DNA of 64,000 nt from Rhodoferax saidenbachensis (GTDB lineage Bacteria; Pseudomonadota; Gammaproteobacteria; Burkholderiales; Burkholderiaceae_C). The translations under genes and the position numbers were made by a program. Below are positions 1 to 64,000 of this stretch, piece by piece; the first letter of the stretch is position 1; each line of letters opens with the position of its first letter. The notes under the pieces were generated by a model. The model made no database searches. It worked only from the letters and a program-made list of their open reading frames with translations, and was not told the DNA's origin. The stretch covers positions 1,302,001 to 1,366,000 of the forward strand of contig NZ_CP019239.1 in NCBI RefSeq assembly GCF_001955715.1, in the 5' to 3' direction.

Positions 1-36
1 CACCAGCAGCAGGCTGGCATTCAAAGGTGTGTTCAC
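1..36 (-). CDS. Possible 5' end of a leftward gene (truncated by window edge)
   Basis: A GTG at 34-36 on the minus strand opens a frame reading V-N-T-P-L-N-A-S-L-L-L-V off the left end. It looks like an ordinary cytoplasmic N-terminus and would be divergent from the ylqF gene. Only 12 codons are visible, so the product cannot be named and the call may be wrong. The remaining bases to 191 hold no other gene that I can support and presumably carry divergent promoters. Confidence 0.2.
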   Translation of the reverse strand, partial: MNTPLNASLLLV

Positions 37-191
37 GTCAGGGGGTTCCCGTCAAAATAAGACCCGTGGGAGAAGCCGGTTGCGCAAATTCTGGTTCAGG
101 CCAAAAGTGTAGCCGCAACGGTGTGGGGCGCCGCCCCAATCTGCCCGACAATCGCGTACTCAGTTTCCCTCCCCCAAGAAAGAGCAAAGGC

Positions 192-1172
192 ATGGCCATT
201 CAGTGGTTCCCAGGGCATATGCACCTGACCCGCAAGGCAATTCAGGAACGCATCAAGGACATTGATGTGGTGATTGAATTGCTGGACGCACGCCTGCCCG
301 GCTCCAGCGCCAACCCCATGCTGGCCGACATGACCGCTGGCAAACCTGCGCTAAAGGTCTTGAATAAGCAAGATCTGGCCGATCCAGCGCGCACGGCGAT
401 ATGGTTGGCGCATTTCAATGCCCAGCCCGGTACACGTGCTTTGGGGCTGGACGCCAGCATGACCACGCCCGCCAAGGCCCTGGTGGAGGCCTGCTTTGCC
501 CTCGCCCCCACGCGGGGCGGCAGCATGGCCAAGCCCATGCGGGTGCTGATCTGCGGCATTCCCAATGTGGGTAAGTCCACCCTGATCAACACGCTCAAAG
601 GCAAACGCTCGGCCAAGACCGGCGATGAGGCCGGCGTGACCAAGATCGAGCAGCGCATCGTGCTGCAAGACGCTTTCTACCTGTTCGACACGCCCGGCGT
701 GTTGTGGCCGCGCATCATCGTGGCCAAGAGCGGCTACAACCTGGCGGCCAGCGGTGCCATTGGCAAAAACGCCTTCGACGAAGAAGAGGTGGCGCTGGAA
801 CTGCTGGACTACCTGCGCCAGCACTACCCCGCCGCCGTGGAGGCACGCTACAAGCTCAGCGGTGTGGCGGATATGACCGACGAAGAATTATTGGCCGCCA
901 TCGGCCGCAAGCGTGGCGCGTTGCAAAGCGGCGGCAAGATCAATCTGCAAAAAGCGGCCGAGATCGCTATCCACGATTTCCGCTCGGCTGTGCTGGGCCG
1001 CATCACGCTGGAAACCCCCGAGCAGTTTGCCCAGTGGCTGGCAGCGGGCCAGAAGATAGACGCCGAGCGCCAGGTCAAGAAAGACGCCATTGAACTGGAC
1101 CGCCAGATCCGCTTCAAGAAGGTTCCACGGCCACCGCGCAAGCCCGAGCCGGAAGACGAGATTTCAGACTAA
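192..1172 (+). CDS. ylqF: Ribosome biogenesis GTPase YlqF/RbgA
   Basis: 326-residue circularly permuted GTPase. The G motifs run in the order typical of the YlqF/YawG family: G4 NKQD at residues 58-61, G1 GIPNVGKST at 122-130, G2 Thr near 150 and G3 DTPG at 166-169. The N-terminus MAIQWFPGHM is characteristic of RbgA-type proteins, which act in late assembly of the 50S subunit. The ATG at 192 is chosen because it gives this family N-terminus and has an AAAGG purine run upstream; an in-frame extension upstream is low-complexity and unlikely. The stop codon overlaps the start of a dispersed repeat copy. Confidence 0.93.
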   Translation: MAIQWFPGHMHLTRKAIQERIKDIDVVIELLDARLPGSSANPMLADMTAGKPALKVLNKQDLADPARTAIWLAHFNAQPGTRALGLDASMTTPAKALVEACFALAPTRGGSMAKPMRVLICGIPNVGKSTLINTLKGKRSAKTGDEAGVTKIEQRIVLQDAFYLFDTPGVLWPRIIVAKSGYNLAASGAIGKNAFDEEEVALELLDYLRQHYPAAVEARYKLSGVADMTDEELLAAIGRKRGALQSGGKINLQKAAEIAIHDFRSAVLGRITLETPEQFAQWLAAGQKIDAERQVKKDAIELDRQIRFKKVPRPPRKPEPEDEISD

Positions 1173-1226
1173 ATCGGCCTCCAGCCCTTGTGGAGGTTGC
1201 GCAAGCAGCTATGAAAATAGTAGCGG
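1173..1226 (+). repeat. Dispersed repeat family 1, copy 1
   Basis: Reads CGGCCTCCAGCCCTTGTGG, then AGGTTGCGCAAGCAGCTAT, then GAAAATAGTAGC. It is a full-length copy. Small inverted repeats are visible (CTCCA/TGGAG and GCTAT/ATAG), around a TTGCGCAA palindrome. It begins at the ylqF stop codon, so it lies in the 3' untranslated region. Confidence 0.85.
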
Positions 1227-1322
1227 TTTGAGCGACTGCAGGCGTAGACCAACGCCCCGAAGGTGACAATTGCGCGGGCAGCGCTTAGCATGCGCACACT
1301 TCCACCCACCCAAGGCAGACCG

Positions 1323-2318
1323 ATGGCCAAAGACTTCACCCCCAGCACCCAGTGGCAAGAGCAGGTGGAGGCCGATGAAGCCCAGCGCTTCACCGCTTAC
1401 GGCCAGCAGTTTGTTGCCATCCAGGCGCGCAAGTCCGCCAAATTCGGCCCTGGCCGTGCGCTGCACCGCAAACAACTGGTAGCGGCCAAGGGCACGCTGG
1501 AGGTGCTCAGCAACATTCCGAAGTTTGCGCAGCATGGCCTGTTTGCCACACCCGGAACCCATGATGTGCAGGTGCGGCTGTCCAACGGCGGCATGGACCG
1601 TGCGCCCGACAAGATGCCCGATATACGCGGTTTTTCCTTGCGTGTGTTTGGCGTACACGGCGACTCGGCACTGGGCCTCGGTCCGGCCAAGAGCCAGGAC
1701 TTCACGCTGATCAACCAGGAGCAGTTCGCCTTTCCCAAAAGCGCGGAGTTTGTGGACTTTGTGGTGGCGGCATCCGGTGGCAATGGCAACCTGCTGAAAT
1801 TCCTGTTGAAACGCTACGGCCTGCTGGGTGGACCGGCGCGTTTACTCAAGTTGCTCAAGTCCGTGGGCCGCTCGTTTGGTGGTTTTGCCACTGAACCGGT
1901 GTTCAGCGCCGTGCCTATCGCTTGCGGCCCTTACGCTGTGCGCGTGCGTCTGCTGCCGTCGGACGGCAATGGCAAGGCTACGCCCGGTGCCAATGCCGAC
2001 TGGGGCGCCGATTTCAGCGCGCGCCTGAAAGGCCAGCCACTGACCTGGGAGCTGCAGTTGCAGCCCTTTGTGCGCGAAGATCTGACTCCGATTGAAGATG
2101 CCTCCGTCAACTGGCCCAGCCCCTACACCACGGTGGCGCGTCTCACCTTGCCCCGGCAGGACACGGCGTCAGCTGCCGGTACCGCCCTGGCCGCCGAAGC
2201 GGAGGCAGCGGTGTTTGATCCCTGGCAGGCCCTGGCCGCGCACCGCCCGCTGGGTGACGTGCAGCGCGCACGCAAGGTGGTGTATTTCGAGAGCCAGAAG
2301 GGCCGCGGCGCGGTCTAA
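1323..2318 (+). CDS. Catalase-family haem protein (catalase-related, small form)
   Basis: About 331 residues. The segments VRLSNGG, PDIRGFSLRVFG and KSQDFTLINQEQF match the catalase superfamily fold, where the equivalent strand carries the R-F-S and D-x-R-G-x-A-x-K signature. The protein is much shorter than a canonical catalase (about 480 or more residues), so it belongs with the small catalase-related peroxidases (y4iL-like group); its substrate cannot be told from sequence. The ATG at 1323 has AAGGCAG upstream; ATGs at 1263 and 1290 are in frame but lack a better site. It is monocistronic between a repeat and uspA. Confidence 0.75.
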   Translation: MAKDFTPSTQWQEQVEADEAQRFTAYGQQFVAIQARKSAKFGPGRALHRKQLVAAKGTLEVLSNIPKFAQHGLFATPGTHDVQVRLSNGGMDRAPDKMPDIRGFSLRVFGVHGDSALGLGPAKSQDFTLINQEQFAFPKSAEFVDFVVAASGGNGNLLKFLLKRYGLLGGPARLLKLLKSVGRSFGGFATEPVFSAVPIACGPYAVRVRLLPSDGNGKATPGANADWGADFSARLKGQPLTWELQLQPFVREDLTPIEDASVNWPSPYTTVARLTLPRQDTASAAGTALAAEAEAAVFDPWQALAAHRPLGDVQRARKVVYFESQKGRGAV

Positions 2319-2439
2319 CGCCCGCACCTGGGTAGGTGGCGGCAGGATCTTCGCCGAGGCTATTGCTGATCCAGATCAAGGTTGCAGCCGCGAAACCGAC
2401 GCACTATGGAAGTCTTCCATACCGTTGAAAGAGGATTCC

Positions 2440-2880
2440 ATGTTCCAACACATTTTGCTGGCCACAGATGGCTCCGCAGCGTCTGCCCACGCGGCCACCC
2501 TGGCAGTCGGGCTGGCACGTACCCATGGCGCCCGCCTCACGGCCCTGTACGTGGCCGACCCTTACCCCTATCTCGGTATTGGTGAGGTCAATCCTATGGG
2601 CTTTGAGGCCTACCAGGCCGCAGGCCAGCAACTCGCAAGCCAGGCGCATGCACAGGTGGAGGCTTTGTGCCAACAAGGCGGCGCCATCGTGCCGCTGCAG
2701 GTCAAGCTGGTCGAAGAAGTGGCCGCAGCCCGCGGTATCGTGGAGACCGCCCGTACCGATGGGGCTGACCTCATCGTGCTGGGCTCCCACGGGCGTTCAG
2801 GCATTGCACGGCTGATGCTGGGCAGTGTGGCCAACAAGGTGGTGGCCGAGTCCAGCGTGCCGGTACTGGTCGCGCGCTAA
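2440..2880 (+). CDS. Universal stress protein, UspA family
   Basis: 146 residues. The N-terminus MFQHILLATDGS and the C-terminal ATP-binding signature G-2x-G-9x-G-S (GSHGRSGIARLMLGS, then VPVLV) define a nucleotide-binding UspA-family protein. Such proteins are usually induced by starvation or oxidative stress. The start has a strong AGAGGA ribosome site seven bases upstream. The last four bases overlap the end of the convergent hydrolase gene, leaving no room for a separate terminator. Confidence 0.9.
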   Translation: MFQHILLATDGSAASAHAATLAVGLARTHGARLTALYVADPYPYLGIGEVNPMGFEAYQAAGQQLASQAHAQVEALCQQGGAIVPLQVKLVEEVAAARGIVETARTDGADLIVLGSHGRSGIARLMLGSVANKVVAESSVPVLVAR

Positions 2881-3704
2881 GTCTGTTGCGTTGATGCGCT
2901 CGCTGCCAGCCAGTCTTTGACACAGGTGTTGAAGGCCGCAGGCTGGTTCAGCATGACCCAGTGCCCGGTGGCAAAACCGCGTGTCGTTGAGGGCGGATGT
3001 GTATTCAGTTGCGTCAGCCATTGCGGTGAATGGAACATGAAGGGTTTGTGCTCGCCGTACAGGTACAGGGTAGGGCATTGCAGATCCACCGGCGCGGTGT
3101 GGCGCAGTCCGCCGGCCACGCCCATCCAAGCCATGGCGTATGGAAAGTTCATGGACCAATGGATGGCGTCTGCCGGTGTGGGGCAGCGCATGGCGCGCGC
3201 CATCCAGCGTGTCATGCGTGTTGCAAAGCCATCGCTGAGCCAACGGCCCACTTGCCACGCCAGCGCCAGCCACACCTGGTAGAAAACAATTTGCAGCTTG
3301 GCGGAGGTGTTGAGGGAGCGCAGGTAGGCGTTGCTGTTGTGGTCACCAATATCCACGCCGACGACACGTGCCACGCGGTCCGGGTGGCGTGCCGCAAATT
3401 CGTAGCCAAAGATGCAACCCCAGTCGTGCAGCAGCAGGGTGACCGGTTGATGGGGGCTTACCGCATCTGCGATGGCAGCGATGTGCGCCACCATCGCATC
3501 CAGCGCAATGGCCTGCGCCGTTCCGTTGGCATCGGTGGTGAAGCCTGGCAGCGTAAACCGCACACAGCGATAGTGGTTCTGGAGTGCTTCTACCGTGCCG
3601 TCCCACAGACGGTGGGTGTCGGGCCAGCCGTGCAGCATCAAGATGACTGGGCCGCTGTTGCCCTCTACCCAGACCTCGCTGGCCCCGACCTGCAAACTAG
3701 GCAA
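2877..3704 (-). CDS. Alpha/beta hydrolase, epoxide hydrolase / haloalkane dehalogenase type
   Basis: 275 residues. The oxyanion-hole motif HGWPD near residue 26 and nucleophile elbow LLHDWG near residue 93 place an aspartate at the nucleophile position, as in epoxide hydrolases and haloalkane dehalogenases rather than serine esterases. A candidate catalytic histidine lies in the C-terminal GFATGHWV. The substrate is unknown. The frame opens with TTG at 3704 and overlaps the end of the DUF427 gene by eight bases, suggesting translational coupling; no ATG fits the expected N-terminus. Confidence 0.75.
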   Translation of the reverse strand: MPSLQVGASEVWVEGNSGPVILMLHGWPDTHRLWDGTVEALQNHYRCVRFTLPGFTTDANGTAQAIALDAMVAHIAAIADAVSPHQPVTLLLHDWGCIFGYEFAARHPDRVARVVGVDIGDHNSNAYLRSLNTSAKLQIVFYQVWLALAWQVGRWLSDGFATRMTRWMARAMRCPTPADAIHWSMNFPYAMAWMGVAGGLRHTAPVDLQCPTLYLYGEHKPFMFHSPQWLTQLNTHPPSTTRGFATGHWVMLNQPAAFNTCVKDWLAASASTQQT

Positions 3705-3975
3705 CCGTCACGCCTTTCCAGAACGCCACACGCCCGCGCACCATTTCGGCTTCGGGCTTGGGATCGGCGTAGTACCAGACGGCGTCGGTGTTGATGTCAC
3801 CATTGACGTTGAGCGTGTAGTAGCTGGCCTGGCCTTTCCAGGCGCAACTGGTCTTGTGGTTGCTGAACATCACGTACTCGCGCTTGAGCGCGCTTTCGGG
3901 GAAGTAGTGGTTGCCTTCCACCAACACGGTGTCGTCGCTTTCGGCAATCACGGTGCCGTTCCAGGTTGCTTTCAT
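3697..3975 (-). CDS. DUF427 family protein
   Basis: 92 residues matching the small beta-rich DUF427 domain (MKATWNGTVIAESDDT, later CAWKGQASYYTL and AVWYYADP). The family has no firmly assigned reaction. It lies between the GST gene upstream and the hydrolase gene downstream in one leftward run, and the overlap with the hydrolase start suggests co-translation. The grouping of GST, DUF427 and an epoxide-hydrolase-like enzyme hints at detoxification of electrophiles; that is inference. Confidence 0.8.
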   Translation of the reverse strand: MKATWNGTVIAESDDTVLVEGNHYFPESALKREYVMFSNHKTSCAWKGQASYYTLNVNGDINTDAVWYYADPKPEAEMVRGRVAFWKGVTVA

Positions 3976-3999
3976 GGGCTTGCTTTCGGAGTGGAGTTT

Positions 4000-4641
4000 T
4001 CAGATTTTCGCGGTGGCGGCTTTGCGCTCGGCAGCCACCTTTTGGGCCGAGGGGCGCTCGCCGATGAACTTGATGTAAGGCTTGTAGTCCACGCCCGCAG
4101 CGAGCAGCATGTCTTCGCCGTAGACGGCCTTGCTGGCCATCCCTACCAGCGGCAGGTTGTTGTAAGCCACGCAGTCGGCCATGGTGAAGCTGCCGCCGAC
4201 CACATAGGGCGCAAACTGCACGAGGCGCTTGAACGCGGCAATGTTCTTTTCCAGCTGTTTGCGCACGCGAGCCTGGGTGGACTCACTGACGGTACCGCCA
4301 AAGAACGATTGGGCGTACAGCTCGCGCGCCACCAGCTCCAGGTGCAGGTCGATGAAGAGAATCATCTCGCGCACTTTGGCTGCGGCAAAGGCATCGGCCG
4401 GCACCAGCGCGGGACTGGGGTGGGCGGCTTCCAGGTATTCCAGAATCGCGTGGCTTTCGCACAAGCTGCCCTGTGGTGTGCGGATGAAAGGAATCTTGCC
4501 CAGTGGCGAGCTGGCCAGTACGGCTTCTTCCTTGCTGCCGGTGCCCACATGCTCTTCGGCATAGGGCAAACCTTTTTCCAGCAAGGCCATCTTGGCCACG
4601 TTGTAGTAGTTGGATACGGCAAAGCCGCACAGTGTGATCAT
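4000..4641 (-). CDS. Glutathione S-transferase family protein
   Basis: 213 residues. The N-terminal thioredoxin-like domain starts MITLCGFAVSNYYNVAKMAL and includes the cis-proline and glutathione-binding segments GKIPFI and LCESHAILEYL. An all-helical C-terminal domain carries the usual helix-6 motif FTMADCVAY. First gene of a leftward run with DUF427 and the epoxide-hydrolase-type enzyme. Substrate class cannot be assigned from sequence. Confidence 0.88.
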   Translation of the reverse strand: MITLCGFAVSNYYNVAKMALLEKGLPYAEEHVGTGSKEEAVLASSPLGKIPFIRTPQGSLCESHAILEYLEAAHPSPALVPADAFAAAKVREMILFIDLHLELVARELYAQSFFGGTVSESTQARVRKQLEKNIAAFKRLVQFAPYVVGGSFTMADCVAYNNLPLVGMASKAVYGEDMLLAAGVDYKPYIKFIGERPSAQKVAAERKAATAKI

Positions 4642-4695
4642 CTGCCTTGTCTCCTCGTTGTTATGCAGGCAGTCTAAGCGGGCGTCAGGGTAGGG

Positions 4696-5292
4696 TCAAT
4701 TCAGGCCCAGAAAGGCCGCCAGACCTGCCGTGTCCATGGCGCCGGCATTGGCCACCACCTGGCCGGTGTTCTGGTTTTTGGCCAGCACGTAGGGCACCGA
4801 CTCCACACGCATGCTGTTGAACAGCGTGGTGTTCTTCTTGATGGCGTCTTCGATTTCGGAGGGCACGCTGGCCGAGGCCGACATGCCGCCCTGGCCGGCC
4901 AGGATGGAAGTTTCATGCGCGGTCATGGCTTCAGCCGGGTTGCTGGCCATCAGCAGCGCCGCACCCTGGGGCGCGCTTTTGGCATTGATGAAGGACACAG
5001 GCACCCAGACAAACTTCACTTTGCTCTGCAATGGCACCGAGGCTTGCCACAGGTGGCCGCAATGCGGGCACTGCGGGTCAAACATCACATAGACGGTATT
5101 GGCGCTCATCATGGCGCCCACGGTAAAACCTTTGCCCTCTTTGGCGACGGTTGCGTAGGACTGCGCGGGTGTGCTGGTGGAGGCGGCGGGCGCTTCGTCT
5201 TTGGGGGAGCATGCGCCCAGTACCAGGGTGAAGGCGGTGGCCAGGGTGAGGCCCAGGGTTTTGAGGTTCACGGAAGTTGTCCTTGTTGTCAT
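4696..5292 (-). CDS. Lipoprotein thiol:disulfide interchange protein (DsbA/DsbG-like)
   Basis: 198 residues. The N-terminus is a lipoprotein signal (hydrophobic stretch ending LVLGACSP, lipobox LGAC, cleavage before Cys). A thioredoxin-fold domain follows with active site CPHC in VMFDPQCPHCGHLW near residue 75 and the cis-proline segment ESVPYVL near residue 170. The F-D-P-x-C-P-H-C context and the absence of an obvious dimerisation domain suggest a DsbG/DsbC-related monomeric oxidoreductase anchored in the cell envelope. It follows panE by 29 bases. A second DsbA-like pair lies at 57-58 kb. Confidence 0.8.
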   Translation of the reverse strand: MTTRTTSVNLKTLGLTLATAFTLVLGACSPKDEAPAASTSTPAQSYATVAKEGKGFTVGAMMSANTVYVMFDPQCPHCGHLWQASVPLQSKVKFVWVPVSFINAKSAPQGAALLMASNPAEAMTAHETSILAGQGGMSASASVPSEIEDAIKKNTTLFNSMRVESVPYVLAKNQNTGQVVANAGAMDTAGLAAFLGLN

Positions 5293-5321
5293 TGGATAAG
5301 GGGGATGGCTGATTTTCGCCG

Positions 5322-6341
5322 TTAGGCAATGCCCAGCGTCTGGCGCAGGGCTTGTCCGGTGATGCGCTGGCCTTTTTGGTGTGCTGCCACCATTTGGCAC
5401 ATGGCGGCACTCAGCGGTGCGGTGGTGTGGTGCTGGGCGGCCAGTCGGACCACGGCGCCGCACAGGTCTTCGATTTCGGTGGTGCGGCCTTGCTGCATGT
5501 CTTCCCACATGGAGGAGCGCGCTTGCGCATCCATGCGCAGCATGCGCGCGGCCACGCGCGTGAACAACCAATTGGGCAGGCGCAGCACATGGGGCAGCAT
5601 GCTGGGGGCCACGGCGGACGCCTTGGCCGGCTGGATGTCCGCACGCGCCATTACGGCCAGCGCTTCGGTCTGCAGCGCGGCCAGCACATGGCGGTAGTCG
5701 CGGTCCGTCAGTTCTTCGCGCAGTGGCAGGTCTGACAACGCGTTGACCGGGTTGTTCAGGTTCAGTAGCAGTTTGCCCCATTGCACGGCCCGCATGTCGG
5801 GTGCCAGCACGGTGGGCAATCCCGATGCGGTCAGGACGGCAGCCATGTCCCGCGTGACCGGGCTGTCGGCCAGGCACAGGCTGCCCACCGTACCGCGGTG
5901 CACCTGGTTGGGTTGCAGTGCCACCACGTTGTAGGGCGCCATGCCCGCCACCGCCTGCAAGTGGGGTGCTGCGTTGGTGATGCGTGCCACGTTCTCCACG
6001 CCGTTTTGCAGCGACACCACCACGGTATCCGATGGGCAGGCCGCACCGATTTCGCGTGCGGCAGCTTCCGTGGCACCGCCCTTGACGCACAGCAAAACGA
6101 CCGTAGGTTCCTTGCTGTCTTGCAGCTTGGACCAGGCCAGGGCTACGCTGTCGGCCAGTACCAATTGACTGGTCTCCAGGTGGGCCTTGAAACCCTCCAG
6201 GTCCGACACCGTCAGGCCGCCCTGTGCCAGCGGCGCCATGGTGCGTGGGCGGCCCACAAAGGCCACGCGCTGGCCTGCGGCAGCCAGCCGGCCGCCGACG
6301 TAACAACCAATGGAACCCGCGCCGACAATGATGAAATGCAT
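5322..6341 (-). CDS. panE: 2-dehydropantoate 2-reductase
   Basis: 339 residues. The Rossmann fingerprint GAGSIGCYVGGRLA at residues 7-20 binds NADPH. The segments LLCVKGG, VSLQNGVEN and WGKLLLNLNNPVNAL (catalytic lysine region) are typical of the PanE/ApbA family that reduces ketopantoate in pantothenate synthesis. The family also contains paralogues of other function, so the symbol is probable rather than certain. The ATG at 6341 sits next to a partial repeat-like sequence and a 153-bp inverted-repeat element in the divergent region with nagZ. Confidence 0.82.
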   Translation of the reverse strand: MHFIIVGAGSIGCYVGGRLAAAGQRVAFVGRPRTMAPLAQGGLTVSDLEGFKAHLETSQLVLADSVALAWSKLQDSKEPTVVLLCVKGGATEAAAREIGAACPSDTVVVSLQNGVENVARITNAAPHLQAVAGMAPYNVVALQPNQVHRGTVGSLCLADSPVTRDMAAVLTASGLPTVLAPDMRAVQWGKLLLNLNNPVNALSDLPLREELTDRDYRHVLAALQTEALAVMARADIQPAKASAVAPSMLPHVLRLPNWLFTRVAARMLRMDAQARSSMWEDMQQGRTTEIEDLCGAVVRLAAQHHTTAPLSAAMCQMVAAHQKGQRITGQALRQTLGIA

Positions 6342-6352
6342 AGTTTTAATAG

Positions 6353-6505
6353 CCTGTTTACGATTTATACGGAGTCACGTTGGGCCGCAATCGGGATGCG
6401 TTGTACGCCAAGACCTTGCGACATGGGCTCACGCCCTGCACCATTTTGCGCCTCGCAGTCCATCCCGAAAAGACACTTGCGGGACTCCGTATAGATCGTA
6501 AAAAG
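6353..6505. repeat. 153-bp element with 24-bp inverted ends (MITE-like or structured RNA)
   Basis: The left end 6353-6376 (CCTGTTTACGATTTATACGG, then AGTC) and the right end 6482-6505 are inverted copies matching at 22 of 24 positions. Inside them a second inverted pair (TCGGGATG / CATCCCGA) and a central GGGC/GCCC hairpin are nested, so the whole unit could fold into one long imperfect hairpin. No reading frame of note is inside, and no clear target-site duplication is seen. It occupies the divergent panE-nagZ gap. It could be a miniature transposable element or a structured transcript; I cannot tell which. Confidence 0.6.
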
Positions 6506-6514
6506 GTCTGCAAA

Positions 6515-6570
6515 ATCTGCCCCTGGCCCCCGTAAAATATGCGCAAGCAGCTACTGAATTGGTAGCAATC
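6515..6570 (+). repeat. Dispersed repeat family 1, copy 2
   Basis: The right half ATATGCGCAAGCAGCTACTG then AATTGGTAGCAATC matches the family. The left half (TGCCCCTGGCCCCCGTAAAA) is diverged. It ends about 30 bases before the nagZ start and may contribute to its 5' leader. Confidence 0.75.
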
Positions 6571-6601
6571 ACCGATTCCGATTACACCCATCTATCGCAC
6601 C

Positions 6602-7696
6602 ATGCCTCTGCACGCACCCCTGATCATTGATATCGCCGGTCTTTCGCTTACCAAGGTGGACCGTGAACGCCTCAAGCATCCGCTGGTGGGCGGGCTGATC
6701 CTGTTCGCGCGCAACTGGCAGGACCGGGCCCAGCTCACTGCGCTGTGCCGCGAGATCAAGAAGGTGCGCACCGACCTGCTGATCTGTGTGGACCACGAAG
6801 GCGGGCGTGTGCAGCGTTTCAAGACGGATGGCTTCACCCACCTGCCGCCCATGGGTGCGCTGGGCGAGATGTGGATGGCCCCAACAACGTCGTCCTCCAA
6901 AGCGGGCAAAAAGGCCGGCCCGTTGGACGCTACCAATGCCGCGACCGCTTGCGGCTTTGTGCTGGGTGCCGAACTGCGTGCCTGCGGCGTGGACTTCAGC
7001 TTCACCCCGGTGCTGGACCTGGATTTTGGCGAGAGTGGCGTCATCGGCAACCGCGCTTTCGCGCGCGATCCGCGTGTGGTGAGCCTGCTGGCCAAGAGCC
7101 TGATGCACGGCCTGCTGCAAAGTGGCATGGCCAACTGCGGCAAACACTTCCCTGGCCATGGTTTCGTGAAGGCCGATTCGCACACCGACATCCCCGTCGA
7201 CAAACGCAGCCTGAAAGCCATCCTGGCCGACGACGCGGCCCCGTACCGCTGGCTCAACACCGTGACCAGCAGCGTCATGCCGGCCCATGTGATTTACCCC
7301 AAGGTAGACGCCCGCCCGGCCGGTTTCTCCAGCATATGGCTCAACGACATCCTGCGCGGCCAGATGGGTTTTGGTGGCGCGATTTTCAGCGACGACCTGT
7401 CCATGGCCGGTGCACGCCTGATCGACGGCAAAGAGGTCAGCTACACCGAAGCCGCCGTGGCTGCGCTCAATGCCGGTTGCGACATGGTGCTGCTGTGTAA
7501 CCAGTCGCTGGGCAAGGGCGAACCGGTAGACGAACTCATCGCCGGTCTGACCGAAGCCCAGCTCAAGGGCCATTGGAATCCGCTGGAAGCCAGTGAGGAG
7601 CGTCGCCTGGCATTGCTGCCGCGCACGCCCGCTCCCGATTGGGACACCCTGATGGTTCAGCCTGATTACATGCACGCGCTGGACTGGGTGCTTTAA
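6602..7696 (+). CDS. nagZ: Beta-N-acetylhexosaminidase
   Basis: 364 residues, glycoside hydrolase family 3, single-domain NagZ type. Visible motifs are VDHEGGRVQRF, the flexible-loop catalytic His motif KHFPGHG near residue 180, and the nucleophile region FSDDLSMAGA near residue 262. NagZ removes N-acetylglucosamine from anhydromuropeptides during cell-wall recycling in the cytoplasm. The length matches proteobacterial NagZ. It is transcribed divergently from panE across a repeat-rich 260-bp gap. Confidence 0.93.
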   Translation: MPLHAPLIIDIAGLSLTKVDRERLKHPLVGGLILFARNWQDRAQLTALCREIKKVRTDLLICVDHEGGRVQRFKTDGFTHLPPMGALGEMWMAPTTSSSKAGKKAGPLDATNAATACGFVLGAELRACGVDFSFTPVLDLDFGESGVIGNRAFARDPRVVSLLAKSLMHGLLQSGMANCGKHFPGHGFVKADSHTDIPVDKRSLKAILADDAAPYRWLNTVTSSVMPAHVIYPKVDARPAGFSSIWLNDILRGQMGFGGAIFSDDLSMAGARLIDGKEVSYTEAAVAALNAGCDMVLLCNQSLGKGEPVDELIAGLTEAQLKGHWNPLEASEERRLALLPRTPAPDWDTLMVQPDYMHALDWVL

Positions 7697-7787
7697 AGCC
7701 GGTTTCAGCCGTTGATCCGCATGTTGTGCGTGCTAGGATGGCGGCGGCAATACGCTGATAATTCTGACAACTGAAGGAGTCACCCCC

Positions 7788-7997
7788 ATGCAATTCAAGT
7801 CCCTGATCGCTGCTCTCGTTATGGTTGCCGTCTCCAGCCTGTCGGTGGCACAGGCACAAACGGCGTCGGCAGTTGCTGCCGCTCCCCAAGGCAGTGCCAA
7901 ACCCGCCAAAAAAGCGGTGCACAAAAAGCACATCCACAAGACAGCCGCCAAAAAGGCGCACAAGTCCAAGCACCACAAAAAGGCCGCCAAGGTCTGA
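7788..7997 (+). CDS. Small secreted Lys/His-rich protein
   Basis: 69 residues. A signal peptide (MQFKSLIAALVMVAVSSL, cleavage after AQA) is followed by a short mature region made almost entirely of Ala, Lys and His, with repeated KKAH/HKK units. It is not recognised as a named family; composition resembles small basic periplasmic proteins such as acid-shock-type peptides, but that is a compositional likeness only. A clear AAGGAG ribosome site precedes the ATG and a strong terminator follows 11 bases after the stop, so it is probably a monocistronic, well-expressed gene. Confidence 0.75.
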   Translation: MQFKSLIAALVMVAVSSLSVAQAQTASAVAAAPQGSAKPAKKAVHKKHIHKTAAKKAHKSKHHKKAAKV

Positions 7998-8007
7998 AGC
8001 GCTTCGT

Positions 8008-8053
8008 GCGCCCAAAGAAAAAGGCCTCGTCAGAGGCCTTTTTCTTTGGGCGC
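8008..8053. terminator. Bidirectional intrinsic terminator, perfect 21-bp stem
   Basis: GCGCCCAAAGAAAAAGGCCT plus C (8008-8028) pairs perfectly with 8033-8053 around a GTCA tetraloop. A and T tracts lie within the stem on both strands, so it can serve the rightward Lys/His-rich gene and the leftward gene that ends at 8066... from the other side. Confidence 0.92.
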
Positions 8054-8065
8054 TAACGTCCATAC

Positions 8066-8293
8066 TCAGGGCGAGCGGTGCAGGCGCGGTGCGGACAGGG
8101 CGACGATCTGGTCGCTGGTGGCTTCGTCCACCGCACGGTGGCGCTCCAGCAGCTTGGCGTTGGTCAGCAGCACGCGCAGTTGCTGCACATCCTTGACCGT
8201 GGGAGCGACCCGGATTTGCGCCAGCGCGGCCTGGGCGTTGCCCCCTTGAACCAGGGCGGCGACTTTGGTGGCCCAAACGCTTTGACGGGACAT
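8066..8293 (-). CDS. Hypothetical protein, 75 residues
   Basis: A soluble, helical-looking 75-residue protein beginning MSRQSVWATKVAALVQ and ending SAPRLHRSP. Codon use and amino-acid composition are normal for the region. The ATG at 8293 is chosen over an upstream GTG/ATG extension because the extension is compositionally odd. It ends just before the 21-bp terminator and is divergent from yciH. No family is recognised. Confidence 0.6.
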   Translation of the reverse strand: MSRQSVWATKVAALVQGGNAQAALAQIRVAPTVKDVQQLRVLLTNAKLLERHRAVDEATSDQIVALSAPRLHRSP

Positions 8294-8419
8294 GGTGAGA
8301 TTCCTGAATACAGTGGATGCGGGGAGCCATTTTTGCACACCACCGCGCTGTGCGGTGCATTGCCAGCCCTTATTCAAATTCGGGTATCGTCCTTTGGTTT
8401 ATCGCAGCTCTTTTAATCC

Positions 8420-8779
8420 ATGAAATCCCGCTCTTCTACCGGTGGCCTCGTCTATTCCACCGACAGTGGCCGCATGTGCCCGACTTGCCGCCAGCCCATT
8501 GCCGACTGCATTTGCAAAGCCGCCACAGCCCCTGTGGGGGATGGCATCGTGCGCGTCAGCCGCGAGACCAAGGGACGTGGTGGCAAAGGCGTCACGCTGG
8601 TCAAAGGCCTGCTGCTGGATGCCGAGGCGCTGGTGGCGCTGGGCAAACAGCTCAAGACCCTGTGCGGCACGGGCGGCACCGTGAAAGACGGCGTGATTGA
8701 AGTGCAAGGGGACCATTGCGAACGCGTCATCGAGGCGCTCAAGGGCAAAGGCTTTACGGTCAAGCGGGCGGGAGGGTGA
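8420..8779 (+). CDS. yciH: SUI1/eIF1-like translation factor YciH
   Basis: 119 residues. A short N-terminal zinc-ribbon-like segment (CPTCRQPIADCIC, residues 20-32) is followed by the SUI1 domain with VRVSRETKGRGGKGVTLVKG and a C-terminal GDHCERVIEALKGKGF. Bacterial YciH proteins are eIF1 homologues implicated in start-site fidelity and stress-time repression of translation. It is followed by a GC-rich repeat and the DUF3820 gene. Confidence 0.9.
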   Translation: MKSRSSTGGLVYSTDSGRMCPTCRQPIADCICKAATAPVGDGIVRVSRETKGRGGKGVTLVKGLLLDAEALVALGKQLKTLCGTGGTVKDGVIEVQGDHCERVIEALKGKGFTVKRAGG

Positions 8780-8790
8780 TGGTTTTGCGC

Positions 8791-8860
8791 CGGGCCGCCC
8801 CAAACAAAACTGCGCCCCCTCGGGGGGCAGCGCAGCACATGCAATGGCAAGCGTGGGGGC
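8791..8860 (+). repeat. Dispersed repeat family 2 (GC-rich), copy A
   Basis: CGGGCCGCCCCAAACAAAAC, then TGCGCCCCCTCGGGGGGCAG, CGCAGC, a spacer, and GGCAAGCGTGGGGGC. The CCCCC and GGGGG runs can pair in several ways. The same elements recur inverted at 51777-51843. It fills the yciH-DUF3820 gap. Confidence 0.65.
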
Positions 8861-8868
8861 ATTGAACG

Positions 8869-9084
8869 ATGCAGCCTGAAGACCTGCAATTGCTGGTGAC
8901 GCGCACCATGCCTTTTGGTAAACACCAGGGTTGCCTTATCGCGGACCTGCCGGGCAACTACCTCAACTGGTTTGCCCGCGCGGGGTTTCCCAAGGGCGAG
9001 ATTGGTCGCCTGCTGCAGCTCATGCACGAGATCGACCACAACGGCCTCAGTGATCTGCTCAAGCCGCTGCGTAATCCACGTTAA
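8869..9084 (+). CDS. DUF3820 family protein
   Basis: 71 residues. The pattern MPFGKHQGCLIADLPGNYLNWF followed by FPKGEIGRLLQLMHEI is characteristic of the small DUF3820 family (some members were annotated as putative quorum-sensing-regulated virulence factors; the biochemical role is unknown). It has no export signal and no membrane segment. It is convergent with rluE, with only three bases between the genes. Confidence 0.8.
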   Translation: MQPEDLQLLVTRTMPFGKHQGCLIADLPGNYLNWFARAGFPKGEIGRLLQLMHEIDHNGLSDLLKPLRNPR

Positions 9085-9087
9085 TTT

Positions 9088-9648
9088 CTACAGCAGCGGG
9101 ACATCGCGCAACGTGCCTGGCGCCAATCCGTCCAGCGCATAAGGCCCAATGGCAGCGCGAATCAGCCGCAGGGTGGGGTAGCCCACCGCCGCGGTCATGC
9201 GGCGGACCTGGCGATTGCGGCCCTCACGGATGACCAACTCCAGCCAACGGGTGGGAATGGACTGGCGAAAGCGCACGGGTGGGTCGCGCTCCCAGAGTGC
9301 TGCAGGCGCTGCAATCAACTGTGCGCGGGCAGGCAATGTGGGGCCGTCGTTGAGCTGCACACCGTCGCGTAGCGTCTGCAACGCTGCCTCATCGGGTTCA
9401 CCTTCCACCTGTACCCAGTAGGTCTTTTCCATCTTGTGGCGCGGGTCGCTGATGCGGGCCTGCAACTTGCCGTCGTTGGTGAGCAGCAGCAGGCCTTCGC
9501 TGTCGGCGTCCAGCCGGCCAGCCACGTACACACCTGGAATATCGATGAAATCCTTGAGCCCGCGCCAGCGCCCCTCAGGCGTGAACTGGCTCAACACGCC
9601 ATACGGTTTGTTGAAACAGATCAGGCGGGAAACGGTCGGTGAAGCCAT
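9088..9648 (-). CDS. rluE: 23S rRNA pseudouridine synthase, RluE type
   Basis: 186 residues. The catalytic motif [16 protein letters not shown] near residue 45 includes the essential Asp, and [11 protein letters not shown] near residue 145 is the RsuA/RluB/E/F-subfamily signature. There is no S4 domain, as expected for RluE, which in E. coli modifies position 2457 of 23S rRNA. The ATG at 9648 leaves eight bases to the upstream metalloprotease gene, so the two are probably one operon. Confidence 0.88.
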
Positions 9649-9656
9649 GGCTGGGC

Positions 9657-10196
9657 TCAGTCTGCGGCGGCAGCGGTCCAGAGCCGCTCGCCTGTGGTCT
9701 CCAGGTGTGTCAGGTAGATGCGCACCTCAAACTCCAGTTGGTGGTAGCTGGGCTCCATGTGGGCGCAGAGTTGGTAGAAAGCCTTGTCGTGGTCGCGCTC
9801 GCGCAGGTGGGCCAGCTCGTGCACCACGATCATTTTGAGGAAAGGCTCGGGCGTGTCCTTGAACAGGCTAGCCACGCGGATCTCGCGTTTGCTCTTGAGC
9901 TTGTTGCCCTGCACGCGCGAGATGGTGGTGTGAGTGCCCAGTGCGTTCTTCACCACGTGCAGCTTGCTGTCAAACGCCACCTTGGCTAAAGGCTCGGTAC
10001 TGCGCAGGTAGTCCTGCTTGAGGTCTTGCACATAGCCATACAGCGCCCGGTCGGTACGCACGCCATGGGGCTGCGGGTACTTGCCCAACAACCAGGGGCC
10101 CAGGCCCTTGCCGTCCATCAGTTGTTGGACCTGTGCAAGCGTTGCTTCGGGGTAACCCTGAAGGTAGGGGAAGGGAATATTTACTATCGATTTCAT
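9657..10196 (-). CDS. YgjP-like metal-dependent hydrolase (DUF45)
   Basis: 179 residues. The zinc-binding motif [17 protein letters not shown] (HELAH with a third ligand downstream) near residues 124-140 is typical of the YgjP/WLM group of M48-related metallopeptidases. Length is close to E. coli YgjP. The ATG at 10194-10196 lies inside a copy of dispersed repeat family 1 (CTATGAAATCGATAG), so the repeat supplies the start codon and the first residues MKSIV. An earlier start cannot be excluded. Confidence 0.75.
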
Positions 10197-10236
10197 AGCT
10201 GCATGCGCATGTTGGGTGCGGGCTAGAGCCAGATTT
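10187..10236 (-). repeat. Dispersed repeat family 1, copy 3
   Basis: Read on the minus strand: GGCTCTAGCCCGCACCCAAC, ATGCGCATGCAGCTATG, AAATCGATAGTAAA. It lies between the binding-protein gene and the YgjP-like gene and includes the start codon of the latter. Confidence 0.78.
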
Positions 10237-10238
10237 GG

Positions 10239-11015
10239 CTACTTTTTTGCAGCTGCGCCCTGGGTCAGCCGCGGTATCCTGCCACTCTTGTGCAGCTCGC
10301 GCAGGGCCTTGTTGAAGCGTTCGATCACGTCTTTCTGGCCCATGCTCTTGGCCACTGCGAGGTACAGGGGATCGCGCGCCAGCGGCGTCTTCAGGGTCAC
10401 CAGTTGGCTGCGTTGTGTCCATAGATCCGGTTCGCTGCGCAGTATGGCTTCGTAGCCCGCCAGACCGTTGCCGATGATCGCGCCGTCGATGCGCCCTGCC
10501 AGCAGCTTGCGCAATCGCCCGGCTTGGCCAATGTCCCGGTCGACCTTGAACAGGCCGTCCTGGATCGCGTTGTCCACCAGGTCACCGTAACTGGCGCCAA
10601 TCACACCACCCAGCGTTTTGCCCCGCAGATCGCCGAGCTGCGCAAAGTTGAATGCATGCCCCCTGCGCACCACGATCTGGATATCGTCGTTGTACATCGG
10701 GTCGGAAAAATCAAAGATCTCGCTGCGCTCCGCCGTAAGGGACACACCGACCACGGCCCCACCGCCCCGGCGGGCCAACTCGTAGGCTCGTTTCCAGGGG
10801 AACAGCTGGATCTCGTAGGTGTCGCCGCTGCGGGCGCTGACCTTGCGCAGGATATCGACCAGCACGCCCGCAGGTTTGCCCGCGGCATCGTGGTGGATCA
10901 CCGGAAGGTAGTTGTCATCGCCATACACCACCAGCGTTTCGGCATGCAAGCCCGTAGTGCCTGCGGCCGCCAGCACCGCTGCGAACGCCAGTGAACGAAA
11001 CCAGGGCGTGCGCAC
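10239..11015 (-). CDS. Periplasmic solute-binding protein, SBP_bac_3 family
   Basis: 258 residues with a signal peptide (LAFAAVLAAAGTTGLHAE, cleavage after HA). The family-3 extracellular solute-binding fold is shown by NYLPVIHHDAAGKPAGVLVDILR, the SLTAERSEIFDFSDPMY lobe junction and LRKLLAGRIDGAIIG. There are no permease or ATPase genes nearby, so it is either an orphan amino-acid binding protein or a periplasmic sensor component. It starts with GTG and has a strong AAGGAG site. It follows lysS by nine bases. Confidence 0.82.
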   Translation of the reverse strand: MRTPWFRSLAFAAVLAAAGTTGLHAETLVVYGDDNYLPVIHHDAAGKPAGVLVDILRKVSARSGDTYEIQLFPWKRAYELARRGGGAVVGVSLTAERSEIFDFSDPMYNDDIQIVVRRGHAFNFAQLGDLRGKTLGGVIGASYGDLVDNAIQDGLFKVDRDIGQAGRLRKLLAGRIDGAIIGNGLAGYEAILRSEPDLWTQRSQLVTLKTPLARDPLYLAVAKSMGQKDVIERFNKALRELHKSGRIPRLTQGAAAKK

Positions 11016-11024
11016 GGCGACTCC

Positions 11025-12584
11025 TTAGACCTCCCGGCGCAATGCGGGGAACAGGATCACGTCACGGATGCTCGCGCTGTCGGTCAACAGCATCATCAGC
11101 CGGTCGATACCAATGCCGCAACCGCCGGTGGGAGGCATGCCGTATTCCAGGGCGCGCACAAAGTCGTGGTCGAAGTGCATGGCCTCGTCGTCACCGCTGT
11201 CCTTGGCGTTGACCTGTGCCTGGAAACGCGCAGCTTGGTCTTCGGCGTCGTTCAACTCAGAGAAGCCGTTGCCGAATTCGCGGCCGGTGATGTAGAGCTC
11301 AAAGCGCTCGGTCACTTCGGGGCGGTCGTCATTGGCGCGGGCCAGTGGCGAGATCTCGGTGGGGTGCTCCATGATGAAGGTGGGATTCCACAGCTTCTCT
11401 TCCACGGTCTCTTCAAAGTACAGCACCTGCAGGCTGGCCAGCGTGCGGCCGGCAAGCTTGTTCTTGGCTTCGTTCAGGCCCAGCTTCTTCAGCGCGTTGG
11501 TCAGCCACTCGGCGTTCTCGACGTTGTCACCGGCTTCGGTGTATTTGCGGATGGCTTCGACGATGGTCAGGCGCTCAAACGGTTGTTCCAGGTCCACCGG
11601 TTTGTCGGCGTAGGTCAGCTGCAGCGATCCGGTGGCCTTCATGGCCGCGTCGCGAATCAACGACTCGGTGTAGTCCATCAGGTCCTGGTAGTTCCAGTAC
11701 GCTGCATAGAACTCCATCATCGTGAACTCGGGGTTGTGGCGCACCGAGATACCTTCGTTGCGGTAGCTGCGGTTGATTTCGAACACGCGATCGAACCCGC
11801 CGACGATCAGGCGCTTGAGATACAGCTCGGGCGCAATGCGCAGGAACATTTCCTGGTCCAGCGCGTTGTGGTGCGTCTTGAAGGGCTTGGCATTCGCACC
11901 ACCGGGGATCGGGTGCAGCATCGGTGTTTCGACTTCCAGGAAGTCGTGGCCCACCATGAACTCGCGCAGGGCGCTCACGGCCTTGCTGCGGGCCATGAAA
12001 CGCTTGCGCGCTTCGACGTCGGTCATCAGGTCGACATAACGCTGGCGGTACTTGGTTTCCTGGTCGGCCATGCCGTGGAACTTGTCGGGCATGGGGCGCA
12101 GGCTCTTGGTCAACAGGCGCACGCTGGTGGCGTGGATGGAGAGCTCGCCAGTGCGGGTCTTGAACACCGTGCCTTCGGCAGCCACGATGTCGCCCAGGTC
12201 CCAATGTTTGAACGCGGCGTACAGCTCTTCGCCCACGTCTTCGCCTTTGACGTAAATCTGGATGCGGCCACCGGTGGCACCCAGTGATGAATCCTGCAGT
12301 GTGCAGAAGCTGGCCTTGCCCATCACGCGCTTGAGCATCATGCGGCCGGCCACCTTGACCTGCACATTCAGCGCGGCCAGTTCTTCGGTGGTTTTGGCTT
12401 CGAAGTCGGCAAACAGCGCTGCGGCCTTGTGGCTGGGTTTGTAGTCGTTGGGGAAGGCCACGCCTTTGCCGTCGACCTGTTGCTGGCGGATGGTTTTGAG
12501 TTTTTCGCGGCGCTCCAGGATCAGCTGGTTTTCATCCTGCACAACGGGAGCAGAAGTGGCGGCGGTGGCTTGGAGGTCAGACAT
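11025..12584 (-). CDS. lysS: Lysyl-tRNA synthetase, class II
   Basis: 519 residues. An N-terminal OB-fold anticodon-binding domain (residues about 60-165, including [16 protein letters not shown]) precedes a class II catalytic domain. Motif 2 is in [20 protein letters not shown] (shown as YRNEGIS...PEFTMME) and motif 3 in [13 protein letters not shown] near residue 495. The length is standard. It attaches lysine to tRNA-Lys in the cytoplasm and is the first gene of a short leftward run. Confidence 0.97.
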
Positions 12585-12702
12585 GGGAGTTAGGCTCGGA
12601 AAAACTGGAAATGCAAAAATGGAATGCGAGCGGCTTGGCCGCAGCCCTCAATTCTAAGAGGGCTGCAGTCGTTATCATCCTCCCACCCTTTTCAGAGTTG
12701 CC

Positions 12703-13269
12703 ATGCTGTACCAAATTACCTCGCTTTTGCTCGAAGTGGCCGCTGGCCTGATTGCCGGCATGTGCCTGCTGCGCCTGTATATGCAGTACCAGCGCATCCC
12801 CATGTCGGCCCGTGCTGGCAACCCCATGGGCAACTTCATCTTTGCACTGACCGATTGGTTGGTGCTGCCCCTGCGCAAAGTGCTGCCCGCCATGGGGCGC
12901 TGGGACACGGCCAGCCTGGTAGGTGCCTTCCTGGTCCAATTGGTGCGTTTTGCGCTCTTGTGGGCCATGAACGGGTTTGCCGGTGGCGCGCTGTCGTTGC
13001 TGGTGTATGCGGTATTCGGGCTGGTGTACCTGTGCCTGTACGGGCTTACCGGCATGGTGATCGTTTATGCCGTGCTGTCCTGGGTGCAAACCCAATCGGC
13101 TGTGAGCGACCTGATGGAGCGGCTGGTCATGCCGGTGCTCATACCCATTCGGCGCGTGCTGCCGCTGGTGGGTGGGGTGGACCTGTCGCCGCTGGTATTG
13201 CTGGTACTGCTGCAGATTCTGGGCATTGTGCTGGGCTCCGCCCAGACCGCCGCCCTGATGCTGCTGTAA
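12703..13269 (+). CDS. YggT family membrane protein
   Basis: 188 residues, two tandem YggT repeats. Each has a hydrophobic pair of helices around an L-x-D-W / I-x-x-P-I-R-R-V-L-P type turn (DWLVLPLRKVLPAMG and PVLIPIRRVLPLVG). YggT proteins are small inner-membrane proteins linked to osmotic and potassium homeostasis or cell-shape functions in other bacteria. It is divergent from lysS and convergent with accD. Confidence 0.88.
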   Translation: MLYQITSLLLEVAAGLIAGMCLLRLYMQYQRIPMSARAGNPMGNFIFALTDWLVLPLRKVLPAMGRWDTASLVGAFLVQLVRFALLWAMNGFAGGALSLLVYAVFGLVYLCLYGLTGMVIVYAVLSWVQTQSAVSDLMERLVMPVLIPIRRVLPLVGGVDLSPLVLLVLLQILGIVLGSAQTAALMLL

Positions 13270-13290
13270 AAGTCGGCGCCTTGGGGCGCG

Positions 13291-14163
13291 TCAGATCACC
13301 GCGTCTGCGGGCTGACGCTGCAGCATGGCCAGGCAATTGGCCACGTTCTGGCGCAATTCACGGCGATCGCAAATGAAGTCAATGGCGCCCTTGGTCTGCA
13401 AAAACTCGGAGCGTTGGAAGCCTTCGGGCAACGTGACACGCACAGTGGACTCAATCACACGCGGGCCGGCAAAACCGATCAGCGCCTTGGGTTCCGCAAT
13501 CACCACATCACCGAGGAAGGCAAAGCCCGCACTCACACCGCCCATGGTGGGGTCGGTCAGCACGCTGATGTAGGGCAGGCCTTTCTTGGCCAGGCGGGTC
13601 AAGGACGCATTGGTCTTGGCCATTTGCATCAAGGAAAGCAGACCTTCCTGCATACGTGCGCCACCGGTGGCGGTAAAGCACAGGAAAGGTACTTTTTGCT
13701 CAATCGCAGTTTCGACGCCGCGCACAAAACGCTCGCCGACCACGGAGCCCATCGAGCCGCCCATGAATTCGAACTCGAAACACGCGGCCACCAGGCTGAT
13801 GCCGTGCACGGCGCCGCCCATGACGATCAGTGCATCGGTCTCGCCGGTGTTTTCCAGCGCTTCTTTGAGGCGTTCGGGGTATTTGCGGCTGTCCTTGAAC
13901 TTGAGGGCGTCCACGGGCAGGACTTCCTGACCGATCTCGAAGCGGCCTTCGTTGTCCAGAAACGTATTGAGGCGCGCACGGGCGCCAATGCGGTGGTGGT
14001 GGCTGCAACTGGGGCAGACGTTCTGGTTTTGTTCCAGATCGGTCTTGTAGAGCACCGTTTCGCAGCTCGGGCACTTGATCCACAGGCCTTCAGGCACGCT
14101 GCGGCGGTCCGCAGGGTCGGTTTGCTGAATTTTCGGGGGTAGTAGTTTCTCAAGCCAGCTCAT
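13291..14163 (-). CDS. accD: Acetyl-CoA carboxylase carboxyltransferase beta subunit
   Basis: 290 residues. The N-terminal zinc ribbon has cysteines at 31, 34, 50 and 53 (CPSC...CPSC). The crotonase-like carboxyltransferase domain follows with [25 protein letters not shown] and GFAGPRVIE. It pairs with AccA to transfer CO2 from biotin to acetyl-CoA in fatty-acid synthesis. It is the last gene of the leftward fimV-truA-trpFBA-accD run, 39 bases after trpA. Confidence 0.96.
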
Positions 14164-14202
14164 GCATGTTCTCCAAAGCGGTGTCCAAAGGACAGGGTGG
14201 CA

Positions 14203-15072
14203 TTATGAATCCAAAGCGTCCCGAATCTCCCGCAGGAAATTTTGCGCTGTGAAACCGACTTGGTCGCGTGGCTGGTCCTCCAGTAACTGGATGATCTTGC
14301 TGCCAATCACCACGGCGTCGGCCACTTTGGAGATGGTTTTGGCCGTCGCCGCATCGCGGATGCCAAAGCCCACGCCCACCGGCGTGCTGATGTGCTGGCG
14401 GATGCGTGGCAGCATGGCCTCCACGGCACCAATGTCCAGTGCGCCCGAGCCGGTCACGCCCTTGAGCGACACGTAATACACATAGCCACTGGCCACACGC
14501 GCCACCTGTTGCATGCGTTCGTCGGTACTGGTTGGGGCCAGCAAAAAAATCAGGTCCATGCCATGGGCGCGCAGGTCAGCCGCAAAGGTTTCGCATTCTT
14601 CGGGGGGGTAGTCCACGATCAACACGCCGTCTACACCAGCGTCGGCGGCGTCCTTCACGAACGGGCTGCTAACGCCATCTTTGGCGTGCTTCTGGTCGTA
14701 ACGCTCCACGGGGTTGGCGTAGCCCATCAGCACCACGGGAGTCGTGGCATTGGTCTTTCGGAACTCGCGCACCATGGCCAGCACTTGCACCAGGCCAATG
14801 CCAAAGGCCAAGGCCTTGTCGCCTGCCTTCTGGATCACCGGGCCGTCGGCACTGGGGTCCGAGAAGGGCACGCCCAGCTCGATGACATCCGCACCACCGG
14901 CCACCATGGCGTGCATCAGCTCGGGCGTGACATCGGCAAAAGGGTAGCCTGCGGTGACAAACGGAATTAGCGCTTTTCGGCCTTGGGCCTTGAGCGTATT
15001 GAATGTCGTGGTAATGCGGGACTGGGCTTGTTTGCGAATCAAGGCGCCTACGCCTTTGAGAACGATGGTCAT
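14203..15072 (-). CDS. trpA: Tryptophan synthase alpha subunit
   Basis: 289 residues, TIM barrel. The catalytic Glu and Asp are in [16 protein letters not shown] near residues 65-80, and [11 protein letters not shown] forms the phosphate-binding end. It cleaves indole-3-glycerol phosphate and passes indole to TrpB. The start ATG at 15072 overlaps the trpB stop as ATGA, which argues for this long form (extra N-terminal [15 protein letters not shown]) over an internal start. Confidence 0.95.
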
Positions 15073-16382
15073 GCTGCAACTCCGTTCTTTACCAACTGCA
15101 CCGGTTGCTCGCCGCCTTTGACGGATTGGCCTTTACAGCTGGGTCGGCAATAAAAGTCCGCATTGCTCAGATCGGCGACGGTGCCGATGTCCTTGTCGCC
15201 GCGGCCGGACAGGTTCACCAGAATGCTTTGGTCGGTGCGCATGGTCTTGGCCAGCTTCATGGCGTAGGCCACCGCATGGCTGGATTCCAGCGCGGGGATG
15301 ATGCCCTCGGTGCGGCACAGGTAGTGAAACGCGTCCAGCGCTTCCTTGTCGGTGATGCCCACGTACTCGGCTCGGCCAATGTCAGACAGGAAAGCGTGCT
15401 CCGGGCCGACGCCGGGGTAGTCCAGGCCCGCGCTCACGCTATGGGTCTCGGTGACCTGGCCGTTGTCGTCCTGCAGTACATAGGTGCGGTTGCCATGCAG
15501 CACGCCCGGGCTGCCTTTCTGGATGGAGGCGGAGTGCTTGCCGCTCTCCAAGCCTTCGCCCGCGGCCTCTACGCCAATCAGGCGGGTGGTTTCGTGCTGA
15601 ATATAGGGGTAGAAGATGCCCATGGCATTCGAGCCACCGCCCACGCAGGCAATGACGGCATCCGGCTGCTCGGTCTTGCAACCCGCGGCTGCCAGCATCT
15701 CGGGCATCTGCACCAGGCATTCGTTGCCGATCACGCTCTGGAAGTCGCGCACCATCATCGGGTACGGGTGCGGGCCTGCTACCGTGCCGATGATGTAGAA
15801 AGTGTTGTCCACGTTTGCCACCCAGTCACGCATGGCTTCGTTCAGCGCGTCCTTCAAGGTCTTGCTACCGCTTTCCACGGGCACGACCGTTGCGCCCAGG
15901 AGTTTCATGCGGTAGACGTTTGGGCTCTGGCGTTTGACGTCTTCACTGCCCATGTAGACCACACATTCCAGCCCGTAACGGGCGCAGATCGTTGCGGTGG
16001 CTACGCCGTGCTGACCAGCGCCAGTTTCGGCAATCACGCGCGGCTTGCCCATGCGTTTGGCGAGCATGGCCTGGCCGATGGTGTTATTGACCTTGTGCGC
16101 GCCGGTGTGGTTCAGGTCTTCACGCTTGAGGAAGATCTGCGCACCGCCCCCTTTACCGTCCGACATTTCCCGGCTCATGCGGGCCGCGTGGTAAACCGGG
16201 GAAGGGCGGCCGACAAAGTGGGCCAACTCGGACTGGAACTCGGCGATGAAAGCCGGGTCGTGCTGGTACTTGGCGTAAGCGTCTTTCAGCTCATTGATCG
16301 CGTGGGTCAGCGTCTCAGAGACAAAACTGCCGCCGTATTTGCCAAAGTGGCCCTTGGCGTCGGGTTGTTGGTAGTCGTACAT
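15069..16382 (-). CDS. trpB: Tryptophan synthase beta subunit
   Basis: 437 residues. The PLP lysine lies in HTGAHKVNN near residue 97, and the glycine-rich phosphate loop is [10 protein letters not shown]. The N-terminus [18 protein letters not shown] is typical for the family, and GGATGG precedes the ATG at 16382. A longer open frame reaching into trpF is not used. It converts indole and serine to tryptophan in the alpha2beta2 complex. Confidence 0.96.
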
Positions 16383-16437
16383 GGTTTTCCATCCGTGACC
16401 GGACGGAGCTGACACTGGGTGCAGTCCGTACCGGAGA

Positions 16438-17136
16438 TTATTGAAATTGCTGGTCCGCTGCGCGCACGGCGGCAACGAACTCGAAAATCTTTGCGGGGTC
16501 TTTGATGCCCTTGAGGGGCTTGCCCTGAGCGTCCACGGCTTCCACGCCGGAGCTCACGTCCACGGCAAGCGTTTTACAGCGCGGCCGAACCTGGGCTATG
16601 CCATCGCCCACGTTTGCACTGGTGAGTCCACCACTCAAGACGAGGTGAGCGTTGACGCTTGGAGGAAGAAGTGACCAATTGAATGTTTTGCCGCCGCCTC
16701 CGTAGCCGTCCACATGGGCGTCTAACAGAATGGCTTGGGCGTTCGAATAATCGTGCGCGTATTTTACGAGGTCAAACGCCTGCGCGTCATCCCCCAGCGG
16801 AATACGCGCCGCACGCAAGTAGGGGCGTGCCCCATTGCCGGTTGCATTCAGGCAGTCCTGCGGCGTCTCATCACCATGAAATTGGGCTGTAGCCCCCGCA
16901 ATCATTGCGCAAACAGCTATCACTTCTGTATCAGATGCATTGACAAACAGCAGCACTGGCGTGATGAAAGGCGGCAGACGTTTGGCCAGTTCGGCCGCGC
17001 GCTGTGGCGTGACCGCCCGCGGGCTCTTGGGGTACAGCACAAAACCGATGGCGTCCGCACCGGCCGCCACCGCCGCATCCACATCCTCTTCGCGGGTCAG
17101 GCCGCAGATCTTGATTCGGGTTCTAGGGTTTGTCAT
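16438..17136 (-). CDS. trpF: Phosphoribosylanthranilate isomerase
   Basis: 232 residues. N-terminal [20 protein letters not shown] contains the general base Cys, FHGDE near residue 85 marks the second conserved strand, and [13 protein letters not shown] the phosphate site. The segment of about residues 68-85 (between FVNAS and QFHGDE) is encoded by an antisense copy of dispersed repeat family 1, yet its length equals that expected for the family and the frame stays open. The ATG start overlaps the truA stop (ATGA), so trpF is translationally coupled to truA. Confidence 0.92.
16880..16932 (+). repeat. Dispersed repeat family 1, copy 4 (inside trpF)
   Basis: Plus-strand sequence AATTGGGCTGTAGCCCCCGC, AATCATTGCGCAAACAGCTA, TCACTTCTGTATCAGATG matches the family over its whole length. 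It lies inside the leftward trpF gene in the opposite orientation and encodes roughly residues 68-85. Confidence 0.75.
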
Positions 17137-17915
17137 GGCAAGCCATCATACGCAGCGGTGCGGTCCGGAATGCCCCACTTGGCGTCGTAGCGGGGCCCAA
17201 GAAAGTACAAACCGTCGGGCGAGAACGTGGGTGCTGCCGCGCGGCGGTTGCGCGCAGCCAGTACCTCGGCCATCCACTCGGGCGGCTGTTTCCCCTGGCC
17301 AATCTGCACCAAGCAACCCATGATGTTGCGGATCATGTGGTGCAAGAACGCGTTCGCCTCAAACTCAATACGCCAGTAGGCGCCGCGTTTGCTGAAGGCG
17401 ATCTCCAGCATGTTTTTAACCGGAGTCAGCGCTTGGCACGCGGACGCTCGGAAAGAGGTGAAGTCGTGTTCACCGATCAGAATATCGGCGGCCTGGCGCA
17501 TGGCTTGCCCATCCAGCGTGTTGAAGGTCCAGCCGACCCGGCCATGGTCCACGCTGGGGCGTATGGCTGACTCATACAACACATAGGCGTAGCGCCGCGA
17601 AGTGGCGCAGGCCCGGCAGTGGAATTCGTCGGGGGTTAAAACGGCCCACTGCACTGCGATGTCGCGTGGCAGGTTGGCGTTGGTGCCGCGCACCCAGGCG
17701 TAGGTGTCGCGCGTAAGCGGAGTGTCGAAATGCACCACCTGCATGATGCCGTGCACCCCGGTGTCAGTGCGCCCCGCACACAACGTGGAAACCCGCTGCG
17801 CAGCGAATTTGCTGAGTGCCGCTTCGAGTTTGTCCTGAACAGTCAGGCGCGAGGGCTGGCTTTGCCAGCCCTGGTAGGCCCGCCCGTTGTAACTGATGCC
17901 TAGCGCGACCCGCAC
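17133..17915 (-). CDS. truA: tRNA pseudouridine(38-40) synthase TruA
   Basis: About 260 residues. The catalytic Asp is in CAGRTDTGVHG near residue 48, with the N-terminal LGISYNGRAYQGWQSQ and C-terminal FLHHMIRNIMG signatures. It modifies the anticodon arm of tRNAs. I choose the GTG at 17915 because V-R-V-A-L-G-I matches the family N-terminus; a TTG at 17945 in frame is possible, and neither has a clear ribosome site. It lies between fimV and trpF. Confidence 0.92.
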   Translation of the reverse strand: MRVALGISYNGRAYQGWQSQPSRLTVQDKLEAALSKFAAQRVSTLCAGRTDTGVHGIMQVVHFDTPLTRDTYAWVRGTNANLPRDIAVQWAVLTPDEFHCRACATSRRYAYVLYESAIRPSVDHGRVGWTFNTLDGQAMRQAADILIGEHDFTSFRASACQALTPVKNMLEIAFSKRGAYWRIEFEANAFLHHMIRNIMGCLVQIGQGKQPPEWMAEVLAARNRRAAAPTFSPDGLYFLGPRYDAKWGIPDRTAAYDGLP

Positions 17916-17960
17916 GGTACTGTCTGGATGCGTGAGGAGACCCAACCCGCCGAAGCAGGT

Positions 17961-20558
17961 TTAGCTCAGATTGGCCAGTGCGCGTTGGGCTTTGGCCCGC
18001 ATCTCGCCAGTGGCTTCGGCAACCACCTCTTCGATGAGGGCTCGGGCACCGTCTTCGTCGCCGATGGAGACGAATTCTTCGGCCAGCGCCAATTTGGTTT
18101 CCAGGGGGTCTTCACCCACGCTGGTGGGCGATTCGGAAGGCTGCTCGGAGGGCGTGGGTTCCAGATCCAGCGACAGGGAACCCATGTCGAATTCCAGCAT
18201 GCCGGTGTCTTTTTCGGCTACGGGTTCAGCGGCGGCCACCGGCTCGACCTGCATGGGGCTGGTCGCGTCGAAATTGAGACCTGCACCATCGTTGCCACCC
18301 AGGCTCAGGCCGTCCATCGACAAGGAGATGTTGGGCAACTCTGGCGTGGGTTCTGGTGTGGGTGTCAGTGCGGCGGTGCCGGAAATGTCGAAGTCCAGGC
18401 CTGCCGCGGAGTCTTGCTCCGGCGCTTCCATTTTGAGCGTTTGTTCTGGCTTGGCTTCCGCAACGGTGCCACCGGTCACATCACTGATTGCGCTGGCGGG
18501 TTCGTCGTCCAGGGAGAAGTCCAGATCCAGGTCCAGATCCACACCGGGGCGGTTGTCTGCCAGGTCGGGATGCGCGGATTGCGCCACGGTGCTTGTCCCA
18601 AAAGCCGAGGCATCTGCGCTTTCGGTTGCGCCAGCCGAGCTGCCTGCCGATGGCGCACCACCAGGTTGGTACAAGGGATTTTCAGGGTCAAAGGCTAGGC
18701 CCATTTCGCAAATGCGGGCCCACTCTGGGCTGGCGTTGCCAGTGAGTTTGAAGGCCTGGGTGGCGGACGCTTCAAAGCCCTGGGCATCGCGCCGTTTGGC
18801 GAATATTTCCAGCAGCTTGGTGTGTATCGCCAGTCGGCCCGGGTTGGTGCGTACGGCTTCCTTGAGGATTTCTTCCGCTTGCAGATCGCGCCCGTAAGCG
18901 AGGTAAACATCGGCTTCCGCGACGGGGTCCACATCGTCGGCTGCATCCAGTTGGCTGGCCGAGTACACCATGGACGAATTGGAGGCCGGGCCATCGTTGG
19001 CCGTGTCCACGCGCTGTCCACCGCTGGCGCCGAAGAACGAGTCAGGTTGCAGACGGCTTTCGAGGAAGGAGCTGTCGACTTGCGCGGCGTTTTTCTTGCG
19101 TTGGCGAATTTTGTAGAAAGCCAAGCCAGCCAGGATTGCCAGCAAACCACCCGCGGCAGCGGGTACCAGCGGATCACCGAGCAATTCGTCCACCAACGAA
19201 GGCTCTTCCATGGGCGGTACGGCGACGGGAGCCGCTTTGGGCTTGGCCGGTGCCGAGGCAGCGGCTTGTGGCGCAGATGCCGGTGCAACGGGTGCTGCTG
19301 GTGCAGACGCAGCAGGGGCGGGTGCAGGTGTGGTGGCTACCGTGACGGCAGGGGTGGGAACTGCCGGTTTTCCGGCTTCAGACGCAGCAGGGGCCGGGGC
19401 TGTTGCAGCCTTGGGCGCACTGGCGGCTTTCATCTTGTCCAGGTCGCTGATGTTCTTGGCGATTTCAGCAGCGCGTGTAGCGGCGTCCTTCTCGGCGCGC
19501 TCTTTGGCGATCTTGGCATCGTCCGCTGCTTTGCTCTGCACAGAGCCTTTGGACAGCGTCAGCTTGTCAGGTGCTGCGCTGGCCGGCTTTTTGTCTTCCA
19601 CTTTGGCATCGATGCTGCCACTGGCTTTGCGATCGGCTGCAGGGACGCCGGCGCTGGGCGCGTTGGCCGCCAGATTGCGACGGAAATCGTTGAAATCCTT
19701 GCTCTGGGCCACGACGATCTGGCTGGCCTCGGCCGCGGGCACGGACTGCGCCTGTTCCGCGGTCGGCACGTTCATCACGGTACCGGCACGAAGGCGGTTC
19801 AGGTTACTGTTGACGAAGGCGTCCGGGTTGGCGCGCAGGAGCGCCACCAGCATCTGGTCCAGCGACACATTGGCGGCCTTGGTGCGCGCAGCAATCTTGC
19901 TGGCGTTGTCACCGTTCTTGACCGGGACTTGTTTGTCACCCTCCGCGCCGAGCGCGGTAAGGGGCTTGGCCGGCGCTGCGGCTGCTGGAGTCGCAGCTTT
20001 GGGGGCTGGCGGGGCTTTGGCAACGGGTGCACTGCGTGGGGTGTCACTGCTGACAGGTGCCGTGGTGGCTCTGACCGGCGCAGGTACGCTGGGTGCGGGA
20101 GAAATCTGGGGCAAGGTGGGTGCGACCTGGGCCTGGCGCAATACCGGCGGGTCAAACAACATGGTGTAGTCACGCACGATGCGTCCGGAAGCCCAACTGG
20201 CTTCGAGGATCATGTCCACAAAGGGATCGTTGATGGGACGGCTGCTGCTCAGGCGGATGTAGGCCGTGCCATTGGCACGACGCTGCAAGGACACCTGCAG
20301 ATTGGACATGGCGGGGTTGTATTCCATGCCCGCAGCGGTAAAGGCCTCGGGAGCCGCCACATTGGTGCGCAGGGAAGATGCCTCTTCGGCATTGATGTCC
20401 GGTACCTCAATTTCGGCGCGTAGGGGTTCGCCCAAAGCTGACTGGACCGTGAGGCGGCCGAGCGATAGCGCCATGACCTCGGTTCCAGACAAGCCGAGTA
20501 GCGCAACGGCTGCAGCCGCCAATGCGGTCTTTTGCCAACGATGTGACTTAGCGATCAA
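17961..20558 (-). CDS. fimV: FimV/HubP family polar landmark protein
   Basis: About 865 residues. The order is: signal sequence (ALAAAAVALLGLSGTEVMA), the conserved FimV N-terminal domain (LGRLTVQSALGEPLRAEIEV, LEASWASGRIVRDYTMLFDPP), a LysM-like peptidoglycan-binding region at about 209-273, a long Ala/Pro-rich linker, one transmembrane helix near 466-486, a cytoplasmic TPR-like region (DVYLAYGRDLQAEEILKEA) near 540-620, an acidic stretch and the FimV C-terminal domain (AEEFVSIGDEDGARALIEEV). Such proteins organise type IV pili and polar complexes. The start is TTG at 20558 with a GGAGG site eight bases upstream; no ATG is available. Confidence 0.9.
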   Translation of the reverse strand: MIAKSHRWQKTALAAAAVALLGLSGTEVMALSLGRLTVQSALGEPLRAEIEVPDINAEEASSLRTNVAAPEAFTAAGMEYNPAMSNLQVSLQRRANGTAYIRLSSSRPINDPFVDMILEASWASGRIVRDYTMLFDPPVLRQAQVAPTLPQISPAPSVPAPVRATTAPVSSDTPRSAPVAKAPPAPKAATPAAAAPAKPLTALGAEGDKQVPVKNGDNASKIAARTKAANVSLDQMLVALLRANPDAFVNSNLNRLRAGTVMNVPTAEQAQSVPAAEASQIVVAQSKDFNDFRRNLAANAPSAGVPAADRKASGSIDAKVEDKKPASAAPDKLTLSKGSVQSKAADDAKIAKERAEKDAATRAAEIAKNISDLDKMKAASAPKAATAPAPAASEAGKPAVPTPAVTVATTPAPAPAASAPAAPVAPASAPQAAASAPAKPKAAPVAVPPMEEPSLVDELLGDPLVPAAAGGLLAILAGLAFYKIRQRKKNAAQVDSSFLESRLQPDSFFGASGGQRVDTANDGPASNSSMVYSASQLDAADDVDPVAEADVYLAYGRDLQAEEILKEAVRTNPGRLAIHTKLLEIFAKRRDAQGFEASATQAFKLTGNASPEWARICEMGLAFDPENPLYQPGGAPSAGSSAGATESADASAFGTSTVAQSAHPDLADNRPGVDLDLDLDFSLDDEPASAISDVTGGTVAEAKPEQTLKMEAPEQDSAAGLDFDISGTAALTPTPEPTPELPNISLSMDGLSLGGNDGAGLNFDATSPMQVEPVAAAEPVAEKDTGMLEFDMGSLSLDLEPTPSEQPSESPTSVGEDPLETKLALAEEFVSIGDEDGARALIEEVVAEATGEMRAKAQRALANLS

Positions 20559-20642
20559 TTTTGTAGCCTCCGGTGTTCGGGTGAGCGGCAATTTACTTCT
20601 CAATTTGCGGCCAAATTACCCGACTCTCAAAACGTAAAAAGT

Positions 20643-20671
20643 ACCATAACATCAATGTCTTAGCCTGACAA
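20643..20671 (-). promoter_or_regulatory. Candidate sigma70 promoter for fimV
   Basis: On the minus strand TTGTCA (20671-20666), a 17-base spacer and TATGGT (20648-20643) lie about 85 bases upstream of the fimV start. The -35 box is flanked by an inverted CTTAGC/GCTAAG pair (20659-20677), a possible operator. Confidence 0.4.
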
Positions 20672-20743
20672 GCTAAGAAACCTTTTAACTTTGAAAGCCC
20701 CCGGCCCCGAGGCAAATCTCAGGGTGAAATTGTTGCCAATCGA

Positions 20744-20781
20744 CAACGACAGACCGCAAGTTCACAGGCGGTCTGTCGTTG
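20744..20781. terminator. 14-bp perfect inverted repeat downstream of asd (non-canonical terminator)
   Basis: CAACGACAGACCGC (20744-20757) pairs perfectly with GCGGTCTGTCGTTG (20768-20781) across a 10-base loop, 12 bases after the asd stop. No U tract follows in the asd direction, so it may be a stabilising 3' hairpin or a protein site rather than a simple intrinsic terminator. The rest of the asd-fimV gap holds the fimV promoter region. Confidence 0.55.
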
Positions 20782-20792
20782 AAATGGCTGGT

Positions 20793-21923
20793 TTATGTTG
20801 CTAGCAAAATCCGTAGCATGCGACGCAGTGGTTCTGCGGCTCCCCAGAGCAATTGGTCGCCAATGGTGAAGGCGCCCACGTATTCAGGTCCCATCGCCAG
20901 CTTGCGAATGCGGCCAACCGGGATGGTCATGGTGCCGGTTACCGCCACGGGGGTCAGGTCCTTGATCGTGGCTTCGCGGGTGTTGGGTACCACTTTGACC
21001 CACTGGTTGTCCGCGGCAATCATGGCTTCGATGTCGGCCACGGGCACATCCTTCTTGAGCTTGAAGGTCAGGGCCTGGCTGTGGCAACGCATGGCGCCCA
21101 CACGCACGCAGAAGCCGTCCACGGGAATAGCGGCGGAGTTGAAACCTTCGCCCATGCCAAGTATCTTGTTGGTTTCGGCCATACCCTTCCACTCTTCCTT
21201 GGACATGCCGTTGCCCAGGTCCTTGTCGATCCACGGGATCAGGCTGCCGCCCAGCGGTACGCCAAAGTTGGCGGTCTCGGCACCGGTCAGGGCGCGCTGC
21301 TTGGCAGAGACCAAGCGGTCGATTTCCAGAATCGCGCTCTTGGGGTCGTCCAGCAGGGCTTTGACTTCCGAGTTCAGTGTGCCGTACTGGGTCAGCAGTT
21401 CGCGCATGTGTTGTGCGCCGCCACCAGAGGCAGCCTGGTAAGTCTGGGTGCTCATCCACTCGACCAGACCGGCCTTGTAAAGCGCGCCCACGCCCATCAG
21501 CATGCAGCTGACGGTGCAGTTGCCGCCCACCCAGTTTTTGCCGCCCTTGGCCAGCGCGTCCTGGATGACGGGCATGTTGACGGGGTCCAGGATGATGACC
21601 GCGTCTTTCTCCATGCGCAGGGTGGATGCGGCGTCGATCCAGTGGCCGTTCCAGCCCGCTGCGCGCAGCTTGGGGAACACCTCGGTGGTGTAGTCACCGC
21701 CTTGGGCGGTGATGATGATGTCGCAGCGCTTGAGCGCGTCGATGTTGAATGCGTCTTGCAGCGTGGTTTCGTTTTTGGCTTGCGCAGGGGCCTTGCCGCC
21801 TGCGTTGCTGGTGGAGAAGAACAGGGGTTCGATCAGGTCGAAATCCTTTTCTTGCACCATGCGGTCCATCAAAACCGAGCCGACCATGCCGCGCCAGCCA
21901 ACCAAACCTACCAACTTGCTCAT
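20793..21923 (-). CDS. asd: Aspartate-semialdehyde dehydrogenase
   Basis: 376 residues. The N-terminal [14 protein letters not shown] binds NADP. The catalytic Cys is in [13 protein letters not shown] near residue 136, with [13 protein letters not shown] later containing the catalytic His. It is the gram-negative type with the long insert. It makes aspartate semialdehyde for lysine, methionine, threonine and cell-wall diaminopimelate. It lies between leuB and fimV. Confidence 0.96.
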
Positions 21924-22031
21924 ATCAACGCCTTTTCAAAAAGTTAAACAAACAATGCTCTTACACGAGTGTTTATGGACTTGTTTGCCCGGCTCGTCTG
22001 GCCGGGTGGGCGCACGACGAACCAGGCTGGG

Positions 22032-22133
22032 TCAGCCCTTAATGGTCGTGGTTTTGGTGATAGTTGCGCGCGCTGCCTTGCTTGCCAGGGCGGCAGAAGC
22101 AATGCTCAGGGAGAGAGGGAGGGCGGCAAACAT
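22032..22133 (-). CDS. Possible 33-residue small hydrophobic peptide
   Basis: An ATG frame between leuB and asd reads MFAALPLSLSIASAALASKA and then a short basic/Thr-rich tail. It resembles a signal peptide with almost no mature part. No good ribosome site is visible. It may be real, because small genes of this sort are easily missed, or chance. This 310-bp asd-leuB gap otherwise contains only weak hairpins and the asd promoter region. Confidence 0.25.
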   Translation of the reverse strand: MFAALPLSLSIASAALASKAARATITKTTTIKG

Positions 22134-22177
22134 GGCTTTATTGTAGCTCGAAATAAAAATTTTCTGCCCCGCGCGGA

Positions 22178-22226
22178 CTGAAATGGTTTTTCAGTGGCAG
22201 GGCAACAACGCAGTGTGTCGCCCTGC
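22178..22226 (-). terminator. Possible weak terminator hairpins after leuB
   Basis: Two small stems lie just past the leuB stop: GCCCTGC/GCAGGGC (22197-22226, 16-base loop) and CTGAAA/TTTCAG (22178-22194). Neither is followed by a strong U tract on the minus strand, so termination here is uncertain. Confidence 0.3.
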
Positions 22227-22235
22227 AGAGGGTCG

Positions 22236-23306
22236 TTACGCCAGCGCTTTCACCACGGCGTCGCCCATCTCCTTGGTGCTGGCGCGGGTGGTGCCTTCGC
22301 TGTAGATGTCGGCCGTGCGGAACCCTTGCTCAAGTACCTTTTTCACGGCGGCTTCAATGCGCAGCGCGGCGGCTTCCTGGTTCAGGCTGAAGCGCAACAT
22401 CATGGCAGCGGACAGGATGGTGGCCAGCGGGTTGGCAATGCCTTTGCCGGCAATGTCGGGCGCGCTACCGTGGCTGGGCTCATACAGGCCCTGGTTGCTG
22501 CTGTTCAGGCTGGCCGAGGGCAGCATGCCGATGGAGCCGGTGAGCATGGAGGCTTCGTCCGACAGGATGTCTCCGAACATATTGCCGGTGACCAGCACGT
22601 CAAACTTCTTGGGCGCCTTGACCAGTTGCATGGCGGCGTTGTCCACCAGCATGTGGTCCAGCTCGACGTCGGGGTACTGCTGGCCCACTTCGACCATCAC
22701 GTCTTTCCAGAGCTGCGAGGTTTCCAGCACGTTGTTCTTGTCCACGCTGGTCACGCGCTTGCTGCGCTTGCGTGCGGCCTGGAAAGCCACGTGGGCAATG
22801 CGCTCGATCTCGGGACGGCTGTAGCGCATGGTGTCGAACGCTTCTTCGGCACCGGGGAAGTGGCCGTCGGTGGCGATGCGGCGGCCGCGCGGCTGACCGA
22901 AGTAGATGTCGCCGGTCAGCTCGCGGATGATGAGGATGTCCAGGCCGGCGATGAGTTCGGGCTTGAGGCTGGAGGCGCCCACCAGTTGCTCGTAACAAAT
23001 GGCGGGGCGGAAGTTGGCGAACAGGCCCAGGTTTTTGCGCAGGCCAAGGATAGCCTGCTCGGGGCGGAACTGTCGCTCCAGCTTGTCGTATTTCCAGTCG
23101 CCCACGGCGCCGAACAACACGGCGTCGGCTTCCTTGGCCAGTTTCAGGGTGGCTTCGGGCAGGGGGTGGCCATGCGCGTCGTAGGCCACGCCGCCGACCA
23201 AGGCGGTTTCCATTTCCAGGGGGAGGGCCAGCGCGTTCAGCACCTTGACGGCTTCCGCGACGATTTCGGTACCAATGCCGTCACCCGGCAACACTGCGAT
23301 TTTCAT
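22236..23306 (-). CDS. leuB: 3-isopropylmalate dehydrogenase
   Basis: 356 residues. [37 protein letters not shown] (seen as [21 protein letters not shown]), DNAAMQLVK and [18 protein letters not shown] (substrate, metal and NAD sites) identify the decarboxylating dehydrogenase of leucine synthesis. It follows leuD after a 79-bp gap that holds a repeat copy, so leuC-ecn-leuD-leuB could be one transcript with reduced flow into leuB. Confidence 0.96.
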
Positions 23307-23360
23307 ATTCAGACTTTGAGTTTGGTGAAGGCGGGTGGCGTTATACGCCGAATTCCGCCT

Positions 23361-23397
23361 GATTTGCTATTATTTTCGTAGCTGCTTACGCACGCAT
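23361..23397 (-). repeat. Dispersed repeat family 1, copy 5 (partial)
   Basis: Minus strand: GTGCGTAAGCAGCTACGAAA, then ATAATAGCAAATC, the right half of the family. The leuD stop codon TAA (23386-23388) lies inside it. Confidence 0.7.
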
Positions 23398-24036
23398 GGT
23401 GTGGGCTAACCACGGTTTTTGTGCCAAACGTTGTGCTTCGAAGGCCTTGATCTTGTCTGCATGGCGCAGGGTCAAGCCAATGTCGTCAAAGCCGTTGATC
23501 AGGCAGTACTTGCGGAAGGCCTGCACATCAAAGGCAATCTCTTCGCCCTGAGGCTTCATGATCACTTGGCGCTCCAAGTCGATGGTGAGCTGGTAGCCAG
23601 GGAAGGCCAGCGCTTCGCTGAACAACTGGTCCACCTGGGCTTCCGTCAGCACGATGGGCAACATGCCGTTCTTGAAGCTGTTGTTGAAGAAGATGTCCGC
23701 GTAGCTGGGCGCGATGATGGCGCGAAAACCGTATTGGTCCAGCGCCCACGGTGCGTGTTCGCGCGAGGAGCCACAACCAAAGTTCTTGCGCGCCAGCATG
23801 ATGCTTGCTCCCGCGTAGCGCGGCTGGTTCAGCACAAAGTCCGGATTGGGCTTGCGGCTGGCCGGGTCCTGTCCGGGATAGCCCGCATCCAGATAACGCC
23901 ACTCGTCAAACAGGTTCTGGCCAAAGCCGGTCTTGCGGATGGACTTGAGAAACTGCTTGGGGATGATGGCATCCGTGTCCACGTTCTCGCGGTCCATGGG
24001 CGCGACCAGGCCCTTGTGGATGGTGAACTTGTTCAT
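23386..24036 (-). CDS. leuD: 3-isopropylmalate dehydratase small subunit
   Basis: 216 residues. [29 protein letters not shown] at the N-terminus and [15 protein letters not shown] near residue 80 are the aconitase swivel-domain signatures of LeuD. With LeuC it isomerises 2- to 3-isopropylmalate. Its ATG overlaps the stop of the upstream entericidin-type gene (ATGA), so its translation is probably coupled to that small lipoprotein gene. Confidence 0.96.
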
Positions 24037-24161
24037 TTCTTGGCCGCGCCTTCGATTTTTTCTCCAGCCTTCTGGATGTCCTGGCCTACGCCCTTGACGG
24101 TATTGCAGCCGGTCAACACGAGCAGGAAGGAAGCGGCGATCAGGGTAACGAGTGTTTTCAT
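24033..24161 (-). CDS. Entericidin A/B-type small lipoprotein
   Basis: 42 residues: [19 protein letters not shown], then a short charged mature part ([20 protein letters not shown]...). The lipobox LTGC and the [15 protein letters not shown] segment match the entericidin EcnA/EcnB family, small cell-envelope lipoproteins known from a toxin-antidote pair in enterics; only one is present here. It lies between leuC and leuD, has AAGGAG-like spacing (GGAGTACCCC upstream), and its stop overlaps the leuD start. Its link to leucine synthesis is unexplained. Confidence 0.85.
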
Positions 24162-24185
24162 GGGGTACTCCTTGAGTGCAAAGGC

Positions 24186-25658
24186 TTAGCTGAATTTACG
24201 GATGTCGACAAAGTGGCCATGGATGGCGGCAGCCGCAGCCATCGCGGGGCTGACCAGATGGGTGCGTCCACCGGCGCCCTGGCGGCCTTCGAAGTTGCGG
24301 TTGCTGGTGGAGGCGCAGCGCTCGCCGGGCTCCAGCCGATCGGCATTCATGGCCAGGCACATGGAGCAACCGGGTTCGCGCCACTCAAAACCTGCGGCCT
24401 TGAAGATTTCGTGCAGACCTTCGCGTTCGGCCTGGTCTTTCACCAGACCGGAGCCGGGCACCACCATGGCCAGCTTGATGTTTTTGGCCACTTTTTGGCC
24501 CAGCTTCTTCACCACGGCCGCGGCTTCGCGCATGTCTTCAATGCGGCTATTGGTACAGGAGCCAATGAACACCTTGTCGACGAACAAGTCGTCCAGTGCC
24601 TTGCCGGGCTCCAGGCCCATGTAGGTGAGCGCGCGCTCAATGGCTCCGCGCTTGTTGGCGTCCTTTTCCTTGTCCGGGTCTGGCACGCGACCATCAATGC
24701 CAAGCACCATTTCAGGCGAAGTGCCCCAGGTGACCTGCGGCAAAATCTGCGTCGCATCGAGCTCCACCACGGTGTCGAAATGTGCGCCGACATCGGTGTG
24801 CAGCGTCTTCCAGTAGGTAACGGCTTGGTCCCACTCCACGGCGGCAGCATCGCCGTTGATGGCACTGTGGCCAGGGGCGAGAGGGCGGCCTTTGACGTAG
24901 TCAATCGTCTTTTCGTCTACGGCCACCAAGCCAGCGCGTGCGCCAGCTTCGATGGCCATGTTACAGACGGTCATGCGGCCTTCCATGCTCAGTGCACGTA
25001 TGGCCGAGCCACCGAATTCGATGGTGTAGCCGGTGCCACCAGCCGTGCCAATTTTGCCAATGATGGCCAGCACGATGTCCTTGGCGGTAATGCCTTTGGC
25101 GACCGAACCGTCGACCTTCACCAGCATGTTCTTGGCCTTTTTTGCCAGTAGTGTTTGCGTGGCCATCACGTGCTCGACTTCGCTGGTACCAATGCCGTGT
25201 GCCAATGCGCCGAAGGCACCGTGGGTTGATGTGTGCGAATCGCCACAGACAACAGTCATGCCAGGCAGCGTGGCACCGTTCTCGGGCCCGATGACGTGCA
25301 CGATGCCCTGGCGTTTGGACAGGAACGGGAAGTAGGCGGCGGAGCCGAACTCAGCAATGTTGCTGTCCAGCGTGGTGACCTGTTCCTTGCTGGTCGGGTC
25401 GGTGATGCCGTCGTAGCCGCGTTCCCAGCCGGTGGTGGGCGTGTTGTGGTCGGCGGTGGCGACGATGGAGCTGACACGCCAGACTTTGCGACCTGCCACG
25501 CGCAGGCCTTCAAAGGCCTGCGGGCTGGTCACTTCGTGCACCAAATGGCGGTCGATGTACAGAATGGAGGTGCCGTCGTCTTCAGTATGGACAACGTGGT
25601 CGTCCCACAATTTGTCGTACAGGGTACGGCCGGTGTTGGGTGTGCTGGTGCTGGCCAT
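24186..25658 (-). CDS. leuC: 3-isopropylmalate dehydratase large subunit
   Basis: 490 residues. The [4Fe-4S] cysteines are in [15 protein letters not shown] near residue 365 and in [11 protein letters not shown] near residue 430, with [28 protein letters not shown] upstream, all diagnostic for LeuC of the aconitase family. First enzyme gene of the leu block, 24 bases downstream of the LysR regulator, so the regulator may be co-transcribed with it. Confidence 0.96.
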
Positions 25659-25682
25659 GGTTTTCCTTCGTGGTCTTGGATT

Positions 25683-26618
25683 TTATGCTTGGAGGGGTTG
25701 GGGCTGGGCCGATGCGGTCAGGTGGTCCACCAGCAGGCGGGCGGTACGCGGCAAGCTCGAAAAATCGCGCGCCACAAGGTCGATCTGGCGTGTTGCCCAG
25801 ATGTCGGTGAGCGCTACAGATACCAGTTCACCCACGCCGCGCATGAGCTGGAACGCCTGTAAGGGCATAACGCCAATGCCCAGCCCGTTGTGGATCATGC
25901 GGCACATGGCATCCAGGCCTGTGACCTGGATGCGCAGTTTGACCGAGCGCCCCAATTGGGCGGCCGCTTCGCGCATGGCCAGATAGATGGAGCTGTTGGA
26001 GTGCAGGCCGACGTGGTCAAAGGCCAAAGCGTCTTCAAAAGCGATGGCGGGCTGCTGGGCCAGCACGTGGCCTTTGGGCACCACCATGACCAACTGGTCT
26101 TGCCGATAGGCGTGGCGCTGCAACTCGCCGATACCGTTGGCCGTATTGCAGATGCCCAGGTCGGCGGCGCCTTCCTGGACCGCACGGATGACCTCGGTAC
26201 TGAGGTGTTCTTCCAAATCAATTTTTACTTCCGCATGCTGGCGGATAAAGGCGCCCAGGTCTTCCGGTAAAAACTGCACGATGGCCGAGATGCTGGCGTG
26301 GATGCGCACATGGCCGCGCACACCGTCCGCGTATTCACTGAGCTCGCCCTGCATTTTTTCCAGGCTGAACAGCACAGTACGCGCGTGGTGCAGCAGGCTT
26401 TCACCGGCCGGGGTCAGGTCTACGCCACGGGTATGGCGGTATAGCAAAACCGTATCCAGATTGGCTTCCAGGTCACTGAGGCGCTTGCTCACGGCAGACG
26501 GGGCTATGAATTCGCGTTCAGCCGCCTTGCCAATGCTGCCCAGCTCGCAGACGGCTACAAAGAGCTGCAGCGAAGTCAGATCCATGCGGCGAGCGAAACT
26601 GCGTTCAGAGTTCTTCAT
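25683..26618 (-). CDS. LysR-family transcriptional regulator
   Basis: 311 residues. An N-terminal winged helix-turn-helix (LQLFVAVCELGSIGKAAERE, then APSAVSKRLSDLE) is followed by a periplasmic-binding-like effector domain with a typical LVMVVPKGHVLA strand. The start may be ATG 26618 or the internal ATG at 26585 (MDLTSLQLF), which fits family N-termini equally well. It is immediately upstream of and co-directional with leuC; control of the leu block is an inference from position only. Confidence 0.88.
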   Translation of the reverse strand: MKNSERSFARRMDLTSLQLFVAVCELGSIGKAAEREFIAPSAVSKRLSDLEANLDTVLLYRHTRGVDLTPAGESLLHHARTVLFSLEKMQGELSEYADGVRGHVRIHASISAIVQFLPEDLGAFIRQHAEVKIDLEEHLSTEVIRAVQEGAADLGICNTANGIGELQRHAYRQDQLVMVVPKGHVLAQQPAIAFEDALAFDHVGLHSNSSIYLAMREAAAQLGRSVKLRIQVTGLDAMCRMIHNGLGIGVMPLQAFQLMRGVGELVSVALTDIWATRQIDLVARDFSSLPRTARLLVDHLTASAQPQPLQA

Positions 26619-26738
26619 GGGGCGTTAAATGCCATCGCGTTTTACGATGAATCATTATTTTCACCCTTTAAAAAGATTTTTGACATCGTTTTTCGAGATG
26701 ACTGTCATTCCCAGAGCTGATTTTTGTGGCCTGGAATG

Positions 26739-26776
26739 TAAAAACCCACCCGGTGTTACCACCGGGTGGGTTTTTA
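26739..26776. terminator. Intrinsic terminator after gltA, perfect 17-bp stem
   Basis: TAAAAACCCACCCGGTG (26739-26755) pairs perfectly with 26760-26776 over the loop TTAC. In the gltA (leftward) direction the stem ends in a U-rich run. It also insulates the LysR gene. The rest of the 175-bp gap holds the LysR promoter region. Confidence 0.93.
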
Positions 26777-26793
26777 CGTTTACGACGTGCGGC

Positions 26794-28104
26794 TTAACGT
26801 TGGCCGATAGGGGCCACGTCGCGGCGCACTGCACCGGTGAACAACTGACGTGGACGGCCGATTTTGTATTCGGGATCGCCAATCATTTCGTTCAACTGAG
26901 CGATCCAGCCCACGGTACGGGCCAGCGCGAACACTGCGGTGAAAAGTGGCACAGGAATGCCAATGGCGCGCTGCACGATGCCGGAGTAGAAGTCGACGTT
27001 GGGGTAAAGCTTGCGCTGCACAAAGTAGTCGTCTTCCAGGGCAATCTTTTCCAAAGCCATTGCCAGTTTGAACAGCGGGTCGTTTTCCAGCCCCAATTCG
27101 GCCAGTACTTCCTTGCAGGTTTCCTGCATGAGCTTGGCGCGTGGGTCGTAGTTTTTGTAAACGCGGTGGCCAAAACCCATCAGCTTGACGCCGGAGTTCT
27201 TGTCCTTGACCTTTTCCATGAATTCGCCAACCTTGCTGATACCACCCATGCGCTGGATGTCTTCCAGCATGTTCAGGCAGGCTTCGTTGGCACCGCCGTG
27301 GGCAGGGCCCCACAGGCAGGCCACGCCAGCGGCAATGGCTGCAAACGGGTTGGTGCCGGAGCTGCCGCACAGGCGCACGGTGGAGGTGGACGCGTTTTGT
27401 TCGTGGTCGGCATGCAGCGTGAAGATGCGGTCCATTGCACGCTCAATGACGGGGTTGACGACGTAGGGCTCGCAAGGCGTAGCAAACATCATGTGCAGGA
27501 AGTTGCCGGCATAGCTCAGCTCGTTCTTCGGGTACATGTAGGGCTGGCCGACGGTGTACTTGTAAGCCATGGCCACCAGCGTAGGCATCTTGGCAATCAG
27601 GCGGATCGCGGAAATGTCGCGGTGCTCTGGGTTGGTGATGTCGGTGCTGTCATGGTAGAAGGCCGACAGAGCGCCCACCAGGCCGGTCATGATGGCCATG
27701 GGGTGGGCATCGCGGCGGAAGCCACGCAGGAAAAACTGCATCTGCTCGTTGACCATGGTGTGCTGGGTCACGCGGTGGGTGAACTCGACCTTGCCTGCGG
27801 CATTGGGCAGGTTCCCGTACAGCAGCAGGTGGCAGGTTTCCATGAAGTCGCAGTTGGTCGCCAACTGCTCAATGGGGTAACCACGGTACAACAGTTCGCC
27901 CTTGTCACCATCGATGTAAGTAATGGCCGACTGACACGACGCGGTGGACAAAAAGCCCGGGTCGTAAGTGAACATACCGGTCTGTGCGTAAAGCTTGCGA
28001 ATGTCCACAACATCGGGGCCCACATTGCCGTGGTACACCGGCAAATCTACGCTGGGGCTGCCGTTACTGAACGACAGGGTGGCTTTGTTGTCAGCTAATT
28101 TCAT
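26794..28104 (-). CDS. gltA: Citrate synthase, type II
   Basis: 436 residues. [16 protein letters not shown] near residue 265 and [16 protein letters not shown] near 308 carry the catalytic His residues. The N-terminal small beta domain ([20 protein letters not shown]) marks the hexameric gram-negative type, usually inhibited by NADH. Its start overlaps the sdhE 3' end by 14 bases, placing it at the end of the sdhCDAB-sdhE-gltA operon and before a strong terminator. Confidence 0.97.
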
Positions 28105-28393
28105 TTACTTGCCTTTCAGGGGGTTCTTTCAACATACTCAAAACTTCTTGCACGTCCGCGCGGTCCAGTTCAGCGTCCACCTGGGCCAGCGATTTCCGTG
28201 CCAATTGCACATCCAGCAGATCGTTGTCACTCAGGTCCATCAGGGCGCCCAAGGCGTTGGCCTGCCTGACCGTCAACGACGCACCAAAGCGCTTGAAAAA
28301 CCGTTCGATCAGAAGATCGTTCTCCAGCAGACCGCGGCGGCATCGCCATACCAGCTTGCTGCGTGCCCGTTCGTCGATCAGTTCGTTGTCCAT
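28091..28393 (-). CDS. sdhE: Succinate dehydrogenase flavinylation factor SdhE
   Basis: About 100 residues. The [14 protein letters not shown] stretch contains the SdhE motif (R-G-x-x-E-x-D) needed for covalent FAD attachment to SdhA. The ATG at 28393 ([13 protein letters not shown]) is favoured; a GTG at 28411 would add six residues. It lies between sdhB and gltA, overlapping gltA by 14 bases, the usual betaproteobacterial order. Confidence 0.92.
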
Positions 28394-28412
28394 GCACTCA
28401 GGATGCTGCACC

Positions 28413-29117
28413 TTAAACGGCGCGCAGCACCATCATTTCCTTGATCTTGCCAATTGCCTTGGTGGGGTTCAACCCCTTGGGGCAGACGTCCACGCAGTTC
28501 ATGATGGTGTGGCAGCGGAACAGGCGATAGGGATCTTCCAGATTGTCCAGTCGTTCGGCGGTGGCTTCATCGCGGCTGTCCGCGATGAAGCGGTAGGCCT
28601 GGAGCAGACCGGCGGGGCCGACGAACTTGTCGGGGTTCCACCAGAAGCTGGGGCAGCTCGTCGAACAGCTCGCGCACAGGATGCACTCGTACAGGCCGTT
28701 GAGCTCTTCACGCTCTTCGGGCGACTGCAGGCGTTCCTTTTCGGGCGGCACGTTGTCGTTGATCAGGTAGGGCTTGATCGAGTTGTATTGCTTGAAGAAC
28801 TGCGTCATGTCGACGATCAGGTCACGCACCACCGGCAGGCCGGGCAGGGGCTTCAGGATGATGTCGCCCTTGAGCGTAAGCATGTTGGTCAGGCAGGCCA
28901 GGCCGTTCTTGCCATTGATGTTCATGGCATCAGAACCACACACGCCTTCGCGGCATGAGCGGCGGAAGCTGATGGTGGGGTCCTGTGCCTTGAGCTTCAT
29001 CAGCGCATCCAGCAGCATGCGCTCGTGGCCATCCAGCTCCACTTCAATGGTCTGCATGTAGGGCTTGGCGTCGGTGTCCGGATCGTAGCGGTAGATCTTG
29101 AAAGTGCGTTTGGTCAT
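28413..29117 (-). CDS. sdhB: Succinate dehydrogenase iron-sulfur subunit
   Basis: 234 residues, the standard length. Cysteines for [2Fe-2S] are in SCREGVCGSDAMN and GLAC, for [4Fe-4S] in CILCASCSTSC, and for [3Fe-4S] in CHTIMNCVDVCPKGLNP. It relays electrons from SdhA to quinone. The ATG at 29117 is used because MTKRTFKIYRYDPD is the family N-terminus. Confidence 0.97.
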   Translation of the reverse strand: MTKRTFKIYRYDPDTDAKPYMQTIEVELDGHERMLLDALMKLKAQDPTISFRRSCREGVCGSDAMNINGKNGLACLTNMLTLKGDIILKPLPGLPVVRDLIVDMTQFFKQYNSIKPYLINDNVPPEKERLQSPEEREELNGLYECILCASCSTSCPSFWWNPDKFVGPAGLLQAYRFIADSRDEATAERLDNLEDPYRLFRCHTIMNCVDVCPKGLNPTKAIGKIKEMMVLRAV

Positions 29118-29143
29118 GGTGGTTCGCTCGGGTAGGTCCGGAT

Positions 29144-30931
29144 TTAGAAAGTACGCGTCTTCAGAGGCACGGAATCCACTGTCAGCGGCTTCATTTGCAC
29201 CGGCTTGTAGGCCAGGCGACTGCCTTCGCTGTACCACAGCGTGTGTTTGTGCCATTCGGTGTCGTTGCGACCGTTCGGGTGTTCGGGTGTGTCGCCGTAG
29301 TCGTCGACCGAGTGCGCGCCACGGCTTTCATGGCGTGCTGCGGCGGACACGATGGTGGCCTGCGCTGCTTCGATCAGGTTTTCCACTTCCAGCGCCTCGA
29401 TGCGGGCAGTGTTGAAAATCTTGGACTTGTCCTTGAGGCCGATGCTCTTCACCCGCTCGCGCAGAGCGGCGATCTTGGCGACGCCTTCGTCCATGATGGC
29501 CTGGGTGCGGAACACACCAGCGTGTTGCTGCATGGCGGCGCGCAGGTCGTTGGCCACGTCCTGGGCGTATTCACCGTCGGTCGCGTTGTCCAGACGTGCC
29601 ACGCGGGCCAGGGTCTGGTCTGCGGCATTGGCGGGCAGCGCCTTGTGGGTGCGGCTCTTGTTGAACTCGACGATATGGTTGCCGGCAGCGCGGCCAAATA
29701 CCAGCAAATCGAGCAGGGAGTTGGTGCCCAGGCGGTTGGCACCGTGCACGCTCACGCAGGAGCATTCGCCTACAGCGTACAAACCATTGACCACTTGGCT
29801 CTGGTTGTTGGCGTCTTGCGTGACGACCTGGCCGTGGATGTTGGTCGGAATGCCGCCCATCTGATAGTGGATGGTGGGCACCACGGGAATCGGTTCCTTG
29901 GTGATGTCGACGTTGGCGAAGTTGTGGCCGATCTCGAACACCGAAGGCAGGCGTTTCATGATGGACTCCACACCCAGGTGGGTCATGTCCAGCAGGATGT
30001 AGTCCTTGTTGGGGCCGCAGCCGCGGCCTTCCTTGATTTCCTGGTCCATGGAGCGGGACACGAAGTCGCGGGGGGCCAAGTCTTTCAGGGTAGGCGCATA
30101 ACGCTCCATGAAGCGTTCGCCATTGCTGTTGCGCAGAATCGCACCCTCGCCGCGGCAGCCTTCGGTCAGCAACACGCCGGCGCCGGCCACGCCGGTGGGG
30201 TGGAACTGCCAGAATTCCATGTCTTCCAGCGGGATACCAGCGCGTGCTGCCATGCCCAGTCCGTCACCGGTGTTGATGAAGGCGTTGGTGGAGGCGGCAA
30301 AGATGCGGCCTGCGCCGCCGGTCGCCAGCAGGGTGGTCTTGGCTTCCAGAATGTGGATGTCGCCGGTTTCCATTTCCAGTGCGGTCACACCAACCACGTC
30401 GCCATCAGCGTCGCGGATCAAATCGAGTGCCATCCATTCGACGAAGAAGCTGGTCTTGGCCGCCACGTTTTGCTGGTAGAGCGTGTGCAACATGGCGTGA
30501 CCTGTGCGGTCGGCTGCGGCGCAGGCGCGCTCTACGGCTTTTTCACCGTAGTTGGCGGTGTGACCGCCGAAGGGGCGCTGGTAAATCGTGCCATCGGGAT
30601 TGCGGTCGAACGGCATGCCCATGTGTTCCAGGTCGTAAACGACCTTGGGGGCTTCCCGGCACATGAATTCGATGGCGTCCTGGTCACCGAGCCAGTCGGA
30701 GCCCTTGACGGTGTCATAGAAGTGGTAGTGCCAGTTGTCCTCGTTCATGTTGCCGAGCGAGGCGCCAATGCCGCCTTGTGCAGCCACGGTGTGTGAACGG
30801 GTGGGGAATACTTTGGACAGCACGGCCACGTTGAGACCGGCACGTGCCAGTTGCAGCGAAGCGCGCATGCCGGAGCCACCAGCGCCGACGATGACAACGT
30901 CAAATTTTCTTTTGGATACGGAGGTAGACAT
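29144..30931 (-). CDS. sdhA: Succinate dehydrogenase flavoprotein subunit
   Basis: 595 residues. GAGGSGMRASLQLARAG binds FAD, the covalent FAD His lies in SHTVAAQGG near residue 47, and HPTGVAGAGVLLTEGCRGEG near residue 245 forms the substrate site. It oxidises succinate to fumarate on the cytoplasmic face of complex II. Twenty-six bases follow from sdhD. Confidence 0.97.
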   Translation of the reverse strand: MSTSVSKRKFDVVIVGAGGSGMRASLQLARAGLNVAVLSKVFPTRSHTVAAQGGIGASLGNMNEDNWHYHFYDTVKGSDWLGDQDAIEFMCREAPKVVYDLEHMGMPFDRNPDGTIYQRPFGGHTANYGEKAVERACAAADRTGHAMLHTLYQQNVAAKTSFFVEWMALDLIRDADGDVVGVTALEMETGDIHILEAKTTLLATGGAGRIFAASTNAFINTGDGLGMAARAGIPLEDMEFWQFHPTGVAGAGVLLTEGCRGEGAILRNSNGERFMERYAPTLKDLAPRDFVSRSMDQEIKEGRGCGPNKDYILLDMTHLGVESIMKRLPSVFEIGHNFANVDITKEPIPVVPTIHYQMGGIPTNIHGQVVTQDANNQSQVVNGLYAVGECSCVSVHGANRLGTNSLLDLLVFGRAAGNHIVEFNKSRTHKALPANAADQTLARVARLDNATDGEYAQDVANDLRAAMQQHAGVFRTQAIMDEGVAKIAALRERVKSIGLKDKSKIFNTARIEALEVENLIEAAQATIVSAAARHESRGAHSVDDYGDTPEHPNGRNDTEWHKHTLWYSEGSRLAYKPVQMKPLTVDSVPLKTRTF

Positions 30932-30957
30932 GAATTACAGCCTGAAGAAGCGGGCGC

Positions 30958-31323
30958 TCAAACGCGCCACAGAACCTGGATGGCCCAGCCGGCGCAGCCG
31001 ACCAGCCAGACGATGGAAAACACCTGCAGCGAGAGACGCAGTCCCACGGGTTTGATGTAGTCCATCCAGATATCGCGCATGCCGACCCACACGTGGTAGA
31101 GCAGGGCGACGATGACGGTGAAGGTCAGCACTTTCATCCATTGCGATGAAAAAATGCCAGCCCATTTGTCGTACCCAATGGGGCCTTTGGAGAAGATGAC
31201 TTGCGCCAGCACCACCAGGGTGAAAAGAGCCATCAGGGCGGCGGTCACGCGTTGGGCCAGCCAGTCGCGGAGTCCGTAATGTGCGCCAACGACGATGCGT
31301 TTGGAGCCGTAGTTCACTGCCAT
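30958..31323 (-). CDS. sdhD: Succinate dehydrogenase membrane anchor subunit
   Basis: 121 residues with three hydrophobic helices. An N-terminal GLRDWLAQRVTAALMALFTL and the YHVWVGMRDIWMDYIK segment (haem-ligand His and quinone-site residues) match SdhD of betaproteobacteria. It anchors complex II with SdhC. Confidence 0.93.
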   Translation of the reverse strand: MAVNYGSKRIVVGAHYGLRDWLAQRVTAALMALFTLVVLAQVIFSKGPIGYDKWAGIFSSQWMKVLTFTVIVALLYHVWVGMRDIWMDYIKPVGLRLSLQVFSIVWLVGCAGWAIQVLWRV

Positions 31324-31360
31324 GGTCAGGATTCCTTGTTGTTATGGGGTGTGGTCGGGC

Positions 31361-31804
31361 TTAGTACAGGCCAAACAGCTTGGCGCCCAGAATCGCCGTG
31401 AGGCCCAGGCTCAAAGCCAGGGTCACGATAGCGGAGCTGCGGCCAAATTCTTTGCTCACCGCGTGGTTGACGTCCATCCACAGGTGGCGCAGGCCGGCGA
31501 TGAAGTGGTGCAGGTAGGCCCAGATCAGGGACAGCGCCACGAGTTTGAAGAACCAGCCGGGCACAAATCCAAGGCCGATAGTGAAGGCACTGCTGAATTT
31601 GGCGAATGAGATTTCCGACGTGATGGAGGTGTCAAACATCCAGATGATGAAAGGCATCAGCACAAACATCAGCGCGCCGCTGACGCGGTGCAGGATGGAG
31701 ACCCAACCAGCGGGCGGCAGGCGGTAGGTAGGGAGATCGGTCAGCGCGTTGATGTTGCGAAATTCCGGGCGTTTGGCGCGGGGGGAGGAGGCAAGCTCAG
31801 TCAT
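31361..31804 (-). CDS. sdhC: Succinate dehydrogenase cytochrome b556 subunit
   Basis: 147 residues, three membrane helices. The signature RPLSPHLxIY is replaced by LPTYRLPPAGWVSILHRVSG, which retains the S-x-x-H-R-x-x-G quinone-site motif; HHFIAGLRHLWMD carries the haem ligand His. First gene of the sdh operon. The 106-bp gap to gntR upstream must hold its promoter; I see only an AT-rich TAATTACATAACAG-like stretch, not a clear sigma70 pair. Confidence 0.93.
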   Translation of the reverse strand: MTELASSPRAKRPEFRNINALTDLPTYRLPPAGWVSILHRVSGALMFVLMPFIIWMFDTSITSEISFAKFSSAFTIGLGFVPGWFFKLVALSLIWAYLHHFIAGLRHLWMDVNHAVSKEFGRSSAIVTLALSLGLTAILGAKLFGLY

Positions 31805-31910
31805 GCGGATGGGCTTTCTTGGATGTAACTGTTATGTAATTATTCAAACGACAGACCAAAATTCTATTGCACCGCATCAATCTGACTGCGGACTTGCGTC
31901 AAATGACCTG

Positions 31911-32771
31911 TCAATTTAGCGTATTTCGATAGTAGTGTGTATCGGTCAAGTACAGGCCGCGGCGCATTTCCATGGGCGTGTCGTTGTAAGTGTAGGCTGT
32001 GCGTTCCACACTCAGCAGCGGTGTTTGGCTGTTGACTTGCAGCAGTGCGCATTGCTCTGTATCTGGAAGCACGGCGCGGATTTTTTCTTCGGCGCGCACC
32101 ATGCGCACGCCAAATTCGGTTTCAAACAGCGCATACATCGGGCCATCGTAGTCGCGCAGGCGCTCGGCGGTCAGGCCTTTGAAGGGCGTGCCGGGCAGCC
32201 ACAAATCCTCCAGAATCGTCGGCACCTTGGCAAATGAGAGGACGCGGCGCACCTGCAGCACGGCGTCACCTTGGCGAAGCGCCAGCGCGCGCGCTACGTC
32301 GGTGGACGCACGCAAACGCTTGCAGTCGATGATTTGGCGCTGTGCCGGGCCTTCGCTGTTGGGATCACCGTTGTCGGGGAAGAGTTTGAGGAAGCGGTAC
32401 TGGACATGGTGCTCGGCATGGGTAGCCACAAACGTGCCCTTGCCCTGGCGGCGTACCAACAGGTTTTCTGCGGCCAGTTCATCGATGGCTTTGCGCACCG
32501 TGCCCTGGCTGACCTTGAAGCGGGCGGCGAGGTCCATTTCACTGGGAATGGCCGTGCTGGGCTTCCATTCGCCCGACTGCAGGCTTTGTAGCATCAGTAC
32601 CTTGATTTGCTGGTACAGCGGGCTGAAGGCGGGGGTCGCTGCGGAAGCCGCAGGCGCACCCACTGGAGCGCTGGCAGGCGCTGCGCTTTCACTGGGTGGC
32701 GGGGGCGTTGCGGTCATGACGGGGGTTTCAGTGGTCAGCTTGAAGTCAGGCGCGGATGGATGTGGAATCAT
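31911..32771 (-). CDS. GntR-family regulator, HutC subfamily (UTRA domain)
   Basis: 286 residues. An Ala/Pro-rich N-terminal tail of about 45 residues precedes the GntR winged helix (FSPLYQQIKVLMLQSLQSGEW ... EMDLAARFKVSQGTVRKAIDEL) and a C-terminal UTRA ligand domain ending EMRRGLYLTDTHYY. It is divergent from mdh and upstream of sdhC in the same direction, so it is a strong positional candidate for control of these TCA genes. A palindrome overlaps its start region, consistent with autoregulation. Confidence 0.9.
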   Translation of the reverse strand: MIPHPSAPDFKLTTETPVMTATPPPPSESAAPASAPVGAPAASAATPAFSPLYQQIKVLMLQSLQSGEWKPSTAIPSEMDLAARFKVSQGTVRKAIDELAAENLLVRRQGKGTFVATHAEHHVQYRFLKLFPDNGDPNSEGPAQRQIIDCKRLRASTDVARALALRQGDAVLQVRRVLSFAKVPTILEDLWLPGTPFKGLTAERLRDYDGPMYALFETEFGVRMVRAEEKIRAVLPDTEQCALLQVNSQTPLLSVERTAYTYNDTPMEMRRGLYLTDTHYYRNTLN

Positions 32772-32772
32772 A

Positions 32773-32792
32773 TCTTATATAAGACATAAGAC
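32773..32792. promoter_or_regulatory. Candidate GntR operator in the gntR-mdh divergent region
   Basis: A perfect 12-bp palindrome TCTTATATAAGA (32773-32784) is continued by two contiguous copies of ATAAGAC (32779-32785 and 32786-32792). It lies one base upstream of the gntR start codon and just upstream of the mdh -35 box, where binding could repress both genes. Confidence 0.6.
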
Positions 32793-32795
32793 AAA

Positions 32796-32825
32796 TTGAC
32801 TTCGGGCGGAAATCGGGAGTAAACT
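32796..32825 (+). promoter_or_regulatory. Candidate sigma70 promoter for mdh
   Basis: TTGACT (32796-32801), an 18-base spacer and TAAACT (32820-32825). It lies about 90 bases upstream of the mdh start and abuts the palindromic operator. Confidence 0.5.
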
Positions 32826-32920
32826 TGCCCGCATTCTGCAGGGCTCCACCCGTTTTGTGTGAAGCCGTTGTCAGTCACCGCTTTCCCAACACTTTTACAA
32901 CCCTTCCTGGAGTTCTCACC

Positions 32921-33907
32921 ATGAGCAAGAAGCCTGTTCGCGTTGCCGTTACCGGAGCCGCCGGTCAAATTGGATACGCCATTCTGTTCCGCATCGCCTC
33001 TGGCGAAATGCTGGGCAAAGACCAGCCTGTGGTGTTGAGCCTGCTGGAAGTTCCCATGGAAAAAGCCCAGCAAGCCCTGCAAGGCGTGATCATGGAGCTG
33101 CAAGACTGCGCATTCCCCCTGTTGGTGGGTATCGAAGCGCACAGCGACCCCCTGACCGCGTTCAAGGATGTGGACTACGCACTGCTAATCGGTTCGCGCC
33201 CCCGCGGCCCCGGCATGGAACGCGCCGAACTGCTGGCCGTCAACGCCGAAATTTTCACCGCCCAAGGCAAGGCCCTGGACAAGGTTGCCAGCCGCAATGT
33301 CAAGGTGCTGGTCGTTGGCAACCCTGCCAACACCAATGCCTACATCGCCATGAAGAGTGCACCGAGCCTGCCACGCAAGAACTTCACCGCCATGCTGCGC
33401 CTGGACCACAACCGCGCGCTGAGCCAGATCGCTGCCAAGACCGGCAAGGCCGTGGCCGACATCGAAAAGATGACCGTGTGGGGCAACCACTCGCCAACGA
33501 TGTACGCCGACTACCGCTTCGCCACCATCAAGGGTGAAAGCGTCAAGACGATGATCAACGACGAAGTCTGGAACAAAGACACCTTCCTGCCCACCGTGGG
33601 CAAGCGCGGTGCGGCCATCATCGCGGCCCGTGGCGTGTCTTCCGCCGCATCGGCTGCCAACGCGGCCATCGACCACATGCGCGATTGGGCTCTGGGCACC
33701 AATGGCAAGTGGGTCACCATGGGTATTCCTTCGGATGGCCAGTACGGTATCCCCAAGGACACCATGTTCGGTTTTGCTGTGACCTGCGAAGGTGGCGAGT
33801 ACAAGTTGGTCGAAGGCCTGGAAGTGGACGCGTTCTCGCAAGAGCGTATCAACGTCACGCTGAAAGAGCTGCAAGACGAGCAAGCTGGCGTCGCCCACTT
33901 GCTGTAA
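32921..33907 (+). CDS. mdh: Malate dehydrogenase
   Basis: 328 residues. [19 protein letters not shown] binds [15 protein letters not shown] and the catalytic [10 protein letters not shown] with [21 protein letters not shown] identify the cytosolic-type malate dehydrogenase common in betaproteobacteria. The ATG at 32921 has a GGAG site and the right N-terminus ([10 protein letters not shown]). It starts a rightward run with the CitE-like gene, a secreted protein and acnB. Confidence 0.97.
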
Positions 33908-33919
33908 TCGGCTGCTACA

Positions 33920-34972
33920 GTGGCCCATCCGCGCAACGTACTCTTAGGCGCCCAGGGCGCAGCAGGTTTGTTACCTGTGTGCGACCACTACAGCGGCGTG
34001 GAGGCGCGGATGGTCAAAAGCCTGCAACTGCAGGCCGAGATGATGGAGGAATTTGGGGCCTGCGTCTTTGACGTGACCCTGGACTGCGAGGACGGCGCCC
34101 CGGTGGGCGGCGAAGTTGATCATGCAAATATGGTCGTGGCCCTCGCCAATACTGCGCAAGCAGCTCCTGATTTGATAGCAAATGTGGTGCCGCGCCGTGT
34201 CGGCGCTCGGCTACATGCCGTGGACCACCCGGCATTTGCCTCGGATGTACAGATCGTGCTGGGCGGTGCCGCCAAGGCCCTGAGCTACATCATGGTGCCC
34301 AAGGTCGAATCCATCGCCGATGTGGAGCGCGCCGTTGCCGCCATTGATGCGGCCGCCTGGGGCGTGCGGTCCACGCCTGTGCCTTTGCATGTACTGATTG
34401 AGTCTCCCGCTGCCGTGCAACAGGCATTTGAGATTGCGGCGCATCCTCGGGTGGAGTCTATCAGTTTTGGGCTGATGGATTTTGTGTCGTCCCACGGCGG
34501 GGCCATTCCGGCGTCGGCCATGGGCGTGCGTGCTGCGGGTGATATGGATTCTTTCGACCAGTTTCACCACCCGTTGGTGCTGCGCGCCAAGACAGATATC
34601 TCCAGTGCCTGCCATGCATATGGCAAGGTGCCTTCGCATTGTGTGGTGACGGAATTCAAGGACACGGCCATCTTGCAGCGCGCTGCCCGCATGGCGTCGC
34701 AGGCGCTGGGCTACACCCGCATGTGGAGCATCCACCCCGACCAGATACGCCCGATATTGGAAGCATTTTCGCCGTCGACCGAAGAGGTGGAGCAGGCCAG
34801 CGACATCGTGCTGCAGGCGCAAAAGCAGGAATGGGCGCCTATCGCGGTGCGCGGCAAGCTGCATGACCGTGCGAGTTACCGCTACTTCTGGCAGGTGCTG
34901 GAGCGGGCGCACCAGACCGGCCGCAATATGCCGAACGCAGTGCAAGCGTATTTTTCAGCCCCTGTGCATTAA
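33920..34972 (+). CDS. HpcH/HpaI/CitE-family CoA-ester lyase
   Basis: 350 residues. A TIM barrel with [15 protein letters not shown] (metal-binding Glu/Asp region) and [27 protein letters not shown] and [13 protein letters not shown], matching the malyl-CoA/citryl-CoA lyase superfamily. No other citrate-lyase subunits are nearby, so it is likely a stand-alone lyase for malyl-CoA or a related ester; the exact substrate is unknown. The start is GTG at 33920, 12 bases after mdh. Residues about 77-88 ([11 protein letters not shown]) are encoded by a copy of repeat family 1. Confidence 0.85.
34150..34182 (+). repeat. Dispersed repeat family 1, copy 6 (inside CitE-like gene)
   Basis: TACTGCGCAAGCAGCTCCTG then ATTTGATAGCAAATG matches the right half of the family. 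It reads in frame on the sense strand of the CoA-ester lyase gene; the left half, if present from about 34125, is too diverged to be sure. Confidence 0.7.
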
Positions 34973-34987
34973 CGAGGACAAAACACC

Positions 34988-35539
34988 ATGTTCAAACGGA
35001 TTCTCTGGAGTGTGTTGCTTGTGCTGCCATCACTGGTACTGGCACAGACGGCAACTAAGGCGCCATCGGCCAAAATGCGGGCCCTCAAGGTGCCTGCCGC
35101 GGAGGCATTGCCCCTGACAGAGTTGTCTGCCGAGCATTTGCTGGTGGCCCAGAAGGTGCTTGTGGGCGCCATACCTTGTGAGCTGTCCAATACGGTGGCC
35201 ATTGCTCCCCATGCCGAGTCGCCTGGTCGTTTCCTGTTGACGATAGGGCGGCAGCAGCATGTCATGGAGCCCGTGCTGACCAGCACCGGCGCTGTGCGCC
35301 TGGAGAATGCAGCGTCCGGCATGGTGTGGCTGCAACTGACCAACAAGTCCATGCTGATGGACCATAAGCAGGGAAAACGTGTGGCAGACGGCTGTATGAC
35401 ACCCGGGCAGCAACTGGTGGCTGAGGCCATGGAGCGTACCCCTCCGCCCGGTCTACTGGACCCCGTGGTCGTAGCCCAGCCCGCTGACGAAGTGAAACCG
35501 CAGGCAGGCCCCCAAACGGTGGTGACTGCTACCAAATAA
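34988..35539 (+). CDS. Secreted protein of unknown function
   Basis: 183 residues. A signal peptide (MFKRILWSVLLVLPSLVLAQ, cleavage after LA/Q) leads a mature domain with two cysteines (AIPCEL and DGCMTPG), suggesting one disulfide, and a Pro/Thr-rich tail. No family is recognised. It lies 15 bases after the CitE-like gene and 64 before acnB, within the TCA run, which suggests conserved co-expression but gives no function. Its last codons lie in a reverse copy of repeat family 1. Confidence 0.75.
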   Translation: MFKRILWSVLLVLPSLVLAQTATKAPSAKMRALKVPAAEALPLTELSAEHLLVAQKVLVGAIPCELSNTVAIAPHAESPGRFLLTIGRQQHVMEPVLTSTGAVRLENAASGMVWLQLTNKSMLMDHKQGKRVADGCMTPGQQLVAEAMERTPPPGLLDPVVVAQPADEVKPQAGPQTVVTATK

Positions 35540-35560
35540 ATAGCTGGCTGCGCAATATTG
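35524..35560 (-). repeat. Dispersed repeat family 1, copy 7 (partial)
   Basis: Minus strand: ATATTGCGCAGCCAGCTATT, then TATTTGGTAGCAGT. It spans the stop codon of the secreted-protein gene (35537-35539) and ends about 45 bases before acnB. Confidence 0.62.
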
Positions 35561-35603
35561 ACGCGGCCTTTACTGTGTTTTGTTTTAAGAAGGAGTGAGA
35601 ACC

Positions 35604-38213
35604 ATGTTGCAAGCCTACCGAGACCATGTGGCCGAACGCGCCGCTTTGGGCATCCCCCCACTGCCCCTGTCTGCCAAGCAGACCGGTGAGCTGATTGAAC
35701 TCCTGAAGGCGCCCCCCAAAGGTGAAGAAGCGACGTTGGTTGAACTGATCACGCACCGCGTTCCCGCCGGTGTGGATGATGCTGCCAAGGTCAAGGCCAG
35801 CTACCTGGCCGCCGTGGCGCATGGCACCGAAGAATGCACACTGATCTCCCGTGCGCGCGCTACCGAACTGCTGGGCACCATGCTGGGCGGCTACAACATC
35901 AGCCCGTTGGTGGACTTGCTGGATGACGCGGCGGTTGCTTCGCAAGCCGCTGAAGCCTTGAAGAAAACCCTGCTGATGTTTGACCAGTTCCATGACGTCA
36001 AGGAAAAGGCCGACAAGGGCAATGCATTCGCCAAGGCCGTGCTGCAAAGCTGGGCCGACGCCGAATGGTTCACCAGCCGCCCCGAAGTCCCGCAAAGCAT
36101 CACCGTGTCCATCCTGAAGGTGACCGGCGAAACCAATACCGACGACCTGTCCCCCGCGCCCGACGCCTGGAGCCGCCCCGACATCCCGCTGCACGCTTTG
36201 GCGATGCTGAAGAACAAGCGCGACGGCATCACACCCGAAGAAGACGGCAAGCGCGGTCCGATCAAGTTCATCGAAGACCTGCGTGCGCGCGGCAACCTGG
36301 TGGCTTATGTCGGTGACGTGGTCGGTACGGGTTCGTCCCGCAAGTCCGCGACCAACTCCGTGTTGTGGTTCACCGGCGAAGACATTCCCTACGTGCCGAA
36401 CAAGCGCTTTGGTGGCGTCTGCCTGGGCACCAAGATTGCGCCCATCTTCTACAACACGATGGAAGACGCAGGCGCGCTGCCGATCGAGCTGGACGTGAGC
36501 CAGATGAACATGGGCGATGTGGTCGAGTTGCTGCCTTACGCGGGCAAGGCGCTGAAGGATGGCAAGGTGATTGCCGAGTTCACGGTCAAGAGCGATGTGC
36601 TGTTTGATGAAGTGCGTGCCGGTGGCCGTATTCCTTTGATCATTGGTCGTGGCCTGACCGCCAAGGCGCGCGAAGCCCTGGGCTTGGCACCTTCGACTTT
36701 GTTCCGTTTGCCAACCAACCCTGAAGACACCAAGAAGGGCTTCAGCCTGGCGCAAAAGATGGTGGGGCGTGCTTGCGGTCTGCCGGTGGTCGATGGCGAA
36801 CAGCAGGGCGTGCGCCCTGGCACCTATTGCGAACCCAAGATGACATCCGTAGGCTCGCAAGACACGACCGGTCCGATGACTCGCGACGAACTGAAAGACT
36901 TGGCCTGCCTGGGCTTCAGCGCAGATCTGGTGATGCAATCGTTCTGCCACACCGCCGCTTATCCCAAGCCCGTGGACGTGAAGATGCACCACGAGTTGCC
37001 GGACTTCATCAGCACCCGCGGCGGCATTTCGCTGCGCCCAGGTGACGGTGTGATCCACTCCTGGCTGAACCGCCTGCTGCTGCCCGACACCGTCGGAACC
37101 GGTGGCGATAGCCATACGCGTTTCCCTATCGGTATCAGCTTCCCCGCAGGCTCCGGCTTGGTGGCGTTTGCTGCCGCCACCGGCGTGATGCCGCTGGACA
37201 TGCCTGAATCCGTGTTGGTGCGTTTCAAAGGCAAGATGCAAAACGGCGTGACCCTGCGTGACCTGGTCAACGCGATCCCGCTGTACGCGATCAAGGCGGG
37301 TCTGTTGACTGTCGAGAAGAAGGGCAAGAAGAACATCTTCTCAGGCCGCATTCTCGAAATCGAGGGTCTGCCAGACCTGAAAGTCGAGCAGGCGTTTGAG
37401 CTGTCTGATGCGTCCGCTGAGCGTTCTGCTGCTGGCTGCACGGTGCACCTGAACAAAGAGCCCATCATTGAGTACATCAACAGCAACATCACCATGATGA
37501 AGTGGATGATTGCCAATGGCTACGCCGATGCCCGCACGCTCGCCCGCCGCATTGCTGCGCAAGAAGCCTGGCTGAAGGACCCGCAATTGCTGAAGGGCGA
37601 TGACGATGCCGATTACGCTGCGGTGATCGAAATCGATCTGGCCGACATCCACGAACCTATCGTGGCCTGCCCGAACGATCCGGACGATGTGAAAACATTG
37701 GCCGACGTCGCTGGTGCCAAGATCGACGAAGTGTTCATCGGCTCCTGCATGACCAACATCGGCCACTTCCGTGCGGCTTCCAAGCTGCTGGAAAACAAGC
37801 GCGATATCCCGGTCAAGCTGTGGGTCGCCCCACCGACCAAGATGGACGCCAAACAACTCAGCGACGAGGGCCACTACGGTGTGCTGGGCAGCGCTGGTGC
37901 GCGCATGGAAATGCCGGGCTGTAGTTTGTGCATGGGCAACCAGGCCCAGGTCAAGGAGGGCGCGACGGTGTTCTCCACTTCCACCCGCAACTTCCCCAAC
38001 CGCTTGGGCAAGAACAGCAATGTGTATCTGGGTTCCGCCGAACTAGCCGCGATCTGCTCCAAGCTGGGCCGCATTCCGACCAAGGAAGAGTACCTGGCCG
38101 ACATGGGCGTGTTGACCGCTGCCAGCGACAAGGTGTACCAGTACTTGAACTTTGACAAGATTGATGACTACACCGAGTCTGCGGCAACTGTGAAGGATGG
38201 TGTGGCCGCATAA
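35604..38213 (+). CDS. acnB: Bifunctional aconitate hydratase 2 / 2-methylisocitrate dehydratase
   Basis: 869 residues. AcnB order: an N-terminal HEAT-like domain, the swivel domain ([20 protein letters not shown]), then the [4Fe-4S] domains with [14 protein letters not shown] and [12 protein letters not shown] cysteine ligands. A clean AAGGAG site precedes ATG 35604. It isomerises citrate to isocitrate and, in many bacteria, acts in the methylcitrate cycle. It completes the mdh-led TCA run. Confidence 0.97.
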
Positions 38214-38231
38214 GGCACTCGCCTGTTTCGC

Positions 38232-38266
38232 AAGGGCCCGCTGATGTAAATCACGGGCCCTTTTTC
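38232..38266 (+). terminator. Intrinsic terminator after acnB
   Basis: AAGGGCCCG (38232-38240) pairs with CGGGCCCTT (38254-38262), with a small extra TGAT/ATCA pairing in the loop and a following T run. It lies 18 bases after the acnB stop. Confidence 0.88.
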
Positions 38267-38289
38267 TTCGTCCCTAGGATAATGCCGAC

Positions 38290-38658
38290 ATGCACTTCTT
38301 GAACTCCATCCCGCTTTCGCTGCAGACCGTGTTGCTGTTGATTGCCAGCAATATTTTTATGACGTTTGCCTGGTACGGACACCTGAAAAACCTGGCGACC
38401 GCGCCCTGGTACACCGCTGCGATGGTGAGCTGGGGCATTGCCCTGTTTGAGTACCTGCTGCAGGTGCCTGCCAACCGCATTGGTTTTCAGCAGGCTGGTA
38501 TTACGGTGGCCCAACTCAAGATCATGCAGGAGGTGATTACGCTGGGCGTGTTTGTGCCGTTTGCCATGTTCTACATGGACCAGCCCCTCAAACTCGATTA
38601 CCTGTGGGCCGGGCTGTGTCTGGTGGGGGCGGTTTACTTTATTTTCAGAAGTGCCTGA
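38290..38658 (+). CDS. DMT-superfamily membrane protein, DUF486
   Basis: 122 residues with four hydrophobic helices. NIFMTFAWYGHLK near the N-terminus and LFEYLLQVPANRIG are typical of the DUF486 family, related to small drug/metabolite transporters. The substrate is unknown. Monocistronic between the acnB terminator and the phosphate transport pair. Confidence 0.88.
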   Translation: MHFLNSIPLSLQTVLLLIASNIFMTFAWYGHLKNLATAPWYTAAMVSWGIALFEYLLQVPANRIGFQQAGITVAQLKIMQEVITLGVFVPFAMFYMDQPLKLDYLWAGLCLVGAVYFIFRSA

Positions 38659-38751
38659 CGATGCAGCCAGCCCCGAGGGAGCGGGGCGGTTAAACTTCGC
38701 CCCGTCATAAGCCAGTCCGTTGGTTGGCGCGTTCGTTTGTTAGGAGTCACT

Positions 38752-39399
38752 ATGCTGTTTGGAAAGCTGCTGCCCCGAGAAGGCAATTTTTTTGAGATGT
38801 TCAACCAGCATGCCGACCGCATCGTCGAGGCTGCACACGCCTTCTCCAAGCTGGTGGCCAACTACAACGACCTGGACCTGCGCGCCAAGTACAACCAGGA
38901 AGTAGACGACGCTGAACGCGCCGCTGACCGCGTGACCCATGATTGCAACAAGGCGATCCACATCACCTTCATCACGCCGATTGACCGGGAGCAAATCCAC
39001 TCACTGATCAACACCATGGATGACGTGGCCGACTTGATCCAGGATTCGGCAGAGACCATGGCGCTGTACGACGTGCGCCACATGACCGAAGAAATTTCGC
39101 GCCTGACCGACCTGAGTGTCAAATGCTGTGAGCGTCTGCGCGACGCGGTCAAACTGCTGGGGAACATCGCTGACCCATCCACCGCAGAAGCAGCGCTCAA
39201 GACTTGCGAAGAAATTGACAAGCTGGAGTCTGATGCCGATCGCGTGATGCGTACGGCCATGAGCAAGCTGTTCCGTGAGGAGCCGGACGTCCGCGAAGTC
39301 ATCAAGCTCAAGGCGATTTACGAGTTGCTTGAAACCATTACGGACAAATGCGAAGACGTGGCCAATGTGATCGAGGGCATCATCCTCGAGAACTCCTGA
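38752..39399 (+). CDS. DUF47 (PhoU-like) phosphate transport regulator
   Basis: 215 residues, all-helical, PhoU-like. MLFGKLLPREGNFFEMFNQHAD and DREQIHSLINTMDDVADLIQDS with an E-x-x-x-D metal-binding pattern (EEIDKLESDADRVMR) match DUF47/YkaA proteins that partner with Pit transporters. A TAGGAG site precedes ATG 38752. It lies 19 bases upstream of pit, so the two form an operon. Confidence 0.92.
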   Translation: MLFGKLLPREGNFFEMFNQHADRIVEAAHAFSKLVANYNDLDLRAKYNQEVDDAERAADRVTHDCNKAIHITFITPIDREQIHSLINTMDDVADLIQDSAETMALYDVRHMTEEISRLTDLSVKCCERLRDAVKLLGNIADPSTAEAALKTCEEIDKLESDADRVMRTAMSKLFREEPDVREVIKLKAIYELLETITDKCEDVANVIEGIILENS

Positions 39400-39418
39400 T
39401 TCAGCCGGGTACGGAACT

Positions 39419-40429
39419 ATGGAACCCGTTCAAACGGCCCTATGGGTAGTGGTATTGCTGGTTGCGTTGGCGTTGCTGTTCGATTTCATGAATGGTTTTC
39501 ATGATGCAGCCAATTCCATCGCCACGGTGGTGTCTACCGGTGTTTTGAAGCCCGGGCAGGCTATTCTTTTCGCCGCCTTCTTCAATTTTGTCGCCATCTT
39601 TATCTTTCACCTGAGTGTGGCTGCCACCGTGGGCAAGGGCATCGTGCAACCCGGTGTGGTGGACACCCACGTGGTGTTTGGCGCTCTGGTCGGTGCCATC
39701 ACTTGGAACGTGATTACCTGGTATTACGGCATCCCCAGCAGCTCTTCGCATGCGCTGATTGGCGGCATTGTGGGTGCGGTGATTGCCAAGACTGGTGCCG
39801 GCGCGCTGGTCGCCTCGGGCATTCTCAAGACTGTGGCCTTTATTTTCATTTCCCCAGTGCTGGGCTTTGTGCTGGGGTCCATGATGATGGTTGCCGTGGC
39901 CTGGATATTCCGGCGTACACGGCCTTCCCGTGTTGACCGATGGTTCCGTCGCTTGCAGTTGATCTCTGCGGGGGCTTACAGCCTGGGGCATGGTGGCAAC
40001 GATGCCCAGAAGACCATTGGCATTATCTGGATGATGCTGATCGCTACGGGCTATGTCGGTGCTGGAGAGGCTTCTCCGCCCACTTGGACGATTGTGTGCT
40101 GTTACGCAGCCATTGGCATGGGCACCATGTTTGGCGGTTGGCGCATCGTGAAAACCATGGGCCAGAAAATTACCAAGCTCAAACCGGTGGGCGGCTTCTG
40201 TGCTGAGACCGGAGGCGCAATCACGCTGTTCCTAGCCACGGCCATGGGTGTACCTGTTTCCACCACACACACGATCACGGGTGCCATCGTAGGCGTGGGC
40301 TCCACCCAACGCGCCAGCGCAGTGCGCTGGGGCGTTGCAGGCAACATTGTCTGGGCCTGGGTGCTGACCATTCCAGCCAGCGCGTTTGTCGCCGCGGTTG
40401 CCTACTGGGTCAGTATTCAGATTTTCTGA
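39419..40429 (+). CDS. pit: Low-affinity inorganic phosphate transporter, Pit family
   Basis: 336 residues. Two inverted Pit signatures are present: FDFMNGFHDAANSIATVVSTG near residue 22 and VPVSTTHTITGAIVG near 278, with GGNDAQKTIG between them. About ten membrane helices are predicted from hydrophobic runs. A proton- or metal-phosphate symporter in the inner membrane. The 3' end overlaps the convergent TM2-like gene by 20 bases. Confidence 0.93.
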   Translation: MEPVQTALWVVVLLVALALLFDFMNGFHDAANSIATVVSTGVLKPGQAILFAAFFNFVAIFIFHLSVAATVGKGIVQPGVVDTHVVFGALVGAITWNVITWYYGIPSSSSHALIGGIVGAVIAKTGAGALVASGILKTVAFIFISPVLGFVLGSMMMVAVAWIFRRTRPSRVDRWFRRLQLISAGAYSLGHGGNDAQKTIGIIWMMLIATGYVGAGEASPPTWTIVCCYAAIGMGTMFGGWRIVKTMGQKITKLKPVGGFCAETGGAITLFLATAMGVPVSTTHTITGAIVGVGSTQRASAVRWGVAGNIVWAWVLTIPASAFVAAVAYWVSIQIF

Positions 40430-40880
40430 AATCGGTCGCGCTTACCGTCTGGTCTTGGTTGTACTGGTACTCGAAATAGCGCTGAATACTGAACGCCAGG
40501 CTGGCCATCAAGGCGGTGGTTCCCAGTAACAGCGTGACCACCAGCCCGGCGACGGTGAACCAGTTGGTCTGACCCGGAGCTGCTTCTGTGGGTTGCGCTG
40601 GGTTGAATCGCCTGTTCCACTTTTCTGCATCCATCAGGCCGTACACCAGGGCGTTCAGTGCGCAGGCGGCGATGGTGAAGCCTAGCAAAGGGATCAGTAG
40701 CCAGCTCCACATGTCGTCCAGCCCAATGCTTCTGGCGCGGTACACGCCATATAGGCCCAGCAGCGTGGGAATCGGTAGCAGTCGAGCCAAGGTGTCGTAG
40801 CGGCCCAGCAGGTAGAGTCGGTGCAGGCCCAGTGGCCCACCCCAAAAAGTCAGCCAGACCGCGATGGTTTTGTTTTTCAT
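40410..40880 (-). CDS. Small membrane protein, TM2-domain-like
   Basis: 156 residues. The start MKNKTIAVWLTFWGGPLGLHRLYLLGRYD resembles the TM2 domain pattern (turn with G-x-x-G-x-H-R-x-Y). Three or four hydrophobic segments follow. Function unknown. Its ATG (40878-40880) overlaps the stop of the upstream acetyltransferase gene, so the two are coupled; a longer frame upstream is not used. Confidence 0.75.
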   Translation of the reverse strand: MKNKTIAVWLTFWGGPLGLHRLYLLGRYDTLARLLPIPTLLGLYGVYRARSIGLDDMWSWLLIPLLGFTIAACALNALVYGLMDAEKWNRRFNPAQPTEAAPGQTNWFTVAGLVVTLLLGTTALMASLAFSIQRYFEYQYNQDQTVSATDFRKSEY

Positions 40881-41410
40881 GCGGGTGTACTCACCGGCGC
40901 AGTAGTGCTGCCCAGGCCAATGGCCCGCTCCATCAGCACCACATCCAGCCAACGCTCAAACTTCCAGCCACAGGCGCCCAAAACACCGACGTGCTGGAAA
41001 CCACAAGAGCGATGGACGCCGACGGAGCCCAGGTTCGCAGAGTCGCCGATCACGGCAATGAGTTTGCGCACTCCCGCGCGCTCGGCCTGGGTCATCAGTT
41101 CTATCAGCAACAGTTTCCCCAAACCCTTGCCGTGTGCATCAGGTGCCAGGTAAATAGAATCTTCCGCCGAGAAACGGTAGGCCGGACGCGGCTTGAACCA
41201 GTTGCAGTAGGCAAAGCCCAGCACTTTGCCGTCCTCTTCCACGACCAGGTAAGGCAGGTCTTTCGAGAGCACGTCAGAGCGGCGTGTCGCCATGTCCTGT
41301 TCGGTGGGGGGCGCAATTTCAAAAGTGCCTGTGCCATGCAGCACGTGGTGGGCGTAAATAGCGGTGATTGCGCTGACATCAGCGTCCAGACTGGGGCGTA
41401 TTTTGATCAT
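40877..41410 (-). CDS. GNAT acetyltransferase, phosphinothricin acetyltransferase-like
   Basis: 177 residues. MIKIRPSLDADVSAITAIYAHHVLHGTGTFE, a YLVVEEDGKVLGFAYCNWFKPRPAYRF strand pair and the acetyl-CoA loop DAHGKGLGKLLLIEL match the Pat/YncA branch of GNAT enzymes, which often acetylate amino-acid-like xenobiotics or methionine analogues. The substrate is not determinable. The start codon lies within the rpsP promoter -35 region, in divergent orientation. Confidence 0.87.
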   Translation of the reverse strand: MIKIRPSLDADVSAITAIYAHHVLHGTGTFEIAPPTEQDMATRRSDVLSKDLPYLVVEEDGKVLGFAYCNWFKPRPAYRFSAEDSIYLAPDAHGKGLGKLLLIELMTQAERAGVRKLIAVIGDSANLGSVGVHRSCGFQHVGVLGACGWKFERWLDVVLMERAIGLGSTTAPVSTPA

Positions 41411-41431
41411 TCGATTGGATAACGTTATAAT
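41403..41431 (+). promoter_or_regulatory. Strong sigma70 promoter for the rpsP operon
   Basis: TTGATC (41403-41408), 17-base spacer, perfect TATAAT (41426-41431). Transcription would start near 41438, leaving a leader of roughly 95 bases before rpsP. Confidence 0.75.
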
Positions 41432-41531
41432 GGAGAGCTATTCAAAGTGTCACTGGCCGGGTGGTCAGTTGCGTGTCTCAAACTCTGAATGTAATGGTTG
41501 AAAGCAATTTCAGCCACCCAAAGGATAAATC

Positions 41532-41783
41532 ATGGTCGTCATTCGACTCGCCCGTGGCGGTGCAAAAGCTCGCCCGTTTTTCAACATTGTTGTGGCTGAC
41601 AAGCGTACCCGTCGTGACGGCCGCTTCATCGAGCGTATCGGGTTTTACAACCCCATCGCGACTGCCAACGAAGAAAGCATCCGTATCGCTCAGGATCGTC
41701 TGACGTACTGGAAGGGCGTTGGCGCCCAGGCATCTCCCACCGTGGAACGCCTGATCAATCAGCACGCCAAGAAGGCTGCCTGA
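41532..41783 (+). CDS. rpsP: 30S ribosomal protein S16
   Basis: 83 residues. [41 protein letters not shown] is the diagnostic S16 N-terminus. An AAGGA site precedes the ATG. First gene of the conserved rpsP-rimM-trmD-rplS operon. Confidence 0.98.
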
Positions 41784-41842
41784 TTTTTCATGTCGGTGGC
41801 AGGGCGCTTGTCCTGTCCGCTGACTTGATAGATTCCCCACAC

Positions 41843-42406
41843 ATGCTACCCGGGCTTGAAGCTGACGAAATGCCGGCGGATGCCATCGAGGTGGGTCGCA
41901 TTGCCGACGCGTGGGGCGTCAAGGGCTGGTTCAAAGTCCTGTCCCATAGCGCCACTTCAGAGGCGCTTTTTTCATCCAAGCAATGGTTCCTGTTGCCGAC
42001 AGAACGTGGCCTCAAGACTTTTGAGGGTACAGCCCGTTTGGCCATCAAGGAAGCCAAGGAACATTCCGACACGGTGGTCGCCACCGCGCACGGTGTGCTT
42101 GATCGCACCGCCGCTGAGGCTTTGCGGGGCGCCCGCATCTTTGTCTCCCGGTCCAGTTTTCCGGCTGCCAAGACCGACGAATACTACTGGGTCGATTTGA
42201 TTGGGCTGGACGTCATCAACCGCGAAGACGAGCCCATGGGCACGGTGAAAGAACTGCTGTCTACCGGCCCGCAAACCGTGCTGGTGCTGGAGTACCAGCA
42301 GGACGGCAAGGCAACGGAGCGCATGATTCCCTTCGTATCCCAGTACGTTGACGACGTGGACCTGAAAGCCAAGCGCATTCGCGTGGACTGGCAATCTGAT
42401 TACTAG
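41843..42406 (+). CDS. rimM: Ribosome maturation factor RimM
   Basis: About 187 residues. The N-terminal RimM beta-barrel (IEVGRIADAWGVKGWFKV) and the C-terminal PRC-barrel (YYWVDLIGLDVINREDEPMGTV, then MIPFVSQYVDDVD) are both present. It binds S19 and helps mature the 30S head. The ATG at 41843 is used; an in-frame TTG at 41825 would add six residues. Twelve bases to trmD. Confidence 0.94.
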   Translation: MLPGLEADEMPADAIEVGRIADAWGVKGWFKVLSHSATSEALFSSKQWFLLPTERGLKTFEGTARLAIKEAKEHSDTVVATAHGVLDRTAAEALRGARIFVSRSSFPAAKTDEYYWVDLIGLDVINREDEPMGTVKELLSTGPQTVLVLEYQQDGKATERMIPFVSQYVDDVDLKAKRIRVDWQSDY

Positions 42407-42417
42407 AGACATGCACC

Positions 42418-43164
42418 ATGCGCTTTGATGTGGTGACCTTGTTTCCTGAATTGTTTGCACCGTTTCTCACGGTGGGGATTACCCGTCGGGCTTACGAGTC
42501 AGGCCAGGTGGATGTCCGCTTCTCCAACCCCCGAGACCACGCAATCGGCAATTACCGGCGTATCGACGACCGTCCTTTTGGCGGCGGCCCGGGCATGGTC
42601 ATGATGGCCGAGCCGCTGGAAAAAGCGCTCGCCAGCATTCAGGCCCAACGGCAAGACAAGGCGCCTGTCGTCCTGTTTTCCCCCATTGGCCAGCGTCTGG
42701 ACCATGCTGCCGTGCAACAGTGGTCCGCCAGCGACGGTGCCATTCTGGTGTGTGGCCGTTACGAAGGCATTGACCAGCGCTTTATTGACGCCCACGTAGA
42801 TGTGCAGATCAGCCTGGGGGATTTTGTGCTTTCGGGTGGTGAGGTCGCCGCCATGGCCCTGCTGGACGCGGTAGCCCGGTTGCAGCCCGGGGTGTTGACT
42901 GATCAGGATAGCCACCACCAGGACAGTTTCAACCCGGCGCTTGATGGCTTGCTGGACTGTCCGCATTACACCCGCCCGGACGATTGGGAAGGGCGCAAAG
43001 TACCGGAAGTACTCACTTCGGGAAACCACGAGCATATTGAGCGCTGGCGGCGTGACCAGCGTCTGGCTCTGACGGCGGCCCATCGCCCGGATTTGGTGGA
43101 GGCAGCGCGCAAAGCCGGACGGCTTGGCGCCAAGGATGAGGCATTTTTGACAGGGAAACGCTAG
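42418..43164 (+). CDS. trmD: tRNA (guanine-37-N1) methyltransferase
   Basis: 248 residues. The SPOUT trefoil-knot motifs YEGIDQRFIDAHVDVQISLGDFVLSGGEVAAM are intact, with PFGGGPGMVMMAEPL near residue 57. It methylates G37 of several tRNAs to prevent frameshifting. Its 3' end contains the rplS promoter -35 box. Confidence 0.97.
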   Translation: MRFDVVTLFPELFAPFLTVGITRRAYESGQVDVRFSNPRDHAIGNYRRIDDRPFGGGPGMVMMAEPLEKALASIQAQRQDKAPVVLFSPIGQRLDHAAVQQWSASDGAILVCGRYEGIDQRFIDAHVDVQISLGDFVLSGGEVAAMALLDAVARLQPGVLTDQDSHHQDSFNPALDGLLDCPHYTRPDDWEGRKVPEVLTSGNHEHIERWRRDQRLALTAAHRPDLVEAARKAGRLGAKDEAFLTGKR

Positions 43165-43176
43165 GCTTGCTATAAT
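43147..43176 (+). promoter_or_regulatory. Consensus sigma70 promoter for rplS inside the trmD 3' end
   Basis: TTGACA (43147-43152), an 18-base spacer and TATAAT (43171-43176), both perfect consensus hexamers. The -35 box lies within the last codons of trmD. It would give rplS an independent transcript starting near 43184. Confidence 0.8.
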
Positions 43177-43183
43177 GGCGGGC

Positions 43184-43280
43184 TAACCGATCCTCTGTCC
43201 GGTCAAATCGGTCCCCCAAACAGGGTGGTCCGAGTCGCATCAATTCCGATGCTGACGCGTGCAAGATCACGAAGGAAATC
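43184..43280 (+). promoter_or_regulatory. rplS 5' leader, possibly structured
   Basis: About 95 untranslated bases between the internal promoter and the rplS start. Complementary stretches (CCGAT/ATCGG near its start; CGGTCC/GGTCCG further in) could form hairpins. It is a candidate autoregulatory ribosomal-protein leader; no known leader motif is recognised. Confidence 0.35.
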
Positions 43281-43652
43281 ATGAACCTGATCCAAATTCT
43301 CGAGCAAGAAGAAATTGCTCGCCTCGGCAAGACCATCCCCGCATTCGCTCCTGGCGACACTGTGGTGGTTAGCGTGAACGTCGTGGAAGGCACCCGCAAG
43401 CGCGTGCAGGCTTACGAAGGTGTTGTGATTGCCAAGCGCAATCGCGGCCTGAACAGCGGCTTCATCGTGCGCAAGATCTCCAGCGGCGAAGGCGTGGAAC
43501 GTACATTCCAAACCTACAGTCCCTTGATCGCCGGTATCGAAGTCAAGCGCCGTGGTGACGTGCGCCGTGCCAAGCTGTACTACCTGCGTGACCGCAGCGG
43601 CAAGTCGGCACGTATCAAGGAAAAACTGCCAGCGAAGAAGACTGCCGCTTAA
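43281..43652 (+). CDS. rplS: 50S ribosomal protein L19
   Basis: 123 residues. [30 protein letters not shown] and [27 protein letters not shown] are diagnostic for L19, with a short lysine-rich tail. A GAAGGA site precedes the ATG. Last gene of the operon, also served by its own promoter. Confidence 0.98.
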
Positions 43653-43671
43653 ATCCCGGTTTGCTTCTTCC

Positions 43672-43705
43672 AAAAGCCGCCCAGCATCTGTCTGTGGCGG
43701 CTTTT
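43672..43705 (+). terminator. Intrinsic terminator after rplS
   Basis: AAAAGCCGCC (43672-43681) pairs with GGCGGCTTTT (43696-43705), followed by further T residues. It closes the rpsP-rplS operon. Confidence 0.9.
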
Positions 43706-43739
43706 TTATTGCCCCCTCTCTCCCAAGCTTCACCGATTC

Positions 43740-44414
43740 ATGAGCGTTCCTCCCTTGTTTGATCCGCGTCTGGTTCCTGTCACCGGTGTGGACAGCCATT
43801 TGCCCAAGGTGCAGGCTCCGGCATTGCAGGCCGACGCGCTGGCACGCCGGTTTGCCCATCCGCCGCTGTGGGCTCCAGAAGTGATATCCGAGCCCCGCTT
43901 TGCCAGTCGTACGGCTGTGCATGCCTCCGTGCTGGTGCCCTTGGTCATGCGCGACCAGTTGATGGTGCTGTTGACCCAAAGAACGGCACATCTGTCCAGT
44001 CATTCGGGGCAGGTGGCCTTTCCTGGCGGCAAGGCCGACCCCGAAGACCGCGACGAAGTCGCCACAGCCCTGCGCGAAGCACAGGAAGAAATTGGCTTGG
44101 AGCCGCAGTTTGTCGACGTGATGGGCAGCCTGCCGATTTACACCACGGGGAGCGCCTACATCGTGACGCCGGTAGTGGCCTTGGTGCATCCCGGTTTCAC
44201 GCTCACACCCAACCCACACGAAGTGGCCGATGTGTTTGAAGTGCCGCTGGGCTTTCTGATGGACCCGGCCAACCACCGCCGCCATACGGTGGACTGGATG
44301 GGTGCGCCACGGGAGTGGTTCTCCATGCCTTACACCGATGGGGCGCATGAGCGCTTCATTTGGGGCGCGACGGCGGGCATGTTGCGCAACTTCTACCGGT
44401 TTTTGCTCGGTTGA
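43740..44414 (+). CDS. nudL: CoA pyrophosphatase, Nudix family
   Basis: 224 residues. The CoA-pyrophosphatase-specific motif LTQRTAHLSSHSGQVAFPGG is followed by the Nudix box region ending TALREAQEEIGL near residue 120. NudL-type enzymes cleave CoA to 3',5'-ADP and phosphopantetheine. Follows the rplS terminator, co-directional with the CobD-like gene 18 bases downstream. Confidence 0.9.
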   Translation: MSVPPLFDPRLVPVTGVDSHLPKVQAPALQADALARRFAHPPLWAPEVISEPRFASRTAVHASVLVPLVMRDQLMVLLTQRTAHLSSHSGQVAFPGGKADPEDRDEVATALREAQEEIGLEPQFVDVMGSLPIYTTGSAYIVTPVVALVHPGFTLTPNPHEVADVFEVPLGFLMDPANHRRHTVDWMGAPREWFSMPYTDGAHERFIWGATAGMLRNFYRFLLG

Positions 44415-44432
44415 GCTCGTTATGATGAAAGC

Positions 44433-45353
44433 ATGAGTTTCATCTCCATATTATTTGCGTTGCTGCTGGAGCAGGCCAAACCACTGGCCCAAGTGAATCC
44501 GGTGCACAACAGTGTGCGTGACTGGGTGCGTTGGGTGATGCGCAACTTTGATGCGGGCAAATCCCACCATGGCTGGCTGGCCTGGAACTTTGCCGTGATA
44601 TTGCCTACCGTTCTGGTGTGTGCCGTGCACTGGTTGCTGGTGTGGTCACTGGGCTGGGCGGTGGCGGTGGTCTGGAATATCGTCATCCTGTATGCCACGC
44701 TGGGTTTTCGCCAATTCAGCCACCACTTCACTGACATCCGTGATGCGCTGGCTGCGGGTGACGAAGACCAGGCGCGCCGCCTGCTAGCCCAGTGGATGCG
44801 CATCGATGCGAGCGACTTGCCGCGCAGCGAAATCGTGCGGCACGTCATTGAACATTCCGTGTTGTCGGCGCACCGCCATGTGTTTGGCGTGTTTGCCTGG
44901 TACTCCTTGCTGGCTGCCTTGGGACTGGGGCCTGCGGGCGCGGTGCTTTACCGCATCAGTGAATATGTATTCCGGCACGCCAGTCGGCCCGGATCGCCGA
45001 CCCGGCCGCCAGTCAGTGCTGCTGTGCAAGCCAATGCCAGCAAAGCCTGGAACGCTATCGACTGGCTGCCGGCGCGGGTCACCGCACTGGGTTTTGCGTT
45101 TGTGGGCAGTTTTGAAGAAGCAGTAGACAGCTGGCGCCAGTACGAAGCCCAAGGCCCAGCAACCAATGATGGCGTGGTGCTGGCTGCCACGGCCGGCGCG
45201 GTTAACGTCAAGCTGGGCGGACAAAACAGCCAGGGCGACGGTCAGGTGCCGCAACCGGTGCACCTGCGCGCGGTGGTGGGCCTGGTGTGGCGCACTGTCG
45301 TGATGTGGATGGTGTTTCTGGCGCTGCTATCGCTAGCGCGTCTCCTGGGCTAG
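44433..45353 (+). CDS. CobD/CbiB family membrane protein
   Basis: 306 residues, about four to five hydrophobic helices. The start MSFISILFALLLEQAKPL and the central LGFRQFSHHFTDIRDALAAGDEDQARRLL are those of the AmpE/CobD-CbiB-like group found across Burkholderiales. There are no other cobalamin genes nearby, so a role in cobinamide synthesis is doubtful; an AmpE-like signalling or envelope role is equally possible. It overlaps the convergent rsgA end by four bases. Confidence 0.75.
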   Translation: MSFISILFALLLEQAKPLAQVNPVHNSVRDWVRWVMRNFDAGKSHHGWLAWNFAVILPTVLVCAVHWLLVWSLGWAVAVVWNIVILYATLGFRQFSHHFTDIRDALAAGDEDQARRLLAQWMRIDASDLPRSEIVRHVIEHSVLSAHRHVFGVFAWYSLLAALGLGPAGAVLYRISEYVFRHASRPGSPTRPPVSAAVQANASKAWNAIDWLPARVTALGFAFVGSFEEAVDSWRQYEAQGPATNDGVVLAATAGAVNVKLGGQNSQGDGQVPQPVHLRAVVGLVWRTVVMWMVFLALLSLARLLG

Positions 45354-46279
45354 TACCGCTTCTGCGATAGCTCTTCAAACAAATCGCTATATATTTTGTA
45401 GCGGTTTGCGCTGATTCCATGAGGGCTAGAGCCCAATTTAACCATAGAAATCACGCCACAACCGGGTTCGTGCAAATGGCTGCAGTTGTAGAACTTGCAG
45501 TCCGAGGCCTGCGCCTTGATGTCCGGCATCAGGCTGGCCAACAGCATGGGCTCGATGTGGTTCAGGCCAAACTCCTGAAACCCGGGCGAGTCGATGACGG
45601 CAGTCGTCTTGGCGGCATCCACCCAGTACAGGCTGGTGCTCGTGGTGGTGTGTTTGCCTGAATTCAGCGCCGTTGAAATCTCGTTGGTCAGCACGCGCGC
45701 GTTGGGCAGCAGCCGGTTGATCAACGTGCTTTTGCCGGAGCCTGAGGGGCCCAGTACCAGCGTGGTCTTGCCTTGTAGCAAGGGCAGCAGGGTGTCCAGC
45801 TCGGTGGCTGCGGTGTCGTCTGCTTTGGGCTTGAGTGCCAGCGGAACCACCTGGTAGCCCATGTCGCGGTAAATCCCCATGCGCTCCCAGGCGCGGCCAA
45901 AAGGCTCGGTCAAATCACTTTTGTTGAGCGCAATGATGGGGCGAATCTTTTCTGCCTCGGCCGCGATCAGTGCACGGGAGAGTTGGCTCTCGGAGAATTC
46001 GGGTTCTGCCGCAATCAGCACCAGCACCTGGTCCAGATTGGCCGCAAAAGACTTGGTGCGGATCTCGTCCTGGCGGTAAAACAGGTTGCGCCGCGGCTGC
46101 ACTTTCTCGATGGTGCCTTCGTCTTGCGTGGCTTGCCACAACACGCGGTCACCGACCACGGTCTGGCTCTTTTTGCCCCGCGGGTGGCAGATCAGGCGGC
46201 GTCCGTCGGGTGTTTCCACCCACACATGGCGGCCATGGCCAGCGACGACCAGGCCGGGTTCAAGCAGGGGCTGTGCCAA
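45350..46279 (-). CDS. rsgA: Ribosome small-subunit-dependent GTPase A
   Basis: 309 residues. An OB fold precedes a circularly permuted GTPase: G4 NKSD at 119-122, P-loop GPSGSGKST at 177-185, G3 DSPG at 230-233. A zinc finger follows with C261, C266, H268 and C274. It checks 30S maturation and hydrolyses GTP on the subunit. The start is TTG at 46279; no ATG matches the family N-terminus. It is 12 bases after the pterin dehydratase gene. Confidence 0.94.
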   Translation of the reverse strand: MAQPLLEPGLVVAGHGRHVWVETPDGRRLICHPRGKKSQTVVGDRVLWQATQDEGTIEKVQPRRNLFYRQDEIRTKSFAANLDQVLVLIAAEPEFSESQLSRALIAAEAEKIRPIIALNKSDLTEPFGRAWERMGIYRDMGYQVVPLALKPKADDTAATELDTLLPLLQGKTTLVLGPSGSGKSTLINRLLPNARVLTNEISTALNSGKHTTTSTSLYWVDAAKTTAVIDSPGFQEFGLNHIEPMLLASLMPDIKAQASDCKFYNCSHLHEPGCGVISMVKLGSSPHGISANRYKIYSDLFEELSQKRY

Positions 46280-46291
46280 CGGGGGCCGTTC

Positions 46292-46630
46292 TCAGCGCTG
46301 CGCCAATGCGTCGACCAGTGCCGCGCATTCAAAGTCGGACCTGGAGACGCCTTGCACATCGTGTGTATTGAAGCGCACGCTGCAGGTGCCGTAGGTCACC
46401 AACAATTCGGGGTGGTGGTCCTGCTGCTCGGCCAGGTAGGCCACCGCATTCACAAAAGACATGGTCTTGAGGAAGTTATCAAAGTGGTAGGTCTTCTCGA
46501 TAGCGATGTCTGCGCCGTCGCCATGCAATTTCCAGCCTTCCACCTTGGCCAGATTTGCTATTAATTGCGTAGCGCTTAGCGCAGTCCGTGGGGGGGCTGC
46601 AGACGTATTTGTTTGCGTATCTTGGGCCAT
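46292..46630 (-). CDS. 4a-hydroxytetrahydrobiopterin dehydratase (PCD/DCoH) family
   Basis: 112 residues. TYHFDNFLKTMSFVNAVAYLAEQQDHHPEL contains the E/D-x-x-H-H-P active-site motif of pterin-4a-carbinolamine dehydratases. It may recycle pterin cofactor of an aromatic hydroxylase or a molybdopterin-related pterin; no phenylalanine hydroxylase gene is nearby. Residues about 8-28 of the N-terminus are encoded within a reverse copy of repeat family 1. The ATG 46630 is one base from the M48 protease stop. Confidence 0.85.
   Translation of the reverse strand: MAQDTQTNTSAAPPRTALSATQLIANLAKVEGWKLHGDGADIAIEKTYHFDNFLKTMSFVNAVAYLAEQQDHHPELLVTYGTCSVRFNTHDVQGVSRSDFECAALVDALAQR
46545..46606 (-). repeat. 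Dispersed repeat family 1, copy 8 (inside pterin dehydratase gene)
   Basis: Minus strand: TCTGCAGCCCCCCCACGGAC, TGCGCTAAGCGCTACGCAAT, TAATAGCAAATC. It reads in the sense direction of the gene and encodes SAAPPRTALSATQLIAN or so. It is diverged (GCGCTAAGCGCT for GCGCAAGCAGCT) but matches along its whole length. Confidence 0.6.
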
Positions 46631-46631
46631 G

Positions 46632-47921
46632 TCAAACTCCGGCAGAGGCAGTGCCCAGCATGCGCCCAAGGCGCTCCGATGCGGGCGGATGCGAATAGTA
46701 AAACTTCACGTACACCGGGTCCGGGGTGAGGGTGGATGCATTGTCTTTATAAAGCTTGAGCAGGGCGGATGACAGATCCGCGCCGCTGGTCTGCGCTACC
46801 GCATAGGCATCGGCTTCAAACTCGTGTTTGCGCGAGAGCTGTGCAAACAGCGGGCCGACAAAGGTTCCCAGCAAGGGCAGCACCATCATGAACAGCATCA
46901 GGGCCAGCGCATCGTTGGGCGCGCCCAGGTTGGGCATCACGCCCAAGCCGGTGAAGAACCACACCTGTTGGCTCACCCAGCCTAGCAATGCAAAACCCAA
47001 CAGGCTCAGTGCAAACATCGACACCACCCGTTTGAGGATGTGTCTGTGTTTGAAATGTCCCAGCTCATGGGCCAGTACGGCGTCCACCTCGGGTGCGGTC
47101 AATTGCTGCAACAGCGTGTCGTAAAACACCACGCGTTTGCTGGCGCCGAAACCGGTGAAGTAGGCATTGGCATGGGCGCTGCGCTTGCTGCCGTCCATGA
47201 CATAAAAACCTTTGGAGGTGAAGCCGCAGCGCGCCATCAACTGGGTGACGCGGGTTTGCAGCTCGGCGTCTTGCAAAGGTTTGAACTGGTTGAACCAGGG
47301 CGCAATCCAGGTGGGATAGACCAGCAGCATCAGCAGGTTGAAACCCATCCACACGCCCCAGGTCCAAAGCCACCAATAGGCACCTGTGGCCCCCATCATC
47401 CACACGACCAGCGCGGCCAGCGGACCGCCAATCAGCACGGCCAGCACCGTGGATTTGACCAAGTCCTGCAACCAAAGTGCCAGCGTGGTTTTGTTGAAAC
47501 CAAAGCGCGCCTCGATGACAAACGTGCGGTACAGGGTGAAGGGCAGATCCAGCAAACTGCTGACCACCGTGAAGACTGCCAGCAGAGCGACCTGCTGGGC
47601 CAGGCTGCTGCTCAGCCATTGCCCCAGGGTTTCGTTGAGCAGCGTCAGGCCGCCCAGCAGGGTCCAGCCCAGAGTCACTGCCGCACCCCAGGCCAGTTCC
47701 AGCAAGCCGAAGCGTGATTGGGCGATGGTGTATTCGGCGGCCTTCTGGTGGGCTTCGAGCGAGATTTGATCTACAAAGGCGGCTGGCACTGCATGGCGGT
47801 GTTGCGCGACATGGCGCATCTGGCGGCTGGCCAGCCAGAATTTCAGCACCAGGCTCCCCGCCAAGGCGAGTGCAAAGACCAGCGTGAGTAGGTTCGAGGG
47901 GTTCAGGGGGAAATCTGTCAT
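46632..47921 (-). CDS. M48 family membrane metallopeptidase (Ste24/CAAX-protease type)
   Basis: 429 residues. Several N-terminal membrane helices (LLTLVFALALAGSLVLKFWL and others) are followed by the zinc motif HELGHFKHRH near residue 283 and a downstream Glu ligand in KHEFEADAYA. The YFTGFGASKRVVFYDTLLQQL segment is typical of Ste24-like bacterial M48A enzymes. Probably a quality-control protease of the inner membrane. First gene of a leftward run with the dehydratase and rsgA. Confidence 0.92.
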   Translation of the reverse strand: MTDFPLNPSNLLTLVFALALAGSLVLKFWLASRQMRHVAQHRHAVPAAFVDQISLEAHQKAAEYTIAQSRFGLLELAWGAAVTLGWTLLGGLTLLNETLGQWLSSSLAQQVALLAVFTVVSSLLDLPFTLYRTFVIEARFGFNKTTLALWLQDLVKSTVLAVLIGGPLAALVVWMMGATGAYWWLWTWGVWMGFNLLMLLVYPTWIAPWFNQFKPLQDAELQTRVTQLMARCGFTSKGFYVMDGSKRSAHANAYFTGFGASKRVVFYDTLLQQLTAPEVDAVLAHELGHFKHRHILKRVVSMFALSLLGFALLGWVSQQVWFFTGLGVMPNLGAPNDALALMLFMMVLPLLGTFVGPLFAQLSRKHEFEADAYAVAQTSGADLSSALLKLYKDNASTLTPDPVYVKFYYSHPPASERLGRMLGTASAGV

Positions 47922-47957
47922 GGCGCCCGAGTTTAGGCCATCGGCGACAATGGCGGC

Positions 47958-48539
47958 ATGGCTGAATCCAACACCCCCACAAACCCCGTATTGGCGAAAT
48001 CTGACAAAAACCTGGTCTGGCTGGACTGTGAAATGACCGGCCTGGAGCCTGAGGTTGAGCGGATCATCGAAATCGCCGTCATCGTGACCGATTCCAACCT
48101 AGAGACGCGGATTGAGGGGCCGGTATTTGTGATCCACCAGTCCGACGCGCTACTCGACCAGATGGACGCCTGGAACAAAGGCACCCACGGCAAAAGCGGA
48201 CTGATCGACAAGGTGAAGGCATCCACAACGACAGAGGCTGAAGCCGAAGCGCAACTCCTTGCGTTCCTGAGCCAGTACCTGCCGTCCAATGCTTCGCCCC
48301 TGTGCGGCAACACCATCGGCCAGGACCGCCGCTTCCTGGTGAAGTACATGCCCAAGCTGGACGCGTTCTTCCACTACCGCAGCCTAGATGTCAGCACGCT
48401 CAAGGAGCTGTCCAAGCGCTGGAAGCCTGAAGTGTATTCATCGTTCAAGAAGCAACAAAAACACACCGCGCTGGCTGATGTGCATGAATCCATCGACGAG
48501 CTGGTGCACTACCGTACCCATTTTTTGAAGCTGGATTAG
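47958..48539 (+). CDS. orn: Oligoribonuclease
   Basis: 193 residues. The DEDDh exonuclease motifs are in [32 protein letters not shown] and [18 protein letters not shown]. Orn degrades dinucleotides left by RNA turnover and pGpG from c-di-GMP breakdown. Divergent from the M48 gene. Confidence 0.97.
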
Positions 48540-48766
48540 GTAGAAACCCGAATCTGTGCCATAATCGCAGGCTTCGCTACACAACGTAGCGTTTTTGCAC
48601 ATCTCCCTTCATTCACCGGGCATGTCTTCCTAGAGAAGGCAACTAAACGCCCCCAGCACTGAAACAACCCTTTGGCGGGTCAGAGCAGGTTCCGTTTGAT
48701 GGTTGATGTTTTTTAACCATTGACGGAGCAGTCGCACAACCTGCGGCGCTCGCGTGTGAGAAAAAT
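48540..48766 (+). promoter_or_regulatory. Long leader region upstream of the DEAD-box helicase
   Basis: A 227-bp gap. A possible -10 CATAAT (48560-48565) is followed by a hairpin CGCTAC/GTAGCG (48575-48591) with five T residues, which could be the orn terminator or an early attenuator. About 170 further bases precede the helicase ATG, including a minimal ATG-TCT-TCC-TAG frame near 48622. Cold-shock helicase mRNAs often have long regulatory leaders; that role is inferred here. Confidence 0.4.
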
Positions 48767-50728
48767 ATGACTGACGCTTTTGAAGTGACAGGCGAATTCG
48801 CGCCTGCCGAAAACTTTTCCAATTCCCCCGTGGAATCCACTCCCGAGGCTTCCAGCCACGTGGAACCCCAATTGGCTGCCGCCGAAGACGACGTGACCCC
48901 AGTGGTTGCGGAACCTGAAGTGCCTAACGGATTTGTCGAACTGGGCTTGGCGCCTGAGCTGGTGCAAGCTTGTAAGGACCTGGGTTACACCCAACCTACC
49001 GTTGTGCAAAGCAAGGCCATTCCTCTGGCCATGGGCTCTGGCGCAACCAAAGATTCGGTTGCCAAATTCATCGATCTGATGGTTTCCAGCCAGACCGGTT
49101 CCGGCAAGACCGCTGCCTTCCTGCTGCCCGTGCTGCACACGCTGTTGACGCAGCAAGCCGAAGCCGAAGCCGCTGAAAAAGCTGAATACGAACAAGCTGT
49201 GGCTGACGCCGCTGCCAAGGGCGAACCTGTTCCCAAGCGCGCCAAGCGCAAAGACCCGACCAACCCCCGCAACTTCAAGGCACCCACTCCTGGCGCCCTG
49301 ATCGTTTGCCCCACCCGCGAACTGGCCCAGCAAGTGGCGCATGACGCCATCGACCTGGTGCAACATTGCCGCGGTCTGCGCGTTGCCAACATTGTGGGTG
49401 GCATGCCTTACCAATTGCAAATTGCCAAGCTGCAAAACGCGAATCTGGTGGTTGCTACGCCTGGCCGTCTGCTGGATCTGCAACGCTCCATGCAAATCAA
49501 GCTGGACCAAGTGCAATTCCTGGTGGTCGACGAAGCCGACCGCATGCTGGATCTGGGCTTCTCCGATGACCTGGCTGAAATCAACCAGCTGACCATTGGC
49601 CGCAAGCAAACCATGATGTTCAGCGCAACTTTCGCGCCGCGCATTCAGCAACTCGCTGCCCGCGTGATGCGCGAGCCGCAGCGCGTGACCATCGACAGCC
49701 CGCAAGAAAAACACGCCAACATCAAGCAAGTGCTGTTCTGGGCTGACAACGCCACCCACAAGCGCAAGCTGCTGGACCACTGGCTGCGTGACACCACCAT
49801 CAACCAGGCTATTGTTTTCGCCAGCACCCAAATCGAGTGCGACGGTCTGGCTGCCGATCTGCAACAAGATGGCTTTGACGCTGTGGCATTGCATGGCGCG
49901 CTGAGCCAGGGTCTGCGTAACCGCCGCCTGATGGCACTGCGCCAAGGCCATGTGCAAATTCTGGTGGCGACCGATGTGGCTGCCCGCGGTATTGACGTGC
50001 CCACCATCACCCACGTGTTCAACTTTGGTCTGCCGATGAAGGCCGAGGATTACACCCACCGTATCGGCCGTACCGGCCGTGCTGGTCGCGATGGCTTGGC
50101 CATCACCTTTGCCGAAATGCGCGATCGTCGCAAGATTTTCGACATCGAAGCCTACAGCCGCCAGCCTATCAAGGCCGAGACCATTCCTGGTCTGGAACCC
50201 CAACAGCGTGCTCCCGAGTCGCGTCCTTCCGGCTTCGGTGGCCGTGGTCGTAGCGACGGCGCTCCACGTGACCGCAATTTCGGCGGCCCACGTGAAGGTG
50301 GCTTTGGTGGCAACCGTGGTGGTTTCGGTGGCAAGCCCGCCGGCGGCAACCGTGACTTTGGCGGCAATTCCCGTGACTTCAGCGGCGCAGCCAAAGAAGG
50401 CTTCAGCTACGAACGCAAGGGTGGTTTCAACGACCGCTTTGCGGGTCAAGGCCAAGGCGGCGCACCCCGTGGTGACTTCGCACCGCGCGGCGATTTCGCC
50501 CCACGTGGTGATGCACGTCCCCCGCGCGGTGACTTTGCGCCCCGTGGCGATTTCCAGCCGCGCGGCGACTTCCAGGCACCTCGCGGTGATTTCGGTGCAC
50601 CACGTGGCAACTTCGCGGACCGCAAGCCTGCCTTTGGCAAGCCCGCTGGTTTTGCCAAGCCCGGCAACGGTGGCAAGGTGTTTGTGCCCCGTGACGCCAA
50701 GAAGCGCCCTGCACGCAACGCTGACTAA
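48767..50728 (+). CDS. DEAD-box RNA helicase with RGG-type tail
   Basis: 653 residues. An acidic N-terminal tail of about 60 residues precedes the helicase core: Q-motif (GYTQPTVVQSKAIPL), motif I SQTGSGKT near 110, PTRELAQQ, DEAD-box as VVDEADRMLD, SAT, and motif VI HRIGRTGRAG near 430. A Lys/Glu-rich insert (residues about 130-170) sits between motifs I and Ia. The C-terminus from about 485 is Gly/Arg/Phe-rich with repeated PRGDF units, an RNA-binding disordered tail. It resembles RhlE/DeaD proteins acting in ribosome assembly or cold RNA turnover. Confidence 0.93.
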   Translation: MTDAFEVTGEFAPAENFSNSPVESTPEASSHVEPQLAAAEDDVTPVVAEPEVPNGFVELGLAPELVQACKDLGYTQPTVVQSKAIPLAMGSGATKDSVAKFIDLMVSSQTGSGKTAAFLLPVLHTLLTQQAEAEAAEKAEYEQAVADAAAKGEPVPKRAKRKDPTNPRNFKAPTPGALIVCPTRELAQQVAHDAIDLVQHCRGLRVANIVGGMPYQLQIAKLQNANLVVATPGRLLDLQRSMQIKLDQVQFLVVDEADRMLDLGFSDDLAEINQLTIGRKQTMMFSATFAPRIQQLAARVMREPQRVTIDSPQEKHANIKQVLFWADNATHKRKLLDHWLRDTTINQAIVFASTQIECDGLAADLQQDGFDAVALHGALSQGLRNRRLMALRQGHVQILVATDVAARGIDVPTITHVFNFGLPMKAEDYTHRIGRTGRAGRDGLAITFAEMRDRRKIFDIEAYSRQPIKAETIPGLEPQQRAPESRPSGFGGRGRSDGAPRDRNFGGPREGGFGGNRGGFGGKPAGGNRDFGGNSRDFSGAAKEGFSYERKGGFNDRFAGQGQGGAPRGDFAPRGDFAPRGDARPPRGDFAPRGDFQPRGDFQAPRGDFGAPRGNFADRKPAFGKPAGFAKPGNGGKVFVPRDAKKRPARNAD

Positions 50729-50742
50729 ATCGTTCGCTCCAT

Positions 50743-50775
50743 AAAAAGCCCCGCTGATAACCAGCGGGGCTTTTT
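50743..50775 (+). terminator. Intrinsic terminator after the helicase gene
   Basis: AAAAAGCCCCGCTG (50743-50756) pairs with CAGCGGGGCTTTTT (50762-50775) over a five-base loop, with further T residues. It also lies before the convergent dehydrogenase gene. Confidence 0.93.
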
Positions 50776-50811
50776 TTCGTCTGTGTGAATCGGGTTGCTC
50801 TTCTTAGTCCA

Positions 50812-51681
50812 TCAGGCCATGCCGTTGCGGCTGGCCAGTTCCACAAACAGCCCCGAATGGTCCAGGTCGGCCAAGCCATGTTCCACACCTTCGGCGTAGA
50901 GCTGCTCAAACAGGGCGGTGATGGGCGCTTCAAAGCCGATCTCCTGGGCCGTGCTCATGGCGTTGCGCAGGTCCTTGAGCTGCACGGCCATCCGGCCCTT
51001 GGGCGCAAAGTCGCGCTCCACCATGCGCTGGCCGTGCACCTGCAGGATGCGGCTGTCGGCAAAACCACCGGTGATGGCCTCTTTCACCTTGGCCATGTCG
51101 GCGCCGCCTTTGGCGCATAACAGCAGGGCCTCGGCGACGGCACCGATGGTGATGCCCACAATCATCTGGTTGGCCAGCTTGGCCAGTTGGCCCGAACCGG
51201 TGGGGCCCACATGGGTGGAGCGGCCAAAGACGGTGAGGACGGGCAGTGCGCGCTGGAAATTGGCCGCTTTGCCACCGGCCATGATGGCAAGCAGGCCTTG
51301 CTCGGCGCCAATGGTGCCGCCGGACACCGGGGCATCCAGATAGTCAATTTGTAATTCGCTCAGGCGCGCTGCGTGGTCACGCGCTTCGATCGGCTTGATG
51401 GAAGACATGTCGATCAGCAGGCTACCCTTGGCCATGGCGGTGGCAGCACCCATCTCAAACAGCACCTGGCCCACGACGCCGCCGTTGTCCAGCATGGTGA
51501 TCACCACATCGGCTTGCCGCACCGCGTCAGCGGGAGCCGTGTGCACCGTGGCGCCCAGTTCCGCCAGGCGTTGTGCCTTGTGCGGCGTGCGGTTCCACGC
51601 GTGAACCTGAAAACCGGCTTCGCACAAACGTTTGGCCATGGGGAACCCCATCAGACCAATTCCCAACACTGCAATTTTCAT
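50812..51681 (-). CDS. NAD(P)-dependent beta-hydroxyacid dehydrogenase (GarR/MmsB type)
   Basis: 289 residues. IAVLGIGLMGFPMAKRLCEAG binds the dinucleotide, DAPVSGGTIGAEQGLLAIMAGG is the substrate-binding signature, and GSGQLAKLANQMIVG carries the catalytic Lys. Close to tartronate semialdehyde reductase and 3-hydroxyisobutyrate dehydrogenase; the substrate is uncertain. The ATG at 51681 (MKIAVLGIG) is preferred over upstream extensions, which run into a repeat. Confidence 0.88.
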   Translation of the reverse strand: MKIAVLGIGLMGFPMAKRLCEAGFQVHAWNRTPHKAQRLAELGATVHTAPADAVRQADVVITMLDNGGVVGQVLFEMGAATAMAKGSLLIDMSSIKPIEARDHAARLSELQIDYLDAPVSGGTIGAEQGLLAIMAGGKAANFQRALPVLTVFGRSTHVGPTGSGQLAKLANQMIVGITIGAVAEALLLCAKGGADMAKVKEAITGGFADSRILQVHGQRMVERDFAPKGRMAVQLKDLRNAMSTAQEIGFEAPITALFEQLYAEGVEHGLADLDHSGLFVELASRNGMA

Positions 51682-51776
51682 GTGAGCTCCGTGCAATTCG
51701 CTACCAGAATAGCGCTGCACAGAGCCACCGCGCATAGCGTTTGCCCGCGAAATGCTGTCGGCGGGCTGACGGATGT

Positions 51777-51843
51777 TGCCCCCACGCTGCGTTGCTTCGC
51801 GGGTCGCTACCCCCGAGTGGGCCAAGCCGTCTAGGGCCGGCCT
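51777..51843 (-). repeat. Dispersed repeat family 2 (GC-rich), copy B
   Basis: Minus strand: GGCCCTAGACGGCTTGGCCC, ACTCGGGGGTAGCGACCCGC, GAAGCAACGCAGCGTGGGGG, CA. It shares CTCGGGGG-AGCG and the CGTGGGGGCA end with copy A at 8791-8860. It lies between guaC and the dehydrogenase gene. Confidence 0.6.
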
Positions 51844-51859
51844 GGCAGCGGCTTACCGC

Positions 51860-52837
51860 TTACATCAGCAGATGCTCACCCGCGTTGTCGCCGCCCAGGG
51901 TCACGTAGTTGACCTTGCGGATGTCCATGAGCTTTTTGCCACCCGCATAGCTGATGGAGCTTTGCACGTCCTGTTCCATTTCGACCAGGGTCTCGGCCAG
52001 CTTGCCCTTGATCGGCTCCAGGATGCGCTTGCCTTCGACGTGTTTGTACTCGCCCTTGTTGAAGTCGCTGGCTGAACCGTAGTATTCCTTGAACAGCGCG
52101 CCGTCCACTTCCACGGTCTTGCCGGGGCTTTCTTCGTGGCCCGCGAACAGCGAACCGATCATCACCATGCTGGCACCAAAACGGATGCTCTTGGCAATGT
52201 CGCCATGGCTGCGGATGCCGCCGTCGGCAATGATGGGTTTGGTGGCCACACGGGCACACCACTTCAGCGCGCTGAGCTGCCAGCCGCCGGTGCCAAAACC
52301 GGTCTTGAGCTTGGTGATGCAGACCTTGCCCGGGCCCACGCCGACCTTGGTCGCGTCGGCACCCCAGTTCTCCAAGTCAATCACAGCTTCGGGCGTAGCC
52401 ACATTGCCGGCAATAACGAAGCTGGCGGGCAGGTGCTTCTTCAGGTAGATGATCATGTCGCGCACGCTGTCGGCATGGCCGTGCGCGATGTCGATGGTGA
52501 TGTACTCAGGCACCAGGCCTTCTTTCACGAAGGTGTCCACGGTGGCGTAATCCGCCTGCTTCACGCCCAGAGAGATCGATGCGTACAGGCCCTTGGCCTT
52601 CATGTCGCGGGTGAACTGGACGTTGTCCAGGTCAAAGCGGTGCATCACGTAGAAGTAATTGTTTTGCGCCAGCCAGGCACAAATCTTTTCGTCCACCACG
52701 GTTTTCATGTTGGCGGGGACGACGGGGAGGCGGAATTTGCGTCCGCCCAGCTCCACGCCGGCGTCGCATTCCGAGCGGCTTTCCACGCGGCACTTGCGGG
52801 GAAGCAACAAGATGTTGTCGTAGTCAAAAATTTCCAT
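51860..52837 (-). CDS. guaC: GMP reductase
   Basis: 325 residues, the IMPDH/GMPR barrel without a CBS insert. [22 protein letters not shown] is the GMPR N-terminus, and [20 protein letters not shown] near residue 165 holds the catalytic Cys. It deaminates GMP to IMP with NADPH, feeding guanine nucleotides back to adenine. Preceded by a leader with two tandem terminator-like hairpins, so its expression may be controlled by attenuation. Confidence 0.95.
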
Positions 52838-52891
52838 GGCCCAAGCTCCTGTCCAGTGTCAAACAAAGATATACGCCATGCGGAATCGCGT

Positions 52892-52980
52892 AAAAAACTG
52901 GGTCCCGCATCGCTGTCGATGAGGGCGCTTGGACTGGGCCCGGCCATAAAAAAACCGGGTCCCAATTGCTTGGGCCCGGT
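52892..52980 (-). promoter_or_regulatory. guaC leader: two tandem terminator-like hairpins with shared arm sequences
   Basis: Read toward guaC: hairpin A (52980-52948) pairs ACCGGGCCC with GGGACCCGGT over AAGCAATT and ends in seven U. Hairpin B (52945-52892) pairs GGGCCC with GGGACCC around an inner CATCG/CGATG stem and ends in six U. Both use GGGCCC and GGGACCC arms, so alternative pairing between A and B is possible. No leftward gene lies upstream that these could end, so premature termination of the guaC message is the likeliest role. Confidence 0.6.
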
Positions 52981-52986
52981 GACTGA

Positions 52987-52996
52987 TTGTATACAA
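52987..52996. promoter_or_regulatory. TTGTATACAA palindrome between guaC and uvrD
   Basis: A perfect 10-bp palindrome with a GTATAC core, of the kind bound by several GntR-family repressors. On the minus strand it also reads as a possible TATACA -10 box for guaC, just upstream of the tandem hairpins. Confidence 0.4.
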
Positions 52997-53032
52997 ATCT
53001 GGTGAAGGCGTGTGGCTTTCTACAATCACCCC

Positions 53033-55447
53033 ATGCTTTCCATGTCCGCCGCCAACGATACTGCGCTGTCCCCCCTGCTACACAACCTCAACCCCGAACA
53101 ATTGGTCGCCGTGACGCTGCCGGCCGAGCACGCACTGATCCTCGCCGGCGCGGGCTCCGGCAAGACCCGGGTGCTGACCACGCGCATTGCCTGGCTGCTG
53201 CAAAACGGCTATGTCTCGCCCGGCGGTATCCTGGCGGTCACCTTTACCAACAAGGCCGCTAAGGAGATGAAGACGCGCCTGTCCGCCATGTTGCCGGTGA
53301 ATGTGAATGGCATGTGGATTGGCACCTTCCACGGCCTGTGCAACCGCTTTTTGCGCGCGCATTACAAAAATGCCGGCCTGCCGCAGGCCTTCCAGATTCT
53401 GGACACACAAGACCAGCTCAGTGCCATCAAACGCTTGTGCAAACAGCACAACATCGACGGTGAGCGTTTTCCGCCCAAACAAATGGGCTGGTTTATCGGC
53501 AACTGCAAGGAAGAAGGCCTGCGCCCCAAGGACGTGGTGGCCAGCGACCCGGATACGCGCAAGAAGGTCGAGATTTACCAGCTCTACGAAGACCAGTGCC
53601 AACGCGAAGGTGTGGTGGACTTTGGTGAGTTGATGCTGCGCAGTTACGAACTGCTGCGTGACAACACCGCTATCCGCGAGCACTACCAGCGGCGCTTTCG
53701 CCACATTTTGATCGACGAGTTTCAGGACACCAACAAGCTGCAGTACGCCTGGATCAAGATGATTGCCGGGCAGGGCAGCGATGGCTTGCTCAACGGCGGC
53801 GGTGGCTCCGTACTGGCGGTGGGTGATGACGACCAGAGCATCTACGCCTTTCGCGGTGCGCGTGTGGGCAACATGACGGACTTTGTGCGCGAGTTTGCGG
53901 TGCAGCGCCAGATCAAGCTGGAAGAAAACTACCGCAGCTACAGCAACATTCTGGACAGCGCCAACGCGCTTATCAGCCACAACAGCCGCCGCCTGGGCAA
54001 GAACCTGCGCACGGCGCAGGGCGCAGGCGAACCGGTGCGGGTGTACGAGGCACCCAGTGATTTTCTGGAAGCGCAGTGGATGGTGGACGAGATGAAACAA
54101 CTCATCCGCGACGACGTGGAGCGCAAGGAAATTGCGGTGCTCTACCGCAGCAATGCGCAGAGCCGGGTGATTGAGACCACGCTGTTCAACGCCGCGATTC
54201 CGTATCGCGTGTACGGTGGTCAGCGCTTCTTTGAGCGCAAAGAAATTAAGGATGCGTTGGCCTATTTGCGCATCTTGGAGAACCCCAACGACGACACCAG
54301 TTTTCTGCGTGTGGTGAACTTTCCCGCGCGTGGCATTGGCGCGCGCAGCCTGGAGCTATTGCAGGACGAGGCCAAGGCGACGGGTTGTTCGCTGCACGAC
54401 GCGGTGAGCACACTCACAGGCCGCCCCGGCGCATTGATTGCGGGTTTTGTCGCCAAACTCGATGTGTTGCGCGAGCAGACGGCTGACAAGACCCTCAAGG
54501 ACATCGTCACGTTGATGCTGGACCAGAGCGGCCTGCTGGAGCACTACCGCAATGACCGCGAAGGCGAAGACCGCATCGAGAACTTGGACGAACTGGTCAA
54601 CGCCGCCGAGAGTTTTGTCATGCAGGAAGGTTTTGGCCGCGAAGCGCCGGGTATGGCGCAGTTGGCCAGTGCGCCCAATGCCTTGACCCAAAGCCCGGCC
54701 AGCCAGGGCTTGAGCGGCGATGCGCTGAATGCAGCGCCCGACGAATTTGGCGACACCGGCGAAACCCTCTCGCCGCTGCAGGCCTTCCTGACCCACGCCG
54801 CGCTGGAAGCGGGCGACAACATGGCCGCCGCCGGACAGGACGCGATCCAGTTGATGACTGTGCACAGTTCCAAGGGGCTGGAGTTTGACTGCGTGTTTAT
54901 CACCGGCATGGAAGAGGGCCTTTTCCCGCACGAGAACTCCCTGAGTGACCGCGACGGACTGGAGGAAGAACGCCGCCTGGCCTATGTGGCCATCACGCGC
55001 GCGCGCAAGCGCCTGTACCTGAGCCATTCGCAAACCCGCATGCTGCACGGCCAGACGCGCTTCAATCTCAAGAGCCGCTTCTTTGACGAACTGCCCGAGG
55101 AGTGCCTCAAGTACCTCACGCCCAAACAGCAGCCCATGCCCGCCGGGGGCGGCTTTGGTGGTAGCTGGGGCAATGGATATGCTACGAATTCAGGAGCTGG
55201 TCGCGCATATTCCACGGGGGCTACAGCCTCATTTGGCACTTATTCCGCGCCGCAGAAGGAAGTTGCCCGCAAGGAAGACCCCACCGGCCTGCAAAAGGGC
55301 CAGAAGGTTTTCCACGCCAAGTTTGGCGAGGGCACGGTGCTCACGCTGGAAGGTGCGGGCGACGATGCGCGCGCGCAGATCAACTTCCCGCGCCACGGCA
55401 CCAAGTGGCTGGCGCTGAGCGTGGCCAAACTGACACCCGTTCCCTGA
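53033..55447 (+). CDS. uvrD: UvrD-family DNA helicase
   Basis: About 804 residues, superfamily 1A. Walker A AGAGSGKTRVL near residue 40, motif II LIDEFQDTNKLQY near 228, GDDDQSIYAFRGA near 265, motif IV/V (GLEFDCVFITGMEEGLFP) near 620 and VI YVAITRARKRLYL near 655. A C-terminal KOW-like domain (GQKVFHAKFGEGTVLTLEG) follows a Gly/Ser linker. The ATG at 53033 or 53042 may be used; an in-frame GTG at 53012 is less likely. Residues about 715-735 of the linker come from an antisense copy of repeat family 1. It acts in nucleotide excision and mismatch repair. Confidence 0.94.
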   Translation: MLSMSAANDTALSPLLHNLNPEQLVAVTLPAEHALILAGAGSGKTRVLTTRIAWLLQNGYVSPGGILAVTFTNKAAKEMKTRLSAMLPVNVNGMWIGTFHGLCNRFLRAHYKNAGLPQAFQILDTQDQLSAIKRLCKQHNIDGERFPPKQMGWFIGNCKEEGLRPKDVVASDPDTRKKVEIYQLYEDQCQREGVVDFGELMLRSYELLRDNTAIREHYQRRFRHILIDEFQDTNKLQYAWIKMIAGQGSDGLLNGGGGSVLAVGDDDQSIYAFRGARVGNMTDFVREFAVQRQIKLEENYRSYSNILDSANALISHNSRRLGKNLRTAQGAGEPVRVYEAPSDFLEAQWMVDEMKQLIRDDVERKEIAVLYRSNAQSRVIETTLFNAAIPYRVYGGQRFFERKEIKDALAYLRILENPNDDTSFLRVVNFPARGIGARSLELLQDEAKATGCSLHDAVSTLTGRPGALIAGFVAKLDVLREQTADKTLKDIVTLMLDQSGLLEHYRNDREGEDRIENLDELVNAAESFVMQEGFGREAPGMAQLASAPNALTQSPASQGLSGDALNAAPDEFGDTGETLSPLQAFLTHAALEAGDNMAAAGQDAIQLMTVHSSKGLEFDCVFITGMEEGLFPHENSLSDRDGLEEERRLAYVAITRARKRLYLSHSQTRMLHGQTRFNLKSRFFDELPEECLKYLTPKQQPMPAGGGFGGSWGNGYATNSGAGRAYSTGATASFGTYSAPQKEVARKEDPTGLQKGQKVFHAKFGEGTVLTLEGAGDDARAQINFPRHGTKWLALSVAKLTPVP
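55178..55240 (-). repeat. Dispersed repeat family 1, copy 9 (inside uvrD)
   Basis: Minus strand: GCCAAATGAGGCTGTAGCCC, CCGTGGAATATGCGCGACCA, GCTCCTGAATTCGTAGCATA. It is a full-length copy opposite to the gene and encodes the linker segment TNSGAGRAYSTGATASFG. Confidence 0.82.
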
Positions 55448-55463
55448 GTTTTGGAGAGCCCCC

Positions 55464-55784
55464 ATGAGTCTGGACATTGCCAACACCCCGCCCGCGCCGT
55501 ACTACGCGGTCATCTTCACCAACCTGCGCACCGCTGTCGATGAGGGGTATGGCGACATGGCCGAGAAGATGGTGGCGCTGGCTGCGCAGCAGCCGGGTTT
55601 TCTGGGTGTGGAGTCGGCACGTGACGGTCTGGGCATCACGGTGTCGTACTGGAAAGACCTCGAATCCATCCGCGCCTGGAAGGCCCATGCCGAGCACCAG
55701 GTGGCGCAGCAGTTGGGGCATGCCAAGTGGTACGCCGCGTTCAAAACCCGCATCGCCCGGGTGGAGCGCGACTACGCGCTCTGA
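55464..55784 (+). CDS. Antibiotic biosynthesis monooxygenase (ABM) domain protein
   Basis: 106 residues. A ferredoxin-like ABM fold: YYAVIFTNLRTAVDEGYGDMAEKM, QQPGFLGVESARDGLGITVSYW and an AWKAHAEHQVAQQLGHAKWY helix. Related small enzymes include haem-degrading and quinone monooxygenases, but the substrate is unknown. It begins 17 bases after uvrD and may be co-transcribed. Confidence 0.85.
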   Translation: MSLDIANTPPAPYYAVIFTNLRTAVDEGYGDMAEKMVALAAQQPGFLGVESARDGLGITVSYWKDLESIRAWKAHAEHQVAQQLGHAKWYAAFKTRIARVERDYAL

Positions 55785-55800
55785 GCGCGCGCTGATTACA

Positions 55801-55862
55801 AGCCAAATTGGCCTCTAGCCCTTGTGGAATATGCGCAAGCAGCTATTAAAAGAATAGCTATA
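55801..55862 (+). repeat. Dispersed repeat family 1, copy 10 (best copy)
   Basis: AGCCAAATTGGCCTCTAGCC, CTTGTGGAATATGCGCAAGC, AGCTATTAAAAGAATAGCTA. This is the clearest full-length copy. It is intergenic, between the ABM gene and the CzcI-like gene, and ends just upstream of the latter's start region. Confidence 0.9.
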
Positions 55863-55895
55863 CGGTGAAAAATGCCAACTGCTAAACTCCTGACC

Positions 55896-56243
55896 ATGCG
55901 TAGATGGCTGGCCCTGTTGATTCTGGTTTTGTTGCCCTTGCAGCTCACATGGGCTGCAACGAGCGCCTATTGTCAGCACGAAGCCGGGTCTATGGGCCAA
56001 CACGTGGGGCACCACGTGCACAAACACAGCAACCCTGCGGACGATGCCTCCGGCACAGTGAAGGCAAATATCGGCGATGCAGACTGTGGCACCTGCCACG
56101 CGGGCTGTGCGTTTGCGGTGCCCAGCCATTTGGCGGCCACGGGTTTGTATGCCGCATCGGTTCTGACGGCTGCCCGCCAGCCCCTGCGAACCTCACCACC
56201 CCTCGACATCCCAGACCGCCCTCAATGGCCTATCCAGGCCTGA
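55896..56243 (+). CDS. CzcI-like Cys/His-rich secreted protein
   Basis: 115 residues from the ATG at 55896 (MRRWLALLILVLLPLQLTWA, signal peptide); an ATG at 55872 would add eight residues. The mature part has CQHE, an HVGHHVHKH cluster and DCGTCHAGC, the pattern of CzcI-type proteins that accompany CzcCBA metal efflux systems. No efflux genes lie within the window, so it is an orphan here. Metal binding is likely from the ligands; the metal is unknown. A 207-bp gap follows with a small GCCAGCC/GGCTGGC hairpin and the palindrome GCCCGTACGGGC but no gene. Confidence 0.7.
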   Translation: MRRWLALLILVLLPLQLTWAATSAYCQHEAGSMGQHVGHHVHKHSNPADDASGTVKANIGDADCGTCHAGCAFAVPSHLAATGLYAASVLTAARQPLRTSPPLDIPDRPQWPIQA

Positions 56244-56450
56244 TGGGGGAGTTGGCCTCTCGTTTTTTTCGCTGACAGACGCAAAGGCCCGTACGGGCAA
56301 CGTTGCTCTGTCCGCTGAAAAGTGCGACCTGTGCCGCCGGTTGGGCTGACCCATCCGCTTGCCAAGCGGGCGCAGCCACACGCCTCCCTCGACTCCCAAG
56401 TCGCCAGCCGTATGGCTGGCCTGCTTCACAACGGAATCTGAGGTGTTTTT

Positions 56451-56969
56451 ATGGTGTCAAACCCGTGGGGTAGATCCCCGCGATTTTTATGGGCGCTGGT
56501 CGTCATGGGCATGGTGGCGCTGGACCAGTTCACCAAAGCGTATTTTTCAGCCACCATCCCCTTTGGCGCGGGCATGGAGATCACCAGTTGGTTCAACCTG
56601 GTCCATGCACGCAACACGGGCGCAGCGTTCTCCTTTCTGGCAGACGCCGGAGGGTGGCAGCGGTATTTCCTGATTCTGATCAGCTTGCTGGTTGTGTTGC
56701 CGATTGCTTTCGTGTGCCTGATGAAGCGCACCGATCCTGTCCAGCGCTGGATCGGTGCTGCCGTCGTCGCGGGTGGGTCCGGGAACCTCATAGACCGTAT
56801 CCAGACCGGGGCAGTGGTGGACTTTCTCGATCTGCACTGGAGGGGTCTGCACTGGCCCGCCTTCAATCTGGCCGACGTGTGGGTGGTTGCTGCCGCGCTG
56901 GCCTGGCTGGTTTTGTCGGTGCGGGCGCCCTCGGGCCCGAAAGCCGCTGTCGGGGAGACCAGGCCATGA
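56451..56969 (+). CDS. lspA: Lipoprotein signal peptidase
   Basis: 172 residues, four membrane helices. The conserved NLVHARNTGAAFSF near residue 48 and the two catalytic aspartates in GGSGNLIDRI and FNLADVWV identify LspA, the aspartyl protease that removes prolipoprotein signal peptides. The last codons overlap the dsbB start (ATGA). Confidence 0.95.
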   Translation: MVSNPWGRSPRFLWALVVMGMVALDQFTKAYFSATIPFGAGMEITSWFNLVHARNTGAAFSFLADAGGWQRYFLILISLLVVLPIAFVCLMKRTDPVQRWIGAAVVAGGSGNLIDRIQTGAVVDFLDLHWRGLHWPAFNLADVWVVAAALAWLVLSVRAPSGPKAAVGETRP

Positions 56970-57382
56970 AGCAGGGTTGGCGTTTTTTGCTGGCCGCATG
57001 GCTGGTGGCCGTGTTTGCCACTGCCGGGGCCTTGTTCATTGGCGAAGTGATGCTGATGGCGCCCTGCAACCTGTGCTGGTACCAGCGCATCTGCATGTTC
57101 CCGCTGGCGCTGCTGCTGGGTAGGGCCTGTTACGGCGAAGACCGGCGCGGTGCGGTGTACGCCCTGCCGCTGGCCGCGGCCGGAAGTGCGGTGGCGCTGT
57201 ACCACACGCTGCTGGTCGCAGGCGCCATTCCCACGACCTGGATTCCCTGCAGCGCCGGTATCTCGTGTGCGGACCAAAAGTTGGAAATCCTCAACGGAAT
57301 CCAGATCCCGTGGCTGTCGCTGTTGGCCTTTCTAGCCATCACTGCACTGCTCACCGTTTACCTGAAAAGAACTTCGAAATGA
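56966..57382 (+). CDS. Disulfide bond formation protein, DsbB/BdbC family
   Basis: 138 residues with four membrane helices. The first periplasmic cysteine pair is in APCNLCWYQRICMF near residue 32 and the second in WIPCSAGISC near residue 95. The CxLC-W-Y-Q-R pattern and short length fit the BdbC-type quinone reductase partner of a DsbA/BdbD. It overlaps lspA and the next gene at ATGA junctions, so all three are translationally coupled. Confidence 0.88.
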   Translation: MKQGWRFLLAAWLVAVFATAGALFIGEVMLMAPCNLCWYQRICMFPLALLLGRACYGEDRRGAVYALPLAAAGSAVALYHTLLVAGAIPTTWIPCSAGISCADQKLEILNGIQIPWLSLLAFLAITALLTVYLKRTSK

Positions 57383-58035
57383 ACTCCAAAAAAATCACTG
57401 TCATCCTTCTTGTCGCAATTGTTGCCGTGGCGTTTCTCTTCGGCATGAACGTGTACCAGCGCCGTGTTGAGAATGCACAGGCCGAAAAAGTCAGCCAATC
57501 GGAAAGCAGCCTGGTGCGGGCGCATTCCACCATCCTGGGGCCCCAAGACGCGCGCGTGACCATCGTCGAATTTTTCGACCCGGCGTGTGAGACCTGCCGT
57601 GCGTTCTACCCCTTCGTCAAGGATCTGATGAAGAAGTACCCGAACGACGTGCGGCTGGTCATTCGTTACGCGCCTTTCCACAACGGCTCGGACAAAGTGG
57701 TCAAGATGCTGGAGGCCGCCAAGCGCCAGGACAAATACCTGCCTGTTCTGGAAATGGTGTTGGCCGCCCAACCGATGTGGGCCGACCATGGCAACCCCAA
57801 TGTGGAGCTGGCCTACCAGGCCGCAGCACAGGCGGGCCTGGATATCAAAAAAGCGCTGGCCGATGCGCAAGACCCTGCCATCGACACGGCGCTCAGGCAA
57901 GACATTCAAGACTTGACGACGCTGCAGGTCACCAAGACGCCCACTTTTTTTGTGAATGGAAAAGGCTTGCCCACCTTTGGTTCCGAGCAACTCGCTGCCT
58001 TGGTGGCCGAAGAGGTTGCCAAGAGCCGGAAATGA
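57379..58035 (+). CDS. DsbA/BdbD-like membrane-anchored thiol oxidoreductase
   Basis: 218 residues. An N-terminal membrane anchor (KITVILLVAIVAVAFLFG) is followed by a thioredoxin domain with active site CETC in FFDPACETCRAFYPF near residue 70 and cis-proline TKTPTFFVNG near 190. It is the natural partner of the preceding BdbC-type protein, forming a disulfide-generating pair in the envelope. The acidic CETC dipeptide between the cysteines is unusual relative to CPHC of DsbA. Confidence 0.88.
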   Translation: MNSKKITVILLVAIVAVAFLFGMNVYQRRVENAQAEKVSQSESSLVRAHSTILGPQDARVTIVEFFDPACETCRAFYPFVKDLMKKYPNDVRLVIRYAPFHNGSDKVVKMLEAAKRQDKYLPVLEMVLAAQPMWADHGNPNVELAYQAAAQAGLDIKKALADAQDPAIDTALRQDIQDLTTLQVTKTPTFFVNGKGLPTFGSEQLAALVAEEVAKSRK

Positions 58036-58045
58036 GGGCGTATCC

Positions 58046-59341
58046 ATGCAGACAAGTCATCTTCTGGCAGGCGGGCAACGTAGGGGGCCGGTCTCTTGCC
58101 CACATGGTCAGCTGTCGCGCTGGGTGCCGCTGGTCGCAGCGCTCTGGATGGGAGCGCTGCATCCTTCGTATGGCGAGCCGTTGTCGGGCAAATCCAGGCC
58201 GGTGGCCGAAGCCAGGCCAACGCCATCCACCGATGGCGTGGCAGAGGCCCGGTTGATAGAGGTGTACCGCCAGATCGCCAACGCCAACCACCGCGACGCC
58301 TTGCGCAGGGCGGAGAAGCTGGTCACGGACTACCCGCATTTTCAGTTGGCCCAGTTGGTCTACGGCGACCTGCTGTCCACCCAGACACGGCCCCTGCAGG
58401 CGGTGGGTGATGTCCCCTCTGATTTGGCGCGGGCCGGTGCCGAGAATCTGAACGCACTGCGGTCTGAGGCACAACTGCGCATTGCGGCCATCAAGGAGCG
58501 TCCTCCTGCAGATGCCCTCCCTTCCCAATTCGTGGCCTTGTCCCGGCGCAACAAACACGCTATCGCGGTAGACACCGCCAAGGCACGCCTGTATCTGTTC
58601 GAGAACACGGGTAACGGCACCCGTTTGCTGGCGGACTATTACATCTCGGTGGGCAAAGCGGGGGTGGGGAAAAATGTGGAAGGTGACCTGCGCACCCCGT
58701 TGGGTGTCTATTTCATCACCAGCAGCCTGGACCCCAAAAGTCTGCCCGACTTGTATGGCTCGGGGGCGCTGCCGGTCAGCTACCCCAATGTGCTGGATGT
58801 GCGCAGAGGCAAAACCGGCAGTGGCATCTGGCTGCATGGCACGCCATCGCACCAGTTCACACGCGAGCCCCAGGCCACCGAAGGCTGTGTCGCGGTGGCA
58901 AACCCCGATCTGGACCGCATCATCCGTACCGTGGAAATTCGCACGACGCCGGTGCTGATTGGCAAAAACTTCCGCTGGTTGCGCCCGTCCCAACTGGCCG
59001 CTGAAAAGCAGTTGTTGACCGATACCCTGAAGACCTGGGCCCAAACCAAGAAAGACGGGCAGGCGGCGGACCTGCTCCGGTTCTACGCCAACGATTTCAA
59101 TGCGGATGGCAAGGACCTGGCCCAGTTCGCCCAGGGATTGCGCACCGAGCTGCAAAAGCTTGGCGGGCGGGCGGTGCAGCTCAGAGACCTGTCGCTGATC
59201 CGCTGGACGGACGAGGCCGAGATCCTGGTGGTGACCTTTGGCGAGGTGGTGATGGGCGAGCGCTCCGGGCGCACGGTGCGCCAATACTGGCAACGCCGCG
59301 CCAATGTATGGAAGATCATTTACGAAGGCGTTGCCGGGTGA
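58046..59341 (+). CDS. L,D-transpeptidase (YkuD domain) with NTF2-like C-terminus
   Basis: 431 residues. An N-terminal export segment (WVPLVAALWMGALHPSYG) and a helical region are followed by the YkuD catalytic domain: HGTPSHQF ... ATEGCVAVANPD near residue 270, with the catalytic Cys. The C-terminal part (LRRTDEAEILVVTFGEVV-type strand pattern, RQYWQRR) resembles an NTF2/SnoaL-like domain. It may link peptidoglycan or attach proteins. Ten bases follow from the thiol oxidoreductase gene; L,D-transpeptidase cysteines need the redox control such a pair could provide, an inference. Confidence 0.88.
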   Translation: MQTSHLLAGGQRRGPVSCPHGQLSRWVPLVAALWMGALHPSYGEPLSGKSRPVAEARPTPSTDGVAEARLIEVYRQIANANHRDALRRAEKLVTDYPHFQLAQLVYGDLLSTQTRPLQAVGDVPSDLARAGAENLNALRSEAQLRIAAIKERPPADALPSQFVALSRRNKHAIAVDTAKARLYLFENTGNGTRLLADYYISVGKAGVGKNVEGDLRTPLGVYFITSSLDPKSLPDLYGSGALPVSYPNVLDVRRGKTGSGIWLHGTPSHQFTREPQATEGCVAVANPDLDRIIRTVEIRTTPVLIGKNFRWLRPSQLAAEKQLLTDTLKTWAQTKKDGQAADLLRFYANDFNADGKDLAQFAQGLRTELQKLGGRAVQLRDLSLIRWTDEAEILVVTFGEVVMGERSGRTVRQYWQRRANVWKIIYEGVAG

Positions 59342-59385
59342 GTACAGCGGTGGATTTACCCCTGTGGCTGCGTGGATTTTTATAA

Positions 59386-59441
59386 AAAGCGGCCGAAACC
59401 CTTTTGGAGTATGCGCAAACAGCTATTAAAACGATAGTGTT
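59386..59441 (+). repeat. Dispersed repeat family 1, copy 11
   Basis: AAGCGGCCGAAACCCTTTTG, GAGTATGCGCAAACAGCTAT, TAAAACGATAGTGTTTGC. It is full-length and intergenic. The 314-bp transpeptidase-phoX gap otherwise holds the phoX promoter region, with one CTGTCAC Pho-box-like half-site near 59598 that lacks a convincing partner. Confidence 0.82.
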
Positions 59442-59655
59442 TGCATCGGCGCCCTCGGCGCACCTGTAGCGCATGGGCATCTTGCCAACACCGGACAACC
59501 GGCGGCACGTCGCGTTCAAGACCCGCATTGCCTGGTGGGGCGCGACCAAGCGCTCTGGGGGCAGGCCGCAGGGCGTGGGGGGAAGGGTTTCACACAACTG
59601 TCACGTTGGGTTTCTAGCATAGGGGTATCCATCCCCCAACCCTGGAAAACCGACC

Positions 59656-61605
59656 ATGACATCACTGCAACAACCCGGCCGGCGCACGGCGCTCAAATTC
59701 CTTGCCACGGCGCCCATGTTGCCCCTGAGCACCCTTGGTGCAAGTACCTTGCTCGGCGGTTGTGCCACTACTGGTACGGCCATGTCCAGCGCCCCATTTG
59801 CGTCGGCGGCCTTCAGCGCCATGGCCGCCCCCACACTGGCCAATCCGGCTGCCATGGCGACCACTACCGTGGCCTCCAGCCTGCAAGTGACCCTGCAGGA
59901 TGGCACCACCCGTGCGTACAAGCTGGCGTACGAGCCTTTCTTCATCACCGGTGACCAAGTGCCCGATGGCAAAGGCGGCACCGTGCTGGCCGGCGGCTAC
60001 GTGGATATTCTGAACAAGCCCATTTTCGACAAATCGGTCCCAGGCAAAGAACGTCAGTTTTTCTCGGACTGCCCGGATGGCACCTCCCTGTTGCAACTGC
60101 CAACGACGACGGTCAAGGGCATCAAGGGCAAGGCCGTGTTTGCCGTAGTTCAGTTTGAATACACCAATGCCGACCAATCCGGCGCCGATGCCTATGGCAC
60201 CTTGCCATCCCCCATCGCGGTGTTGACGTTGGACCAAGACCCCACCACGGGCAAACTCACACTGGTGAAGTACCACAACGTGGACACCTCGCAGGCGCAA
60301 GGTCTGTGGATCACCTGTGGTTCGAGCCTGTCGCCCTGGGGTACGCATCTGTCCAGTGAAGAGTACGAACCCGATGCCTTCTCGGTGGCGGACAACAAGG
60401 TCTTCAAATCCTTCAGCAAAAATCTGTTTGGTGACGAAAGCATTGCCAACCCTTACCACTATGGCCATCAGCCCGAAGTGACGGTGAACCCCGACGGTTC
60501 TGGCACCCTGGTCAAGCACTATTGCATGGGCCGCCTGTCGCACGAGCTGATCCAGGTCATGCCAGACAACCGTACCGCGCTGATGGGCAACGACGCCACC
60601 AACAGCGGCCTGTTCATGTTCGTGGCGGACAAGGAAAAACAGCTGTCTGCAGGTACCTTGTATGTGGCCAAGTTGGGCGCAGGCTTCTCTATCGACCCTG
60701 CTGCGCCTGGCGCCAAGATCAGCTGGATCAAACTGGGCCATGCCACCAGCGACGACATTGAAAAAATGGCCAACACGCTCAAGCCCACGGACATCATGGA
60801 TGTCCGCAAGGCCGACCCGAGCGACGCCAGCTTCACCAAGATTTTCTACAACGGCACCGCCAACTGGATCAAGGTCAAGCCTGGCATGGAAAAGGCCGCC
60901 GCTTTCCTGGAAACCCAGCGTTACGCCTACCTGATGGGGGGCAGCATGGGCTTCACCAAGATGGAAGGCACGACCGTCAACATCAAGGACAAGATTGCCT
61001 ACTCGGCACTGCAAAACATCCAGGACTCCATGGTCAAGGACGGCAAGGGATGGAATGCCCAAAGCGGCATTACCGTGAACAAGGCCTTGATCGCGGGTGG
61101 CGTGATGGCCCACAACCTGGCAGGCGGCCAGGCTGACCAAACCGGCGCTGCCATCAAGAGCGAGTGGGTACCCCACCAGATGCGTGCCTTGTTCATGGGT
61201 GAGGACATCGCCTCGGACGCTTTGGGCAATCTGGCCAATCCGGACATGGTGTCCAACCCCGACAACCTCAAGTTCTCGGAGAAGCTGCGGACCTTGTTCA
61301 TTGGCGAGGACAGCAGCACCCACGTGAACAACTTCGTGTGGGCCTACAACGTGGACACCAAGAAGTTCAGCCGTTTGATGTCCATGCCCGTCGGCGCGGA
61401 AGCCACCGGTCTGGGTGTCGTGGACGACTTGAATGGCTGGACCTACATCACCACCAATTTCCAACACCCCGGTGACTGGATTCCCAAGTTGCACGGCAAA
61501 GTGCAAGCCACGCTGGACCCGTTGGTGCGTGCCAACTACAAAAACCGCTTCGGTGCAGCGGTGGGTTATTTGACGGGTGCTCCCGCAGCCATCAAGCTGG
61601 GCTGA
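59656..61605 (+). CDS. phoX: Alkaline phosphatase, PhoX family
   Basis: 649 residues. A twin-arginine export signal (GRRTALKFLATAPMLPL) is followed by LLGGCATTG, which could also be a lipobox, so the mature protein may be a Tat-exported lipoprotein. The DUF839/PhoX domain includes ITCGSSLSPWGTHLSSEEYE near residue 220 (metal-centre Cys and Glu ligands). PhoX is a calcium- and iron-dependent phosphatase that releases phosphate from organic esters. A pit transporter lies 20 kb away. Confidence 0.87.
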   Translation: MTSLQQPGRRTALKFLATAPMLPLSTLGASTLLGGCATTGTAMSSAPFASAAFSAMAAPTLANPAAMATTTVASSLQVTLQDGTTRAYKLAYEPFFITGDQVPDGKGGTVLAGGYVDILNKPIFDKSVPGKERQFFSDCPDGTSLLQLPTTTVKGIKGKAVFAVVQFEYTNADQSGADAYGTLPSPIAVLTLDQDPTTGKLTLVKYHNVDTSQAQGLWITCGSSLSPWGTHLSSEEYEPDAFSVADNKVFKSFSKNLFGDESIANPYHYGHQPEVTVNPDGSGTLVKHYCMGRLSHELIQVMPDNRTALMGNDATNSGLFMFVADKEKQLSAGTLYVAKLGAGFSIDPAAPGAKISWIKLGHATSDDIEKMANTLKPTDIMDVRKADPSDASFTKIFYNGTANWIKVKPGMEKAAAFLETQRYAYLMGGSMGFTKMEGTTVNIKDKIAYSALQNIQDSMVKDGKGWNAQSGITVNKALIAGGVMAHNLAGGQADQTGAAIKSEWVPHQMRALFMGEDIASDALGNLANPDMVSNPDNLKFSEKLRTLFIGEDSSTHVNNFVWAYNVDTKKFSRLMSMPVGAEATGLGVVDDLNGWTYITTNFQHPGDWIPKLHGKVQATLDPLVRANYKNRFGAAVGYLTGAPAAIKLG

Positions 61606-61620
61606 ACGATCGTCACATGA

Positions 61621-61653
61621 ATGAAAAAGCCGGGCAGTGCCCGGCTTTTTCAT
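61621..61653. terminator. Bidirectional intrinsic terminator, perfect 16-bp inverted repeat
   Basis: ATGAAAAAGCCGGGCA (61621-61636) pairs with TGCCCGGCTTTTTCAT (61638-61653). A and T tracts on both sides allow it to end both phoX and the convergent FecR-domain gene. Confidence 0.92.
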
Positions 61654-61669
61654 GGTGCAAGAGAGGCTC

Positions 61670-62428
61670 TTAGAGCATGGGCATTTCAGCCGGATGCCGC
61701 TGACCGTCCTTCTCTTCCATATAACCCCTGCCGTCTTTCACGCCCTTTTTGCCGAGCACTTGCCAGGCGGTGCGCTGGTTCACCAGTTGGGCCAGGAACT
61801 CCAGCTCTTCGTCGGTGTGGTTGATGGCCTTGGCGGGCGTCAGTGAACGGCCGTTTTTCGGAGTGACTTCGCCCCAGAAAGCCTGGTGATAGTCGGAGCG
61901 GCTGGTGGTCTTGTCCCGGCCGGAGCTCATGTCCACCGTGCCATAACAGTTGCAGAAATAGCTGCGGCCTTCCTGGTTGGCAAAGATCTCGGTGTACACG
62001 CCGGTACCGCGGATGCCTGCGGTCAGGGTTGGCGTGATGATCTGGCGGCTGGTGCCCTTGCCCCACACGCTGATTACAGCGCCTGTCACCAAACGCAGCA
62101 GGCTCACGGCGCTCAAGGTGTTGCCACGTTCCACTGTCATCATGGAGTTCTGGCGCACGTGGAAAGACGAATTGCCCAGCACAAAAATCAGGCTGGAGCC
62201 CGGGCCGGTGGCGATCTGGTCGCCAGTTTGCACTGACTGCCCGTTCACCAGACGGCCGCCGTTGACCGTGGCGTCACCCACCAGTTCCACCACATTGCTG
62301 CGTGATTGCGCTTGTGCGGCACCAAAGCCGCCCATCGCGGTCCAGGCTGCGGCAGATTGCAGAAAACTGCGGCGCTGGAACCACAGCACCTCGGATTCAG
62401 TGCGGCCTTGCAAATGGTGCTGCGTCAT
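61670..62428 (-). CDS. FecR-domain protein with Tat signal
   Basis: 252 residues. A twin-arginine signal (WFQRRSFLQSAAAWTAMGG, cleavage after AQA) precedes a FecR-type domain (NGGRLVNGQSVQTGDQIATG, SSFHVRQNSMMTVE, GAVISVWGKGTSRQIITPTLTAGIRGTGVYTE). FCNCYG holds two cysteines. It lacks a membrane helix and TonB-linked partners, so it is not a classic FecR anti-sigma regulator; a surface or envelope role is possible. Its ATG overlaps the membrane-protein gene upstream. Confidence 0.8.
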   Translation of the reverse strand: MTQHHLQGRTESEVLWFQRRSFLQSAAAWTAMGGFGAAQAQSRSNVVELVGDATVNGGRLVNGQSVQTGDQIATGPGSSLIFVLGNSSFHVRQNSMMTVERGNTLSAVSLLRLVTGAVISVWGKGTSRQIITPTLTAGIRGTGVYTEIFANQEGRSYFCNCYGTVDMSSGRDKTTSRSDYHQAFWGEVTPKNGRSLTPAKAINHTDEELEFLAQLVNQRTAWQVLGKKGVKDGRGYMEEKDGQRHPAEMPML

Positions 62429-63207
62429 GGGGTGTCTCCGGTAGTGGAAAGGTCAAAACTGTCGCTGTACGTGAAATAGAGGGAGGTAAAAAACATGGCT
62501 GCTATCAGCAGGATGGCCGGAAACAGCAGGGCGGCCGTGGCATCTGCACTGCCCCACAACGCGCCCATGGTCGCCACCAGCATACCCACGGCCAGGAATA
62601 CAGCCATCCAGACCAACCCGAATACCGTGAAGGCCCAGAAATTGCGCATGCAGGCCACCAGGCTGAAAAACAGGCTCTTGACCGGCGACACGCCATGCCA
62701 GTGCACCAGTGCCGGGGCATGCCAGAACATCAGCGACAAAGGCATGTACAGCGCCAGGAACAGCAGCAGCGCGATCTGAAAATTGGGCTCCTGCAGGGTC
62801 TCGGCGTTAAACGCCCCGCCCAGCAGATACAGCTTGGCCAGTTGGCCGCCATCCACCAGCGCAGTCAGTCCCATGGTGCCCAGAAATCCCAGCGCATACA
62901 GGGCGCCCAGCACCAGCATGGCCTGGGTTTGCGGGCGTCCGGCACGAAAGGCGCTGAACAACATCAGGGGCATGGGGAACTTGCCCTCGGTGGCCTGCTG
63001 GCTCGCAGCCATCAGGCCCAGTGTGGCCGCCGGCATAAACGCCAGGGCCAGCGCACTGCCAATGAAGGGGACCATGCTCAGGATGGACATGGTGGCCATG
63101 AACATGAAGAACATGCCTGCCAGCGCCAATGGCTGTTTGAAGAAGGTCCGTATGCCCAGCTTGACCCACTGGCTTCCCCGGCTGGCCGGGACGATTTGGA
63201 GCTTCAT
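62425..63207 (-). CDS. BPSS1780-family membrane protein
   Basis: 260 residues, six or so hydrophobic helices. MKLQIVPASRGSQWVKLGIRTFFKQPLALAG and PLALAGMFFMFMATMSIL at the N-terminus are typical of the BPSS1780 family, whose function is unknown. Start and stop overlap its neighbours at ATGA (thrB upstream, FecR-domain gene downstream), so the three genes are probably one coupled unit. Confidence 0.82.
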   Translation of the reverse strand: MKLQIVPASRGSQWVKLGIRTFFKQPLALAGMFFMFMATMSILSMVPFIGSALALAFMPAATLGLMAASQQATEGKFPMPLMLFSAFRAGRPQTQAMLVLGALYALGFLGTMGLTALVDGGQLAKLYLLGGAFNAETLQEPNFQIALLLFLALYMPLSLMFWHAPALVHWHGVSPVKSLFFSLVACMRNFWAFTVFGLVWMAVFLAVGMLVATMGALWGSADATAALLFPAILLIAAMFFTSLYFTYSDSFDLSTTGDTP

Positions 63208-64000
63208 GCGGCAAGGCTTTCGGTGGTTTCCACCACAGGCAGGGTCAGAGGGTGTTGGATACGCTGGCGCAGTACCCGCTCGAAATGGCTGGGGTCATGT
63301 GCTTTGAGCATGGAGGCTTCGCGTGGCAGGTGCAGGTCCCAGAGGCGTGAGAGCCAGAAGCGCAGTGCACCGGCGCGCGCCATGGCGGGCAGCAGCGTGC
63401 GTTCTTGCGCTTTCAGCGGGCGCACGGCGGTGTAGGCGTCCAGGAAGGCGGCGGTGCGCTCGGCATCCGTCGCGCCGGTTTCCAGATCAATACACCAATC
63501 GTTGAGGCACACCGCAATGTCGAACAGCCAAGCGTCGTTGCCGGCAAAGTAGAAATCGAAGAAACCGGTGAGGGCGGGCGTGTGCGCTGCATCGGCCGCC
63601 ACCTCGAACATCACGTTGTCGCGGAACAGGTCGGCGTGGATGGCGCCTTGTGGCAGGGCGCCATAGGCCGACTGCGTGGCCACGTGGTTCTGGTAGGCCA
63701 GTTCGCTTTGCAGCAGCGCCGCCTGGGCGGGCTCCAGAAAAGGCAGCACCACGGGCACCGTCTCGTTCCACCAGGGCAGGGCGCGCAGGTTGGGCTGCTG
63801 CATCGAATAGTCACGCCCGGCCAAATGCATGCGGGCCAGCATGCTGCCTACCAGCGTGCAATGCGCGGCGTCAGGGCGCAGTTCGCTCTTGCCGCGCAGG
63901 CGGTTGACCACGGCAGCGGGCTTGCCATTCAGGTGGTGTAGCACGTCGCCGTCGCGGTTGGCGGCCGGGTCCGGCACGGGAATGCCGTGGTGGGCCAGGT
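63204..64000 (-). CDS. thrB: Homoserine kinase, ThrB2/APH type (5' end outside window)
   Basis: The C-terminal 265 or so residues of a protein kinase-like (APH fold) homoserine kinase. GAIHADLFRDNVMFE is the catalytic loop (D-x-x-x-x-N) and FFDFYFAGNDAWLFDIAVCLNDWC the metal-binding segment. The frame continues past 64000 without a start; the last visible codons read LAHHGIPVPDP, as in full-length relatives of about 320 residues. It phosphorylates homoserine for threonine synthesis. Confidence 0.9.
   Translation of the reverse strand, partial: LAHHGIPVPDPAANRDGDVLHHLNGKPAAVVNRLRGKSELRPDAAHCTLVGSMLARMHLAGRDYSMQQPNLRALPWWNETVPVVLPFLEPAQAALLQSELAYQNHVATQSAYGALPQGAIHADLFRDNVMFEVAADAAHTPALTGFFDFYFAGNDAWLFDIAVCLNDWCIDLETGATDAERTAAFLDAYTAVRPLKAQERTLLPAMARAGALRFWLSRLWDLHLPREASMLKAHDPSHFERVLRQRIQHPLTLPVVETTESLAA

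Follow-up and report, generated by a model that had tools for sequence, protein, structure and literature searches.

What maintains a dispersed repeat of several dozen letters in the genome of Rhodoferax saidenbachensis is the question raised by the stretch of 64,000 nucleotides studied here (the window). The initial annotation had listed eleven copies and likened them to REP or Rickettsia palindromic elements. Such copies might represent a mobile element, an RNA structure, binding sites of a chromosomal protein or signals for DNA uptake.

Copy number and structure of the motif

In the whole genome (4,264,855 bp), the 15-mer TGCGCAAGCAGCTAT gave 459 matches with up to two mismatches (257 forward, 202 reverse), while the same pattern read backwards, which served as control, gave 8. 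A profile scan was carried out over 1.264 Mb, comprising 60 stretches of 20 kb and the window. At E<0.01 it detected 182 copies, whereas the reversed sequence gave 0 (and 7 at E<10); by extrapolation we estimate about 600 copies per genome. Thus the motif is overrepresented on both strands with hundreds of copies, as is characteristic of DNA uptake signals (DUS/USS).

All eleven sites listed before were recovered by the profile in the orientations given there, and a twelfth, absent from that list, was added (copy 8 in Table 1). The bare 15-mer with up to three mismatches recovered 9 of the 11; the copies near 46545 and 55178 have cores too diverged for it and were detected by the profile and a repeat finder. 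The family is indeed dispersed in both orientations, at about one copy per 7 kb where about 6 kb had been given, and the unit is longer than the supposed 55 bp.

Table 1. Motif copies in the window, the host gene of copy 4 and a copy on a plasmid (E, profile E-value)
Feature	Position	Strand	Context
Motif copy 1	1163..1225	+	E 7.3e-16; overlaps last bases of ORF 219-1172
Motif copy 2	6509..6568	+	E 3.7e-15; intergenic
Motif copy 3	10181..10240	-	E 2.5e-12; between and touching ORFs 9657-10196 and 10239-10976
Motif copy 4	16876..16930	+	E 4.4e-10; within trpF, strand opposite to gene
trpF, phosphoribosylanthranilate isomerase	16438..17136	-	host of copy 4 (aa 69-87); phmmer to 1lbm and others
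Motif copy 5	23364..23428	-	E 4.6e-9; overlaps 3' end of ORF 23386-24036; in 4/4 relatives compared
Motif copy 6	34125..34181	+	E 1.3e-12; within ORF 33920-34972
Motif copy 7, partial	35527..35569	-	E 1.9e-7; 3' end of ORF 35075-35539
Motif copy 8	45384..45442	-	E 4.5e-13; near 3' end of ORF 45350-46279, aa 280-299 of 310
Motif copy 9	46555..46611	-	E 2.4e-7; between ORFs 46292-46543 and 46632-47921
Motif copy 10	55180..55242	-	E 5e-15; within ORF 53012-55447 (presumably a UvrD/Rep-type helicase), variable C-terminal linker (orthologs aligned)
Motif copy 11 (the reported one)	55796..55858	+	E 4.9e-17; intergenic
Motif copy 12	59382..59438	+	E 3.9e-10; intergenic
DUF1010 gene copy	L218:2501-2546		Citrobacter freundii plasmid pCTX-M3; between dfrA12 and aadA2

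The unit spans about 65 columns, roughly AAATTT..GCCAAATnGGCCTCTAGCCC..TGCGCAAGCAGCTATnAAATnnATAGCAAATTT, and carries about 65 bits of information, approximately 30 of which reside in the core. This core, TGCGCAAGCAGCTAY-n7-RTAGC, is nearly fixed, and a second arm, GGCCTCTAGC[C/G]C, is located upstream. Within the 65-column model the conserved columns are AAAT or AAAA (10-13), GGCC (about 15-18), AGC[C/G]C (22-26), TGCGC (37-41), AGCAGCTAY (43-51) and RTAGC (59-63). In the short A/T tracts AAA and TTT are interchangeable: at columns 54-56 the 182 copies show AAT in 53, AAA in 44, TTT in 32 and ATT in 31 cases. The consensus across genera, TcAAATaGGCCTCTAGCGC-n11-GCGCaAGCAGCTATTAAATTAATAGC (160 copies), forms an imperfect dyad with GCGCNAG..GC arms 11 bp apart.

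One might take such a unit for an RNA-level element, that is a terminator, an attenuator or a processing site, since nearly half of the sampled copies are intergenic (85/182) and the GCTAT/ATAGC letter pair, described before as a mini-hairpin, is conserved. However, conservation does not extend to the pairing, whose measures in 50 copies equal those of shuffled partners. The consensus folds with -1.5 kcal/mol and 0 compensatory pairs, while the strongest correlated columns in the own genome are neighbours. Because of these three results, we read the signal as one that acts as DNA and not as RNA. Covariation analysis of the own-genome copies gave no pairing signal either. Between genera, A-T/T-A combinations were in weak excess across the central gap. 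The Rfam search returned no family match for the motif (four weak matches lay elsewhere). Furthermore, of the copies in genes 36 have the orientation of the gene and 26 the opposite one, and altogether we consider an RNA-level function highly improbable. Columns 27-28 of the own-genome copies were found to be tightly tied (TT, GC or CC), with no long-range partner.

Genomic context and spacing

A home-made gene caller, on which the gene context rests, places 85 of the 182 copies between genes and 62 within them and classes 35 as partial, while random segments fall to 7.7% between genes, to 8.0% partially and to 84.2% within genes. Copies therefore occur in and between genes and are enriched at permissive sites, a distribution shared with DUS/USS. 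Those within genes use the three reading frames 30, 3 and 3 times on the gene strand and 18, 7 and 1 times against it.

The copies keep their distance from each other. Among 161 neighbour gaps one was shorter than 500 bp, whereas 12.4 would be expected at random and 21.5 if gene and intergenic classes are kept. None was below 400 bp, and close inverted pairs of the DUS-terminator type, which are common although not essential in DUS, are absent. Two related genomes behave alike, with gaps below 1 kb in 2/77 cases against 11.6 expected (G156) and in 2/68 against 8.8 expected (G208); the long gaps of G208 vary more than random ones (CV 1.33 vs 0.98).

Both relatives also allowed separation of syntenic from other DNA. 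G208 comprises 66 copies in 373 kb of syntenic and 3 in 127 kb of other DNA (p 6e-6), G156 68 copies in 372 kb and 10 in 108 kb (p 0.04). The motif is thus enriched in core and depleted in accessory DNA of both genomes, as uptake signals are. Phage records hardly contain it (1/50,697 with a motif match), and 45 stretches of viral contigs match exactly. As a side observation, a 60-kb block of the own genome (G000:C1:600001-660000) has 56% G+C, compared to about 61%, and one motif copy, looking like acquired DNA.

The main rival to an uptake signal comes into play here: a protein for chromosome organisation or segregation could use the motif as its binding site throughout the chromosome, and selection for sites and co-evolution with the protein would lead to conservation, spacing and dialects. 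All evidence for recognition in trans fits this explanation equally well, and the imperfect dyad with its A/T tracts would suit a DNA-wrapping or dimeric protein. However, copies show weak polarity with respect to replication (104 along vs 78 against the leading direction), and no clustering at ori or ter was seen by eye in 21 sampled blocks. One third of the sampled sites (62/182) lies in genes, which would be costly if intergenic DNA could serve as well, and the sparseness in non-syntenic DNA is predicted more directly by uptake. We regard such a chromosomal protein as a serious but rather unlikely candidate.

Conservation of copies in place

Across five syntenic genomes, 235 pairwise lifts were obtained, and the copy was found in 222 of them, absent in 12 and intermediate in 1. 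For G156 and G208, two species with 92.4% identity over aligned blocks, a lift was attempted for 140 copies, 16 of which were not liftable; out of the remaining 124, 122 are common to both, 1 is weak and 1 absent.

Copies are also better conserved than their surroundings. The core of intergenic copies is 96.5% identical (n 400), compared to 89.4% in intergenic flanks (n 1341; Fisher 3e-6). In-gene copies are 91.6% identical at third codon positions (n 491), flanking codons 83.8% (n 2475; 3e-6). The sample behind these values (20 intergenic, 26 in-gene and 15 partial copies) was picked by profile score, which somewhat inflates the conservation. The upstream arm of intergenic copies (90.2%) is no more conserved than the flanks, and their other columns are 87.6% identical. 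Such persistence in place, with the core exceeding its flanks, is likewise known from DUS/USS.

An ancient non-autonomous mobile element of MITE-, REP- or RPE-like type, the survivors of which became fixed and partly domesticated, would be a different origin of the copies. The unit of about 65 bp would suit it, as would the one intergenic presence/absence case that has an element-sized gap. Some of the 12 absences are length-neutral, and in two loci viewed by eye no target-site duplication was recognised.

Copies within conserved enzymes

Seven proteins with a copy were tested. In TrpF (aa 69-87) and CoaBC (aa 255-276, 45 bits), the alignment with solved homologues is free of gaps at the motif, whereas four others have 4-17 extra residues there: SDR 4, the first copy of PurL 7, AcnA 14 and DapE 17 (21 if a gap of 4 outside the motif is counted). 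In GluQ the motif falls into an unaligned loop.

For TrpF, 30 out of 57 matching genomes of the genus were inspected and all 30 are gap-free. The motif is present in 23/23 genomes with at least 15 pattern matches and in 0/7 with fewer than 10; the motif-rich G183, which is outside those 30, lacks the copy and turns the first count into 23/24. For CoaBC, 30 of 58 matching genomes (one per genus, best-scoring) had loci and were inspected, 29 of which are gap-free. Here the motif exceeds 15 bits in 8/11 genomes that have 20 or more core-pattern matches, compared to 0/19 of those with fewer than 10. Among motif-rich genomes, the copy is absent in G002, G012 and G023, and by profile count also in G042, G027 and G047, since the core pattern misses dialects: G042, G047 and G027 have 28-30 profile but 2, 2 and 9 pattern matches, respectively. 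If genomes are sorted by profile count, the ratio becomes 8/14 vs 0/16 (Fisher 5e-4, in a test that ignores relatedness). In both enzymes the motif is thus present or absent by substitution and without insertion, as DUS/USS are.

When the segments of the own genome were synonymously recoded according to its codon usage (5000 tries per gene), the maximum score was 36.1 for CoaBC and 24.4 for TrpF, while the real scores are 45.4 and 38.3; 0/5000 recodings reached the real value in either gene, and 124 and 23, respectively, reached 15 bits. A chance origin of these two copies was rejected on this basis. The codons of the segments are unusual as well, with 3/377 windows in CoaBC and 13/208 in TrpF showing more unusual codons than the motif segment.

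We also considered a CoaBC tree, which is weakly resolved and from which the motif segment was excluded. To explain the label motif-rich, 10 changes are needed whichever count is used, and well-supported branches require at least 3 of them. The label does not cluster more strongly than shuffled labels do (426 and 279 of 500 as low).

The extra residues of DapE, AcnA and PurL speak for a mobile origin, and the DapE copy fits on length a Rickettsia palindromic element, which adds peptide in frame. TrpF and CoaBC do not fit: their copies are length-neutral and composed of unusual codons, so that for these two a mobile element is largely refuted. Moreover, the motif has no fold and its copies avoid each other. 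We therefore regard a mobile origin as improbable. The proposed resemblance to REP or Rickettsia palindromic elements is not borne out, given the lack of a conserved fold, almost no presence/absence variation between species and two enzymes to which the copy adds no length.

A link to a RAYT-like transposase fails too for the single family tested (Y1_Tnp), which has one match in the own genome and occurs in 55/61 genomes of the genus, motif-free relatives included. A REP/RAYT element was consequently rejected, as the hairpin is not kept by compensatory change and an association with RAYT was not found. The match itself (G000:C1:3412960-3413280) is a single copy, separated by about 9 kb from the best match to pilM; this distance is 10-13 kb in some congeners (G183, G171, G164), and the gene is apparently inherited vertically.

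Dialects and distribution

Column 25 differs between lineages. It is C in 93% of the own-genome copies and in 82% of those of G199, while it is G in 79% (G183), 91% (G156) and 92% (G208). At 17 informative orthologous sites compared between two species groups, which were defined by sequence identity and not by a tree, 13 show C vs G; the other four are G/G (2), C/C (1) and C versus A/C (1). Copy 6 of the window illustrates this, as it is found in 5/5 syntenic genomes without length change and has C or G at column 25 according to species group. The columns beside column 25 often keep locus-typical bases (by eye). This pattern is explained by selection or drive that a changing reader exerts base by base, but not by the copying of whole units. 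A difference at the same base by lineage, at orthologous sites with locus-specific neighbours, also speaks against a mobile element.

G196, which belongs to the same genus, gave nine matches with GCTC (8) or GCAC (1) where others have GCGC, and 45 matches once that position was opened; its motif is a second dialect. Lineage dialects are a further trait of DUS/USS.

The core pattern matches in 102/299 genomes of the family (1 to 434 copies) and is lacking in the other 197; within the genus it is found in 42/61 genomes, the own genome included. With the profile, 58/150 genomes of the family match. Outside the family, 8/291 genomes have one match each, which is no excess over the reversed pattern. 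Among the matches listed, the exact core occurs in Polaromonas, Acidovorax, Rhodoferax, Simplicispira, Curvibacter, Xenophilus, Ottowia, Variovorax, Giesbergeria, Diaphorobacter, a Rubrivivax MAG and other MAGs. The presence across several genera of the Comamonadaceae, stated in the initial annotation, is hence confirmed.

Two side observations belong here. First, no more than 2 core matches were seen in 22/26 listed genomes of the genus below 3 Mb, many of which are incomplete; the other four are G182 (109), G178 (106), G192 (22) and G202 (21). Second, the DUF1010 cassette of class 1 integrons, which we take to be gcuF, carries a motif copy of 37 bits (Table 1). By blastn of the window copy, 1748 plasmid records match, and the DUF1010 gene is annotated in 24/26 among the matches listed. 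The copy therefore suggests that the cassette is of Comamonadaceae origin.

Comparison with known systems

The uptake signal sequences (USS) of Haemophilus and other Pasteurellaceae combine a fixed core with spaced A/T tracts, a build much like that of the present motif. They are dispersed as well, with about 1300 copies in H. influenzae, but their sequence AAGTGCGGT is unrelated (PMC5217627) and the motif found here is longer and has a second arm. The DUS of Neisseriaceae are alike in having many conserved copies at permissive sites of the core genome, in and between genes, in being absent from recently acquired genes and in forming lineage dialects (PMC3630211, PMC2397512); they are unlike in being short. 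According to PMC2397512, it was recombination and not point mutation that gave rise to many recent DUS, two routes that our data do not separate for the present motif. Known uptake signals have about 9-12 bp (9-11 bp in PMC4212676), compared to about 65 columns and 65 bits here. Because of this length we do not claim membership in the class, although the motif would, judged by its sequence properties, work like a DNA uptake signal.

Pieces of the motif were in print before. Tong et al. (2017, PMC5217627) list GCTTAT(N)5AAGCG with 114 copies in Acidovorax ebreus and ATAGCT(N)22CAAAAG with 125 copies in Polaromonas naphthalenivorans, and Rhodoferax ferrireducens has the most significant motif pairs there (140). 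In the sections of that paper used here, both pairs are unexplained, single-genome entries that are neither joined into one family nor given a function. GCTTAT(N)5AAGCG, for which we found 7 matches in 80 loci of named genomes, most of them by eye in recognisable copies, corresponds to the centre of Acidovorax-type copies as judged by sequence. ATAGCT(N)22CAAAAG had 0 exact matches and one near match in the named-genome loci, and to consider it as a piece of the present motif is a guess.

In the open PMC literature, the scope of our search (subscription papers lie outside it), no paper joins the pieces into one family or proposes uptake, and a literal text search for the motif gave, among the matches listed, unrelated titles throughout. 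The earlier statement that there was no formal description is thus nearly right, apart from the fragment listed for A. ebreus as an unexplained pair: as one family the motif appears to be new, with fragments in print since 2017 as far as the consulted sections go.

Two other repeats deserve comparison. BRE (Hot et al., 2011, PMC3110155) are likewise dispersed in Comamonadaceae and Bordetella, yet according to the portions used they comprise 75-91 bp with 69% G+C in Bordetella, are sometimes tandem and have only 4 copies in R. ferrireducens; they are set apart from the motif by this description only. REP/BIME elements with RAYT are also dispersed in many copies, but differ from the motif, which has no hairpin constraint, no paired arrangement and a RAYT-like gene that is found in motif-free relatives too.

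A candidate DNA uptake signal

Taken together, some sequence-specific factor very probably maintains the motif. We interpret the copies as recognition sites and not as a mobile repeat, and a DNA-binding factor would be expected to read them. The best reading of the sequence data would be a third, unusually long family of DNA uptake signals, and in this our confidence is evenly balanced. Most likely, the factor would be part of the type IV pilus/Com DNA-uptake machinery. Fragments bearing a copy would be taken up preferentially from lysed kin and then recombined into the chromosome. Due to this preference, alleles closer to the signal would be favoured at every site where they are tolerated by the protein or gene, and if the receptor changed, the copy set would drift to a new dialect.

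Observations on transformation in the family are compatible with uptake. Davidson and colleagues, who describe sequence-selected uptake as well established in Neisseriaceae and Pasteurellaceae, reported pilus-dependent, sequence-selective transformation of Verminephrobacter eiseniae and found Acidovorax temperans to be transformed by DNA of its own species only (PMC4212676); the sections of that paper used here name no uptake signal. The species barrier of A. temperans could, however, also lie in recombination. In 24 kb, made up of three A. temperans loci that had each been selected for the presence of a copy, we counted 7 copies.

The machinery itself is widespread: among the 61 genomes of the genus, motif-poor ones included, ComEC is found in 55, PilM over the cut-off in 52 and GspH in 56, and the own genome has all three. 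None of the families ComEC, PilM, GspH and RAYT separates motif-rich from motif-poor relatives among these 61. Among motif-rich genomes, a ComEC match is absent from G175 (165 copies), G169 (184), G179 (140) and G161 (39), PilM over the cut-off from G169, G192 (22) and G201 (23), and a GspH match from G209 (278), G179, G182 (109) and G192. All genomes without a machinery match, except G175 and G209, are below 90% complete. G175, of the same genus, is 99% complete in 90 contigs and thus counts against uptake unless an assembly gap or a recent loss is responsible. Motif-rich genomes without ComEC fit better to a chromosome-organising protein. Because of G175 we lowered our confidence in uptake to its present balanced state and raised that in the chromosomal protein, which nevertheless stays the less likely of the two.

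More specifically, and tentatively, we propose from the sequence comparisons that the Comamonadaceae may possess a third, independently evolved form of self-recognition in DNA uptake. It would use a signal in two parts, about 60 bp long, in which A/T tracts are interchangeable; within the family it would repeatedly have turned on and off, and while on it would rewrite codons of conserved enzymes. If this is true, such a third case would make selfish molecular drive versus selection for kin DNA testable in new lineages, those of a large environmental family for which selective transformation is reported. Whichever factor reads the motif, a 60-bp motif built by substitution in conserved enzymes, with a clade-wide difference at one base, represents an unusually clean natural experiment on DNA-level selection on coding sequence.
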